Positions 1-64,000 of a DNA stretch of 64,000 nt are shown here, one piece after another (the first letter of the stretch is position 1; each line of letters opens with the position of its first letter). The position numbers and the translations under genes are program-made. The notes under the pieces are model-generated. The model did no database searches, was not told the DNA's origin, and worked only from the letters and a program-made list of their open reading frames with translations. The stretch is from Antedon mediterranea (lineage: Eukaryota; Echinodermata; Crinoidea; Comatulida; Antedonidae), in assembly GCF_964355755.1 (NCBI RefSeq), contig NC_092671.1, forward strand, positions 3,297,001 to 3,361,000. The letters run 5' to 3'.

Positions 1-130
1 CATATACAGTAGGAGGCAAAGACGTAATCCGCAATAAGCGAATTGACCAATCAAAAGCGATAGATTACTCCAACTGTCACTTGTGATTGGTCAATTTGCG
101 GCTTACGTCCTCTTGTGGGAACCAAGCTTA
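1..130. mobile_element. MITE family B copy (partial left end)
   Basis: This short non-coding element centres on a CCAATC/GATTGG inverted pair and ends in GTGGGAACCAAGCTTA. The fullest relative in the window is at 8524-8656, where both ends are AAGCTT plus a GGTTCCCACTAG-type inverted repeat. Related copies lie near 1543-1665 and 3900-4048. There is no coding potential. It is a non-autonomous DNA-transposon-like repeat by structure only, and the left end may be cut by the window. Confidence 0.5.
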
Positions 131-505
131 ATTAATTATAGTTGTCAAACCTGTAAGCCTAGAATAAAATAAACAAATTCAGTTTAAATTCTTTAATGCA
201 TTTATTTAGGAAATCTACATAGATTTAGTACAACTAAATCAGATATATTATCAAAGTAGATAAAATATTTACAAATACAAAATAATATAAAAAGCCATAT
301 TCAACCACTGATGCTCCCTCCCTCCCAAACCAGTACCCGCACTCTTTCCTTTTTCTCTCTCGTCCTCACATAAACATTGATTGAGACGGCTGTGATGTAC
401 AGACGACATTTTGGGTTTCTGACCTCACGTGGAATTAAAACTAGTCACTTTGTACATATTAGGCGCCCTGCTATTAAATTCAATCGCTCATATAATATTT
501 TAGAT

Positions 506-1927
506 CTAATTGTTCCAAATATCGGGTCGTCGTCTTCGAATCTCGTTCACAACGATATCACGGCGTTCTTTGCGGTCCAGGACGGTAATCGGCGTATAGG
601 AAATATTAAATTCACTCAGAATATCAATTAGTGTTTCAGTGAATACCGTCAATTCCTTCAGAGTTGGTGGCAATCGTATGTCATCTAACTCGATGCACTC
701 TTCATGAGGGTAGACAGCGAAAATTATTGAGTTTTTGTATCTGAAAAAAATAATTATATTTTAATTTATGATAGATTTATTTGTTTATAAGGTTGGTAGG
801 ACCTATTCACATTTATGAGTAGAAACTTTAACGGTTCAAATAAACGTCTTATGAGGTAATAAATGACGTCTATAATGATGTTCTAAAACCCATGACATTA
901 TCGTACGTATTGCAGAAATTTCGACTTGTGGTAACGTGAACTGATCGGATTTAAACGTTTTGACGTTCAAACTCTGTCTACACTATCAAACTTTATGTGA
1001 CGAAAAAATGTGATGTGCTTACTATAGATATGATGATGTCATATCTCTACCATGCATATCTGAGCATATCACTACCATATTTGGGCATATCACTACCATA
1101 TTTGGGCACATCACACCTTTTTGTCAAACTAGTTTGATAGTGTAGACAGAGCTTTAGTTTTTTCCAATTTTCTGAAAAGGTCTAAGAATATCGTGAAAAC
1201 GTGTTTACCTCTCTATGCATTCTTTTACATAAGGTAGTTCCAATAACCTATTCTTTGCATCAACTCCGAGATAGACAGACGTATACACGACGGGGTCGAT
1301 ACTTCTATCTGCTATATAATCACGGTTTGAATCCTCGTTGTTTCGCTCCATTTCACATTGTCCCTTAAAAACCATTCTCTGCATAAATACATAATTTTAT
1401 ATAGATTATTTTAGGATAAATGATACCTTAATTATTTTATTTTAAATAAATATCTTAATTTAAAAATTAAACGCTTGCAATTTGGTACTACGGCGGTGTC
1501 ATCGAACTTTTTGCAGGCATTACAAGCGGCGCGCTTTAGGCTTACTAGAATGCAACGTAACACAAGTAAAGGTTGATCAATTCAAGCGATTGTGATTGTC
1601 GGATCTGTCACTTCTGATTGGGTAATTATTGTGTTGCGCGTACCTACGTCATTTGGGGACGAGGTGCGTTACATCCTTTTCCGCTTATAAGCTGACTTAG
1701 ACAATTATTCATTTACTTACTTGAAACTCTTCAAACACGTCTGGTTTTGTATATGGGTCTCTCTCTTCTATACTCAAATCAAGCTCCCGAATAAGTCTCC
1801 TAGCTATCTCTTCTTCGTAATGAAGACCCACAGGCATTGCCTTAACCACATCCTCCAATAGTGTAGTTTTACCGGTACTGTGAGCCCCACATAAAAACAC
1901 TCTCAATATGTCTCTTTCGTTTGACAT
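506..1927 (-). CDS. NadR/Ttd14-like P-loop NTPase, copy 1
   Basis: Three exons on the minus strand: 1721-1927, 1209-1378 and 506-740. Splice sites are GT-AG, the phase is kept, and the product is 203 aa. Residues 14-21 form a Walker A P-loop (GAHSTGKT). The middle exon carries a DRSIDPVVY motif, like the DRS lid/catalytic motif of nucleoside-kinase-type AAA_28 proteins, and exon 3 has TPITVLDRKER near the C-terminus. These fit a small NadR/Ttd14-like ATP/GTP-binding kinase or NTPase; the substrate is not known. The start is set by the only ATG just before the P-loop strand and by alignment with copy 2. Copy 2 lies 1.6 kb to the right in the same orientation with the same intron positions and an identical 235-bp last exon length, so this is a tandem duplication. 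A possible poly(A) signal (AATAAA on minus) is at 201-206. The family call is good; the biological role is open. Confidence 0.75.
971..1156. mobile_element. MITE family A copy 1
   Basis: Terminal inverted repeats read CTCTGTCTACACTATCAAAC at the left and its complement at the right (GATAGTGTAGACAGAG). The inside holds repeated ATATGGTAG/CTACCATAT and GTGATGTGC blocks. It lies in intron 2 of NTPase copy 1. It is one of 13 copies in the window. No ORF is present. Confidence 0.75.
1543..1665. mobile_element. MITE family B copy (diverged)
   Basis: It has the same order of blocks as the 8524-8656 copy: TGCAACG..., TTGATCAATTC, a spacer, CTGTCACTTCTGATTGG. It lies between exons 1 and 2 of NTPase copy 1 and is more diverged than the other copies. 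Confidence 0.4.
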
Positions 1928-2227
1928 TACCCACGGAAAGATATGGACAGCTCGTCTAGAAGGTATGTACGATGACTGTAGCCTTTAGTAGCCTACTGTA
2001 AACAAAATAAACATGGAAACAAATCCAATACAATTGTTTGTCAATTTCCGGGCAGCAATTTACATATCATGTAGGCCTACCCACCTATTTATCTGAGCTA
2101 TAAAGGCCCTTTTCGTGCTTGCATGACTGTAAAAAAAATCGATATATTGAACCAACAATGCCTATCTGAATATTGATAATGGATGGCGGTTTGTGAATGG
2201 AATTGTGAATAGTGCATTGAATGTTTT

Positions 2228-2238
2228 TGGAAATTCCC
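2228..2238. promoter_or_regulatory. kappaB-like site upstream of NTPase copy 1
   Basis: TGGAAATTCCC differs by one base from the palindromic kappaB consensus GGGAAATTCCC. It lies about 300 bp upstream of the copy 1 start codon (minus strand). Binding is not shown by sequence alone. Confidence 0.35.
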
Positions 2239-2402
2239 AGAGATATCATTGTATCAAAGCTTACCTGACCACGCACCATGGGAAATGATTTACAGAAATT
2301 ATGATAACCTATAACCTAGTATATTTTACAAACTGGTTAATTGTTGACATTAGACACTTCTGTGTAGGTAAAGGTTTAACAAACACGTGACTCTTGTGAT
2401 TT

Positions 2403-2413
2403 GGGAAATTCCC
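2403..2413. promoter_or_regulatory. Perfect palindromic kappaB site upstream of NTPase copy 1
   Basis: GGGAAATTCCC is an exact 11-bp palindrome of the NF-kappaB/Rel type, about 475 bp upstream of the copy 1 start. It has the neighbour site at 2228-2238 in the same setting and shares the flank CAGAGAT with it, so the two sites may be duplicates. Confidence 0.45.
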
Positions 2414-3488
2414 AGAGATTTATTTATATATCATACTCATCAGCCGGCTACCGAGTACATAGTCCTATAATTATACCAATAATATATTGATAATATGTAT
2501 CGTATGTATGATTATTATGCATATCATTGGTAAATATTTAAACATAACCGGCCTGACGGTTTGACGATAACAAATTGAATCCTATTCTGTGTTGTTTTAC
2601 GGCAATCTTCTTTCGTGTTCCGGGACACATCACACTTGTGTCATTATTATATTATGTGCTGGTTGTTGGGAGTACGGCGCGTTAGTGTTGTGTGCAGGTT
2701 TTTTTTAGTATGATTATTATTAAATATTCAATTCAATTCAATAGCGATTTATTCACGCGAATCCAAAGCGTTCGTTTTAAATGCCCCTTGACATCAACAC
2801 GCGTGTCTCCGGAGTTTTGTATGCGATGTGATAGCAATATTGTATTCATATTTTCATTGTCATCTAACGCAAAAGCAATGCAATCAATCAGAACTCATAA
2901 GAATAAACATTTTTAATTATGAAATAATATACATTAATTTGTTGAAAGATTGATTATACATTTATAATAAAATTAATTAAAGTAAATTATATAAGACAAT
3001 AATTATTGCAATTTTTATCTTTGATAAAGATACAACATATTACTATTGTATATGTAGGCCTAATTCCCTTTTGTTAATATCAGTATATCATTAGGTTCAA
3101 GTTCACCGAGTGTCCCCTTAATATATACTTGTCTCTTGAATAAGTGTGTGTACCAGTCTAAGGGGTTCTATCGTAGTTATAATTAAAATAATATAATAGT
3201 ATAGATGTACATTTGGCCCACTAACCTGGCGTAAAAAAACTACCGTATACTACATACGCTTGTATTCAACTTAATTGTAAGTGGTGAACCATGAGTTCAC
3301 TGTTGGTTGGGAAATGAAATAAAAAAAATAAAAAAATAAATAAATAAATTATAATTGCTTAATTGCTTACATCTGTTTATATTATTAATTTAAAAATAAT
3401 GCCTGTACTCTTGGCCCAGTAACGTAAAAAGCTCAATTCATATAATTAATGTTTAAAATATCACTTATTGTATTGAAAACAGTAATTA

Positions 3489-3552
3489 ATTTCTGCAAAA
3501 ACAAATAAACTATTTAAAGTTTGTTTATATAGACTTCAATCGTAATAAAAAA
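3489..3552 (+). repeat. Duplicate of the KIF28 5' leader
   Basis: About 60 bases match 5927-6005, the segment just upstream of and touching the KIF28 start codon. The match runs through blocks such as AACTATTTAAAGT and TATAGACTTCAATCGTAATA. The main difference is a 12-13 base insertion at the KIF28 side. This copy ends about 20 bases from the stop codon of NTPase copy 2. The pair are direct repeats that bracket NTPase copy 2. Confidence 0.8.
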
Positions 3553-3571
3553 AAAATATAGTCTTATGGTT

Positions 3572-5069
3572 TTAATCATCTTCTTCATCAGACAGTTTCT
3601 CTTGAATTTGGTTCACAACAATTTGGCATCGTTCATTGCGGTCCAGGACGGTTATTGGGACGTAGTTAATTTGCAGATGGTCAAGAAGTTGAGTTAATAT
3701 TTCTGTAAATCGTGTTAGTTCGTTCCAAACAGGCGTAATTCTCACACCGTCTTTTTTCATACATTCTTTGTGAGGATGCACGACGAATATTAAGGAGTTT
3801 TTAAACCTAAAAAGAAAAAAAAAATCATTTAAAGAGAGAACAAATATTATTAATATTAGGTAAAATTCCAATGGTCCTCTTGTATAACCTGGCTGGGGCC
3901 GGGCTTAGTTCCGAGTAAAACACATTGTAGCCTAATCTGGACGTAAATGCAACGCAAGTCACGAATTGAACAAACCATAAGTCGATGGATAATCTGAACT
4001 GTCGCTTGTGATTGGTCAACTGACTGACTTCCTAGTGGGAACCATGTTTTATGTCGATTGATGCACGTTCACACGATTACACAGATATCTACGCGGTTGA
4101 ATGTAATCATTTGCGTTCACACGTACCTTTGTATACATTCTTTAGTAACTGGTAGTGACAGCAGGGAGTCTTTCGCCTTGTCACCAAGGTACAATGCAGC
4201 GTACACTACAGGATCAATTCCTCTGTCTGCGATATAGCCCTCTAAATCTTCATTCAATGCGTTTTTACGGTCGACCTCACATTGAGATTCCAATATCAAT
4301 CGCTAAAAAAAAATACCGTAAGTCACTATTATGAAAAATAATGGAAAAAAACTTCACTATACTAACGGTTATTAATGACCGATTCAGAATTGGGGAATGT
4401 CGAGTTTTCGGGTTGGAGGAGGGTGAATTGAAATTGTAGCCTACAGTGTTAGCTTACGCTCAGCTGCAGATAAAACTTAACGAGACCATTTCCATTAGTC
4501 CCAATCATATCTACTCGTTTTACAATAAACGATTAATATCCGCTAATTCCTCTATGGATAAGTTGAGATCTATTAAGCATTCATATGACGTTTTAATAGA
4601 GTTAATGTAACGAAATAAGAAGTTCCTGGTAGACAGGAAATATACATAGTTCAATATGTTTGGAGTTATGAAATAGGCTGTTATTAATATTATTTAAAGA
4701 TGCACTAAAAATGTGCATGTCGAATTAACACGACTCTAGTAGAGTCGTTGCTAAAATGAAATATCAAACGTTAGCCGTTTGACATACTTTTATATCCTTC
4801 TACGTAGGCCTATACTAATTATGCTGTAGTTAGAATAAAACATTAGTATTAGTATTATTTGTTACCTGGAGTTGTTCAAACTTTTCGGGTTGGTTGCGGT
4901 AGTCAATTGCGGTGCGTCTATCTTCTGGACTCATCCCATCCAGTACCTGTCTAGCAATTTCAGATTCCTTTTTGATATCCGGTAATTCTTTGCACACGTC
5001 ACCAAGAAGCGTTGTTTTCCCGGTACTGTGCGCACCACACAAATACACTCGAACTAATCTTCTTTCCAT
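3572..5069 (-). CDS. NadR/Ttd14-like P-loop NTPase, copy 2
   Basis: Three minus-strand exons: 4866-5069, 4127-4302 and 3572-3806, giving 204 aa. Walker A is GAHSTGKT at residues 12-19. The middle exon has DRGIDPVVY and the last exon VPITVLDRNER, both matching copy 1. The C-terminus is acidic (SDEEDD), where copy 1 ends in an arginine-rich tail and then DIWNN. The start at 5069 aligns with copy 1. An in-frame upstream ATG at 5136-5138 would add 23 residues with no counterpart in copy 1 and is less likely. The intron positions are the same as in copy 1. The gene lies between two direct copies of the KIF28 leader (3489-3552 and 5927-6005) and has a kappaB-like site upstream. Function is inferred only as nucleotide-dependent phosphotransfer or NTP hydrolysis. 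Confidence 0.75.
3900..4048. mobile_element. MITE family B copy
   Basis: It begins near GGCTTAGTTCC, ends at CTAGTGGGAACCATG, and has the internal CTGTCGCTTGTGATTGGTCA block shared with 8524-8656. It is inserted in intron 2 of NTPase copy 2. Confidence 0.5.
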
Positions 5070-5249
5070 TTGGATCGTCACTGTCTCTCGGTTTGTGTCT
5101 GTGTGTACGAAACGAATATTTATTGTTATATATGCCACAGAGCCAACAGTGAGTTCTAATGTGACTGGACCGATTACAGTTTCGCTACAGAATGCATGGG
5201 GAGATCAGTTTAGTCATCTTGATAGAATTTATGGCGATGACGCTTGTTT

Positions 5250-5260
5250 GGGAAATTCCA
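5250..5260. promoter_or_regulatory. kappaB-like site upstream of NTPase copy 2
   Basis: GGGAAATTCCA lies about 180 bp upstream of the copy 2 start codon. It differs by one base from the perfect palindrome upstream of copy 1. Having such sites upstream of both paralogs suggests, but does not prove, Rel-type control. Confidence 0.35.
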
Positions 5261-5926
5261 AGCGTCTTCTGTTCTGCTAGAACGTTCGTTGAGAGTTTGG
5301 CCACGTATAACCATTGATTGACTGACCTTATCAATTGAAAGTTGAAACCATTCATACAAGTACAGATTTATTTACGAAGGATATGGCCTTCACTCAAAGC
5401 TCAGTGAAACCTCACCCATTTTTAGATTACAGTACAACAAGAGTAGACCCTACTATACTAAAGTAAGCTACCTACTGAAACTACCCGTGGAGGTATTATA
5501 ATACAAACTAACCAACCAACCGACTGATCGATTGGTATTCGACCAACCGACAAACTGACCGATCGAGTTGTCATGTTATGAAATCGATTTATAAACAACA
5601 TTTTTTCTTCTTTCGATCACAACCAATTGGTTTGTTACTTAATATGTGATTGAAAACCGGTAAAAGAATTTTTTTAAAGTAATATTTTGATATACAGTAG
5701 GCCTATCATTATTTAATTCATTTTGATAAAAATATATCAATTGTGTTTGCTGTCACTTTATGTTTATGAAAGCGATCACTGAAGCGAAACGTAACGCGGT
5801 GATTGGTTGATGACCTGGGAAATCTCTATAGGGACGATGTACACAATTCATATACATGGCCGACGATAATTGAAATGTTTTCATTTTGCGGTGTGAAAAA
5901 TAACCTAATAAAACAAGATCGGTAAA

Positions 5927-6004
5927 TTATTTGTGGAAAAACAAATAAGCTATTTAAAGTTTGGGATCTAAGTTTGTTTATATAGACTTCAATCGTAATA
6001 AAAA
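5927..6004 (+). promoter_or_regulatory. KIF28 5' leader / start region
   Basis: The sequence just before the kinesin ATG ends CGTAATAAAAA and is duplicated at 3489-3552. Compared with that copy it carries an extra 12-13 bases that repeat an AAGTTTG block. The transcription start was not located. Confidence 0.4.
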
Positions 6005-9000
6005 ATGGCAGAAGAAAGTGTAAAAGTGGCCGTGAGAGTTAGGCCTTTCATATCCTTTTTGTTTGTTTTGGGCAATAGGACGGACGGCGGACACACGTTA
6101 ACTTATTGATTCAAAAGGGAGAGACAGAAAGGCCTACTAAAAAGTAGGCCTAGCCTAGCTAGGTCCAAATAGTCTAAGCTTAGGTCTAGTTAGATAGCCT
6201 CTATGAGATAATATACTTTAGGCTTATTTAAAGAATATTAGACCATGATGATATTAAATAAATGAAATGAATGGCAACAGTAACACAGATAATGAATGAA
6301 TCAAGACTCATGTCATAATTGATTATAATGTAGGCCTAAAATAAATAGATGGCTAGCCTAGAAAGGCCTATAACTTTAATACATTATAAAATAGTATTAG
6401 CTAGGCCTATTAGCTAGGCCTACAGATTTCTAGGTATTGAAGTCCACTTTTAATATTTTTCCTCATGGTGTTATATTTGTATGATGCTAAGGCCAAGTCG
6501 GCCTAGGCCTAGTTAAAAAGGCTATATAGTGCAGTATTTTTTTGATCTTGTTAAATCCTTAATAATTCACACAATTCTCGAGAAAAAGCCAGAAGTGCGC
6601 AGCTGATCATTGGTATGCAAGGGGCGACCACTACGATAAAAAATCCAGCTGCGCCGAATGAAGATCCCAGGAAATTTAACTTCGACCACAGTTATTGGTC
6701 ACATGACGGGTTTGAGGAAGATGCTGATGGTTACTTGAAACCTGTTTCACCACGATATGCAGATCAGGTAAAAGCACAATTCTTAAAATACAAGTCTCCC
6801 TCCAATTAAAGACCGCTGTACTGCAGCCCTGGATGATTGCTCATCTTTTACCATTTTCTGATTAATATACACATACTGTACATTACATTCTAATTTCATT
6901 CTGGTTTTTTTAGAAACTAGTGTTTAATGATCTTGGTAATGGAGTGTTGAAGAATGCATGGGAAGGCTATAACTGTTCCTTGTTTGCTTATGGACAGACA
7001 GGCTCTGGGAAGTCTTACTCCGTTGTTGGTTATGGTGCAAACAAAGGTAGTGTGTCTAAAGTTCTGCCTTGACGCAAAAGACATTGTTGGTATTTTTTAT
7101 CTACATTCGTTGGCTTAGATCATGACACATAATAGGATAAAACATCCTATTCATTTGTGTACATTTTTTTCTCTTCTTTATTTTCAGATACACATATTTC
7201 TCTGTTTAGGGATAACATGCCAATGTGTTTAACAATAACACTATAAAAAAAAAACCATACAAAAAATGATTGAGCAAAAACATGTTATGCTATTCTCAAT
7301 GTCACTTTCATCATTCAGAAGTTATGAAACTAAAAATTAATAAATTCAAATAATAAATACTTTAATCAAAAAGAGAATTACATAATTATTTATTGTTTTT
7401 ATTTACACTTCCAGGAATTGTTCCGATGTTCTGCAATCAGATTTTTGTCGGTATCAATGAGAAGAAGTCGGAAGGTGTGAAAACAGAATACGAGGTCAGC
7501 TTTAGTATGCTCGAGATCTACAATGAGCAGGTCCGAGATCTTTTGTCGCCGTCCAGCAATAAGAAGGGAGGCCTTCGGGTCAGGGAGCATCCAAAAAAGG
7601 GCTTTTACGGTTAGAGATATTATCAGTAGTTAGAATATTCTAACCTAAAATAGGAATTGTCATTTTTTTTTAAATAAGTGTTTTAATACAGTGAGTGCTG
7701 AGCACAGAATAGCTGTCTGGCTCTTTCAATCAATCAATCAATCAATCAAAATAATATTTATTTCCTTAATTCATAAACAAACATAATTTCTTACAATATA
7801 CAAACATGCATGAAGGAGGCACAGATTTCAAGAAGCAAACTTTGTGCTGGAAGTACGTGCCAACAGAAAATAATACTAAAAAAATGCAATTTAATAACAA
7901 TTCAGTACATGAATAAAAGTAACACAAAACTACAGATAACCTTCAAAATAAGAAATACCATATAATTTTATGACCAAGTATAGTCCCAGGGGCCTGATTA
8001 TGAAATTTTGCAAATACTTGAATTGCATTACCAATGGATTTACCAAATTCTTGTTAACCCTAAATTAAGGAGTGGGATTACAATCATTATATACAATGCT
8101 GGAATGTATTCTTTATCATAGTTTAAATGTGTTATGGTATGAATAATCATATATTTGCATTACATAGCTGAGGGGTTGCGTACTGTCCCAGTCAATAGCT
8201 ACAATGACATTGAAAACCGAATGGAAGAAGGAACGCGTAACAGAACCGTGGCAGCAACACAGATGAACGCCACAAGTAGTCGTGCTCATACTATTGTAGG
8301 TGTTACGTTTACCCAGAAGTCTTTCAATGACGCCGGGCAAGAAATGGCTAAGGTGTCCATCATTAATCTGGTCGATTTGGCAGGAAGGTACAGTAACGAC
8401 CTCCATTTATCATTGAATAGCTTAAGGGTCTACAGGTCATAGGAAATACACCTCTTTTCTATACCCTATAGTACACTCACACCAACTGCAACCAATTTAA
8501 GACTGCACTCTTTTGCCGTATTGAAGCTTGGTTCCCACTAGGAACCAATGCAAGGACAGAAGGCGCAATGCAAGCAAATTGACCAATCACGATCGATGGA
8601 TTATTCGAACTGTCGCTTGTAATTGGCCAATTCGCTCTTAGTGGGAACTAAGCTTAAGAAGGGACACTCACACTCGGAATATTGTAGGCATTTGTTCTTC
8701 TAAGTTAGAAGAGATTTTGGAATTTTGATAATTGCAAATGTCAATCCATATGTTTGACTAAATATTTGTTATTCTAGATTTTTGTACTAGTAAAACCTTA
8801 TTTGCAATACACATATAATTCATGTTTCCCAACAGTGAGAGGGCTGATTCAACTGGCGCTACCGGAGATCGACTGAAAGAGGGAGCTGCAATTAACCAAT
8901 CCCTTTCGGCTCTTGGTAACGTTATCGCAGCACTTGCAGATGCTAGTTCAGGGAAGAGAGTCAAGGGTAAGTTCATAATCTCTGAACAATTATCAAAACA

Positions 9001-12000
9001 GTTTATAGAGATAATATTACAATATTTGTTTTTAAATAATTTATTCTAAAAGTAAAATGTTTTTAATGTAGTTCCGTACAGAGACTCAGTGTTAACTAGA
9101 CTGTTGAAGAACGCCCTCGGTGGAAACAGCAAGACTATAATGATCGCAGCTCTCAGTCCTGCAGATATTAACTATGATGAGACACTTTCAACATTAAGAT
9201 ATGGTAAACTGTCTTTATTTTTCTAAACTATGTAGTCAATATATATTAAAGCTATTTTTAGCTATCTTTCTAAAATTGAACTAATGTCACAATACCCAGA
9301 TATAACATTTCATATATTTACGTATTTGTATCACCAAAATGTTTGTTTTTTTTGTAGCTGATCGTGCGAAACAAATCAAAACAAAGGCGGTCGTAAACGA
9401 GGATCCAACTGAAAAATTGATTCGTGAATTGAAGGAGGAAAATGAGAAACTGCGAGCTGCGTTGAAAACAGGTGGTGTGATCTCGATGACGGCAGATGAT
9501 GATGACGATGACAAGAAGGGAGGAGGTACTGTATGTTTAGATGATTTAGTAATTAAAACGAGATCAAAGTATCATTCATACTGTAAAAGTGATAAAGAAA
9601 ACCTAGGCCCACAGAACTGACTAGTAATTCTGGACCCTCTTTCCTGTGAGAGAGTGGAATGAATTAGAGAAGTTTTTTCGTTTTAATTTAACACTATTTT
9701 GAAAACATTATTTTGTTGTCAGATGTTGACGCTATCAGAAAACAACTGGAGGAAGAGATGAAAGCAGTGTTAGAAGCCAATGAACGAGAAATGGAACAGA
9801 TGAAACAGACCTGGCAGGAGAAATTAGACAGCTCAGCTGTAAGTTACATAAATCTGCTCCACATAATCCATAAAAATACAGTAGATCCTCAACCTTCTGC
9901 TGATTCTGGTAATGCCAACAAACAAAATTTACAACTTGTTTCAATTCTCAGGGAGGTGATGATGGTGAACAAGCTAAAAAAGAGGAACGCAAGACCACAC
10001 CACATATTTCCAATTTGAACATAGATAATCAGCTGTCTGGTATGATAGTGCATATAATAAGGGAAGGAACGCTGAAGGTTGGAAGTAGCAAGGCTAGCCC
10101 ACCAGCAGACATTGTCTTATCAGGCTTAGGGTAGGTAGAATTAACAACCTGAAATTCATAATCAATTTTAATCCTACCACAATTATCATCCAAAGCATCA
10201 TCAGTGTTTCAATATAACATTGTCATCATTGTTATTATTTCTGACTTTTCTAACATGACAGCGTAAAGTCTGGTTTTCATAAGATTCTAGGAAGTTTGGT
10301 TTAACAACATGCGAGAATCTCGCCAATTACAGAATGGATAAATTATTTAATAATTGGTCGTGCTTATAAACTAAGTCTCATTTGAAGCTTAGGGAGTGGA
10401 GTTCAAAGAGGAGTGAGTTACAACCCTGACACTAGGTCAGGATTGAATCCAGGACCTTGGTATTGGAAGGCAAGCATGTTAACCCCCAAGCTAAAGCTCC
10501 ACTACCATTATTATATTAATTTGATTGTACTATTCTTAATAGTGACATATTTTTACATAATTTGAATCAATTAATTTATTTTCTATTTTAGCATACAACC
10601 AGATCATGCGTTGTTCTCAGTTGAAAAAGGAAGCATCTTCCTTGAGAAAGTTGCAGACGGCAAAGTGCTGTTAAATGGGGAACCACTCACTTCAAAACAA
10701 CAGCTGGATCACAATGACAGGTAATCAATCAATCAATCAATTAATTATTTAATTGATAATTTGATTGATAAATTGTTCAATCAATAATTTAATTGATCAA
10801 TCAATAGATAACCAATAAACGATTAAATCAATCAATCAATACTGGATAACCAATAAATCATTCAATGATCAATCAACAGATAACCAATAAATCAATCAAT
10901 GATCAATCAACAGATAACCAATAAATCAATCAATCAGTAGGTATATCAGTCAATGAATAAATGATCAATCAATTAATTTATCAATCAATTCATGGATTGA
11001 TCAAAATAGGGTTTATCAATCCTGGAATTGGTATGTTGCTTGCTGTTGTATGTGTATAATTAAAAATAAAGAAAATAAAAATGGATTAATCGATACATTT
11101 ATCAATCAATTAATAAATTGATAAAAAATTTATCAATCAATAACATGTCAAAGGGTAAATAAAAATAAATATTTGTTTTTTTAGGATCATGTTTGGTTCA
11201 AATCATCTGTATGTATTCCAACACCCAGCGTTAAAGAATGCAAATCCTGGTAATTACAAGGTACCAGTTACGTACGAAATGGCTCAACAAGAGATAGCAA
11301 AGAACAATGGGTTTGATATGTCATCTAAGCAGTCAGCAGGTAAGAATATAAAGGAGTGAAGTTGGAAAATAAACTCTACTGACTAATTAAAATAATAATG
11401 ATGTGCTCTCATCTCAGGATGATATTCCATCTGGAAAGCATCTTTGACTTATATAAGACATTTTATGATCCAGCTGATGGAGATATGATGTGGATGATTA
11501 TGAGAATAAGCCTTATGATCACATGTCATTCCTCAATTCCATTAACATTCATCATTCTTTCTTTTTCATATCTTCAGAGGAAATGCTGTTACAAGAAGAT
11601 CTTGTTGACTTGATACCTGCTGTGGAAGAGGCTAACACAATAAGTGAAGAGCTGGATAAGAAGGTTAAGTTTGAGATTGTTGTTATCTCACCTAAAGCTA
11701 GAGGGCTCACTCATGGCAGAACAGAGGTATGTTACTGTACAAGTTTTGTATTTATTGCTGTATGCTCTTTGTCGCAAGAAAATCTACAGTTGACGAAAGT
11801 ACCCCTGTCTATCATCCTTTCTTCCAACCCATTTGTGACTTCAAATTGGCGTTGCGAAGCTTTTAATATGCCTAGACCAAGACAGCAGAAAACAACAGGT
11901 TTAATTGCATTACTTTCCAATATTTTACTAGGTTTGTGTGAAAATGCGCAACTTGGAATCGGGGTATGAGTACATTTGGACGCGTGACAAATTCCAACGG

Positions 12001-15000
12001 CGCAAGTATCTGATGCAAGAGATGTACCAGAACTTTGTTGAGGGTGAAGAATGGAAGCTGCCAGATGTATGTCATTTTAAAATGTTTTTAGATTATTCGT
12101 ATCTGCATATCATGTGAAAATGAAGTCTATTTCATATTCTAACCACAGGACAAATATAATAATAATATTTTTGTTTTAATTGTAGGAGAAAGATCCATTT
12201 ACTGTAGCGCCAAACACAGAAGTGCAAATTGGACATGTGAACATATACCTACAGAGTTTGTCTTATCTGGTAAGAATAATGATAAATTGTTGGCTGATCA
12301 AAACTGTCTTGTTGAATCTCAATGGTCTGGAAGAGAAGTTCTGCCTTGGCCCACAAAATAATTAGTTTTTGTTCTTGATCACCCATTTGTTAATTATCAT
12401 TCAAGAAAAGTAGTGAGGGTGCTTTGTTAGCTTTGAAAAATAGTTGTCTAGATAGATTGAATCACAGCTACAGTAATTGTGGTTTTGGATTGAATCTCAA
12501 TCATTAAAGCTGACTGTTAATCTTATGACAGATTGAGTGTTTTGATTAAAATCAGTAAGATCAACTTTTGATACATTAATTGTCAACCATTAACTAATAA
12601 TAAGTTCAAAGTTCAAATAAGTTTAAATCTCAATCATTAAGACTTGGATAGTCTTAAAACTGTTATTTTTTATAGACTGAATCTCAAACATTCAGACTTA
12701 AGTGTAATTTTAATCTTGCACATAGATTAAATTTCAATCATTAAGACTTAGGTTAGTCTTAAATCTCATATTCTTGATAGATTGAACTAAAAGACAGTCT
12801 TGATGTTAGTGATGTAAAAGGCAAAGATGTTGGAATCATGGATGTGGAGATAATCCCATGCAACTCTAAAGGCAAGGAGCTGACAGAAGCAGACGACGTG
12901 TTTGTTGACGACCCCAAAGACCTTATTTCGGCCAGTGTTAACTTTGTTGTTAAAATACGATCCATCACAGGCCTACCAAACATGTATACGGTAAGTGTCT
13001 ATTAAGCTACCACAGAGGGTTATTCGATATCTTTATTCACAAAACACATCCATAACAAAATATTGAATAGGTGTATTTTTGTGCTGAGGTTAAAAAATAG
13101 TTCAAAAATGAAAAACACAGAGACTATAATGCACATAAAAAATGTATTTGTAGAAAAATTAAAAGCAAATCAGGCTATGTTTCAATGTTTGAAATATATT
13201 TCAAAGGCTATACTGTATTTTGTCATAAAGCATAAATTCTGAAGCTGAAAATGGTAAATTTTGGTATAAAAATTATAGTCCCACGATAGCCTCCTGCATA
13301 AATGTAAGTCAAGATTTGTGAACACAGTCATTTTTAAGCAAGCATGCTCATACTGTACTACAGCTAGTCAACAAAGAATGTTATCAGAGAAAACGTGTCT
13401 ATTTTTTCTGCAGGACGTGTACTGCAAATATGATATGTTTCTTGATGCTGAATCCACAAAGACGGAAGTAATCCCAAATACGAGTAACCCAGAGTTCAAA
13501 CACAGAAAGAACTTCTCTTTTAATCCTGCAACGTCTCAGGTAATAGTTAGCAAATATTGTCAGAGAAAAACTGAATAATCTTTGCAATTATTGAAATAAA
13601 TACTTAACTTGGCTAATAGAAATTCATAAGGATATTTTACTATCTAAGAGAACGAGTTCCCAAATATGGTAAAAAAAACCGTTTTTGAAGACTAATGCTG
13701 AAGTTAATTTTAATTTTCATTGACTGTAGCTTGTGGACTATCTGTCTAACGGAGTATTAGCTGTGCAAGTGTGGGGCAAATACAAATTCAAAGAAGCATC
13801 ACAACGGCAAAAGAACATGAACACTAAACAGATGGTGATGTCAGAAACATTGGCAAAGGGTCGCGACCTCAATACCAATGCTAACAAGGTAAGAAGAGAC
13901 TTAACACAGTGGTTCTGTGAAATCATCTTCATACTATAAGAGTGGTTTAGATATGGTCTCACAATCATCACTCCACCTATCTTCTTTCTATTAATAAATA
14001 TTGACACGTTGTCAACATAACAAGACTTAATTTAACTACTACTAAAAAATGTGATAAAACCGTAATTTAAATCTTGATATGTGATGTTTTTATTCCAGAC
14101 TAGTGATCCGGACAAAGTAGCTCTTCGTTTTCAACTGATAGCTTTGAAGAAACGACAGGAAAGGCTTGTTGTTAAACTGGTACGTAACAGTAGTCACTTA
14201 TGATGCCAAATGTGATGTATTCCTATCATACTGGAAAAATCTAAATATAGTACCGAAAATCAGTTGATGTCCAATGGCAGTTGGGCTAAATAACTTTTAC
14301 TTATTCTTCAACATGAATCATTCTTTGTTATACAAATTGTATTGTTTTAAATTAATTATTAAATATTGATTAATATTTTAGTCCCAGGTTCAACGATGCG
14401 TGCAGGTAGCAGAGGAGCATAAGAAGGTTAGAATCCCAACTGCTGTGGTGAAGCAAGTGCTGAACGATCAGAATCCTAAGAGAGTTGAGAGTGCTATCAA
14501 TAAGATCCCACAGGATGATGGTGCTGGAGTTCCTAGTAAGTACCGTCTTACATCATTGTTACTTAGTGTTATCATAGACCTGTATTCACTAATAGCGAGT
14601 GTCAAGAGTAGAGTATAGGACGAAAGTGTAGTTGAGTTTGAAGAAATTAAGTACCCCTAACGCTCTGTCTACACTATCAAACTTGCTTGACAAAAACGTT
14701 TGATGTGCCCAAATATGGTAGTGATATACCAAAATATAGTAGTGTTGTCACATAAAGTTTGATAGTGTAGACAGAGCTTAGGCAGTAGTTTAATTGGAAG
14801 CGAGATTGAATTGTAACTGGTATGGTGAAAGGCAGCAGCGTAACACAGTGGGAAAAGGCCCTTGGTTTAGCCCTTGTTGCATTGGACTGCTCATGCTTTG
14901 GTGCTCCTGGGTTTAACCAGTGAGCGCTCATAGCCATTTAAGTATTTAGTAAGAAAGTTAAATCTCTCTAAAGGAGAAGTTTTCTTATTTTGAGTTAAGT

Positions 15001-15144
15001 AAACGAATGTTCAGTTTTAGTTTATTTTCCGTCACTCTGACCCCCTAAAACCAATACTTCCTTATCGATCTGAGATGACTGAGTAAATCAATTTTCTTTT
15101 CAGGTACAGACGCTCCTCAGTCCTCCATGTGCACACTGATGTAG
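6005..15144 (+). CDS. KIF28: KIF28-like kinesin-3 motor protein
   Basis: Twenty-one exons: 6005-6049, 6573-6767, 6914-7046, 7415-7609, 8168-8387, 8836-8966, 9072-9203, 9358-9525, 9723-9838, 9952-10130, 10592-10720, 11185-11339, 11578-11726, 11932-12066, 12186-12269, 12781-12990, 13414-13539, 13730-13888, 14099-14179, 14382-14535 and 15104-15144. Phases agree throughout; the product is about 978 aa, close to KIF28. It is a microtubule motor that uses ATP. The motor is N-terminal (residues 5 to about 370), with VAVRVRPF, P-loop GQTGSGKS (107-114), switch I NATSSRAH (223-230) and switch II DLAGSE (259-264). A neck/coiled coil and an FHA domain (about 466-560) follow, then a C2-like region (about 770-860). 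There is no PH domain. The protein ends CTLM, a possible CaaX prenylation signal. Intron 1 is AT-AC. The kinesin-3 class is certain; KIF28 (relative of nematode KLP-6) is the best subfamily fit by length and domain order. Confidence 0.9.
6050..6572 (+). other. U12-type AT-AC intron (KIF28 intron 1)
   Basis: The donor reads ATATCCTTT right after the codon for Phe in the VRVRPF strand. The acceptor ends in CAC before AATTCTCGAG. A TCCTTAAT branch-site match (6556-6563) lies 11-12 bases before the exon, in the normal U12 window. No AG acceptor is available that would preserve the motor sequence, while AT-AC joining gives an uninterrupted kinesin strand RPF-NSREKAR. The intron also contains a cluster of at least seven GGCCTA motifs. 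Confidence 0.85.
7725..7750. repeat. (CAAT)n simple repeat
   Basis: A short run of CAAT units in a KIF28 intron. The same tetranucleotide forms the long array at 10723-11135. Confidence 0.7.
8524..8656. mobile_element. MITE family B, fullest copy
   Basis: It begins AAGCTTGGTTCCCACTAG and ends CTTAGTGGGAACTAAGCTTA, an imperfect terminal inverted repeat. The inside has a second inverted pair around GACCAATC and AATTGGCC. Length is about 133 bp, with no ORF. It lies in the KIF28 intron between the two halves of the DLAGSE motif. Confidence 0.65.
10385..10506 (-). mobile_element. tRNA-derived SINE-like repeat
   Basis: On the minus strand it has a tRNA-like head: TAGCTTGGGGGTTAAC (A-box-like) and GGATTCAATCC (B-box-like) about 45 bases apart. 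No good cloverleaf is formed, so it is not called as a tRNA gene. It lies in a KIF28 intron. Confidence 0.45.
10723..11135. repeat. Degenerate (CAAT/TTGA)n array
   Basis: About 400 bp of imperfect CAAT, TCAATCAA and GATAACCAATAAA units fill most of one KIF28 intron just after the FHA exon donor at 10721. The higher-order unit of roughly 45 bases repeats ATCAACAGATAACCAATAAA. Confidence 0.75.
14661..14780. mobile_element. MITE family A copy 2
   Basis: A short copy with clear ends: GCTCTGTCTACACTATCAAAC at the left and GATAGTGTAGACAGAGC at the right. Inside is CCCAAATATGGTAGTGATA. It lies in the last KIF28 intron. Confidence 0.8.
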
Positions 15145-16580
15145 ACAGCAATAGACAAAGATGATGAACAGCAGGCAATAAGCTGACAAGCTGATCAAAT
15201 ATCCCATTGTATTGACAGTTAGGTAGCAGAAAACCCACTAAGCTAATGATTTTAGTATTATGTGTACCAATTTTTGTCATGTAAATGTGTAAATTCATCA
15301 TCTGACATAGTACTGTGGTAATCACAGTAACATTTTTAGTATTTTTTATTCTGTTTGATCTTCCTAAAAGTATCTTCCTATTAAGCCTGGTTCCATAGAA
15401 TGCTGCTAGGAGCACACCCCGGTTGTGTCGCACAAAAATCGGCAAGGTCAGACCAGTCAGTGTCATATAACGCAGTTGAGAGTACACTGCGATTGTGTCA
15501 CTGACAAATAGGCAAAGTTGGATCGTTGTCAAGCCAGGTTCCATAACGCAATTGTGTCTCAATTAATTCAGCTAAAACAGTTTCACCTTTACCAATTTAT
15601 CTGTGGCAAATCACCAGCCCTTCCCAATCGTGTTGGTTGTCACAGTGACATCTTAGCAGTTTTATGGAAACCTGGCATTAATCTTACTTTATAAGAGGTT
15701 CTAGCAATGTATGTATATAACGTGTGCAATTGTTTAATATTATTAGAGGTGATCATAGGGATTCTTAGAGGTAATACATACACCGCTGTATATTTTTACA
15801 GTGTAGGGTTTGGTGAATCATTGCATCAATTGTTTAAATCTATTTTTTAATTAGTACTATTTCTAACTTTTTACCTTGACAGTATGTATTATATTTCATT
15901 TTTTTACAATTTTAACTTAATTTTTCAAATGTTCTACCTCTTCTTTGTTAGAAAAATTTAATTAATTAATATTATATATTATCAGTTGTTTATAAATTAT
16001 TAAAGAAAAAAGAAAGAATTATTTGTATATAAGATATTATATTGTAAAAGAACATTCCATACAATCAACTTTCTCAAAACTGAACTTTCTAATAACTTGA
16101 ATCTTTTCCTAAAGTAAACTAAGAAGTTCCAAATGCTATAATTTCAATTTTTTTCAGAAAGCAAGACATTTGTGGCAGGCCAAACTTTGGCAAGTCCAAG
16201 TGTGTTTTGTATTGGGGGAGTTGAATGTGTCAATTTAAGAGTTTGATCAATTATATTATGAGCCCACCAGTTTTTAAATGTATATTAAATTTTTCTGTGG
16301 TAGTCTAGTTTATAGCATGTAAGAGGGAATAGTCAATGTTATGTAACCGAAATGGTGGCATATTCTGTGCTGATTTTAGTTTGAATCTGAGCAATAAGAT
16401 ACAAATACTGCAGTTAAATTCGTCTATTTAATTGCAGTACATTGTAGCTTAGTGTCAAAGGTCATAATAGGCCTCTGTTTTGATGTGTGTTGATTTTTGT
16501 AACAACCTTAAATTGTATAGTATGACAACAGGTCTTTGTATCTGAAGTCACAACTGAATAAACCCAAAGATTGTTGGCAA
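15145..16580 (+). other. KIF28 3' untranslated region
   Basis: The stop codon at 15142-15144 is followed by about 1.4 kb without a convincing coding frame, up to a canonical AATAAA at 16557-16562. The minus-strand open frame at 15062-15562 overlaps the last exon and has no domain, so it is not called. Confidence 0.55.
16557..16562 (+). terminator. Poly(A) signal, KIF28
   Basis: AATAAA is the first canonical hexamer in a plausible place after the KIF28 stop codon on the plus strand. Confidence 0.5.
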
Positions 16581-17700
16581 GAAGTATTGTATTATTCTTT
16601 AATGTATAATGGTTTTAGTTTTCAGAAGAGAACCCATTTTGAGGTGAAAATCTAAAAGGACTTTTTTTGCAGGGGAAGATCAAGCCTATTCACATCCCTC
16701 CACTTTGTAATGTTTTCCTTCTTTTCAATAAGAGGGTACATTTTAAATGTTAACATGTCAGTACACAGATAAATTAATCAGACTATTTAGGTCAACGTAC
16801 GGGCCAAACAGATACCTACTATCTATACAGCAGTCCTTAGGGATCCGCGTCAAAATGATTTTACTGCAGTAGACCGAAGTATTTTAGAGATTTTACTGCA
16901 GTAAACCGAAGTATTTCTTAATGCAATAATGTATGGTTGTAGTTTATTATAATAAAGAAGTTTATGGAACAGTCACTGCAGTAAACAGTGTGTATGTTTA
17001 TTCAAAAAAACCTTGCTAATAATAATGCATAAACATTTTAAAAATATTGTAAACAAAATCTAGTTAACTGCCTATAATTTCGACACGGTCCCTTTAGACC
17101 TGAGCTAATTGTGATAATATTGTATAACTTGTATGATGTAGTAGGTTTATAAACGTGTGTGTGTTTTCAGAAATCAGAAATAGTATCACTGTATATAACC
17201 TACACCAAATAACTTAGCTGATTGTGGATCACGAGATGTTATTATTATCATTATTGCCATTGCCAACAAATTCAAAGGAAGTACTAAACATAACATTTTG
17301 CATTGTGCATCTATTGAAAGAAAGTGTATAGACCGTGGAGCTTTTTGTGACATCATGTACCACAATTCATAAGCAAATTGCATTATGAATACTCTTTAGA
17401 AAGCTGACCTGAAATAGGTAGTGGTACTAGGCAGTTGCTGCTCCGAAATCGTCATTTCGGTTCTGTTTTACTGGGGAAGAGTGAATCACTCTTCCCTGGT
17501 TTTACAGTTTAGGTTTTTCAAGTTCAATTTCTACGTCAATAATATGTGAGTTTGCAATTTATTAAGGAGACACTTTGACGGCCAACACCAGGGCAGGGGA
17601 CATCTCTTAACCTTAATTAATTGCTGATAATGTCCCCTTAAAAATGTCTACTGTTCATAAACGAACGGCTTTTATTTTAAATACATCATTTTTTTTTCAG
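16581..17700. other. Intergenic, KIF28 to NLR
   Basis: No gene is seen. Near 16850-17000 there are repeated TACTGCAGTA-type words (TTTACTGCAGTA, GTCACTGCAGTAAAC). The same words recur at 46990-47160, 47925-48235, 51950-52085 and 56690-56840, so this is a dispersed repeat family. The right edge is a splice acceptor (poly-T then CAG) that opens the NLR start exon, which implies an upstream non-coding exon somewhere here. Confidence 0.4.
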
Positions 17701-17729
17701 AAAGGAAGACAGAACATTGAATCGTCATC

Positions 17730-20700
17730 ATGGCATCAGGTAATGTACAAATGGTGTAAATTGTTTTTGTGGTGTATCATAAAGTTTGTAAAATTATTTT
17801 CTATAATTTTCTTTTTTTTCTAATCATTTTATAGATTTTAACGTGGATTTAGTGAACGTATCACATTGGTACGATAAACATAACCTCTTGAGACAGCTGA
17901 AAGTTTTATACAAAGATTTAATTGCAGTAGCGGACATAGACAAAGCACGTAAAACTATAGATTTACTGCATGAATTAATGAAATTTGGACATCTAAGTTC
18001 GGAAAACTTGATGTTGCTTTATGAAACAATCAAAGTAACCAGAACGTTTGGTGCTATCGAAGTATTCCAAAATGTCTTCCTCGAAGTTCAAGAAATTGAA
18101 ATTACACAATTCAGCTCATATCGACTAAGCATTGTAGATTTCGGAAATAAACTGGGACGAGCTGATATCGACAAAATTGATGAACTTTACAATGTTCCCT
18201 TAAAGAATTATGAAGATCAATGGAGTATGATCATGGATTTGGAACACAGAAATATACTCTGTGAAGAAAACATTGAAAATTTCATTACTAGTATAAGAAA
18301 GATTGGACTACAGTCAGTTGCGGAATCTCTGACTAAAGGTAAGTCTATGCTGGCTAGATTTGTCATCTCTCCGAGATGTCTTCTGTAGCACATATTGCAA
18401 CTGCCAACTAATTAATAAATTAGATATCTCTATGATGGATGGAAAGGGAAAGATATATTAACGACTTACATTTTCACCAGTAAAAGATTAACGAACAATT
18501 ACATCTAGATTTGCTTTCTCTAAACAACTTAAAGAATTACTTTTATCTAAGTATATAAAAGAATAATCTATAATTTACAATGTTTTTATATATTGTTAAT
18601 TCATCAGATATTATCTATTGAACTGATATGGTTTTGTTTATTACAGTATAGTACATACAGCACTTTATGTTATGTTATTTATTTATTATTCAACATTTTT
18701 TGTTTTGTTTTTGACGTTATCAAATTTTTATTTTCTTTTAAGTTCTGTTATTTATTTGTTAATTTTGTAGCTTAAGTTAGTTAAGATAAAAGGTACCAAG
18801 CTTGATTAGCTTCGGCTATACCTTGGCTACCTTTTGTATTAAATTGTTTTTTGTTTGATACAATAAAGAAGAAAGACAACTTTATTCTAAAAAATATTCT
18901 TTATCCGGAACTTTCCCATAAGTATTTTTTTATTTGATCTTGGTCTTTAGTCAATAGATGTTCAAATAAATCCTTTCTTTTGAGTTTGTTGAATTTCATT
19001 ATATTTCTTCTCTTTTTCTTACTTTACAGAATTGCCTAGCTGTAGTAGGCATATTGAAGAAAAGGATGCTAAACAAGAAACTAGTGAGTTACATTATCAT
19101 AATACAATATTCAATTTTTATTTAATTAACAGCATTGAATCAAATTTCTCTTGTTGTGGTGTAACTACTGACCACAAGTTTTAGCAAACTTCATTGGCAG
19201 TATTTTTTATTACAATGGATGTTCACATATGCCACGGTTCCAAATATGTAGCGTCTTAAAAATAAATATAAATAAACTACATTTCATAGTTTTATAACAC
19301 CACAATGTATATACATTTGCAGAGTAACTATAATTCCCGCTGATATATTGGAAATTAATTCATAATTTTTTTAAACATGTATTTGATAACATTGTAATAT
19401 TATTAATTCTTAATTTAATTCAAATATAATTTCCAAGTTACTAAATCACACTATTTGTTTTTTTATTAAGACTCCAAGAAGATAGAAGAATATCTGCTAA
19501 GAACACAAAAGGCATTGTGTGAAAACGCCTATACATTTACACCAGAAGTAATGAGTGCTAGATACAACGTCGACATGTCTCAGTTGTTTACCGATATAGA
19601 GCTACTCAAGGAAAGTAAAAAGAATCAAGGTGGCAAACCAACAACATTAGATGAGGTGGTAGATGTTTTAAACTCTATGCCTAAATGTAAAGCTCTTATA
19701 GACGGTGAGGGAGGTATTGGTAAAACTACTATATTAAGGTATTTATCATACAACTGGGCTACCAGGCAATCAATATTTGAAGATAAAATTGTATTTCTTT
19801 TATGTGCAAGAGATTTAGACAAAGGGGAGGACATTTTAGATCTTATAGTAAAGCAACTGGATATGAAAGATTTCAATTTAGATACAGATCTTCCAGATGA
19901 TCCAAGGTTGATAAAAAAATTCATAAAGAAACATGAAAGTAAAATTGTGTTGTTGGTTGATGGATTAGATGAATTAAGATTTAATAATCAATGCGTAATC
20001 AATCTTTTCAGAAAGAAATACTTAGAGAAAAGTACTTTGATACTTACTTCACGATCAGAAAACATAGATGAATTCATAAAAGCATGTAATGTACACATAA
20101 GAGTAAAGGGATTTAACAAAGAGAGCATAGGGAATTATATTGACAAATATTTTGTTTATTTTGAAAAACCACAATTGGGAGAATCCTTTAGAAAGGAATT
20201 TGATATTGACACAACTAGAGCTGGGCGAAAACACTCGAAAGCATATTCAATGAGCAAAAATCCAATGTTACTTCTTGCAATGTGTATGCTGTGGGAAGAA
20301 ACACAAATTATTCCTGATGATAATGCAGACCTTTTTAAAGAAATATTTCGTAGTATTTTAAATCAGTTTAATAAGCAGGAAAACATTCCAAAGATTTCTA
20401 AATTTGAAGAAACTCCTAAAAAGTGTCTAAATGCTATGATTTTGTTAGGAAAGTGTATGTACAATAGCCTAAAAGTAAATCAACTTTCAATAAAAAAGAA
20501 AGATTTGAATGAGGGACAAATGGACAAAGGTATGGTTGACTTGGCCCTAAAACTAGGGTTTGTTTACGAAGAAGCACCAATTTCAAAATCTAACTTTGAA
20601 ATCTTTCTCATGCCTCATCACAAGTTAATAGTTGAGTCATTGGTAGGATTTTACTTGTACAAATTATGTGAAAGTGAAGATATAGAGATGAAATATACAA

Positions 20701-21848
20701 CGGTTACAAGGAAATTATTTGCAACATTGGATGATAATGAATGGGAGGTAATAAGAGAAAGTCGGTATTTAAGAGGGACGAGGGAGTTTGCTATTGGTTT
20801 CCTCGGAAATAACGCTTGTGCATTTCTAAAGCATTGGATTACAGATCATTTATCAACATATCGATTTTTACCGAGAAATTTAAAGTTGGTTAGAAAACAA
20901 CATGAGATTAATGTGGTTGATGCATTAATCAATTACATGACTAGCAAGGATTTAGAAATAAATAAACATATAGATGATATATCTACCTCCATAAGAATGC
21001 TTATTGATCACATTAGTCCAGGTGTAAATTGTGATGGGCATTTCATACATCTAATTTTGCAACTTTTTGACATGAATTATAATGGTGCAAAATTATTTGC
21101 AATGATTGAAGAATTCAGTAAATTTTGTAGTAGAATGGTATCAGATTGTAATGGAAGAGTTGTTGCGCACATTTTAGGCATTGAAGCTAAATGTAAGGAT
21201 GTTAAGATTCATGGTCTATCAGGTAAAGTAATGAATCAAATGATCAGAGAGTGTTTACGTAGACAAGTTCAAATAGTATTAGAAGAACTTGACATTCGTA
21301 ATAATAACCTCCTCAACATTGATGGTACTTTACTGGGATCTTTATTGGTTATGTCTCCGAAGCTATGTAGGCTTTACATGCATAATTGTAATCTATCAGG
21401 TGATGTAATGAATCAAATGATCAGAGAGTGTTTAAACAGCGAGGTACAATTAGCATTAGAATATCTTGATATCAGTTTTAATAATCTCAGAAACATTGAT
21501 GGTACTTTACTGGGTTCTTTATTGATTATGTCTCCTAAGCTGATTGATCTTGACATGGGTAGATGCACTCTATCTGGTGACATAATAAATCAAATGATCA
21601 GAGAGTGTTCAAGTAAAAGAGTTCAATTAGAAGTGAAAAGGTTTAATATCAGTGGTAATAATCTCAACAACTTTTTTGTTCCTTTACTGAGTCCTTTATT
21701 GATTATGTCTCCTAAGCTGGATACCCTTTCTGTAGTTAATTGCAATTTATCTGATGACATAATAAATCACATGGGCAAAGAGTGTTGGATTAGAGGAGTT
21801 GGATTGGTAATAATAGAGCTCAGTAACAGATATAATAATAAATATTGA
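17730..21848 (+). CDS. DED-DED-NACHT-LRR receptor (NLR)
   Basis: Four coding exons: 17730-17739 (in an exon that opens at acceptor 17700), 17835-18338, 19030-19083 and 19471-21848, giving 981 aa in phase. Exon 2 encodes two DED-like helical bundles, with typical phrases LLHELMKFGHLSSENLMLL (first) and LGRADIDKI plus DLEHRNILCEENIENF (second). The NACHT ATPase has Walker A GEGGIGKTT from residue 268 and Walker B VLLVDGLDEL near 349-358. A winged-helix-like region follows. The C-terminus has three near-identical 58-residue LRR units and a fourth broken one. NLRs sense microbial or danger signals in the cytoplasm and oligomerise through NACHT; DEDs recruit caspase-8/FADD-type partners. Ligand and output here are unknown. 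The LRR array is short for the family. Confidence 0.88.
18339..19029 (+). other. NLR intron 2
   Basis: AT-rich intron between the DED exon and the small linker exon. The open frame at 18593-18775 is hydrophobic and T-rich, with no start context or splice logic, so it is not called. Confidence 0.5.
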
Positions 21849-21880
21849 GTGTTGTCTCTTAAGCTGGCCTGAAACGAGTA
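21220..21880 (+). repeat. Tandem 174-bp LRR-coding repeat
   Basis: Units start near 21222, 21396, 21570 and 21744. Each has a block like AATCAAATGATCAGAGAGTG, and the unit length is about 174 bp (58 aa). Similarity is still visible after the stop codon (TTGTCTCTTAAGCTGG at 21854-21869 against TATGTCTCCTAAGCTGG inside the array), which shows that the fourth unit is decayed. Confidence 0.75.
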
Positions 21881-22779
21881 ATCTGTCAAATGAAAGATTA
21901 TGTGATTCTGCGCATGTCAATTATTCGAAAATGTCCATGTACTATTAGTACAGGTCATTTTTTGAAAAATGCCCAACACATGTATTAATGTAACATAAAA
22001 AAAGGGTCGAAATTTTGTCATTTTTCCCAAATTTCCCTGTAAACTTCCAACTTAGAAATTGTTAAACATTTTCATATAGATTTGACAGATTTCAGTATAA
22101 TATTTCTATATTTCCAAAATAAATGAAGTAATCACACCATTATAGAAAATATACATTTTATTTTCTTAAAACCCTGTTTCACATAGGTTATCAGAAATAA
22201 ACTAATTGAAGCCTAGAGTTGTTTAAATTCCATAAGAAGTATATTGACATAATTAAAAAAATGTGTAACACTCATTTAATTTTAACACATTTTTCTTCTT
22301 TTTGTTTGTATTAGAGGTACCACAGGTTTAAACACATTTGTTTAATGTCTATCTTTAATGAAAGTATCTACAAAATATTAAAAACTATTTCCAATAAAAC
22401 AAAATAAAAATATATGACTGCATTGTGAAGCACAACAGAGATACATGGCGGCGTAAGGGACGTGTTGTGACCGACTTTACCTACTACACACAACTACAAT
22501 GGTAATTAACATTTTACAAACTAAATTGGGGGAGGGGTATCATCACCCATCAATTTACATCCCCTTAACATTAGCATTACATTTATTTCAGTTAAAAAAA
22601 TCTAAGTGGTTTGACTTTAGTGTGTACAAATAAAAATAAAGCTAAAATAGTAACATTACATACAAATAATATTAAATGAGATTAATGTATGTGTAATAAT
22701 ACAACAGTAACTACAGTACATTGGGTACTTTTTGTTTTATTACATTAAGATGATATTTTTATAACTTCTGTATGTGGAG
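21849..22779. other. Intergenic, downstream of the NLR
   Basis: No gene seen. It includes the decayed end of the LRR array, AT-rich sequence and plain non-coding DNA. Confidence 0.4.
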
Positions 22780-22985
22780 TAGCTTTGTGTCAGGGAGCTG
22801 GGTAACTGGTTAGGTTTTTAACCATACTTGCCCAGGCTAGTGATCTGGAGGTCATGGGTTCAAATCCCAAACCAGAATTACTTAATTATCAATGTGTACC
22901 TAGTACCAAGTAGATTAAGAAAAGCATCAGACAAATAACATTATACATGTATGTGTAATAAATAATAAACTTGAATTTCTTGAAT
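22780..22985 (+). mobile_element. tRNA-derived SINE
   Basis: The head has GTAACTGGTTAGG and GGGTTCAAATCCC (B box). The tail has GATTAAGAAAAGCATCAGAC, similar to the GATAAGAGC-type conserved tail found in several animal SINE groups, followed by TAATAAATAATAAA. A related copy is at 45458-45660, sharing TCTGGAGGTCATGGGTTC. Confidence 0.6.
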
Positions 22986-23325
22986 ATTATTATATGGCCT
23001 GATTTTTTCTTGTGTGTACTACAGTACTGGATATAACAATGCTTATTCTACATGTTCATATCGGGACGTACATGGCAAGCAGAACAAAAATAGCACAGAA
23101 ATTTTCAACATAAAAATTAGTATTTTAAAACAAATTTCTTCACCTAATGTTTCATTAACATTATAAATTAACAAATTATATTGTGTTTTCATACGGTACA
23201 GTGTATGGTTACATGATCAGATGATTTTAAACACAAACAGTCAGCAACATTAAAACATGTTTGCTTTGGATGGGAGACAGATGGACTTAGACCGACAAAC
23301 ATTTGATAGAGATGGTCAACCATAT

Positions 23326-23475
23326 GCTTTGTCTACACTATCAAACTATGTGTGATGTGCCCAAATATGGTAGTATTATGCCCAAATATGGTAGTGATAT
23401 GACATCATCGTGTCCATATATGGGTACTTCACATGTTTTTGTCCCATAAAGTGTTATAGTGTAAACAGACCTTTA
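23326..23475. mobile_element. MITE family A copy 3
   Basis: Left end GCTTTGTCTACACTATCAAAC; right end GTGTTATAGTGTAAACAGACC, slightly mutated. It contains CCAAATATGG twice and CCATATATGG once, all perfect CArG-box matches. Confidence 0.75.
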
Positions 23476-23487
23476 CACAAAACAGTT

Positions 23488-23493
23488 TATTTT
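23488..23493 (-). terminator. Possible poly(A) signal, TFCP2-like gene
   Basis: AATAAA on the minus strand lies about 115 bases after the stop codon of the CP2 gene. Confidence 0.35.
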
Positions 23494-23604
23494 GGATGGC
23501 AAACTGATACTGTTAATCACAACTTTTTTCTTCATTTACTAATGATGGTAAATCTTATAATATAATGTTTCTTCTTTTTCATTTCAATTAATAAGGTTTT
23601 ATGT

Positions 23605-26600
23605 TCACTTCATAATAACTGTATATGTACTGGTGTTTTCATCTGCAAATAAAAGTAAACATAAACAATCACATTAAAATAAATATTGATAAATGATGAA
23701 ACAACACTTTTTTGGTATAAAACATGGAAAAGAGAGACTATACATTTAAAATGTCAATTAATATTGCAATTTTCAAAAACATAAATTTAAAGCTCTGTCT
23801 ACACAATAAAAAACAAGGCCAACAGCCATTAAGTCGCGTGCTACAATGCATAGTGATACCGGACCGACAGACAGACCGACAGACAGACCGACCGACCGAC
23901 ATAGTGAACTATACTGACCGAAATTACTGAACAATGTTGTTAAAAATGTTGAAATGTTTAAAAACAGTTATATTTTTTTAATTTACACGTGCGTAGCCTG
24001 TCACTTTTGATGTGCTCGTATAACGTAATTTCGAGTTGAAAAGTAAGTCAAGAAAACAGAAATTGGGCAAAAAGAGTGCGCAACAGCATTTAACGCGCAG
24101 TGCGCGCGCAAAAATTTGCGCACTCATGGCAATTTTGTAAACGCTTAAAATTGCCTGAAATGTACTCTTATTTCGTCGAAAATAAATTTTGAAAATTTTA
24201 AGCGCGCGTACGCATGCGTTACATGCGCTACGCACGTAATTGTATTGCCATATGATGATTTATGCCCTGAAATTTATGAGTACCAAATTTTATTTAATTG
24301 TGATTCATGGTTGTGAAGATATCATTACAAACGTGATTTCGTTAAATCGTGCGTAGACCGCGTAATTTTTTATTGCGCACCGTGAAAACATAACCACATC
24401 GATTCCTGGCCATAAGGAATATACTGTGAAAAATTGACTTAGCTAGATTAAACTGATATCAAGATAAGGTCAGAAAGCGATAAAACGCATAGTGATACCG
24501 GACCGACAGACCGACAGACCGACCGACCGACCGACATAGTGAACTATAGAGTCGCTTCCACGCGACTAAAAATCACTATTCTGTAAATCTTGGGTGAATT
24601 CAGGTATAACAAGGCCAACAGCCATTAAGTCGCGTGCTACAATGCATAGTGATACCGGACCGACAGACAGACCGACAGACCGACAGACAGACCGACCGAC
24701 CGACATAGTGAACTATACTGACCGAAATTACTGAACATGTTTAAAAATGTTGAAATGTTTAAAAACATTTATATTTTTTTAATTTACACGTGCGTAGCCT
24801 GTCACTTTTGACGTGCTTGTATAACGTAATTTCGAGTTGAAAAGTAAGTCAAGAAAACAGAAATCGGGCAAAAAGAGTTCGCAATAACATTTAACGCGCA
24901 GTGCGCACGCAAAAATATGCGCACTCATGGCAATTTTATAAACGCTTAAAATTGCCTGAAACGTACTCTTATTTCATCGAAAATAAGTTTTGAAAATTTT
25001 AAGCGCGCGTACGCATGCGTTACATGCGCTACGCACGTAATTGTATTGCCATATGATGATTTATGCCCTGAAATTTATGAGTACCAAATTTTATTTAATT
25101 GTGATTCATGGTTGTGAAGATATGATTACAAACGTGATTTCGTTAAATCGTGCGTAGACCGCGTAATTTTTTATTGCGCACCGTGAAAACATAACCACAT
25201 CGATTCCTGGCCATAAGGAATATTCTGTGAAAAATTGACTTAGCTAGATTAAACTGATATCAAGATAAGGTCAGAAAGCAATAAAACGCATAGTGATACC
25301 GGACCGACAGACAGACAGACAGACCGACCGACAGACAGACAGACCGACCGACCAACCGACATAGTGAACTATAGAATCGCTTCCACGCGACTAAAAAGTG
25401 ATGTTCCTAAATTTGACAGTGATATGCCCAAATATGGTAGTGATATGACATCATCAAGTCCATATATGGGCACATTTTGTTGTCACATAAAGTTTTATAG
25501 AGCAGACAGAGCTTAATATTTGAATCCAAGATATATTATCTACAAAAATAGATAACTTACCTTTAACTGTTTGTAATGCATAGTAACTTTCTTCAAGGAA
25601 ATTTTGAACCATCTAAAAAAGGAAAGAAATACTTTACAACAACAATGCAAAATGTCATCACTACTGGAAAACTGAAACCTGTTTTCATTCTACAAAGAAA
25701 ACATTGGATTGGTTTTTTTCCTATTTGAAGAGAAAGAGTTGAAAATTGTTTATTTCGGTCATAAGTTAAGAAAAGATGACTTTAAAAGATCTGTGCTCTG
25801 CATACCACACTTCTTAAAATATACATCCTTCATGTTTAGTACATGTATATGTGGGTGGTGTATGTGGAAATAAAGAAAATATTTTAATTTACCTCATCGC
25901 TCACTAAAACATGAATCCCTGTCGGACCTTGACGAATTACTTTGGATATACTTTCAGGAGTAACGCTATATAAATCTGATAATTTAATTTTTAATTCCTC
26001 CAAACATGGACGTTCCAGATAGACTGCATGGTACACTGATAACAAGAACAAGAATTATGGTTACTGTAAATAAATAAAATCTTTTTCTACAAGTTAATTT
26101 ATAATTTGCAACACAATATTTAAATTATTACTTACCACTTTCCGATTCCTGGCACACATAAATAGTTAATCGAGGTCTCATATGTCTGTAAAAAGAGAAA
26201 CAAAATAGAGAAAGAAAATAAACAAATAAAATAAATAAATAATAGATTAAAATTTAACTTTATATAACTAAGGTCTAAATTATAATTGAACAATACGAAA
26301 ACATGCAGCTTTTGAGTCAAAATCAGTGTATGCTCAGAAAATGTGAATGTGAGGAATGACTGTAAGACTCAATAGCTACATATATGTATATGGTGCGTTG
26401 TAAAACTAGGTATACATTGCTTGTTGAAACAATGACAATTATGATAATCAGATATGACATATTTTATTAATGTTAAATAAACAATTGCTGGCTGGTGCTT
26501 GGACTTAAAATCAGTTATATGTGTAACTGTGGAATACCCTTGAGAGCTAAACCAGTTATCATTTGGATGATGAAAAATTTACCCAGCAAGGTCATATTTC

Positions 26601-29600
26601 ATGCATCTTTTTACACTAGTAAGGTCAAATTACTCCTTATCTTGCATTTGATCAACTTGCGTTTTAAAGTGTAATTGAAAAATCCACCTTATGATGTGGT
26701 TTTTGAAACAGCTAATTTAAGACAAAATTTACACCACAAGCGACCATTACACGTGTAAATTGTTACGTCTGAACGGGCTCAATGAAGTAAAATAATCAAT
26801 ACAAATAACAAAGCAGTATTCCTACCTGTCTTGGAGGGCATTGTTTAGCCTAATACCATCAGCTGTACCTAGAATTTGAATTAGTTCATCCTTACTCAGC
26901 CTCAACAAGTCAGCACCTGGCAATATAAAAAATGTTTTAAAATGAATAGAATATCATTTGTCTTTTTCTGAAATTTTGAGTTTTGACCATAAATTTGCAA
27001 AACTTGAAATAATAAATATATAATGTTTTTTTAACAAGTTGATAATCAAATGAGTTCAGGAACGTGGAATTGTATATGTTAAGTATATTATTAAAAGAAA
27101 ATAATATTAAAATACAAAATCTTTTATTTTGTTTTAAATTCAATTAACATAGTAAATATTACTAGTTTATTAGTAATAACATACCTGAGTAATTTTGGAA
27201 CGTTTTACAATAGGAAGTAAATCTGTTTTTCTTTAACCATTCTTGAGTTACTAGTGGCGTCGCGTGAGAGCTAAGTGGCTAGAAAAACAAAAACCATCAA
27301 ATATTATAGACAGTGGAAAAATAAGTAGGGTCACAACAGGCCTTTTGTTGGATTATTAATAATATCCTGGATTTATATAGCGCCTAATGTTGTGAAACCT
27401 CTAAGCGCTGAACATAAACTAATACAATAAAAGGGATTCCAACCATGGTAAAAAACCCTAAACCAGGGATCGGTATAAATGGCTTGGAGTCACTACTTTT
27501 TTTATAGATACCTCTTATAGTAACCGGACAAAAATAATATTCTTGTTTTAAAGTTTTAATTTTCTAATTGCATAATTGCTTAATCAAAAAGATCAGGATC
27601 AGAAGAAATGTTTAAGTTGTGAAAAAGAGCAGCAGGTGTCAAGACAGGTTAGATTTTACTTACATTAAAATCAACGCCAGGTAAAGGTTCATTGTTATCT
27701 TCGTGTTCTACTTTGTTATTACATGACGACAGAGTAGAACTTTAAAAAGAGAAAAAAAAAAAAAAAGTTAATATTAATAATTTTTGGAAAACAAACTGGA
27801 AAAAAATATTGAAACTTGAATCTAAAAAGCAACAAAGAAATAACAGGAATTATAGAATATAGATTCCATGTATATAATGTAATGTTGATAAAAGGTAAAT
27901 ATAGCCTAACAGCTTGCTGTTACTTTACATACCAGTCTAGTGAGAGAAAGGACGAATCACCTTCATATACAGTTGAATTGGTAATTGATGTATTGGAAAT
28001 GTTGTTATCCTTACAAACCTTAGAACAAGAAGAAAATATGTTATCTAAACGTAGTATATTGCCATCAAATTTTATTCCAATTAAGAAAGCAATAACATGT
28101 TTGGTTCTTGGTGTGATAATAATAATAATAAAGTATACTGAGAATGGGTGCAGGGGAACCTGATATAAACTGCAGGCCCCCATAACTGCTGGAGCATCAA
28201 CAGGGGCTGAATTTAAAAAAGAACACTGGGGTATGTAACCATCTTCTCATCACGAAATATGCCCTTGGTGTACCCGAGACAAATACTGGATTTCTATTTT
28301 TAAGTCCTTATCCATCATGATGGATGAGAGACTTGAACCTGTGCCAATATTATGACTTTGGTTTGCAGCGCCCTCTTTTAACCACTTGGGTCACTCGACT
28401 TGATGATGCTTTTCCCGAAATCCACATGAGGTCCTAATGCCATGTCCGAGATTCTTTTGTATAACCAGGAAAATGAAATACCCTACTCTACTCAATACCC
28501 TTCCTAATAGATTTGTTGCAACTAACCTTAGATTCTACAGGACTTAAAAACATGTTGCTCAAACTAAGTTCCCTAAGAACTGTGCAATCATATGATGGCT
28601 GGTACTTGTCTTTATCAACTTTCTTTTCCATTTTTTCTCGATCTGTTTTATGTTTCCTATCTGCTCCTTTTGGCTATAAAGAAAAACAAACATGATCCCA
28701 ATTAAAGAAAAATATGCATTTGGAATTCAAATATTTAAAAACGAAAAAAAATTGTCATTAAAGGTGGTATTCAAATGAACTATAGCACCTCATATTACAT
28801 CGACCAATTTCATCCGTTTCAGACCTTTTATGTTTACAGCTAAACTGCAATGATTGGTTGCAGCGTTTTTTAAAGGAAGTTACCTCCTGCATGCGATCAA
28901 CTAGGGAAAGATTTTTCAGGGTAGAAAACAGTGATTGTGGGGGTAGTGGTTGGTCAGTATCTGTTCCCTGTACCACCTTATATGAAAGATAGTGTGTAAA
29001 TTGTGTATTTGTTAACAAGTGGCAGTTAGTAATTTTGGGTATGATATGGAGTGGACACATTTCCAACCAGGATCTGTCATAGTTCTAGATCTGTTTCTTG
29101 TCCTAATTTAATTCAATCCTTACCTTAAAGACTTTAACCTGACAGCTTGCTGAGTGCAATGGAGTATCTCCCTGTGTGTCTTTATCATTGATGTATGTGT
29201 CAACTTGGATCCTGAATATCACACCTTTCTCACCTCCATGTTTCTTGGCAGTGAACTCTGTACTAATACAATGCACCTATAAAAACAAAACATACTTTTT
29301 GATCTTTCAACTGCTATGCTAATTGACATACCTATTGACATACCTATACCAGTGAAATGACCGAGGCGCTGTTTACTCTAAACAGCCAACAATATCAGCA
29401 TGGGTTAGAGGCCGACTTGCTCCTAGTTCTGGTGGTGAAACAAGTCTTCTCTAAAGGACTATAAACTGTAAGTCCAGTGTACGGTGGACTGGTTCACAGC
29501 CTCTGTATCAGGGGGACTACCACCTATCTGATAGGACAGTGATTGATTTAATATTGGTAATCCTTGTCAACATATGCCTAACGACATAAAATAAATACCC

Positions 29601-32600
29601 GATTTATCCACCAGGTATATCTGTATCAGAAATACCACATACTGTATTTTGCAAAATGTGGCAAAATGTGAAGATGGCCTACTATCTGTATCTATATCTT
29701 TCTCCCAAGTATAAATGGGTACTGGTTAGATGTTTGTCTTTATGTTAATAACTGAACAGTGTATAGATTCACATACATTAGCGCAGATAACAATGTTAGA
29801 CACAATACTAATAATCTACTACTAAATAATCCAATATTTTTTACCCTGCTTACTGTATAATTGCAAAATACTTGAATGGGATTGAACCATACCTGTACAT
29901 AACAGCCTACGGTGTTCCTAGGATCCCAGTGAATTTCAATAGTATTTAATTTGTTAGGCAGGTTGTGGTATTCCAAGATGTTGTAAGACAGTGGAACATC
30001 AAGTTTAAGAATCCTTTCTCCAGGCCGATTGGATCGCCATGCATCCAGCTGCTCCTCCTCAGAATATTGCAAACGTTTGTCGTGAAACAACACCCTAATA
30101 TTGCTCTTTAAGAAAAAACAAAATTACTACATGCAAATATAACATGAATTATAAAGGCTAAGGATTGTCAGAGTGTTATGGTTTAGATCTAGGACATACA
30201 TTACCTATATATAGTAGAACCCTATAGGACACCCCTAGTAAATGGACATTTTCCAGTGAAACAAACGAGGGGGGATATGTTTTAACACGGAAGCCAACTC
30301 TATTAAGGGCACACCTCTATTAAGGGCACACCTCTATTAAGGGCACACCTCTACTAGGGGCACAATTGCCATGCAACAAAAAAGAGGTAATATTTGATTT
30401 AACACTATAGCCAACATCAAGAGATAGTCAAACCTCTATGAAAGGGACACTTTCGCATGAAAAGTGGGGATATATGTTTTAACATTGGAGGCCAACCATA
30501 TTCAGGGGACACGTCCTCTGCTAAGGTGACACTTTGTTCGGTCCCAAGGTGTGTGCTTAATGAGCCTTCTTCTGTACATTGTATTGCAGTCTGCCCCTCA
30601 CATCCCATAAAAGATAATACAACATTGAGGAATCCATAATACCTTGAATTTGCCTTGATACTTGGCTGTGTCTCCAAGATATTTTATCTTGAGTTCGTAC
30701 GACTGGCCCTGATTCAAATAAGTTAGTGTTTCTTCGTTGAGTTTCGTTGCCGGAGAAGTAGCAGCGTTTAAAATACATTGAAACCTGAAATAAAATGTAA
30801 ACAATAAATAGAATAACGGACATGCGGTCTGTAAGATTTTGTGAGCAAAGATTCTGTATTCTACTATTATACAATAGAGAGAATACAATAAGAGAGTAAT
30901 CTCAGATAGGATAAATTTAACAAAAAATGGTAATAAGTTTGTACTAGCATACAGTACATTCTAAACAATTTATTTGATAAAAACTGAAGACCACTATTCT
31001 TCAAGCATGGCAAACGATGCATTGAAAATACTGCTATGTCATAAATAATGAATCATGAATAATATTTAGTTTTCTCAGTTGTGAAAAAACCGGAAAATGT
31101 AATGATTTAGAAATGGAAATGAGAGGGAGAAAGGGGGATATTGAATTAAAAACCCAGTTGTGATGACAAAATGTGTATACATATATGATATATAAATTAA
31201 AAACGTATGTTATATTGTATAGTCACTGATGATTCAACATTGAATCAACAATTAAATTTGAATTTTAAAAAGTGCTGCATTGGAGGTTGTTTTTTGTATT
31301 GTTAAATCATTAAAAGTTTCAAATTGTTTAAAGGAAAATTAAAGTATTAAATGAGAATGATTTATTTATAATATTTTTTTTCCACTGAGGGACCAATAGT
31401 TACATTAATACGATTTTTTCTCCTTAAAATTTGTTTCATACTGTAATCTTCAGAAGACATTTATTAAATTACAGTTTGTTTGAAGAAAGGATTTTTGAAG
31501 AAATAACTTTTGAAGAAAGGACTTTATCCGTAAGCAATTATCCTAATTAGTATGCGCTCTTTGTGTAGGCTAACAATTGGAAAAGTGGCAGATTCATTCA
31601 ATTAAAATCCATTTAGTAGAAACAAAAGCTATTTAAATACAACATGTGACTTATTTTTACTTTTTTTTTTTTCTGGTGCAACACTTATTTTACTTTGTAA
31701 AGAAATGTTAATATAATAGTATTTAAGGACTATTTTCTTGTTCAGTCTTTTTGGAAAAACAAATTGAACCAAAAAAATCAGTGCCAATTCATACCTTCTA
31801 AAATAAGTGGGATGTTTTTGAAGAAAAAAAAACATGATTTAAGATTCAAACAAAGACAATCAAGTAAACAATAATGATGACAGGAAATTGTTAAAACATT
31901 GATCGTTAAATTATGATATAATAATATTAAGATATTATCTTACCCTTCATCGATAGTTTCCTGTTTGAAGATTGGTAAGGCCAATACCTCACTGTAAACA
32001 AAACAAACATGGAAAAACCATAAGTCTTTGTTATATAGTTTTCCATTAAAATATGCAATATGTACCTCACTGTATTTGAACAAAACAAAAACAATAAAAC
32101 AATATAATACAAAACAATAAGTCATTGTTATAAGATTGGTAATGCCAATCTGTAAACAAAACAACAACAGAATACAATAAGTCATTGTTATAAGATTGGT
32201 AATGCCAATGTGTAAACAAAACAACAACAGAATACAATAAGTCATTGTTATAAGATTGGTAATGCCAATCTGTAAACAAAACAACAACAGAATACAACAA
32301 GTCTTTGTTATAATATAGTTTTTTCATTTAATTATGTAATATTAAGATTAGACCATATTAAATTTCCTACAGTAGCAGAACCTGTTTTTATTCAAAAGTA
32401 GTATCTGTTGAAAACAGTTACATGCTGGGAATGGTGATATTTGTATTGAAATTTGACAAAAGCATGCAATGTATTTTATGATTGATGACATGGTACAGCT
32501 AGCCCCAGGACTTTTACTTTATTTGATGGGATCGTGGGGGAGGGGATTTCTTACAAGACAGCTGATGAGAACAATGGCATGTGGTTTATTTTCCATGGTA

Positions 32601-33558
32601 TGAAGTACCACCAACACAGTAAGTAAAATCTTGATGAAATCAGGATTTGGACCCATGATTAATGATTATTTAATGGTATTGAAAAATGGTCACAGGAGTT
32701 TATAAGAATTGATGTGCCATTATTTATTTTCAATTGTTTTGATGAATCTTTGGAGGATTTTTATATTACACAAGTAATCAAGCAATAAACAAAATTACTG
32801 GTAGGTAGCAACAGTTAGTGATAGCTGAATATCCTTGACATTTTACACCTTATTTATTAGATCATAAAATAAGAATTACGAATATTAAAAGAATTGGTGA
32901 CACATGCAATGAATAAAGTTTTATTTTTTATTTTGACTTGGTTCAATCTGTTGGCGCTTATAAAGTGAGACAAAGTAAAAACAAAATAAACAGGATAAAA
33001 TTTGTTTCATTTAAAATTATAACTAAATTTAGTAAAATGGTGATTTAGGTATGCTATTAATATGGATGCACCAAATGCTCAATGTGAACTCTGTCTATAA
33101 TCAAACTAGTTTAACAAAAAAAAGTGATGTCACTACCATATTAAAGCATTTCACTACCAAATTTTGGGTATATGATGTGCCCAAAATTTGGTAGTGATAT
33201 GTTTAAATACGGTAGTGATATGATATCATCATGTCCATATATGGGCACATCACATTTTTTGTCACATAAAGTTTAATAGTGTATATAATAGAAAATCAAA
33301 TGTATAGGGGCAGTTGAAGGTTTCAATAATAGTAGTAGGGTTCAATTTATATCAAGCTTGATTTTAATTGTACTGTAGTTATCTTTCTTAAAATTTGGTA
33401 AATGTAAAGTAATATAAATGAATATGAATGAAAAGGTATATTTACCTCATGTTGTAAGCCCCAGTACCAAGCTCCATACCTAAACCACTTAGATTAGTTT
33501 CAAATTCTGCAGCCACTTGAGCCAGACCATCGTCAAGCTCACTAATACGCCACGCCAT
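23605..33558 (-). CDS. TFCP2: TFCP2/UBP1-like CP2 transcription factor
   Basis: Fourteen minus-strand exons: 33446-33558, 31944-31991, 30643-30784, 29893-30105, 29124-29276, 28527-28673, 27933-28018, 27664-27739, 27185-27278, 26826-26916, 26136-26185, 25893-26035, 25561-25612 and 23605-23642. Phases agree; the product is 481 aa (human family members are about 480-540). The start MAW, then [18 protein letters not shown] and LALPIFKQE, match the vertebrate LSF/UBP1 N-terminus; an in-frame ATG lies 3 codons upstream. The CP2 DNA-binding domain spans about residues 55-260 ([72 protein letters not shown]). A SAM-like domain ([21 protein letters not shown]) is at about 327-388 and the dimerisation part ([19 protein letters not shown]) ends VIMK. 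It acts in the nucleus as a dimer/tetramer. TFCP2, UBP1 and TFCP2L1 are vertebrate paralogs, so this is probably their single pre-duplication form. The serine-rich exon at 27933-28018 is the least certain. Confidence 0.9.
23812..24571. mobile_element. CpG-rich 0.76-kb element, unit 1
   Basis: It runs from AACAAGGCCAACAGCCATTA to TCGCTTCCACGCGACTAAAA. Near each end is the same block, ATAGTGATACCGGACCGACAG, then a (CAGA/CCGA)n microsatellite, then CGACATAGTGAACTATA. The middle is rich in GCGC, with a hairpin-forming stretch around TGCGCGCGCAAAAATTTGCG. The outer ends share AGTCGCGTG in inverted orientation. It lies in the last TFCP2-like intron. The frames at 23724-23930 and 23978-24235 are not genes. 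Confidence 0.6.
24608..25397. mobile_element. CpG-rich 0.76-kb element, unit 2
   Basis: A direct copy of 23812-24571, separated from it by only about 36 bases and with few point changes and different microsatellite lengths. Same boundaries and same two internal blocks. The high similarity suggests recent tandem duplication. Confidence 0.6.
25398..25514. mobile_element. MITE family A copy 4 (left end lost)
   Basis: The right end is ATAGAGCAGACAGAGCTTA, and CCATATATGG and CCAAATATGG are present. The left inverted repeat is replaced by the CpG-rich element that ends at 25397. The missing terminal (AAAGCTCTGTCTACACAATA) is visible at 23790-23809, on the far side of that element, so the CpG-rich pair has inserted into the MITE. 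Confidence 0.65.
27349..27500. repeat. Dispersed ATATAGCGCC repeat
   Basis: It contains GGATTTATATAGCGCC and CTAAGCGCTGAAC, a common type of invertebrate interspersed repeat. Similar words are at 48010-48060 (TTCTATAGCGTCTAACC) and 63003-63030 (ATCTTGGATTTTTAAAGCG). It lies in a TFCP2-like intron. Confidence 0.35.
28205..28412 (-). mobile_element. tRNA-derived SINE-like repeat
   Basis: On the minus strand: GTGACCCAAGTGGTTAAAAG (A-box region) and ACAGGTTCAAGTCTC (B-box) about 45 bases apart, resembling a leucine/serine-type tRNA head. Pairing of the acceptor stem is poor, so it is taken as a SINE relic, not a tRNA gene. Confidence 0.45.
30295..30360. repeat. Short tandem repeat, CTCTATTAAGGGCACAC
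   Basis: Three to four units of about 19 bases in a TFCP2-like intron. A diverged relative is at 62450-62470. Confidence 0.6.
32060..32345 (-). repeat. Minisatellite derived from TFCP2-like exon 2
   Basis: Three full units of about 63 bases plus partial flanks lie upstream of the real exon 2 (31944-31991). On the minus strand each unit has TTTTGTTTACAG followed by ATTGGCATTACCAATCTT. This matches the real acceptor TTTTGTTTACAG followed, after six bases, by ATTGGCCTTACCAATCTT. Flanking intron blocks (AAGTCTTTGTTATA) are copied too. The minus-strand open frames here are by-products. Confidence 0.75.
33088..33290. mobile_element. MITE family A copy 5
   Basis: Left end AACTCTGTCTATAATCAAAC; right end GTTTAATAGTGTATATAATA is decayed. 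It contains CCATATATGG. It lies in intron 1 of the TFCP2-like gene. Confidence 0.65.
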
Positions 33559-35869
33559 ATCCACCATCTGACACTTGTCGTCACACTTTCAAATGATACA
33601 ACTATCTTATCAAAAAGTAAAGATCAAAAGAAATATCTATTGTATTCAGGTCAGATAATAAAAGGCCATCATTGCATTGTTGTCCAAACATTACCTGTTA
33701 GCCTGCTGGAGGGAAATTGGTTCATTTTGAACTGTGGTAGGCAGGCTGTAACTTTAAATTTTAATATAGGGCCTACCTAGGCTAGCTAGTAGGCTAAATA
33801 CATTTTTTGCCAAAAAAAAAAATTAAAAAATTAGGCAAACCGTAGAAATTTATGGTCGCTGAAAATAATTAGTTACATTACACAAAAAAACATATAATTA
33901 ACCAAAACTAAAAAAATAACTAAAAGCAATGATAAATATTTCCTAGGCCCTAAAAGGCCAGTCAAGTCCTCATCAATTACGGCGTACTGATACACTTCAT
34001 TAACCAATTACTCTAGCCTCTGAGTCTAGAAGCCTAGGCCTAGCTATATATTCAACAAACGTCCATATTTCTGAGATTTTATAACATTTAAATGTTTCTG
34101 GAAATATGAAAATGCATAAACTGGACAAACCTTGATTTTTAACTGAAAAGTATGCTACTGATTTCTTAAAATCGTTAAAAACACTGAAACTATCTGCAAC
34201 TATTTTTACACGACAAACTAAAGAACATGTCATCAAAACACAGCGCCCTCACGAGCAGGATAATTTAATTATTTTATTTTTTGTATAAACAAATTAAATA
34301 ATCTCATAATATTCTACCATCTCATTCTATTCTAAAACTGCGTAGCTTGTCCCACGTAGAATCTGTATCTATCCTGAGCAGAAACCGCCTTTCTGCTAGG
34401 CATTGTGTGTAAATGGGTATAAGAAATAACAGATTCTATATTTTTATTACTGTTACCGCTCGTTTGACCTTTATGCTTCACAGAAAATCATAAAGAATGA
34501 ACGGAGCTGGCTTCCATTCCATGAAACGAAATGATGGTATGATCATTTCTTAATGCTTTGAAAAGCACAAAGCGAAGATATTTAATAAATCAATTAATCA
34601 ATTAAAAAAATGGAAAATAAAATTAATAAAATAAAAACACACACATTTCCAATTCATATTCTGTGGACATCCACATTTAATATTATACTTCATATATAAT
34701 AATTTATACTTTTACTTAAATATACCTCTTAATATATTTTCTAAGCATCGCCTATATTGCAATGTACTTGCACTTTCTCAACTTACGAACAACACCCTGC
34801 AACCAATATCACCAAACCAAAAAAAAAAATACCTGTATATGTGTTTTATCACCCGAATTACACTTCAAATTCACATATAAGGGCATTGTTGGGTTACTCT
34901 GGTAACAATTAGATAATCATTTTAATTTGCCAGCCTTTGAATTCAGGATTGAATGTCAGTTAGGGGTGGTGGAACGTTTTTTACAAACTAGATTGTCTTA
35001 CTGTTACCATTCACATAAAGACAGTATCCACACATTTGGTTAGTAGACCTACATTGAATAAAGAGTGAACTATCACTCTTAAATTCACTCTCAAATGAAA
35101 TGCTCAGTCCTCAGGATTATATGATAATAATGTATTTAATAATCAGTGGCTGTGAATTCACCAATCAAGTGTTTTGATTTTTAAAATAAGGTGATACCAC
35201 TTAAGGGAAATTCTTAAATATGTATTGTTTTATTAAAGTGAAATTTCTCACTAAGTGTGTGATTGGTCAATACGACCAATCGCAAACAAGACAACTGAAT
35301 AACTATTGTATAACAGACTATATATTACTTAATTATTTAGACAGAAGCAAGGATTTGGATCAACATCTTTCTAACAGGCAAGACCTCTATGTAGCAAACA
35401 CACAATACAAACCTCAATATCATTATGCCTTATCAATTTAGGCATATTAATTGTTTTTTTTATAAATATTATGATACTGTATTTATGTATTACAGTACAA
35501 TATAATAATACATATACTTTATTTAGATGTCAGCTGTCACTAGGTTAATGTTAACTGACTATTGCAAGTCTCATTTCTGCATTTTCAACCTTCCAAAAAG
35601 AAGGGGGCCGGAGTATGCTCGGATTAAATTTGGATTAATGTACTGTATATTCATATTGTATTCAATTGCGAGCTATCAATTTGAGATTGTAGACTCGGAA
35701 TAGATGTTAACTTAACCAAATACAGTCCTGATAAAAAACAGATTAGTTGTATATACGCATGGAGTAATACGCATGCACAGATTAATGGTTCTGTATAAAT
35801 TATATAAATAAACAGTTCCTTCAATTCTAACCCACAACAAAAGCTTGCTGACATTTAAGTATGGGTACA
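33559..35869. other. Region upstream of the TFCP2-like gene
   Basis: No further coding exon is seen. The promoter and any non-coding first exon of the minus-strand TFCP2-like gene should lie here. Open frames at 33517-33780, 34000-34236 and 35220-35441 show no domain or splice support. Confidence 0.35.
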
Positions 35870-36010
35870 GCTCTGTCTCCACTATCAAAACTATTTTGAC
35901 AAAAAAAATGTGATGTGCCCAAATATGGTGGTGATAAGCCAAAATATAGTAGTGATATGATGACATGTCCACATATGGGCAAAAACGTTTGATAGTGCAG
36001 ACAGAGCTTA
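35870..36010. mobile_element. MITE family A copy 6
   Basis: Ends GCTCTGTCTCCACTATCAAA and GATAGTGCAGACAGAGCTTA. It lies between the TFCP2-like and Atos-like genes. One internal CArG match is perfect (CCAAATATGG); the second is mutated (CCACATATGG). Confidence 0.75.
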
Positions 36011-36455
36011 ACATCTGTAAACATTCTTAACTAAGTTTTTCCAATACAACTGCTTCTTAATAAGCTGCTCTAATCTTAATGAACGCATCTATTAATTACT
36101 TTATATATCATCTTATATTATATATTATTCTACAATATTTTAATTACATTTAAGCAATATATATATTACTCTATAAAATAAATAACGATATCTAAAAATA
36201 TTATTCTGCTTTTAAATAAATTATTAAAATTCTTAATTACAAATAAACAGTTAAAATTTGTAAAGAAAAAATATATAATTTTCTGTGATAAAAATGTTGT
36301 TTGGTGATGATGATGATGATATAATAGTGATAATTACAATTTAAAGAAAAGTAATAATGAAAAGAAATAATATTTCCTAATAATATAATAAATTAATTAA
36401 AACATATTTGCATTAAATACTTAAGTAGCATTACTGTTCACTGCAACGAGCGTTT

Positions 36456-39400
36456 TTACTTTTTCGGTGAGAATCGTGGATTTGATGGCATCTCGGTAAA
36501 GGATCTAAGTTCATACGTTGCTATTCCCGATTCAAGATCCGGTCGGTGTCGTGCAAATATCATTCGGATATCTGTGTGGAGGTAAATCCTACCGGATTTG
36601 GAGCTTTGAAATCTGACGAAACAAAATTGAAATATTAGAAGAAAGAATCTGGTGAACTTAGATGTAATAACCTAAGTCTTTCACAAAATGTTTTTCATAA
36701 GGCAAATTTATTCAAGAGAATTGATAGAGCTATTGCTACTTTTTAAAATGGCCTATTTTTTTATATTCAATTCAATAAAGATTCAAGGTATTATTCGCCT
36801 CATTGAACAGAACAGTCATATTTCAACACATAAACATATTCTCCACATTAAACTCATAAAAATTAATTATTTTTATAATGTATAATTATGTAAATTCAAT
36901 AATTTATAACAATTTATATAGTATTACCTCAAGTGTAGTAGATATCTAAGTTCTTTCTCACATTCATCATTTATGTTAGCATTGCTAGGCATGTAGAAGA
37001 CTCGTTGACGACAGAATGTTTGGCAATTTGGTGGCATGTCAGATAAATTATAGCGAACAACAAATATTTTAACTACTGTGCCATTCGGGTTAAATAGCAT
37101 CTGATGAATAAAGAAAATGTGATAATCAGATCAAGGTTTAACAGTTAAATATAATCAAAGAACTTATAACACAAGAATCTCCTGTTCTTCAATTTGCATT
37201 TAAAACACAGTATCGGAAGTTAATAAAAGGTCAAACTGGGCGACGCCATTTCACAGCATGGAGCAGTGCCCCCTCCAAACTAGGAAGTCAATTACTCTAC
37301 CCCCTAGAGTATTAGCAGATCCCCTCTATGATTTTGACTTTCTAATTTGATGCGGGCGCCCTACTCCATGGCTCACAATGGCGCCACCCATTAGCTCTAT
37401 TCTATCCCACAATGCCTTTCGAAATTGTTACGCGCTTCGGACGAACAGGAGATTCTTGTGTTATAAGTTCTTTGATATAATAGACAGGCAGTCTGAGGGG
37501 TTAATAGACAGGCAGTCAGTATGTGGGGTAAATAGACAGGCAGTCGGTATGTGGGGTAAATAGACAGGCAGTCAGTATGTGGGGTAAATAGGAAATCTGA
37601 GGGGTAAATAGACAGTCAGTCTAATGGGTAAATAGACAGGCAGTCTGTTGGGTAAATAGACAGGCAGTCTGTTGGGTAAATAGACAGGCAGTCTGTTGGG
37701 TAAATAGACAGGCAGTATGTCAGGGTAAATTGGAGACACTTTGAGAGGTACATAGACAGTCAGCCTGTAGGGAGGCATTCTGAGGTGTATATAGAAAGAA
37801 ACAGAAACTCACAACTTGAATAGTTCCCTGTGCTGGCACATGGTAGCCTCGTTTACCAACAGATTCTAGGTTAATATAGCCCTGAGGATTAGAAAAATGT
37901 TTATTAATCGTAATTGTTTTTATAATTAACGTATCTAATGAACCATAATATAACAATTATTCTTCCGCTCTTATGTTCATTATGCTATTCCAATTTATAA
38001 TATAGTAGTGCTGACAATTTGTATGCCATCTCCTCCTAAACCACGGGGCTGATAATCATGCTGGGTACCTTTTACTTCCCCTGAAGTGTTTAGGCTATGT
38101 TAAATTTTCATAATCAATTTCTTTCAACAGGTCACAGAGGTTAATATTCAAAGGTTAGCTAGTATTTAGTTACTCTTTTAACTCAAATACCACAATTTGG
38201 AACAATATTATTTTTAAATATAAGCAAATAATATTGCTTCTATTGGCAAAGCTATAGCAATTGTTTAATATTGAATAACAGAGTTGAGGGCGCTTACCAT
38301 ATACGATGACGGCTGGTCATCATCGGTTACGCTGTAGAAGAATGCTGTAACAGGAAGCCTAACATGAGAAGGACAAAAGCGGCCGCTAGCACCTATCTCA
38401 GCTGTGAAGCCTTCAATAGTGCCTAGTGGTTCCATACGACCATTTAACACGGATTCCTAAATTAAAAAATAACAATCATTAAGATACATATCAAATTTGT
38501 AATACAGTAGAACCGGATTGGATTAATTTAAAGCTCTGTCCACACTATTAAACTCCAAAAAATGTGATGATGTCATATCACTACCACACTTGTTTTGTCA
38601 GACTAGTTTGTGTAGACAGAGCTTTACACGCACTACAAGAAACAGACATTTACCTCAAAACTTCCCAATAGGCAACTTGTTGAAGCTGGAGCACTGGTGC
38701 TTAGTACACGGGTAGACTGGTTCATTGGGGTCAAAGTGCGACCCAGGTCATTACATGAGGTAGAACTGCAATAATAAATGACAAATATATGCTAGATTGT
38801 TTTTCTCAAATTGCTTGCAACTCGATGACAATTAAAGATTAAATTAATTTTTAGGTTTCTTAATGTAAATTGTAGGTTACCTTTTAAGTGTAACTGCTTG
38901 CCTGCTACTTAGGGATGAATCATCCGTACTCTCTTTTGTTTTCCTCATTGGGGCCTAGAAAAAACAAAGTATTTGCATAATTCTGATAAAAATAAAATAG
39001 CAAATGGCATGACAAACAGTAATGTCAGTTTTAAAGTACATGTGAAATTTTTAAAAAATTGAATTGAAAGTTGCGAATGGTCTTTTCAGTAAAATTGTTA
39101 TACACCGTCTTCTGGAGTAATGGTGTACTGTAACCATACTTCAACTCTTTCTATTCTTTATTTAAAGTCGGAAACCTAAGCACATGGGAACCTACCGGAC
39201 TTGAATTCAATGGTAGCCCTGTGCGTGGGTTGAATATGTAACTACCAGAACTGTCTATTGATCGACTGTGAGGGCGCTTCTTCTCTGGACTTGACCAACT
39301 TATGCTTTTCTCAAATGTATTCTGGAGAAAAAAATTAATTAAAATTACAAATAATTTCATTTAAAGGTGTAAAGAAATCAGACATTCTTTCTTTGCAGGT

Positions 39401-42400
39401 ATGTATGTCAGTAAAATGTCTGAGGAAATATGGACACATTTAAAACAATTCAAAAAGCATGTTTTAGTTGTTATTAGTGATATAAAGTAACAGAAATTAA
39501 ACAAATCAGAAGTGGTGCTGTTAGTCAAAAACTTCAAACCCCCCTACTAAAACAGTGGTATTGTCCCTACATACCTATGTTGGTTTATCCACGTAAGTTA
39601 GGCACAAGCTCTGACCACACACTATCAACATTTTATGTGACAACAAAATGTGATGTGCCCATATATGGACATGTCATATCACTACCATATTTGGGCACAT
39701 CACACTTTTTTTGTCAAACTAGTTTGATAGTGTAGACAGAGCGTAATACACATTGATCACTCACCTCATTAGCTGCTTTCGGTGTTGGTGCTGGTTCTCG
39801 TTGAATAACACTTTTAAACAAAGATTTACTCTTGGAAAAGACCGGTATAAAACGACTATTTCGTTCCTGTTTATTCTTCTCTTGTGGAACAGATTGTAAT
39901 GACGTCTGCGGATCCGCAAGAAAACCTTGTCCAGACGCTTTATTGCCTCTCTTCATACTCGGTTTTTGCGATGCCACATTAGAAATTTGATCACGTTTTA
40001 TTGCACTGACTGTTGAGGAGACTGAGGGCGACATTTCATCATCGGAGTCAAAGTCGAGTTTTGTTCTGATATCAGAGACTAAATTTTGTACACTGGTGAT
40101 GAAAGTGTTGCTTTTGAATTCAGCTGGTTGACTAGTTTGCAGTTTAGATTGGTTTTCTAACCGATCACTACTTTCTGATGAAGAACGTTCTTTTAAATAT
40201 GAACTGCTCTCCACAGACATCGGTTTTCCTGTCAAACATGTACTACTGTGACTCACATTTTTATGTTCGTCTACATTGAGTGAGTCACATTGTACTGAAT
40301 TGTTTAAGCCTAGAGAAATTTTATTCGAGTTAATGATACTAGATTGCGAAGGTAAAGAATCATTTAAAGTGTCCTTTTTATCATCAGCAATAAAGTAAAT
40401 ACCTCTATCAATACGTTCTTCCAATCTATTTCTCTTTTCATCTGGACTTTCGTACTCTTTACTTATGTCTTTATTGAGCTGATTTGCGGATTCACGACAA
40501 GGTAAACCTTCTGAACTCGTATCTATCTTAGTATTCGTTATACATACATTCTTATTATCGGTAAAAAAATTCCTATTTTCAGGTATACTAACAGATGTTT
40601 TGAAGTCTTCCTTAGTTACTATATCCTTTCTTGTATCATCATATTGCTGTGTTCTATCTACGTTACATTTCTTAGATGCATTTGTAGGCTGGTTTCCTTT
40701 TCTCTTGTGTTTCTTAGCATTCTTATACAATTCTGTATCTAATTGTCTGGAACAATGGCCTACATTATTATCGCTATTAAAGCGCTCTAGTTTAGTTCTT
40801 TTATCGCCGCATTTGCGGCCAGTCCCTCGCTTGAATTTCGGTTGTCTTGAATGTTCTGATAAGTGTCGCATTTCTGACATATTGAATGGAATTTCTTTGT
40901 CATGAAATGGCTGACCGGAAAACTTCATTTTCTTGTGTCCGACGGCGCAGGATACCATCGGAATCTTTTGCTGCCGTGGAAGGTACGCAACACTCACTCG
41001 AATGCAGGAGGATTTTGTGATGTTGACAGCAGGGAAAGAATGAACCTCGGGAGTCTTCACAAAGTTGGCTGGAAAGGCTTCTCCAGGGGCACTTACTCTG
41101 CAAACAAAAATTAAGAGTTCTGTCAATTTCCAATCAATTTTGTTAAACATCATTGGCCGTATTCACCAATCACACTTAAGTAAGATATTTCTCTTAAATA
41201 TTACACAAACCAGAAATGGTGTTGGTAGTTTATGAGTGCCGCTTACCTGGATAAACACGACATAAGCCCTTTTCCACGAAGTGCGAAACAATTACGAAAA
41301 GAAGAATTTAGCGGTAGCTCACCTCCATGATAAATGGGACAGTCCGCTATAGCGCCCTCTAGTGAGACCACTCCCACGTAATACCGTCATCATTTCTCAA
41401 GACCTCTTGTCTGAGGGGACGGCGGGCGGGCGTTTATCCAGGTAAGCGGCACTCATAGACTACCAACACCATTTCTGGTTTGTGTAGTCTATATCGTGCC
41501 TGCTTACCTGGATAAACACGACATAAGCCCTTAAGAGGTCTTTCATTTAACTATTAAATAATTATTTAGGCCTAAGTATTTCCCTTAATTTTATCACTTT
41601 AGATAGGAGATTTTGTTTCCACTTAGCCTAAAGTGTGATTGGTGAATATGGTCACTGGATACTACAGTATAAGATAAAATTCATACATTGAGGTGTTATT
41701 AATACGCATAATATTGTTATTAGGTTAATTTTTAATACTAATTTAACTGGAAATTGTTGAAATTTGGATTACACCCTTTGTGGATCCATGGAAGCAACAG
41801 TGCCTACTATGATGGGAAACGTAGTGCACATTACCAAGTTTTTATCAGACTTCAGGTGCAACAGCTTTATATCTTATTTGAAAGACGGGAAATGAGAGTA
41901 AAGCATCTTGCCTAAGGATACAAGCAATATGGCACAGACAGGTTTCACTTGTTAGCCCCATGTAGCTCTTAGGCCCATTGTAATGTTAGGCCCATTGTAA
42001 TGTTAGGCCCATTGAAATGTTAGGCCCATTGTAATCTTAGGCCCATTGTAATGTTAGGTCCATTGTAATGTTAGGCCCATTGTAATCTTAGGCCCATTGT
42101 AATGTTAGGTCCATTGTAATGTTAGGCCCATTGTAATGTTAGGCCCATTGTTGTTACTGTAGATATATTGTTATTGTAGACACTATTGTGTTACGCCCAC
42201 TGTTATTTCGCCCTATTATTCTTACCTGTAAGTAATGTTCTTTGGTTCTTTACCATTGTTCATACTTAGCCAAGAACTTAATTGTGAGAAATGAAGGTAT
42301 GATCTAATTGCCTGTAGTAGCATCCTGCTTGACTGTTGGTATTGTACAGAACTGTAAAATACAAAATCAATTTTTAAGTTATTACAATATTATCTGGTGC

Positions 42401-45400
42401 CACTTTCAAATTGAACATAAGTGGATAGTGATCAGGATTTCCTGGACAGCAATCACTGACAAATGATAAAATGTTTAAAAGGATCAAGACTTATTAAAGT
42501 ATTCGATTCTTGGTACTGTATTTATAATTTGCACAGTATCATAGGAAAACATGTGATGCCTGTATCATAGGTACTAATCTAACCCTCAACCTAACCTTCC
42601 ATGATACAGTTCCTGTAAATGTGATACACATGTGACACTGTATTACAGAATTTTCCTATGACACCGGCATATAATGCCATAAGATACAGTACATAGAATG
42701 AGGTGAAGTATTAGAAGCAAACTACAATAACTTTGAAGAAACCTCTGGTGATCATGTGATTATTGCTAATTTGCATAAATTGTATAACATAGTAATTTAC
42801 CGTCTTGGTAGAACTTGAATGATCCACTGTTCGAGCAGAAGACATGGTTGGTCAGGGTTCAGTGAGGCTTCAGCTCCGATGGCGACCTCTTCCAAAGAAT
42901 TCCGACAGCAGTCAGGATACTGCAGAACCTCGATTGACATCGGGATGTTGTTTTGGAACATGTAGTTGATATGCGACCTCACCATGCTCATCGTATGGCA
43001 CTGAAACAAAAGGAATTCAAATAAAGTTAAATTTTATTTATTTTTCTCAGAAATGTACTTCAAAACCTTCCCAGTAGAATTGCAGTCATTTTGATATCCC
43101 ATAATATGGATACATGTACTAAAAAAAGTATAGCGGCTAAACATATAAACTTTCTCTCTTAAGTACACATTAGATTAATTGTATACGAGGGAAAAGAAAG
43201 CAAAGTGGGCCTCTTAATTAGTGTACCCGAGGTTATAACACCATTACCATGTCCGGGATAATGTATATAAAACATAGAATTTGAATATTTCCAATACAAT
43301 TTCAATTCAAATGGCAAACAGAAAACAGCAATTCATGCTACTGTAAATTTGAATTTTAAAAAATCCTTCTAAAGCTCTGTCTACACGTCACTATTAAACT
43401 TAATGTGATGTGCCCATATGAACATGATGATGTCATATCACTATCATATTAAAGCATACGTATCACACCTTTTTGTCAAACTAGTTTGATAGTGTAGACA
43501 GAGCTTTAGTAAAATGTACTTAGAACAATGAACTTTTCCAAAAACCAACCTCGTGAACCCAGCTCAGTACGTCCAGGGTAGGAAGAGTTCACTGCATCCT
43601 TTAACACTATCTAGGTAGAGTAGCCTAGCCTACCACTGTCTATTAACATAGAGCACACTCTATGTTATGGAGTAAGACACAATAAAAGCTAGGCTAGTAC
43701 TCCTTACTGGGTAAAGTTCCCAGGATAGAGGTGGTACTAACTGCTGTAGGAAGTGCCTTATCACTAATTACATGCCCCTCCTTCTAATTAGGTGTGACAT
43801 AATTCATATCCTATCAGTGGTGAGATACTGTCTTGTGGGATGTCAAATCAATCTAAAATAGACTAATTTAAGTATATTGTTCGTACAGTATTTACAAAAT
43901 TGCAACAACAATTATCACTGCAAATGTTAAATACAATACCGGTATTATAATATGAAACAAGCCAAATGGTTCAGAGAACTAATATGGCACATAAACTGAC
44001 AGATTTTTAAACTGTAACATTGTACTTAACAAAGACTTCTGAAAGTATTGTTTAAGTATTTTGTTTAGCATTTAATGGCTACTCAAAAAACATAAACATA
44101 TACATGCCCACTGTACTGTAGTGATTGTATTATGATACAACTATTATTAGGGAAGCTTTCCTGTGTGTACTAGTCATCGGGTATGGAATGCCCAAATTCA
44201 TAGTGCGTCACCAAAGCCAAATATCTATCATTGTTAATGTTTGGAGGTCAAGTTGAGCCGCCGCCCAAAGAAACAATGTACTTCCCCAAAATATATGCCT
44301 ACTTTACCTCATGGTGAGTATGAAGATGATGGCTAGTAAAGTCGGACTAACAACTATACTTTAAAGATTGAGTCAATTGTGAAATTATGACAAGACTGGC
44401 GTGCCATGAATTTAAGCGTTCCATAGAAATTCTCAGCCTCCTAATTTTGTTACTGAAGTTTACATTTAGAGGCTTTATTATTTGTAAACAAAATCTTGGA
44501 AATAAAAGATCCTTTTAAACATAAAGATCGTACATTACAACATGAATTTCTGTGACATATAATTACATTTTCTACTGTAGCCAAGTAACATTCATACTAA
44601 GAATAAATTATGTTGATAATAAACTAATACAAGAGGTTTAATTGTGATTGACGAATGTACGAGGGCGGTGTCACCACGATCATCGTAAAGTTTCAGACTT
44701 TTATCAATGTATGGTATTTTAAAAGCAAAGGACAAAATGCCTAGAAAGGCTCTTCAGTCTATGACCTTTGACATTATATGTTGTTTCATGTTGGAACAGT
44801 ACAGTATAGTTCCTAAAGTATAACATACTATATTATAACATTAGAGACATACTGTACCAACCAATGCAATTACTGTATATCTCCTTATGATAAAGTTCCT
44901 TATGGTTAATTACAATTAAATAAACCACTCAACCATGACATATTCAAGTGTCATGACGACCTATTGATCCTAATTCTCTGTATTTATTAATTTCATTTTT
45001 TTCTATTGCAGTATGACGATTGGACAAACATCTAAGCACTCCCAAAATGGACCTATTTATAGGCCCATGCTCTCACTATAATATAACTATTCTAAATAAA
45101 CAATATCTGCAATTTGAATTAATGAGTTTTTATTTTTTGGTTTTAACTGGTCATTTTGTGTATTATTTTGATAATTAGAAGGATTTTGCATACAATTAAT
45201 TTTCATTTTCCAATAAATAAATAAATAATAAATAAAATATTTCATCTATTTATGGCTTGACCTATGTCAACATACTTGAGAGAGTGAAACTGAATGCTAG
45301 AAACATATGAATGTTAAAATAAACATATTCTCAAGGCATATCTTAAGCTAAGGTTCTTCCACAAATTTATTTTCATAGGCAAGTTCATACAGTATGTTTA

Positions 45401-46632
45401 CTCTAATTAAAAGACACTAATTTATTATTAATTATTATAGAATGACTGTACAAAATAGCTTTACATCAGGGAGCTTAAAAGAAAGTATGTTTTTTCCCGC
45501 TCAGTCTAATAACATCATTTTAATGAATTTTCAGTGCCTTGAGAACATTTGTACAAAATCGAACCCTAGCCAAAGGCATGCTTAGTGGTCTAGAGGTATT
45601 AACGTTTTTCTACTTATCTGGAGGTCATGGGTTCGAGTCCCGCCCAAGAATATGTACACATTTATCCACAAATTCGGTATATAATTATCAGAGTAGAGCA
45701 AACAACCTATCTGATCAACAAGAATATTAAGGTATTTTCTACGTTATATGACTATTTGTATTATCTCAAAATACCAACTTCCTAGATATCTGATTGGAAA
45801 AGGAAACAGACAAGAAATAACCTTCAGATTGTGACAAACCAAAAGTTAAATTAAGATAATCACACAAAAATACAAATGCTGACCTCATATAAACATATCA
45901 TTATAAAACTATTCACTCTGTATAACTATAATGCATTATTATTAGGTTAATGCATTATCATGCAATATAATTCTATTAATTTTAACTTTAAATTTAACTT
46001 TGTCTAATTTTCCAAGATCATAAATATGGATATTATTATTCAACTATCAAATATCGATATCGGATTCATAATAATTTTTATATAATTTCCAATTCTATAC
46101 TATTATGCAAGATGACTACATTCATTGAATATATTTTATTACAGTAGTACTAGTAGTAATGATAATGGATTTGCCATTTTGAAATGTCATGTCTGGTTGA
46201 CTTTTTGTATTAAAATAATATTCAATATTGTGTAGGCCTATTAAATACTACACTTGACACAAATATTATTATTATATCTCATCTCAGTCCCCAACCCCAT
46301 ACAAAACAAACTATTTGTCTCAACTATTTATCATTTTTAATCTGGAAGGGTGTGGCCACACATGCTAGTCCCACTACACCTGCACAATCTTATTTGCATA
46401 ACAACGAAGGAAACAGGAAAGTCTACCATTTAGCAATTTTGTCTTCCAATATATGTTTTAAACCTACCTTTGTGTTACCTGGGATACATTGGTGTAGCGG
46501 AATACCGATCACGGGAGGGCAGTGTTCACCTTCTCTTCGTCCTTTGATGGATTCCTCTGGTTTTCTGCCCTCTACAATCAACATTCCGAGGTCGGCAAAT
46601 ATCTCATTTGGATCAGGCTCACCTTCCTCCAT
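36456..46632 (-). CDS. ATOSA: Atos-family protein (ATOSA/FAM214-like)
   Basis: Eleven minus-strand coding exons: 46468-46632, 42801-43000, 42226-42351, 39765-41097, 39196-39321, 38881-38954, 38654-38765, 38298-38456, 37813-37881, 36928-37100 and 36456-36612. Phases agree; the product is 897 aa. The N-terminus GMLIVEGRKPEESIKGRREG matches the Atos transactivation region. The large exon 4 (about residues 164-608) is serine/lysine-rich and looks disordered. The conserved Atos block is at about 710-790 (GSFEESVLNGRMEPLGTIEG, GFTAEIGASGRFCPSHVRLP) and the chromosome-segregation-type domain is at about 780-897 (NPNGTVVKIFVVRYNL, LHLRFQSSKSGRIYLHTDI). Atos proteins are nuclear regulators; fly Atossa raises metabolic capacity of invading macrophages. 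Here that role is only inferred. The start exon begins at an acceptor (46640), so a non-coding exon lies upstream. One invertebrate gene probably equals vertebrate ATOSA plus ATOSB. Confidence 0.9.
37485..37760. repeat. AAATAGACAGGCAGTCTG minisatellite
   Basis: About ten units of 22-28 bases (TAGACAGGCAGTC plus a GGGGTAAA or TGGGTAAA spacer) in an Atos-like intron. The minus-strand open frame 37572-37778 (repeated RLPVYLPN) is produced by the array and is not a gene. Confidence 0.75.
38530..38626. mobile_element. MITE family A copy 7 (short)
   Basis: Ends AAGCTCTGTCCACACTATTA and GTGTAGACAGAGCTTTA. The interior is reduced by internal deletion and has lost its CArG motifs. In an Atos-like intron. 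Confidence 0.7.
39606..39744. mobile_element. MITE family A copy 8
   Basis: Ends AAGCTCTGACCACACACTAT and GTTTGATAGTGTAGACAGAG. It contains CCATATATGG. Its right end is about 20 bases from the exon 4 donor of the Atos-like gene (exon edge 39765), so it forms the very start of that intron. Confidence 0.75.
41159..41652. mobile_element. Nested inverted-repeat element
   Basis: The outer ends are an inverted pair (ATTCACCAATCACACTTAA at 41163 and its near complement at 41628-41646). Inside is a second inverted pair: CCAGAAATGGTGTTGGTAG with GCCGCTTACCTGGATAAAC at 41212-41260, and its complement at 41437-41489. A third partial arm (CTTACCTGGATAAACACGAC) is at 41503-41522. The two families are nested. 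Fragments of the inner family are at 39586-39604 and 57508-57535. It lies in the Atos-like intron next to exon 4. Confidence 0.65.
41966..42152. repeat. TAATGTTAGGCCCATTG minisatellite
   Basis: About eleven units of 17 bases with few variants (CTTAGG, GTCCATTG), ending about 75 bases before the exon 3 donor end of the Atos-like gene at 42226. No coding role. Confidence 0.85.
43371..43508. mobile_element. MITE family A copy 9
   Basis: Ends AAAGCTCTGTCTACACGTCA and GTTTGATAGTGTAGACAGAG. The interior is partly decayed. It lies in Atos-like intron 1. Confidence 0.75.
45458..45660 (+). mobile_element. tRNA-derived SINE
   Basis: CTTAGTGGTCTAGAGGTATT (A-box region) and GGTTCGAGTCCCGCC (near-perfect B box), 40-45 bases apart. 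The start TTTACATCAGGGAGCTT and the middle TCTGGAGGTCATGGGTTC are shared with the copy at 22780-22985. It lies in Atos-like intron 1; the open frame at 45539-45730 is due to it. Confidence 0.6.
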
Positions 46633-48636
46633 ATTTACACCTAAAAAAAAAATAATATTTAGCACATAAAATAAAACATTGTAATACAAAAATGTTTGTT
46701 TGTTCAAAGCTTTAGTAAATTATAAATGTCCATAGGCTGATTTTGTTTATTTAATGAAATTGATATTTGAAATGGGGTTCTTTCTTTTATAAGAATTTGC
46801 TACAGGAATTTTCCTCTTTTATTTGAACATTGTAATTTATTATTATAATTTTTTTAATTTTCAAGTTTCATTGTCAAAATCAATCAAAAAACCACTTCAT
46901 ATTAATTAAATGTGCTATTCAAGTTATTATATTTTGAACTTGATATTACTCGATAATATACTGTATTTTAGGGATCAGGTCTAAATCATTCTACTGCAGT
47001 TTACATTTGTTTTACTGCAGTAATGTATAATTTTAGTATGTTTTAATGAAGAAATTCAGTCACTGCAATAACCTGTATAGTGATTCCCCAGAAAATGTTT
47101 GCTAAATAATTTCATAAACAAAATTGTACAGACAGTACTGAGTAACTGCAGTGAATAATTTTGAGATGGTCCCTTAGTAATTACAGTAGGCCTACAGTGT
47201 AATTACTAGACAATTTAATAATTTACTATTGGTATAGCATGTTGTTGCTTCATACTTATAGCATACTTTATAGTAAAACAAAATCAAACAAAAAACAACA
47301 AAAAACAGTTACCTATTGAACACTAATTTTCCAGAAATTCTCATATTCCGAATTTGTTTTTTAAATTTTAGACCAAAAAATGTTTGTTTAGGAGAACTTC
47401 CAATTTTTGGAGTTTGGTATTTGGAGAGTTGGCTGTAATATATTACTTACTATAATACAAATAGTATTACATTGTAATATTGAATAATTTATAACAATTA
47501 CTGATAGATAGCGCCTACTGTATATAAATTACTGTAGTCTTCTATTGAGTAATTAATTTCTTTCATGATTGTATACCAACCATAGTGGAATAATGGATAC
47601 ATAATTTATCTCTTAATTACAGTATAATTGATTGGTGTCACAATAATATGGTTGATTGTAATGTATACACATGTAAACATACAGTGTGACAACACAAGAC
47701 AAAAATCTAATTTGAATCAGGGCTCAGTGTTTGACTTGCCATGGAAATCCTTGATTGATTTATCAAACAAAGGGTTTAACAAAACCACAAATGAAAGGAT
47801 ATAATATAGGATAACATCAGGCAGGCCTTTTCCACTGGGAAATGTCAGTACGATAAAAATAATACAGCAAATATGTTATTAACATGTTAAGGGTAATTCC
47901 ATTTAATTATTCTACTGCCGCTACCGCAGTTTAACATTTTTTACAACAATTTAAACGTACTGTATATGATTTTAGTTTGTTTTAATGTTTAATTTAGTAT
48001 AATAAAAAAATAATTGCCTTTTCTATAGCGTCTAACCAAAATCTCTAAAGAGCTACGACCACAAGGCTCGAACTAGGTAGAAATTACGTCATTTTATATG
48101 CTGTGTGCGAACGAGATGGGTTTTCAGCAACTGTTTGTCAATAGATATTCTGGATTGATTGTGGAAGAGCATTCCATATAAGGCAGAAAAGAGTTCACAA
48201 ATGACATTACTGCAGTAACGGCAGTAGAATACAGTAATTGTGACATGATTACTAATATCTTATCTTTCATATTCATAAAGCTTACAAAACATAATTTAAT
48301 TAATTTTTCAGTAACCTTTGTAAATTGATTTTCTATGTTATTCTTTTACAGCTAATTGTTTATTTCATTTTACTGTCTGCCTATATGTCTGTGTGTCAGT
48401 CCAAATGATAATCAAATGAAGATCGAAATGTTGAATCATACATTTCTGTCATGCTATTTATTATTATAACATTATATGTTATTATATTACATAGTACTGA
48501 CGTACTTTGTTGTTTTTCTGTTAAAATGTTACCAAGACACTGCATTGTTGATTCCATTGTTATTTCTATATTGATAACTTATTAACCGAAAACTCAATAT
48601 TTGCATACAATTACAATATGACTAATAAAGCATTGC
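46633..48636. other. Non-coding stretch upstream of the Atos-like start exon
   Basis: Probably 5' intron or flank of the Atos-like gene. It contains the dispersed TACTGCAGTAA-type repeat near 46990-47160 and 47925-48235 and an ATAGCGTC repeat near 48020. No exon could be supported. Confidence 0.35.
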
Positions 48637-48832
48637 AGTTTCCTCTTTCCACTCCATCCAACAATGAGGCCTTGTTACATCAAACTGTCACTGGGAGGAA
48701 AGAAAGGGTAACCATTTAGGAATGTATTTATTTCCTCTTCCCACTCCATCCACAAAATAAGGCCCTTGTTACCTCAAACTGTCACTCGGAGGAAAGAAAG
48801 GGTAACCATTTAGGAATGTATTTATTTGCTCT
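48637..48832. repeat. Two tandem units of about 96 bp
   Basis: Each unit has CTCTTCCCACTCCATCC, then ACCTCAAACTGTCACT, then GGAGGAAAGAAAGGGTAACC and TTTAGGAATGTATTTATT. A third unit begins (GCTCTTCCCACTTCATCC) and stops. Confidence 0.75.
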
Positions 48833-50680
48833 TCCCACTTCATCCAATCATATTCCATACAAGCAACATGAAAAGGAAGAGAATTCTTTGAACACGTCTA
48901 TCTATAAATTAATTTATTTTTGATATTTGTTTTTCATTTCATACGCATGCATACAAAAACTTTCCTTTAACAGAAATACAGATAAATATAAAATATACTT
49001 TTTGAATAATTCCTTTAATAATAGGAGTTCCACTTTAAAAATATTGAGAGAGTCTATAAATAAGATGCAATTTAACACAGCTCAGCTAGATTAAGTTTCA
49101 TATTTAATATTTCCCCTAGGTAGTAAACCCATACTGAAGTGTACTATAGCAATGGTCATAATTAGTAATGTTGCTCAGAGGGAGGAGAGTATAGATTACT
49201 AATAGTTAAGACTAAATTAGGTAGAAACTGTGTATGGTATTGATATGACATATGCACAGTGTAGTGTGGGCCTATTGGAATGTATCTCAGTCAACATATA
49301 TTATAATTCAAATGTAGGCGTACTGTATGAGAGATTGATAGCATACAGAAGAATATTATTGAAAAGGTCATGTAACTAACATCAGCTTTTTAATTTGCGT
49401 TAAAGGAGTGTACAAACTAGGGCTGACTTTAAAAGTGAAGGGTGCAGATACTATAATACACAAGTACATACTATGGGTGTTATAGAGGTTCCATGCACCT
49501 CCTGTATAGCTCAGTCTTTCATAATACTGTACTAAACACATAGGCCTACTATCTAGGGGTATGTAGAGGTTCCGGGTGTGTAGAGGTTCCGGGTGTGTAG
49601 AGGGTACCTCCTGGATAACTCTGTCATAATTAATACACAAGCACATACAACATGGGTGTGCAGAGGTTCCAGGTACCTCACCCGGACAACCGTAATTCTT
49701 TTTAAGTTTTAATGGATGTCCGTCTGGGTTTTGCAGGGGTACACACCAGGTTTTTTGGATGGTTTCATCCATAAAAACAGGGTTTTATGAGATTTTTTTG
49801 CAAATCATTCTACTTTTGCTCAAAAATTTTAATTGTTATTCACTAGCTTTCAGTTTTTGTTTGACTTTGACAGACAGTATATAAATCATAACAACAAACA
49901 TATTTGAATGCATCATTATCTAATCTTGATTTAAATACAATAAAAATCAAAGTTTAACATTATGCAAGTCATCAACTGTATTACAAATAATATTTGTTTG
50001 TAGGTCTGAATGGTTGATTGAGAAGGGCTGTGAAAATGATAAACACACCCTTATTTTATTTTTCCATGTCCATGGAGATCCAGCCACTGAGGATTTATAA
50101 AACTACTGTATTTAAAGAAATAACAGGCTCAGTTGAAACAAATAGTTTCAGGACTTCATTACTTTCCATACCATATACATTTTATGTATAACAAAACAAG
50201 ATTTTATGACAATGACAGAGAATTTAAAACTGCAGATGTTCATGTTTGCCTATTATAAAAGCAATATGCTCAAGGCATACAGTGTGTAGAACGGTTTGCA
50301 ATTAACATTATTTTAAAGTGTACAGACAGCAGACAGACAATACAGGCATCACATTATTTGGAACTTATAATTTGATAGATATTCATACAATTGTAACTAC
50401 TGAAATTTAGTCTGTACTGTAAAAAAACAAATATTGATAGATAGTAAATTTATAAAAATATAACTAATAACTTGATTGTATTAATGAAACAAATAATTTA
50501 AGAAATTTACATAAATTTGAAAAAAAAAACCATTTTAAATGACCAAAAATTACAACAAATTCAGATAAAATTGTAACAAACTCCCTCCAATAATTTTCTT
50601 TTTTTTGTTTGCCCAATTTCATACATACTTTATCTGTCTAGCCCACGTCTTCAAATATCACGCCACCAATGACTATCTAA
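48833..50680. other. Repeat-rich non-coding stretch
   Basis: The open frame at 49368-49772 (minus) covers small direct repeats (GTGTAGAGGTTCCGGGT) and a block (CCAGACGGACATCCATTAAA) that recurs in diverged form at 56115-56150 (CCAGTTGGACACCCATTAAA). It is therefore read as interspersed repeat, not a gene. Confidence 0.4.
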
Positions 50681-50767
50681 TAACCTCTTCCTTATCTTCA
50701 TACAATGGACGCAGATTTTGGTCAGGATGCATTGGCGACTCACTCGCTTTCACAGCACAAACTACCT
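50681..50767 (-). CDS. Orphan exon-like segment, possible terminal exon
   Basis: On the minus strand a strong acceptor (T-rich tract then CTCAG) is followed by 28-30 codons in one open phase that end in TAG. The residues include SPMHPDQNLRPLYEDKEEV, a normal-looking hydrophilic C-terminus. The other two phases stop early. I could not find partner exons to the right, and I do not recognise the family. It could be the last exon of an undetected minus-strand gene, a 5' non-coding exon of the Atos-like gene, or chance. Confidence 0.25.
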
Positions 50768-50975
50768 GAGAAAAAAAAAATAGATATTTATATCATTCTG
50801 AATTAATACACAATCTTGCTTAGTGTATTAAATATATGATTATTTAATTTCATGTTTTATCATGGATGGATAAGGGTACAGTGTGTATGGTATGTTGGAT
50901 TAGGGAGGGCTGTGAAAATGATGATGTACACCACATTAAATAGCATGTGGTACATATATGAATATAATCATCCAC

Positions 50976-51043
50976 AATGTCCATATATGGGCACATCAAA
51001 TTATGTTTGTCGCATAAGGTTTGATAGTGTAGACAGAGGTTTA
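50976..51043. mobile_element. MITE family A copy 10 (right half)
   Basis: Only the right half remains: CCATATATGGGCACATCA through GTTTGATAGTGTAGACAGAG. The left inverted repeat is missing. Confidence 0.65.
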
Positions 51044-52227
51044 GTGACTGTTAGGCCTCTTTTAAAATGTTAGTACATGAATATCAAATGAGAAAAAATA
51101 CCATTTGACTTGTAAGAACAACTAGATTTGAACTCATTATGACAGTTATTTAACGCAAACACATTCCTGGACGATACTCAGGTATAATATGTGATTCTCG
51201 CCACGCAATATGAACGTACAGTACGTTAAATGAGAGTAGAAAGTTAATGTATGCCATCTTATGACATAAGGTATGTTTATGCCAGAAAGATACTGTATAA
51301 CATTGAAGAAAGGAAAAAAAGATCTTTGATAACCACAGTAGGTTATCTGTTTTATGTGGATAACCAATAATAATATTTAATGTTCAATCATGAAATATAA
51401 AAATTAATTTAAAAAATACTACAGCTAAACATACAGTATTTAAATTCAAGAAGTGCTGTTTTTTAGGTCAAAATAATCTTACTATTTGGATAGATTGAGT
51501 GAACTGCAGATCCAATTAATGACAAACAAACAAAATGAATTTTTAATTCATATTCAACACAGAGATTTGCCTTAGATTTAGTTGCTCCAGATACATACCA
51601 ATGTACCATAAGTCTTTTACTCCATAAATTAAAATAGATTTTGATCCTTTTGTTCACAAGTTTCAATAAATTTGATAAACCACAAACCTCGCTTGCTATA
51701 ATTCCCAAGTTCATATGGCCATGACTCATAAATCTCATCATAAAATAAGGCTTACTCATAAATGAAGCATCTATTGTTTTACAACTTTCTTTTTTTCTTG
51801 TAAAAAAAATGTAATTAGGAATAGAAGCTAAACTTTATAAATACACTACACTACAGCTTGTAAGTAAGAGAAAAAATTTAATAAAATGTAATAAAAATAT
51901 GATTGCAAAAATATAACACAGAAAACAAAAGGAAAATGTCAAAATTATTATACTGCAGTTACATCGATATAACATGCTTTTAGTTTAATGTAAAGTCACT
52001 GCAATAATTTGTATTAAAAACTAATTTCATTTACAAACAAAGAGTAAACACATTTTAGCTACTGCAGTAATTGCAGTAGAATAATGTTGACATGGTCCCT
52101 AACATAATCTAATTTAAACATGGAGGGGAAATTAAATTAATTATATAATTTAAATTAACCTTCTGTCAAAATGGTATCCCTAACCACCTAAACAAACAAT
52201 CCACAATCAGATCAACCCCAAAACACT

Positions 52228-52399
52228 AAAGCTCTGTCTACACTAACAAACTTTATATGTGATAACAAAGGTGATGTACAGCACCCATAAAAATGGACAT
52301 GATGTGTCACATCATTACCATATTTGGGCATATCACTGCCACATTTGGGCACATCACACTTGTTTTGCCCAACTAGTTTGATAGTGTAGACAGAGCTTT
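52228..52399. mobile_element. MITE family A copy 11
   Basis: Ends AAAGCTCTGTCTACACTAAC and GTTTGATAGTGTAGACAGAG; the interior has several GGGCACATCAC/ATTTGGGC blocks. Confidence 0.75.
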
Positions 52400-53344
52400 T
52401 CATTGTTTAAATTTTAAAATTAAATGTGTATTGTCTAAACACACAATCTAATGTACTGTACCACTCACAACTGGCTTCCCAGGTCCCTACCAACTTTTAT
52501 GAGATTGATTGCATCTCATAACAAACATGTTATTGAATGATATAGGGTTCAGTAAGTAAATATTCATAAACTAATAATTGTTATGATAAATACATGATTA
52601 TTATAAGATTTCAGGTTCCAATATTATGATCAAAATAATGATTTAATAATGTTTATAAAATAATTATGAGATTCTGCTTGATGGTTCATGTTAAAGATGA
52701 AGTTGGATTATTTATCATTTTAGCCTTATCATATCAGGTTCTCTCTTTAAAATCATAAAAATCAAATTAATTTTCGATGCACGCAAGTAGAATTGAGAAC
52801 TACAGTATCTGTAGCTCTATCGTAAACCAAATTCACAAAAGACAACTCATATGAAATCTGGCGATAACTATCCAGAGGGTACAATATTGTCCTAAAATTT
52901 AAATTTGACAAAGAGTTTTTGCCACTACAGTATTTACGATATTAGCCTATTATTCACTCTTGCACATTTTTTAATATAACATATACAATATAGCATATAC
53001 AGTAGCATTCCTCAATCAATTTTCACTCAAATTTCAATATGTTGTTGCTGGAACAATCCTCTTTAATTTCAATCCAATTAATTTTTTTTTATTAAATGTC
53101 GGAAAAATTATCTTTAATCAAAAACATCCAACTACATTAAAATGTAGTTTATTTTGGCATTATGGCCTGGGAGGGAGACTTACACTATAGTGCATAAGGC
53201 CAGTTTTATAAGCCTCATTAGACAATGCATTCTTCATACTGTGTGCATTCCAGTTTGAAGATGAACAGTGAGGCAGAAACAGCCTGGGACAGCAAACAAT
53301 TGTCTGAACAACCAGCTGCAATAGCTACCTGCTATCTACTGTAT

Positions 53345-53506
53345 TAAGCTCTGTCTATATCAAACTTTATGTGACAAAAAAAATGTGATATGCCCATATA
53401 TGGACATGATAATGTCATATCAATACAATATTTGGACATATCACTACCATATTTGGGCACATCACACTTTTTTGTTAAAGTAGGTTGATATTGTAGACAG
53501 AGGTTA
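53345..53506. mobile_element. MITE family A copy 12
   Basis: Ends TAAGCTCTGTCTATATCAAA and GATATTGTAGACAGAGG. It contains CCATATATGG and CCATATTTGG. Confidence 0.7.
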
Positions 53507-53812
53507 AGATGTGATTGAAGTGACTAGCAATACTAGCGATGTTCATTAGGGATTTGCCACATATAATATTGTGGTTTATCTTTTGTTATAAAGTGCACTT
53601 GCCTAATAATTACAGTATACATCTGGTATGGTTTGCATTGTCTGATTTGTACTGATTAAATTTGAAAACATATTTATTTTAAATTCTATAATTTAATGTA
53701 AAACCAACCTAATTTATTTACGTATTATGTATTTATGTACTGTATATTATATATTAATTATCTTAAGCATTAAATTAATTATTCTCCCAATAGGCCTACA
53801 GTATATCTCTTA

Positions 53813-54249
53813 GTCCCTGTTTCTGCTGGCAATCCCAAATATACCGTACTGTACAGTATATGAAATTCGTGCACCGTTTCCGCTGCACATACTTCGTGGG
53901 TGGGCTGTAAAAAAGTTGGCTTTCATTACCCAAAATGCATTTCGTGAGACGGAAGTATGGATTGACCTAGAGTCTCGTGTAGTGAGGTTTATACCTGACA
54001 AAAACAAAACAATGATGGTTTCTCAAAACGTCGTAGCATTTTGAGTGCAGCAGAAACGGGGTACGAAATATACGGTATATTTTGGAATATACCGTATAAT
54101 ATCCACAAACGATGGAGATATTTATGCGGTATATATACCGCATAAATGGTATATTTTTTATGAGACCCGTTTCTGCTGCCCAAAAATATACCGTATATAA
54201 AATATACTGTATATATACGGTATATTTTTGGCAGCAGAAACGGGGCCAT
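53813..54249. mobile_element. CCCGTTTCTGCTGC inverted-repeat elements
   Basis: Two adjoining palindromic blocks. The first spans 53813 (CCCTGTTTCTGCTGG) to about 54061 (GCAGCAGAAACGGGG). The second spans 54167 (ACCCGTTTCTGCTGCC) to 54246 (GGCAGCAGAAACGGGG) and is almost a perfect hairpin with ATATACCGTATAT in its arms. Minus-strand frames at 53810-54457 run through these elements and are not genes. Confidence 0.6.
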
Positions 54250-57200
54250 AGGCAGTTTTAAAATTCGAATTTGAATTATTGTTTACTTTACTTAATAAAA
54301 AAAAATCTGCAATAAAAATAAAAAAATCTTGCATGCATATCATCTCGTGTACTAATAATTCATAAGAAATGTTTGGGAATTGAGTAAAGAAGCACACCCC
54401 AATATCTCTGCATAAATACGCACAATGAATTAACATGATGTATGTAGTCCAAATCATAAGTCATTGCAAATAGGATTAGGATTGACCTATGACCTGTGGC
54501 AAGCATGAGGGTAGGATTCTTACTTACGGTAATACTGTACTATGTATAGTAGGTACCCTAACATAGATGGAACAACAAATAAGAGAACTGTGGACAGCAA
54601 TCAACAATATATATTCAATTCAACTTACTGTAAATGGGTTGAATCAATTGTTGTCAATGTTACGAGTTGTTTCAAATTTTATGGTTGGAGATGATTAAGA
54701 TTCAGTCCGACGTACATAAAATGTTGTAGAAATTTAGCAGATCTTTTATTAATGTTCAACATGCACGTACGCCACTATTTTTCCATTATAATGTCTGTGT
54801 GTTTGCATCATGTGTTGAGTTTTAATGAATTTTGTCACATAAAATACAGGTTTTCTGATTCAATGACAGATTATACATGTTCTTTTACATGTCTTTGTAA
54901 TATCATTAGTGATCATTGCTGAGAGGCGATGATGACATGAAATGTATACTGTATCAACAGTATCTCTATCTACGGACGAATATATTTAATGACACATTAA
55001 CACAATAAACATAGAGGTTGTTAACTATATTATTTTGTACTGTATAATGGTTTTCCAGGGGTGGATCCAAGATGTTGAAGGTGTGGCCAAACCAACGATT
55101 ATAGACCCTGTCTCACAAAATGCATTTCTCACCTAATAAAAGGTGGGAGCTAACGCTGACTTTGTCAAGCCATAAATCTGCTTATTATGGGTATTACATA
55201 TTATACATTTATAATATGTTTATACTTTTAATTACATGATCGAACCTAAAACCTTTTTTTAAATAAATAATTCCTCTATAATGAAACCAGTATGACCTTG
55301 AGAAATATATTTATTTTATTTATTTCTCTATGATGATATGACCAATCTAAGATATTTTATTTTAACATAAAGGAAAGGAATCATTATGTAAATATTGTCT
55401 TCGATTTAATTATTAAGAATTTAATTTAATCAGCTGGCTGTATTTAATTGATTTTAAACACATGTCATGTTTATTACAGTGTAGATAGGAGTCATAGGGA
55501 GGTCATTATGTTGAATATTATTACTACTGTATTCTATGAATGGGATCATTTAATCAATTTGCTAATGTTATTGGTACTCTAGGCCATCTTATTCAAATGT
55601 CAGTAGAAAAGGGGGTCACTTTATGAACCTTTAAAGTGAGTAGCATAAATTAATAAGTTGAATATTTAAATTACATTATAGCACCAAGATGCATTAGGCT
55701 ATTGTCTATAATCAACTACTGTGTAGTATAGTAAGTAAAGACGAAATATAGCATTCAGTAATGTGATGCTGTAAATTACAGATTACAATATTATATTATA
55801 TAATGCTATACAGACATACAGTAAAGAGGAAATTATGAAAATATGAACATTTTGCCTTAATTTATTTCATGCCGATTATGGCTCAGTTAGAGACTACAAT
55901 ATGAATACATTACGGTACAACAATTATAAGTAACTTTTAATTTTATAAAGTACTAAATTAAAAAATGTTTTAATCATGGATAGTACTGTATAATGTAATT
56001 ATATATCTCCATGTTTCAATGTAGAGTATGAGATTGCCAGAGTGTGCGTTATGAAACTTTAATTTCTGGTGACGTCCCCGGTAACTGAGTAATTAATCAT
56101 TCCTTAACGAGTTTTTAATGGGTGTCCAACTGGATTTAGCGGGTCTTTGGAGGCCGGAGTTGACCTCCAAAGTTGACCGAAATTTTAAGGGTGCACCCCG
56201 CTCCTTCAGGACTGTGTAGTGACTAATAATAGGATATTATAATTTTATAATTAGTAACGCAAATCATACTACGTTCGCACACAAATTTAAAGTGGATATT
56301 ATCCGGTGCCGTTCAGTTTTCGTGAACGGCTAACTAGAGGATGTTCTGGTATTCTGGTGACAGCAGCATGTTCCGAGTGCGTAACAAATTTCGTTAACTA
56401 AACCAGAGAGATCATCTGAATTTGTAAGGCATAATTAACAATGGTGAAAGTATGCATTACATCAGCCAGGTAAACAACAGTTCATTTGCAAACATTGATT
56501 TTGCTACAATGATCAATTTTACTACTGATGAACAATTAGTGGAAAGGCATGGAAGGAAAAGTGAAAATAACAATTCACGCTTAAGTAGATATATTACACA
56601 ACTATTAGCATTGTTCACAAGCTTCATTCAATATTCACTAAAATACATCTTTGGATAGATCCTAGCTCATATTTATTTATGTCAGAATTATTCTACTCAG
56701 TTACTGCAGTAATCTATTTTAAAAATGTGTATGCAATTATTTATCAGGCAGTTTTAACATTAATTTATTTTAACTGTATAATTATTATTAATTTTATATA
56801 AGTCAAACTGTGATAATTATTAAAATTGGCATTTACTGTAACTGCAATAAAGTGTGGTAAATGTATGACCTTTGACCAAACTGCCTGTAAAATGTTATCA
56901 CATAAAAATGTAAATGTGTAATCATAATGAAATATACAAATCTGTATCAACCTTGAGTTAAAAACAATGGATAACAGTTAATTTTTCTGATAAGGTTACT
57001 GTATTAATAGAAAAGATGCTTAATTTATTATTAGCCTTCTTAGCTACGGAAGGTTAACTTTATTTTGTCAATAGATTTTATATTATTTATTATAATAAGT
57101 CGTTTTAAATTGTTTAAATGGTGGGCCTAGGGGCACATAAAAAGGTAGGTTTTAACAAGTATAATTGCCAGTATACTTTGCTTGATATTGATATTCTTTT

Positions 57201-58600
57201 CCATTGATTTCTATTCCATTTTTTGTGGAAAATAAATGGCTGACTTTTAGAGGCACTCTCATATGACTCGCATGTCACTCAAGATTGGAGACAAAGAATA
57301 AGATTTTGGTTATTGTATGACACTGAATCATCTGAAAACATTATAAAATAATTATTTTATTTATAGACATAGAAGTGAATCCAACATAATTTCCAATCAA
57401 GGGTGGTTCCAGAAACAAAAGAGGGAGGGGGAGGTGCTGGCATAAATGCTGGGTTGAAGTGCTAAACTTAACTTAATTTGCTCTTTGAGGAGAAAGGCTA
57501 TTGTCGGTTTATCCAGGTAAGCTAGGCACGAAATAGACTTAACTTAATTGTATTGTATTTGTCAAAATGAGGAGGGGGGAAAGGAAAAATTGTGTCACAT
57601 AAAATGTAAGGGCAGGGCCAGTTCCTATGCAATCCGTAAATAGGATACATGTTATGAATTTGAAATCTATTTTAAGGTTTTTAAATACTAATTCATTCAT
57701 ATGGACTACTGTGGCCTTTTATCCAAAATAAATACCAAAAACTGGTGATTGTACAATAGAATGCGTTTTACACTTCAATAGGTCTGTTCTATAGAAGTAA
57801 ATGACACTGAGTGACAGAGTAGAGTTGAAGGGTGTGCCTCTCCAGCTGCTATAACCTGACTGTGGGCCTAGCGAAGGACTTCTTAATTAGAAAACTTGGA
57901 AATATTAAAGAATGTTAAATAAAAATGACAACTTAATAAAAATGAAAATAAAAAACACAAAAGTATGTATATTTTTTTGAGTGATTCACTTTGTTTTGGG
58001 GATGATATGCAAATAAGTTGACATGATAATATTCTATATGATAATTTATTTAACTCTTAATTTATTAATTTAATTCATGACATTAACATATCAAACTATG
58101 ATCTAAATCTATTTTTAAATGGCATACAAGATGACTAAATCTCCCTCTAAAGACTCAGAGTCTAGTCTCAGCTAGCCAGAGAGAGAGTAATCTAAATACT
58201 GTTTTATTTATTTTAATCACCAAAACCAAAAATATCCATTACCCCACCCAATCTTGTTGACCCTGGCTGGTGGTCAACATAATTTATCACACAGACATAC
58301 ACTGCCCTAATTTCCACTGCCAACTCAGTACCACTGCCAGCTGTTTAGAATTTTGTTTGGTCAAGATCACAATATTAAACAGCCGTTATTAATTAAAACA
58401 TATCATTATTATATATATGTTATAAAAATAAGCATTATCGAGTCCACGAGAATCCTATAAAATAACTACTAATAAAATATCAGTGTGTTTATAAAGGATG
58501 ATGACATAACCAGGCCTAAAATACATTGTGGGTGGATCAAATAAAAAATAAACCAGACGACAGACTCGGCCGCCCAACTCAATAATTATTTCTTTGCTAA
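54250..58600. other. Long non-coding stretch
   Basis: No gene could be supported on either strand. A diverged interspersed repeat is at 56090-56215 and a fragment of the CCAGGTAAGC element is at 57508-57535. The 56452-56658 plus-strand frame has no recognisable domain. Confidence 0.35.
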
Positions 58601-59927
58601 ATATGTAATGGTACAGCTCATTTTTTGACTTACAAAACTGGATATGATTATCTGCAAAGTCCCGATGTTGTTTATAGATAGCTTTCAGCTTATATTTTGC
58701 AAATAAACAGGTAAAACTTCGACTGGTTTTACAAAAGTTTGTACAACTTGCCAACTGGCATATCAAACAGCAACTGTCTGTTTTCGTTCTGTTTTGGTAC
58801 GTAGTGGTCACGTGATATCCAGCTGATTGGGGTCACGAATGAAAAATGTCAACATACACTGAGGTCAGTGAAAGTTTAATGTTTAGAAAAAGAGGGCAGT
58901 ATTACAAAAATCTCAGTTTCGAAAGTAAAATATGACTAATTTATTATACAATTTTATATAAATTACATTTACATACACGTTTTATGTTGACAAATTAAAA
59001 TACAAAGGAACTGCAAAATATATTCTTTAAAAAAAACAATTAAGTAGAAACAGCTGGTTTACGAAGTGCGAATTTTTAGATAATTCAAATAATTATGTTA
59101 TGATGAGTAGTTAGAATACTGTACATTTGTCTTCTGTTTGTTTAGTATAAAGCTTAAATGTGTTTAAGCTAATGAAAAAGAATTCACTAAACATAAATAC
59201 AAAATTAAATATGAAAATGTATTGATAGAGAGGATCTGCAGAACCGCCACACAATTTGGGATAAAAAACGGACATTTAGTCCATTCTTACGTATTCATAA
59301 CTTATCCAGAGGGCGGCAAACACAAAATTAATTTCATCAGGGTGGAATTTAAAAACGTTTTCTAATATTCTTTGAAGAAATTACGTTGTTCATTTATTGT
59401 TTGTGAAAATACGTTGTTAATTCGTCTGCAAATTGGTTGCTGTAAATTCACAAATTAAAATGACAATTAACATAAATTGTCAATTTAAATGGTTTAGAAA
59501 AAAAATCTCATTATTTTGCAAAGGTGAATAATTAATCTGTTCTTAAATATAAGCACCTTATTATTGATTACGACAAAATGTTAATACTGTACACATAAAA
59601 CTTAGTTTTCTCTTTGGCTGAAACACTGCTAAGTTGGTAAAAACATAAATTATATCACTAAACACTATTTTATGCCGAATTGGCGCGCCATAGATAGATC
59701 CTGATTATCTCATTACAATTTCAATTAGCCAATCAGAATCTGTATTTCAAGATTTCGTCATCGATGTACAATTTGTAAACAGACCAAGTGATGAAATGTT
59801 ATAATGTTATTACATTTTCTGTCAGATATAAATTCGGAAAACAATCCTCGTACCGTTTAAAAACCTGTCAGATATTTTAATCACAACATTGTGTCACTGA
59901 TCTAGCGATTTTATTGACAGATATTCG
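58601..59927. other. Region upstream of the alternative oxidase
   Basis: This holds the presumed AOX promoter. On the minus strand at 58455-58811 there is an unrecognised open frame with an internal donor-like GTAAGT at about 58637-58642. It might be a first exon of a minus-strand transcript, but it is not supported further. Confidence 0.3.
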
Positions 59928-62900
59928 ATGCATATTGGTGTTGGTAGTGCAGGCCTACGGGCCGGTATCTTGAGCAGCCTGCCCAGGGTATGTTTAGCTC
60001 GAAGTTCAGTACCAGTGTGGTCCTGCAAGACAAGCCTTTGGACGACTAAAGGTCAATTGCCATTGGTCAGCACAACTCACAAGCATGTAAGCAATGAAAT
60101 ATTTAAATACATAATTTACATATTAATACATATCTTTTGTAAAGGGTATATACAAAACTTAAGTCCGAACTTAATTAATTGGGAGTTGATGAGAAGTGTA
60201 TTATTTTTACTACAATAGTTGTAGTTTTAAAATTTGAAAATGATGTCAAAAGGAAAAAGGAACAATTTTATTTGAACTAGAGAATTCATTTGAATCATGT
60301 TTAATTTTGGTTGTGTTTTAATAGTTCTGTCAAAATTTATTATTTTGTTTATTATATAAAATGTGATTATTATTCTTCTAGTTATTAAGCACATCCTCTA
60401 CTGTTTTTCAAGATTCTTTATCAGAAACTAAAACTACACCTAATGTTGCTCCTCATTTTAAGTAAGTTCTTATTGCCAAAAAATATTGGTCGAAAAATAT
60501 TTTATTATTATACTTTAAAAACAAAAGTTTATTTATACTCGAGGGAAGATCTAGGATTTTTCAAATATATATAATGATAAATAATGGTGCATCAAAAATA
60601 GTGCATGATTCATTTTGGCAGTCGAAAGGAGATCTGAATGTGCACCCAAGCGCAGCAACCATGGATCGGTTACTGATACAGTACTTAGAAATAAAACTGT
60701 AAAACAAATATGTATTTCATTGACATCTATTTATAAAATTATCTTAATAGAAATTTTTTGTTTAATTGTTAGACGAAATCTTGGTGTAAAGAAAGAAAAT
60801 GAGACATCGGAGAAAACAATGGATTACCTACTGCCACACCCTATTTGGTAAGATAAAATCATGTTGTCACATCACTACCATATTTGTACACATCACACTT
60901 TTTTTGTCAAACTAGTTTGATAGTGTAGACTTACCAGAAATAGAATGTTTTTATTACAGGTCAGAAGATGAGGTACAAAAGGTCACAGTAACTCACAGAG
61001 AACCAGAAAAAAGAGCTGACAAGGTATAACAATTGTACTTTGAAAATGCCCCACTTTTCAGAGAAAAAAAATACAAATAAACACAATAACAGACAAATAA
61101 TTTTAAAATTAACTATCAAACAGATTTAATCAATTTGTTTTCTTTTTTTCAGCTTGCATATTACACGGTGCAGTTATTTCGATTGGGGTTTGATAACTTT
61201 TCAGGCTTTAATTTTGGTAAAAGGACGGAGTCAAAGTGGTTAAGGTATGAAAAACAGCATTTGATAAAATTCAAAAATATTTATAAAAATATGTGATAAA
61301 CTAAAATGGTATGCCAATGTTATGTTTAGTGTGTAAATCATGTTGTGATTTAGCCTGCCCCCCCCCCCCCCGATTCTCTGTCATGTATCTCCACATATGG
61401 AAATATTTGTCCAAATAGAATATCATAGGCATAGCCATAATACAGAATCCCATAAGATAAGATAAGATAAGATAACTTTTATTGATCCTCAAAAAGGAAA
61501 TTCATTGCTCGTCATAAAACAAAGAAAACACTATAAAAACAAATATAGCATAAAACCATTCATATAAAAACATCTAAAAAATTACAATATAAAATTATCT
61601 TCTTGACTTCCTGTATAGTTAGAATAGGGTATATGATATAGGCATCAAATGCGAAACATGAGATCTTGCATCATGGAGTTTTCCTATGATACTGGCACAA
61701 AAATCACGGTACTGAAAATTGGCAGGATTAAGAAATTTCATTTCTCCCATAGACGAGTGATTTTTCTGGAGACTGTTGCTGGTGTTCCTGGTATGGTAGG
61801 AGGCATGTTGCGCCATCTTAGGTCCTTAAGACGTATGGAAAGAGATCATGGCTGGATACACACTTTACTTGGTAAAATTATTATATTACAGTTTTTCTAC
61901 TCCATACAATCATACTTTAAACTGTCGCAAAAGTGAGAGACACATGGCGCATGGTAAAATTATATTGTAGTTCGGCTTTCCTACTCCATAACATTTTAGT
62001 GAACTGTCCCAAAATTAGAAGCCCATAGGTTGGTTCGAAAAACACATTATTGTTTTCCAGGTTGTATTAGAAGGGTTGACTATAGGATAAATTTTAATTT
62101 AGAAAGTGTGAAATTTTCGTCAATATAATATACACAAACTTCGTTTTTTTTTATCCATTTTTTTTGTTGCTTCTAAAAATATTTGTACCCTACTTTTGTA
62201 TATTTACTAGAGGAAGCCGAAAATGAGCGGATGCACTTAATGACAGCTCTAGACCTGAAGAAACCTTCTAAGTTGTTCACGTTTATGGTACTTGGAGCTC
62301 AAGGTAAAATATTGGAATTATTATATTATATTTTAGCTGTTCTGTAGTTAAAAAAACACTTAGAACTCTACCTTTGGGACACTCCTTGCAAAACAAATGA
62401 GGGAAAATATATCTTTAACACTATTATAGCCCACACCAGAATTAAAGGACACTCCTATTAAGGAGACACTTTGGTACCAAAGGTATCTCTAAGTATATTT
62501 TACATACCAGTAGACCAGGCTACAATATACAGATATTGCCTGGTTAGAGGTTAAATATAAGATTTGACATCCTCGAAGGAATGATATTTTCTTCCCAATC
62601 ACGTTCATGTATTTACATATGTAATGTGTAATATTACTTGTTATTTATATGAGTTTTTTTTTATCTTGTCAGGAATTTTTGTGAACATATTCTTTATCGC
62701 ATATTTGTTGAGTCCGATGTTTTGTCATCGTTTCGTTGGTTATCTGGAAGAAGAAGCTGTGATAACATACACCAAACTGATTGAGGTAAGTAAGCATCAG
62801 TACAAACATTACCAAAATATGCTTTTCCGAAATCATAATACTTGCAGTGGTTTTTACACGAATCACCCACTATAAATTTTCCAAAACATGTACAGACAGT

Positions 62901-63690
62901 TTGTGGTTGAGACACTCTAGGAGATTCAGGAAGATAGCTCTAGGAGCACAAGCTTCCACTCCCCCCCCCCCCCCCCCTTTGTCGAGGAGAATGAATAACA
63001 ATATCTTGGATTTTTAAAGCGTCTGATGTAAAACATACTCCCATAATTGTTAACACACTATTTGTATTATATGTTAGTGCTCAGCCATTTACAAAATCTT
63101 GCCTCCGCCCTGTTTCATATCTTTAATTGCATTTCAGGAAATTGATAATGGAACGATGGCAGAATGGCAAAATAAATCAGCGCCGGAAATAGCTACCAAA
63201 TACTGGAAACTAGGCGTAATTTGACATTCTTATTTTAAAACACAGGAAAGAACCCATTTTTCAGTTTGAAGTAAATGTGTTAAATTTAACTGTTTATTTT
63301 GTGTTGATATTTTTTGAGCAAGAATATTAACTTTAAATATTTGCTTTTTTTTTTCTTTCTGTTGATTGTTCAATGCTTAGACATGCCCTGCATTTTGTGT
63401 ATATTAAATTGAACATTATTATTATTAAGAATAAATAATTCTTAATTAAACTACTAAATGCTTTTATACATCTTGATTTTTTATAGTTTTGGGTGACTAC
63501 ATGGGTGATAACATTCATTGTTTTAAAAGTTATCGATTTAGTGTTATTTTGTTCTCATTTGTAGCCCGATGCAATGATGAGAGATGTCATTTTAGCTATC
63601 CGAGCCGATGAAGCGCATCATAGAGACGTCAACCATACGCTTGGAACTATGAAAATGACGGATCAAAATCCATTTGGACCAGGGCAATGA
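59928..63690 (+). CDS. AOX: Alternative oxidase (ubiquinol oxidase, mitochondrial)
   Basis: Ten exons: 59928-60086, 60382-60461, 60773-60847, 60960-61023, 61153-61244, 61753-61871, 62211-62303, 62673-62785, 63138-63215 and 63565-63690. Phases agree; the product is 332 aa, normal for animal AOX. It moves electrons from ubiquinol straight to oxygen, bypassing complexes III and IV, on the matrix side of the inner mitochondrial membrane. The first 45 residues are rich in Arg/Ser/Leu with no acidic residues, a typical targeting peptide. Diiron-site motifs are all present: LETVAG (Glu163), NERMHLM (Glu202, His205), LEEEA (253-256) and [12 protein letters not shown] (Glu307, His310). The C-terminus NPFGPGQ fits the animal AOX signature N-P-[YF]-x-P-G-[KQE], which argues against contamination by plant, fungal or bacterial AOX. 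ATTAAA at 63908-63913 may serve for polyadenylation. Confidence 0.95.
60861..60930. mobile_element. MITE family A copy 13 (right half)
   Basis: TCACTACCATATTTG... through ACTAGTTTGATAGTGTAGAC, only about 30 bases before AOX exon 4 (60960). The left end is missing. Confidence 0.65.
61362..61374. repeat. Poly-C tract
   Basis: About 13 C in a row in an AOX intron, followed at 61452-61475 by AGATA/AGATAAGATAA units. A longer C tract is at 62958-62978. Such tracts are prone to assembly or sequencing length errors. Confidence 0.7.
62958..62978. repeat. Poly-C tract
   Basis: A run of about 20 C (after ACT) in the AOX intron between exons 8 and 9. Confidence 0.75.
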
Positions 63691-64000
63691 AATTTATATT
63701 ATCAATATTTAAAGATTTTACGTACAAACTTCTGTGTTAGAAAAGATTTGAGTGCACATTTTGTAAATTTATAATGTTGTAGATTGTAGATACAGTATAG
63801 TTTATTTTGTATTTGTGTAAGATTTAAAAAAGATTTTCCTTTAAAAAAAATGTTGCCCAACGACCACATTTTTGGAAAAATATTTGGTGTTTATTTGGTA
63901 ATTAGGCATTAAAAAGAATTAATTTTTGTTTAAAAAATTATTTCTCTAAATCTACAATGTGTTGAGCCTTAGTTACTAATTAGCTAATTATTCTAGCCAA
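63691..64000 (+). other. AOX 3' flank
   Basis: AT-rich 3' untranslated or flanking sequence. No other gene is seen before the window ends. Confidence 0.5.

What the first reader, a model, noticed from the sequence alone, without database searches (positions are those of the whole stretch)
6050..6572. U12-dependent AT-AC intron as the first intron of a KIF28-like kinesin
The donor ATATCCTTT is a perfect minor-spliceosome AT-AC donor. A TCCTTAAT branch-site match lies 11-12 bases before a CAC acceptor. AT-AC joining is the only way to continue VRVRPF into NSREKAR. AT-AC introns are a very small fraction of animal introns, and this one interrupts the first beta strand of the motor. Whether the position is conserved in other kinesin-3 genes is unknown to me.
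Basis: partly seen in the sequence, partly recalled or inferred. Interest (0 to 1): 0.6.

Follow-up and report, generated by a model that had tools for sequence, protein, structure and literature searches.

The report
Minor-spliceosome AT-AC intron in KIF28-like kinesin
The first coding intron of this animal kinesin gene is a textbook example of the rare intron class removed by the minor spliceosome; a second, distant copy of the gene keeps the same rare intron at the same codon, while a third relative has an ordinary intron 8 bases further on, which makes the family a good case for asking how rare introns arise.

Summary
Exon 1 (6005-6049, [15 protein letters not shown]) and exon 2 (6573-6767, NSREKAR...) are separated by a 523-base intron, ATATCCTTTTTG...AAATCCTTAATAATTCACAC, with U12-type donor, branch site and AC end. 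Only three junctions restore the kinesin protein (CA-CA, AT-AC, TA-CA); AT-AC is the only recognised pair, and no GT-AG junction does it. The genome encodes all four minor snRNAs. The gene is a KIF28/KLP-6-type kinesin-3.

New here: of eight kinesin-3 genes found in this genome, three are KIF28/KLP-6-like. A second one (contig C1, 72% identical motor) has the same AT-AC U12 intron at the same codon boundary, with its own perfect donor and TCCTTGAC branch site, so the two most likely share it by descent. The third (C8) and three other kinesin-3 genes instead have an ordinary GT-AG intron exactly 8 bases downstream (codon 18, phase 2), which looks ancestral; the KIF1-like gene has neither. The AT-AC intron may therefore have been gained inside the KIF28 lineage, notable because minor-intron gains are hardly documented. 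The direction is unproven: the tree inside KIF28 is unresolved, and no other animal's gene could be read. No RNA evidence was available.

The parts
6005..6049 (+). exon 1 coding part, [15 protein letters not shown] (end of motor beta-1)
   Evidence: matches KLP-6 and KIF1A N-termini
6050..6572 (+). U12-type AT-AC intron, phase 0, 523 nt
6050..6058 (+). U12-type donor ATATCCTTT; predicted to pair with U6atac (-7.5 kcal/mol) but not U1 (+1.6)
6556..6563 (+). U12-type branch-site match TCCTTAAT; complementary to the GTAAGGA element of U12
6571..6572 (+). AC 3' splice site
6573..6767 (+). exon 2, [10 protein letters not shown]...RYADQ; followed by GT-AG intron 6768-6913
6914..7046 (+). exon 3 (P-loop GQTGSGKS), GT-AG intron 7047-7414 follows
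7415..7609 (+). exon 4, GT-AG intron 7610-8167 follows
8168..8387 (+). exon 5 (NATSSRAHT...NLVDLAG), GT-AG intron 8388-8835 follows
8836..14530 (+). rest of the KIF28/KLP-6-like gene (end of motor, coiled coil, FHA, tail); approximate extent

Best explanation
The segment is a genuine U12-type intron of the AT-AC subtype in the motor domain of a KIF28/KLP-6-type kinesin-3. In pre-mRNA, U11 and then U6atac pair with the ATATCCTTT donor, U12 pairs with TCCTTAAT and bulges a branch adenosine, and the minor spliceosome joins base 6049 to 6573, restoring VRVRPF-NSREKAR. The other motor introns examined are ordinary GT-AG introns. Shown: sequence signals, coding junction, presence of all four minor snRNA genes, and the same intron in a second KIF28-like gene. 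Inferred: that it is actually spliced this way in cells, and that, being a minor intron, it may be removed slowly and could limit expression of the motor. Evolution (inferred): the intron was already present in the common ancestor of the C2 and C1 copies, and probably replaced an older GT-AG intron 8 nt downstream that the C8 copy and other kinesin-3 genes still have.
For: Signals and coordinates; AT-AC is the only recognised dinucleotide pair that gives the protein; the C1 paralogue has [26 protein letters not shown]...ATTCCTTGACAAAACAAAATCAC|NDREKNR, 3915-nt intron, same phase-0 position; U6atac 136.6 bits, U12 125.7 bits, U11 88.6 and 82.9 bits, U4atac 97.6 bits in the same genome, with AAGGA, GTAAGGA and AAAAAGG recognition elements readable; donors of this gene and the C1 copy pair with U6atac and not U1, the reverse for the six other kinesin-3 donors; KLP-6 is the best solved-structure match to motor (522.8 bits v 429 for KIF1A) and tail (324 bits).
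Against: No RNA-seq or cDNA could be read, so splicing is predicted. U11 and U12 duplex energies do not separate the classes clearly (U11 pairs as well with some GT donors; two control acceptors score about -6 with U12). The branch-to-3'ss distance of 10-11 nt is at the short edge of the 11-13 nt optimum given in PMC3584512.
Confidence: 0.95

Rival explanations
1. The AT-AC termini belong to a U2-type (major spliceosome) AT-AC intron.
For: Such introns exist (Wu and Krainer 1997, cited in PMC3584512).
Against: Full U12 donor ATATCCTTT, predicted U1 pairing +1.6 kcal/mol v U6atac -7.5, a TCCTTRAY branch site 10-11 nt from the end, repeated in the C1 copy.
Confidence: 0.02
2. The join is different in vivo (another junction, or exon 1 is not part of the transcript), so the AT-AC reading is an artefact of forcing homology.
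For: No transcript data; 22 in-frame GT/GC-AG pairs exist.
Against: All of those destroy the conserved VRVRPFNSRE core; the independent C1 gene shows the same arrangement.
Confidence: 0.03
3. Evolutionary rival to a gain: the AT-AC intron is the ancestral state of the KIF28 family and the C8 copy lost it, its codon-18 GT-AG intron being regained or acquired by gene conversion.
For: Minor-intron loss is far commoner than gain (PMC2831892, PMC10639083); the tree inside KIF28 is unresolved.
Against: C8's codon-18 phase-2 GT-AG intron sits exactly where the C4, C10:14.6 and C10:17.8 kinesin-3 genes have theirs, so C8 most simply keeps the old intron.
Confidence: 0.3

Closest known systems
U12-type AT-AC introns (minor introns) of animals, e.g. 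those of voltage-gated ion-channel genes
   Different: Host gene (KIF28/KLP-6 kinesin): no paper found in the searches made here reports a minor intron in it. Phase 0, which PMC10639083 gives as about 22% of minor introns.
First coding GT-AG intron at codon 18, phase 2, of other kinesin-3 genes in this genome (C8, C4, C10 x2)
   Same: Same region of the motor, 8 nt away.
   Different: Major-class splice sites and a different exact position.
Twintrons (major intron nested in a minor intron, e.g. prospero; PMC3564746, PMC6865273)
   Same: Two intron classes near the same gene position.
   Different: Here the two classes are in different paralogues, offset by 8 nt at both ends, not nested in one gene.

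Membership tests
U12-type intron, AT-AC subtype | ATATCCTTT donor | tested here: met
   6050-6058 perfect
U12-type intron, AT-AC subtype | TCCTTRAY branch site near the 3' splice site (optimum 11-13 nt, PMC3584512) | tested here: met
   TCCTTAAT, 10-11 nt to the end; C1 copy TCCTTGAC, 14 nt
U12-type intron, AT-AC subtype | AC terminus joined in frame | tested here: met
U12-type intron, AT-AC subtype | organism has the minor spliceosome snRNAs | tested here: met
U12-type intron, AT-AC subtype | excision depends on U12/U6atac in cells | not testable with these tools
   needs RNA-seq and depletion
KIF28/KLP-6 kinesin-3 | N-terminal kinesin motor closest to KLP-6 | tested here: met
   PF00225 348.6 bits; 7wrg 522.8 bits v KIF1A 429; clade with KLP-6 100/100
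KIF28/KLP-6 kinesin-3 | FHA domain and KLP-6-like tail (MBS, MATH) | tested here: met
   FHA PF00498 33.1 bits; tail aligns with KLP-6 366-902
KIF28/KLP-6 kinesin-3 | one-to-one orthology with vertebrate KIF28 | not testable with these tools
   no vertebrate KIF28 sequence available; three KIF28-like genes in this genome

The most novel reading that the evidence does not exclude
The AT-AC minor intron was gained within the KIF28 branch of kinesin-3, after the split from the C8 copy and with the old GT-AG intron 8 nt downstream lost (or displaced and converted to the minor class). That would be one of very few clear minor-intron gains in animals and against the usually assumed minor-to-major direction.
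Probability: 0.4. Interest if true: 0.55.

Novelty: new member of a known kind. Interest (0 to 1): 0.38.

Why it matters
[quoted passage not shown] A gene family in one genome with AT-AC in two members and an ordinary intron 8 nt away in the third and in other kinesin-3 genes gives a concrete, cheap test of whether a minor intron was gained, slid or merely kept. It also adds the KIF28/KLP-6 motor family to genes whose expression may depend on the minor spliceosome.

Tried and rejected
GT-AG or GC-AG junctions giving the same protein: none. Chance donor: rejected because of codon placement and the C1 copy. A possible third kinesin with RPF|ATATCCTT at C7:28364030: no kinesin context. Sharing with all kinesin-3 genes: rejected, the others have a GT donor at or near codon 18, or no intron there. 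Q80|K81 intron as a feature shared with the C10 genes: rejected, theirs lies two codons later. Resolving the KIF28 branching order with AU tests: inconclusive, the three pairings give p 0.26, 0.36 and 0.06. C8 tail for a longer alignment: not found within 18 kb or by a genome search. Papers linking kinesin or KIF28 to minor introns: none relevant found.

Full report
What is there. Exon 1 of the gene reads [15 protein letters not shown] (6005-6049). It is followed by ATATCCTTTTTG and, 523 bases on, by ...GTTAAATCCTTAATAATTCACAC, then exon 2 AATTCTCGAGAAAAAGCC = NSREKA. The donor is a perfect U12-type AT donor, the branch-site match TCCTTAAT lies at 6556-6563 with candidate branch adenosines 10-11 nt from the end, and the intron ends in CAC. 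The other four motor introns read in full are GT-AG (the last of them ends at 8835).

Uniqueness of the junction. I enumerated donor/acceptor pairs around both ends. Only three give the kinesin protein, because the flanks share single bases: CA-CA, AT-AC and TA-CA. No GT-AG or GC-AG pair does. Twenty-two GT/GC-AG pairs stay in frame but delete or replace part of VRVRPFNSREKAR.

Chance. Donor-like 9-mers alone are not rare (three ATATCCTTT in both strands of the window). The combined pattern of an Arg/Ser-Pro-x codon context ending in RTATCCTT occurs 18 times in the 354-Mb genome. Sixteen have no kinesin context; two are this gene and a gene on contig C1, at the same codon.

The C1 paralogue. 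On C1 (minus strand, exon 1 near 32,118,772) a second gene reads [28 protein letters not shown] ... ATTCCTTGACAAAACAAAATCAC|AATGATCGAGAAAAG = NDREKNR, intron 3915 nt. Its motor is 72% identical to this one over 359 aligned positions. The motor exons found are open, and most of the tail exons were found. Same position, phase, class and subtype in two old duplicates is best explained by descent, and it makes a sequencing or annotation accident very unlikely.

Machinery. The same genome encodes U6atac (136.6 bits), U12 (125.7), U11 (two, 88.6 and 82.9) and U4atac (97.6), all above Rfam's cut-offs. Their recognition elements are readable: GAAAGGAGAG in U6atac, GAGTAAGGAAAA in U12, AAAAAGGGC at the start of U11. 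Duplex energies: the two AT donors pair with U6atac (-7.5, -7.6 kcal/mol) and not with U1 (+1.6), and the six other kinesin-3 donors show the opposite (the U1 sequence there is the textbook 5' end, not read from this genome). The U11 and U12 energies discriminate poorly and I do not lean on them.

The gene. The conceptual motor matches KLP-6 (7wrg) at 522.8 bits against 429 for KIF1A. The tail aligns along KLP-6 residues 366-902, with a Pfam FHA domain. A tree of ten motors puts it in a KIF28/KLP-6 clade at 100/100. 'KIF28-like' is therefore sound; strict orthology with vertebrate KIF28 was not testable.

Other kinesin-3 genes. A pattern for VKVAVRxRP finds eight genes. C2 (this gene) and C1 have AT-AC at F15|N16, phase 0. 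C8, itself KIF28/KLP-6-like (528.7 bits to this protein v 378.1 to KIF1A), has NSR with GT-AG at codon 18, phase 2, exactly 8 nt downstream; its acceptor was read too. C4 and both C10 genes have donors at the same codon-18 phase-2 position, with the C4 acceptor also read. C1:7.42 has a GT donor 2 nt further on. The KIF1-like C3 gene runs through without an intron there. The codon-18 GT-AG intron therefore looks ancestral to kinesin-3, and the AT-AC intron looks restricted to part of KIF28.

Interpretation of the history. The best tree places C8 as the first branch of the KIF28 clade, with C2, C1 and KLP-6 together (support 66/87), but AU tests do not reject the alternatives. If that order is right, the minor intron arose after C8 split off and the old intron was lost; C. 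elegans, which lacks minor introns (PMC3584512), would have lost it again. The opposite history (AT-AC ancestral to KIF28, C8 reverted) needs a GT-AG intron to reappear at exactly the ancestral base. Sliding by 8 nt with class change would need matched changes at both ends. I put the gain at about 0.4, given how rare gains are held to be (PMC2831892; PMC10639083; PMC6865273, proposes more candidates).

Mechanism. The excision route is textbook (PMC3584512 and general knowledge): U11/U12 recognition, U6atac replacing U11 at the donor, U12 at the branch site. A rate-limiting role of this intron in making the motor is possible and untested.

Limits. No transcript data, no other animal's KIF28 gene, species not named to me. 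The literature search covers only open papers and no supplementary lists of minor-intron genes, so 'not reported in KIF28' is weak.

Noticed in passing
G000:C8:23424000-23448510 (L051, L056): Third KIF28/KLP-6-like gene with a major-class first intron at codon 18 phase 2; its FHA/tail exons were not found within about 18 kb downstream of the coiled-coil exon or by a genome search, so the tail may be very distant, divergent or missing.
   Followed up: partly
window 506-5204, minus strand: At least two neighbouring copies of a small P-loop gene (VRVYLCGAHSTGKTTLLGDV, VFLCGAHSTGKTTLLEDV), weakly AAA_28-like and below the Pfam cut-off, apparently tandem duplicates upstream of the kinesin gene.
   Followed up: partly
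G000:C1:32114000-32118500 (L020): The C1 copy's AT-AC intron is 3.9 kb, against 0.5 kb here, and contains stretches that recur in it and in the next intron (for example GGTATCCCTTTGTACGAATCGTTCAACG), which look like inserted repeats.
   Followed up: no
window 6767/6768; L025 and L052 genes: The second intron of this gene and the C1 copy (Q80|K81, phase 0) lies 6 nt upstream of the corresponding intron of the C10:17.8 kinesin-3 gene, so two successive introns are each displaced by a few bases.
   Followed up: partly
window 6120-6520: The intron is rich in the palindrome AGGCCT/TAGGCCTA, also frequent in the C1 copy's intron.
   Followed up: no
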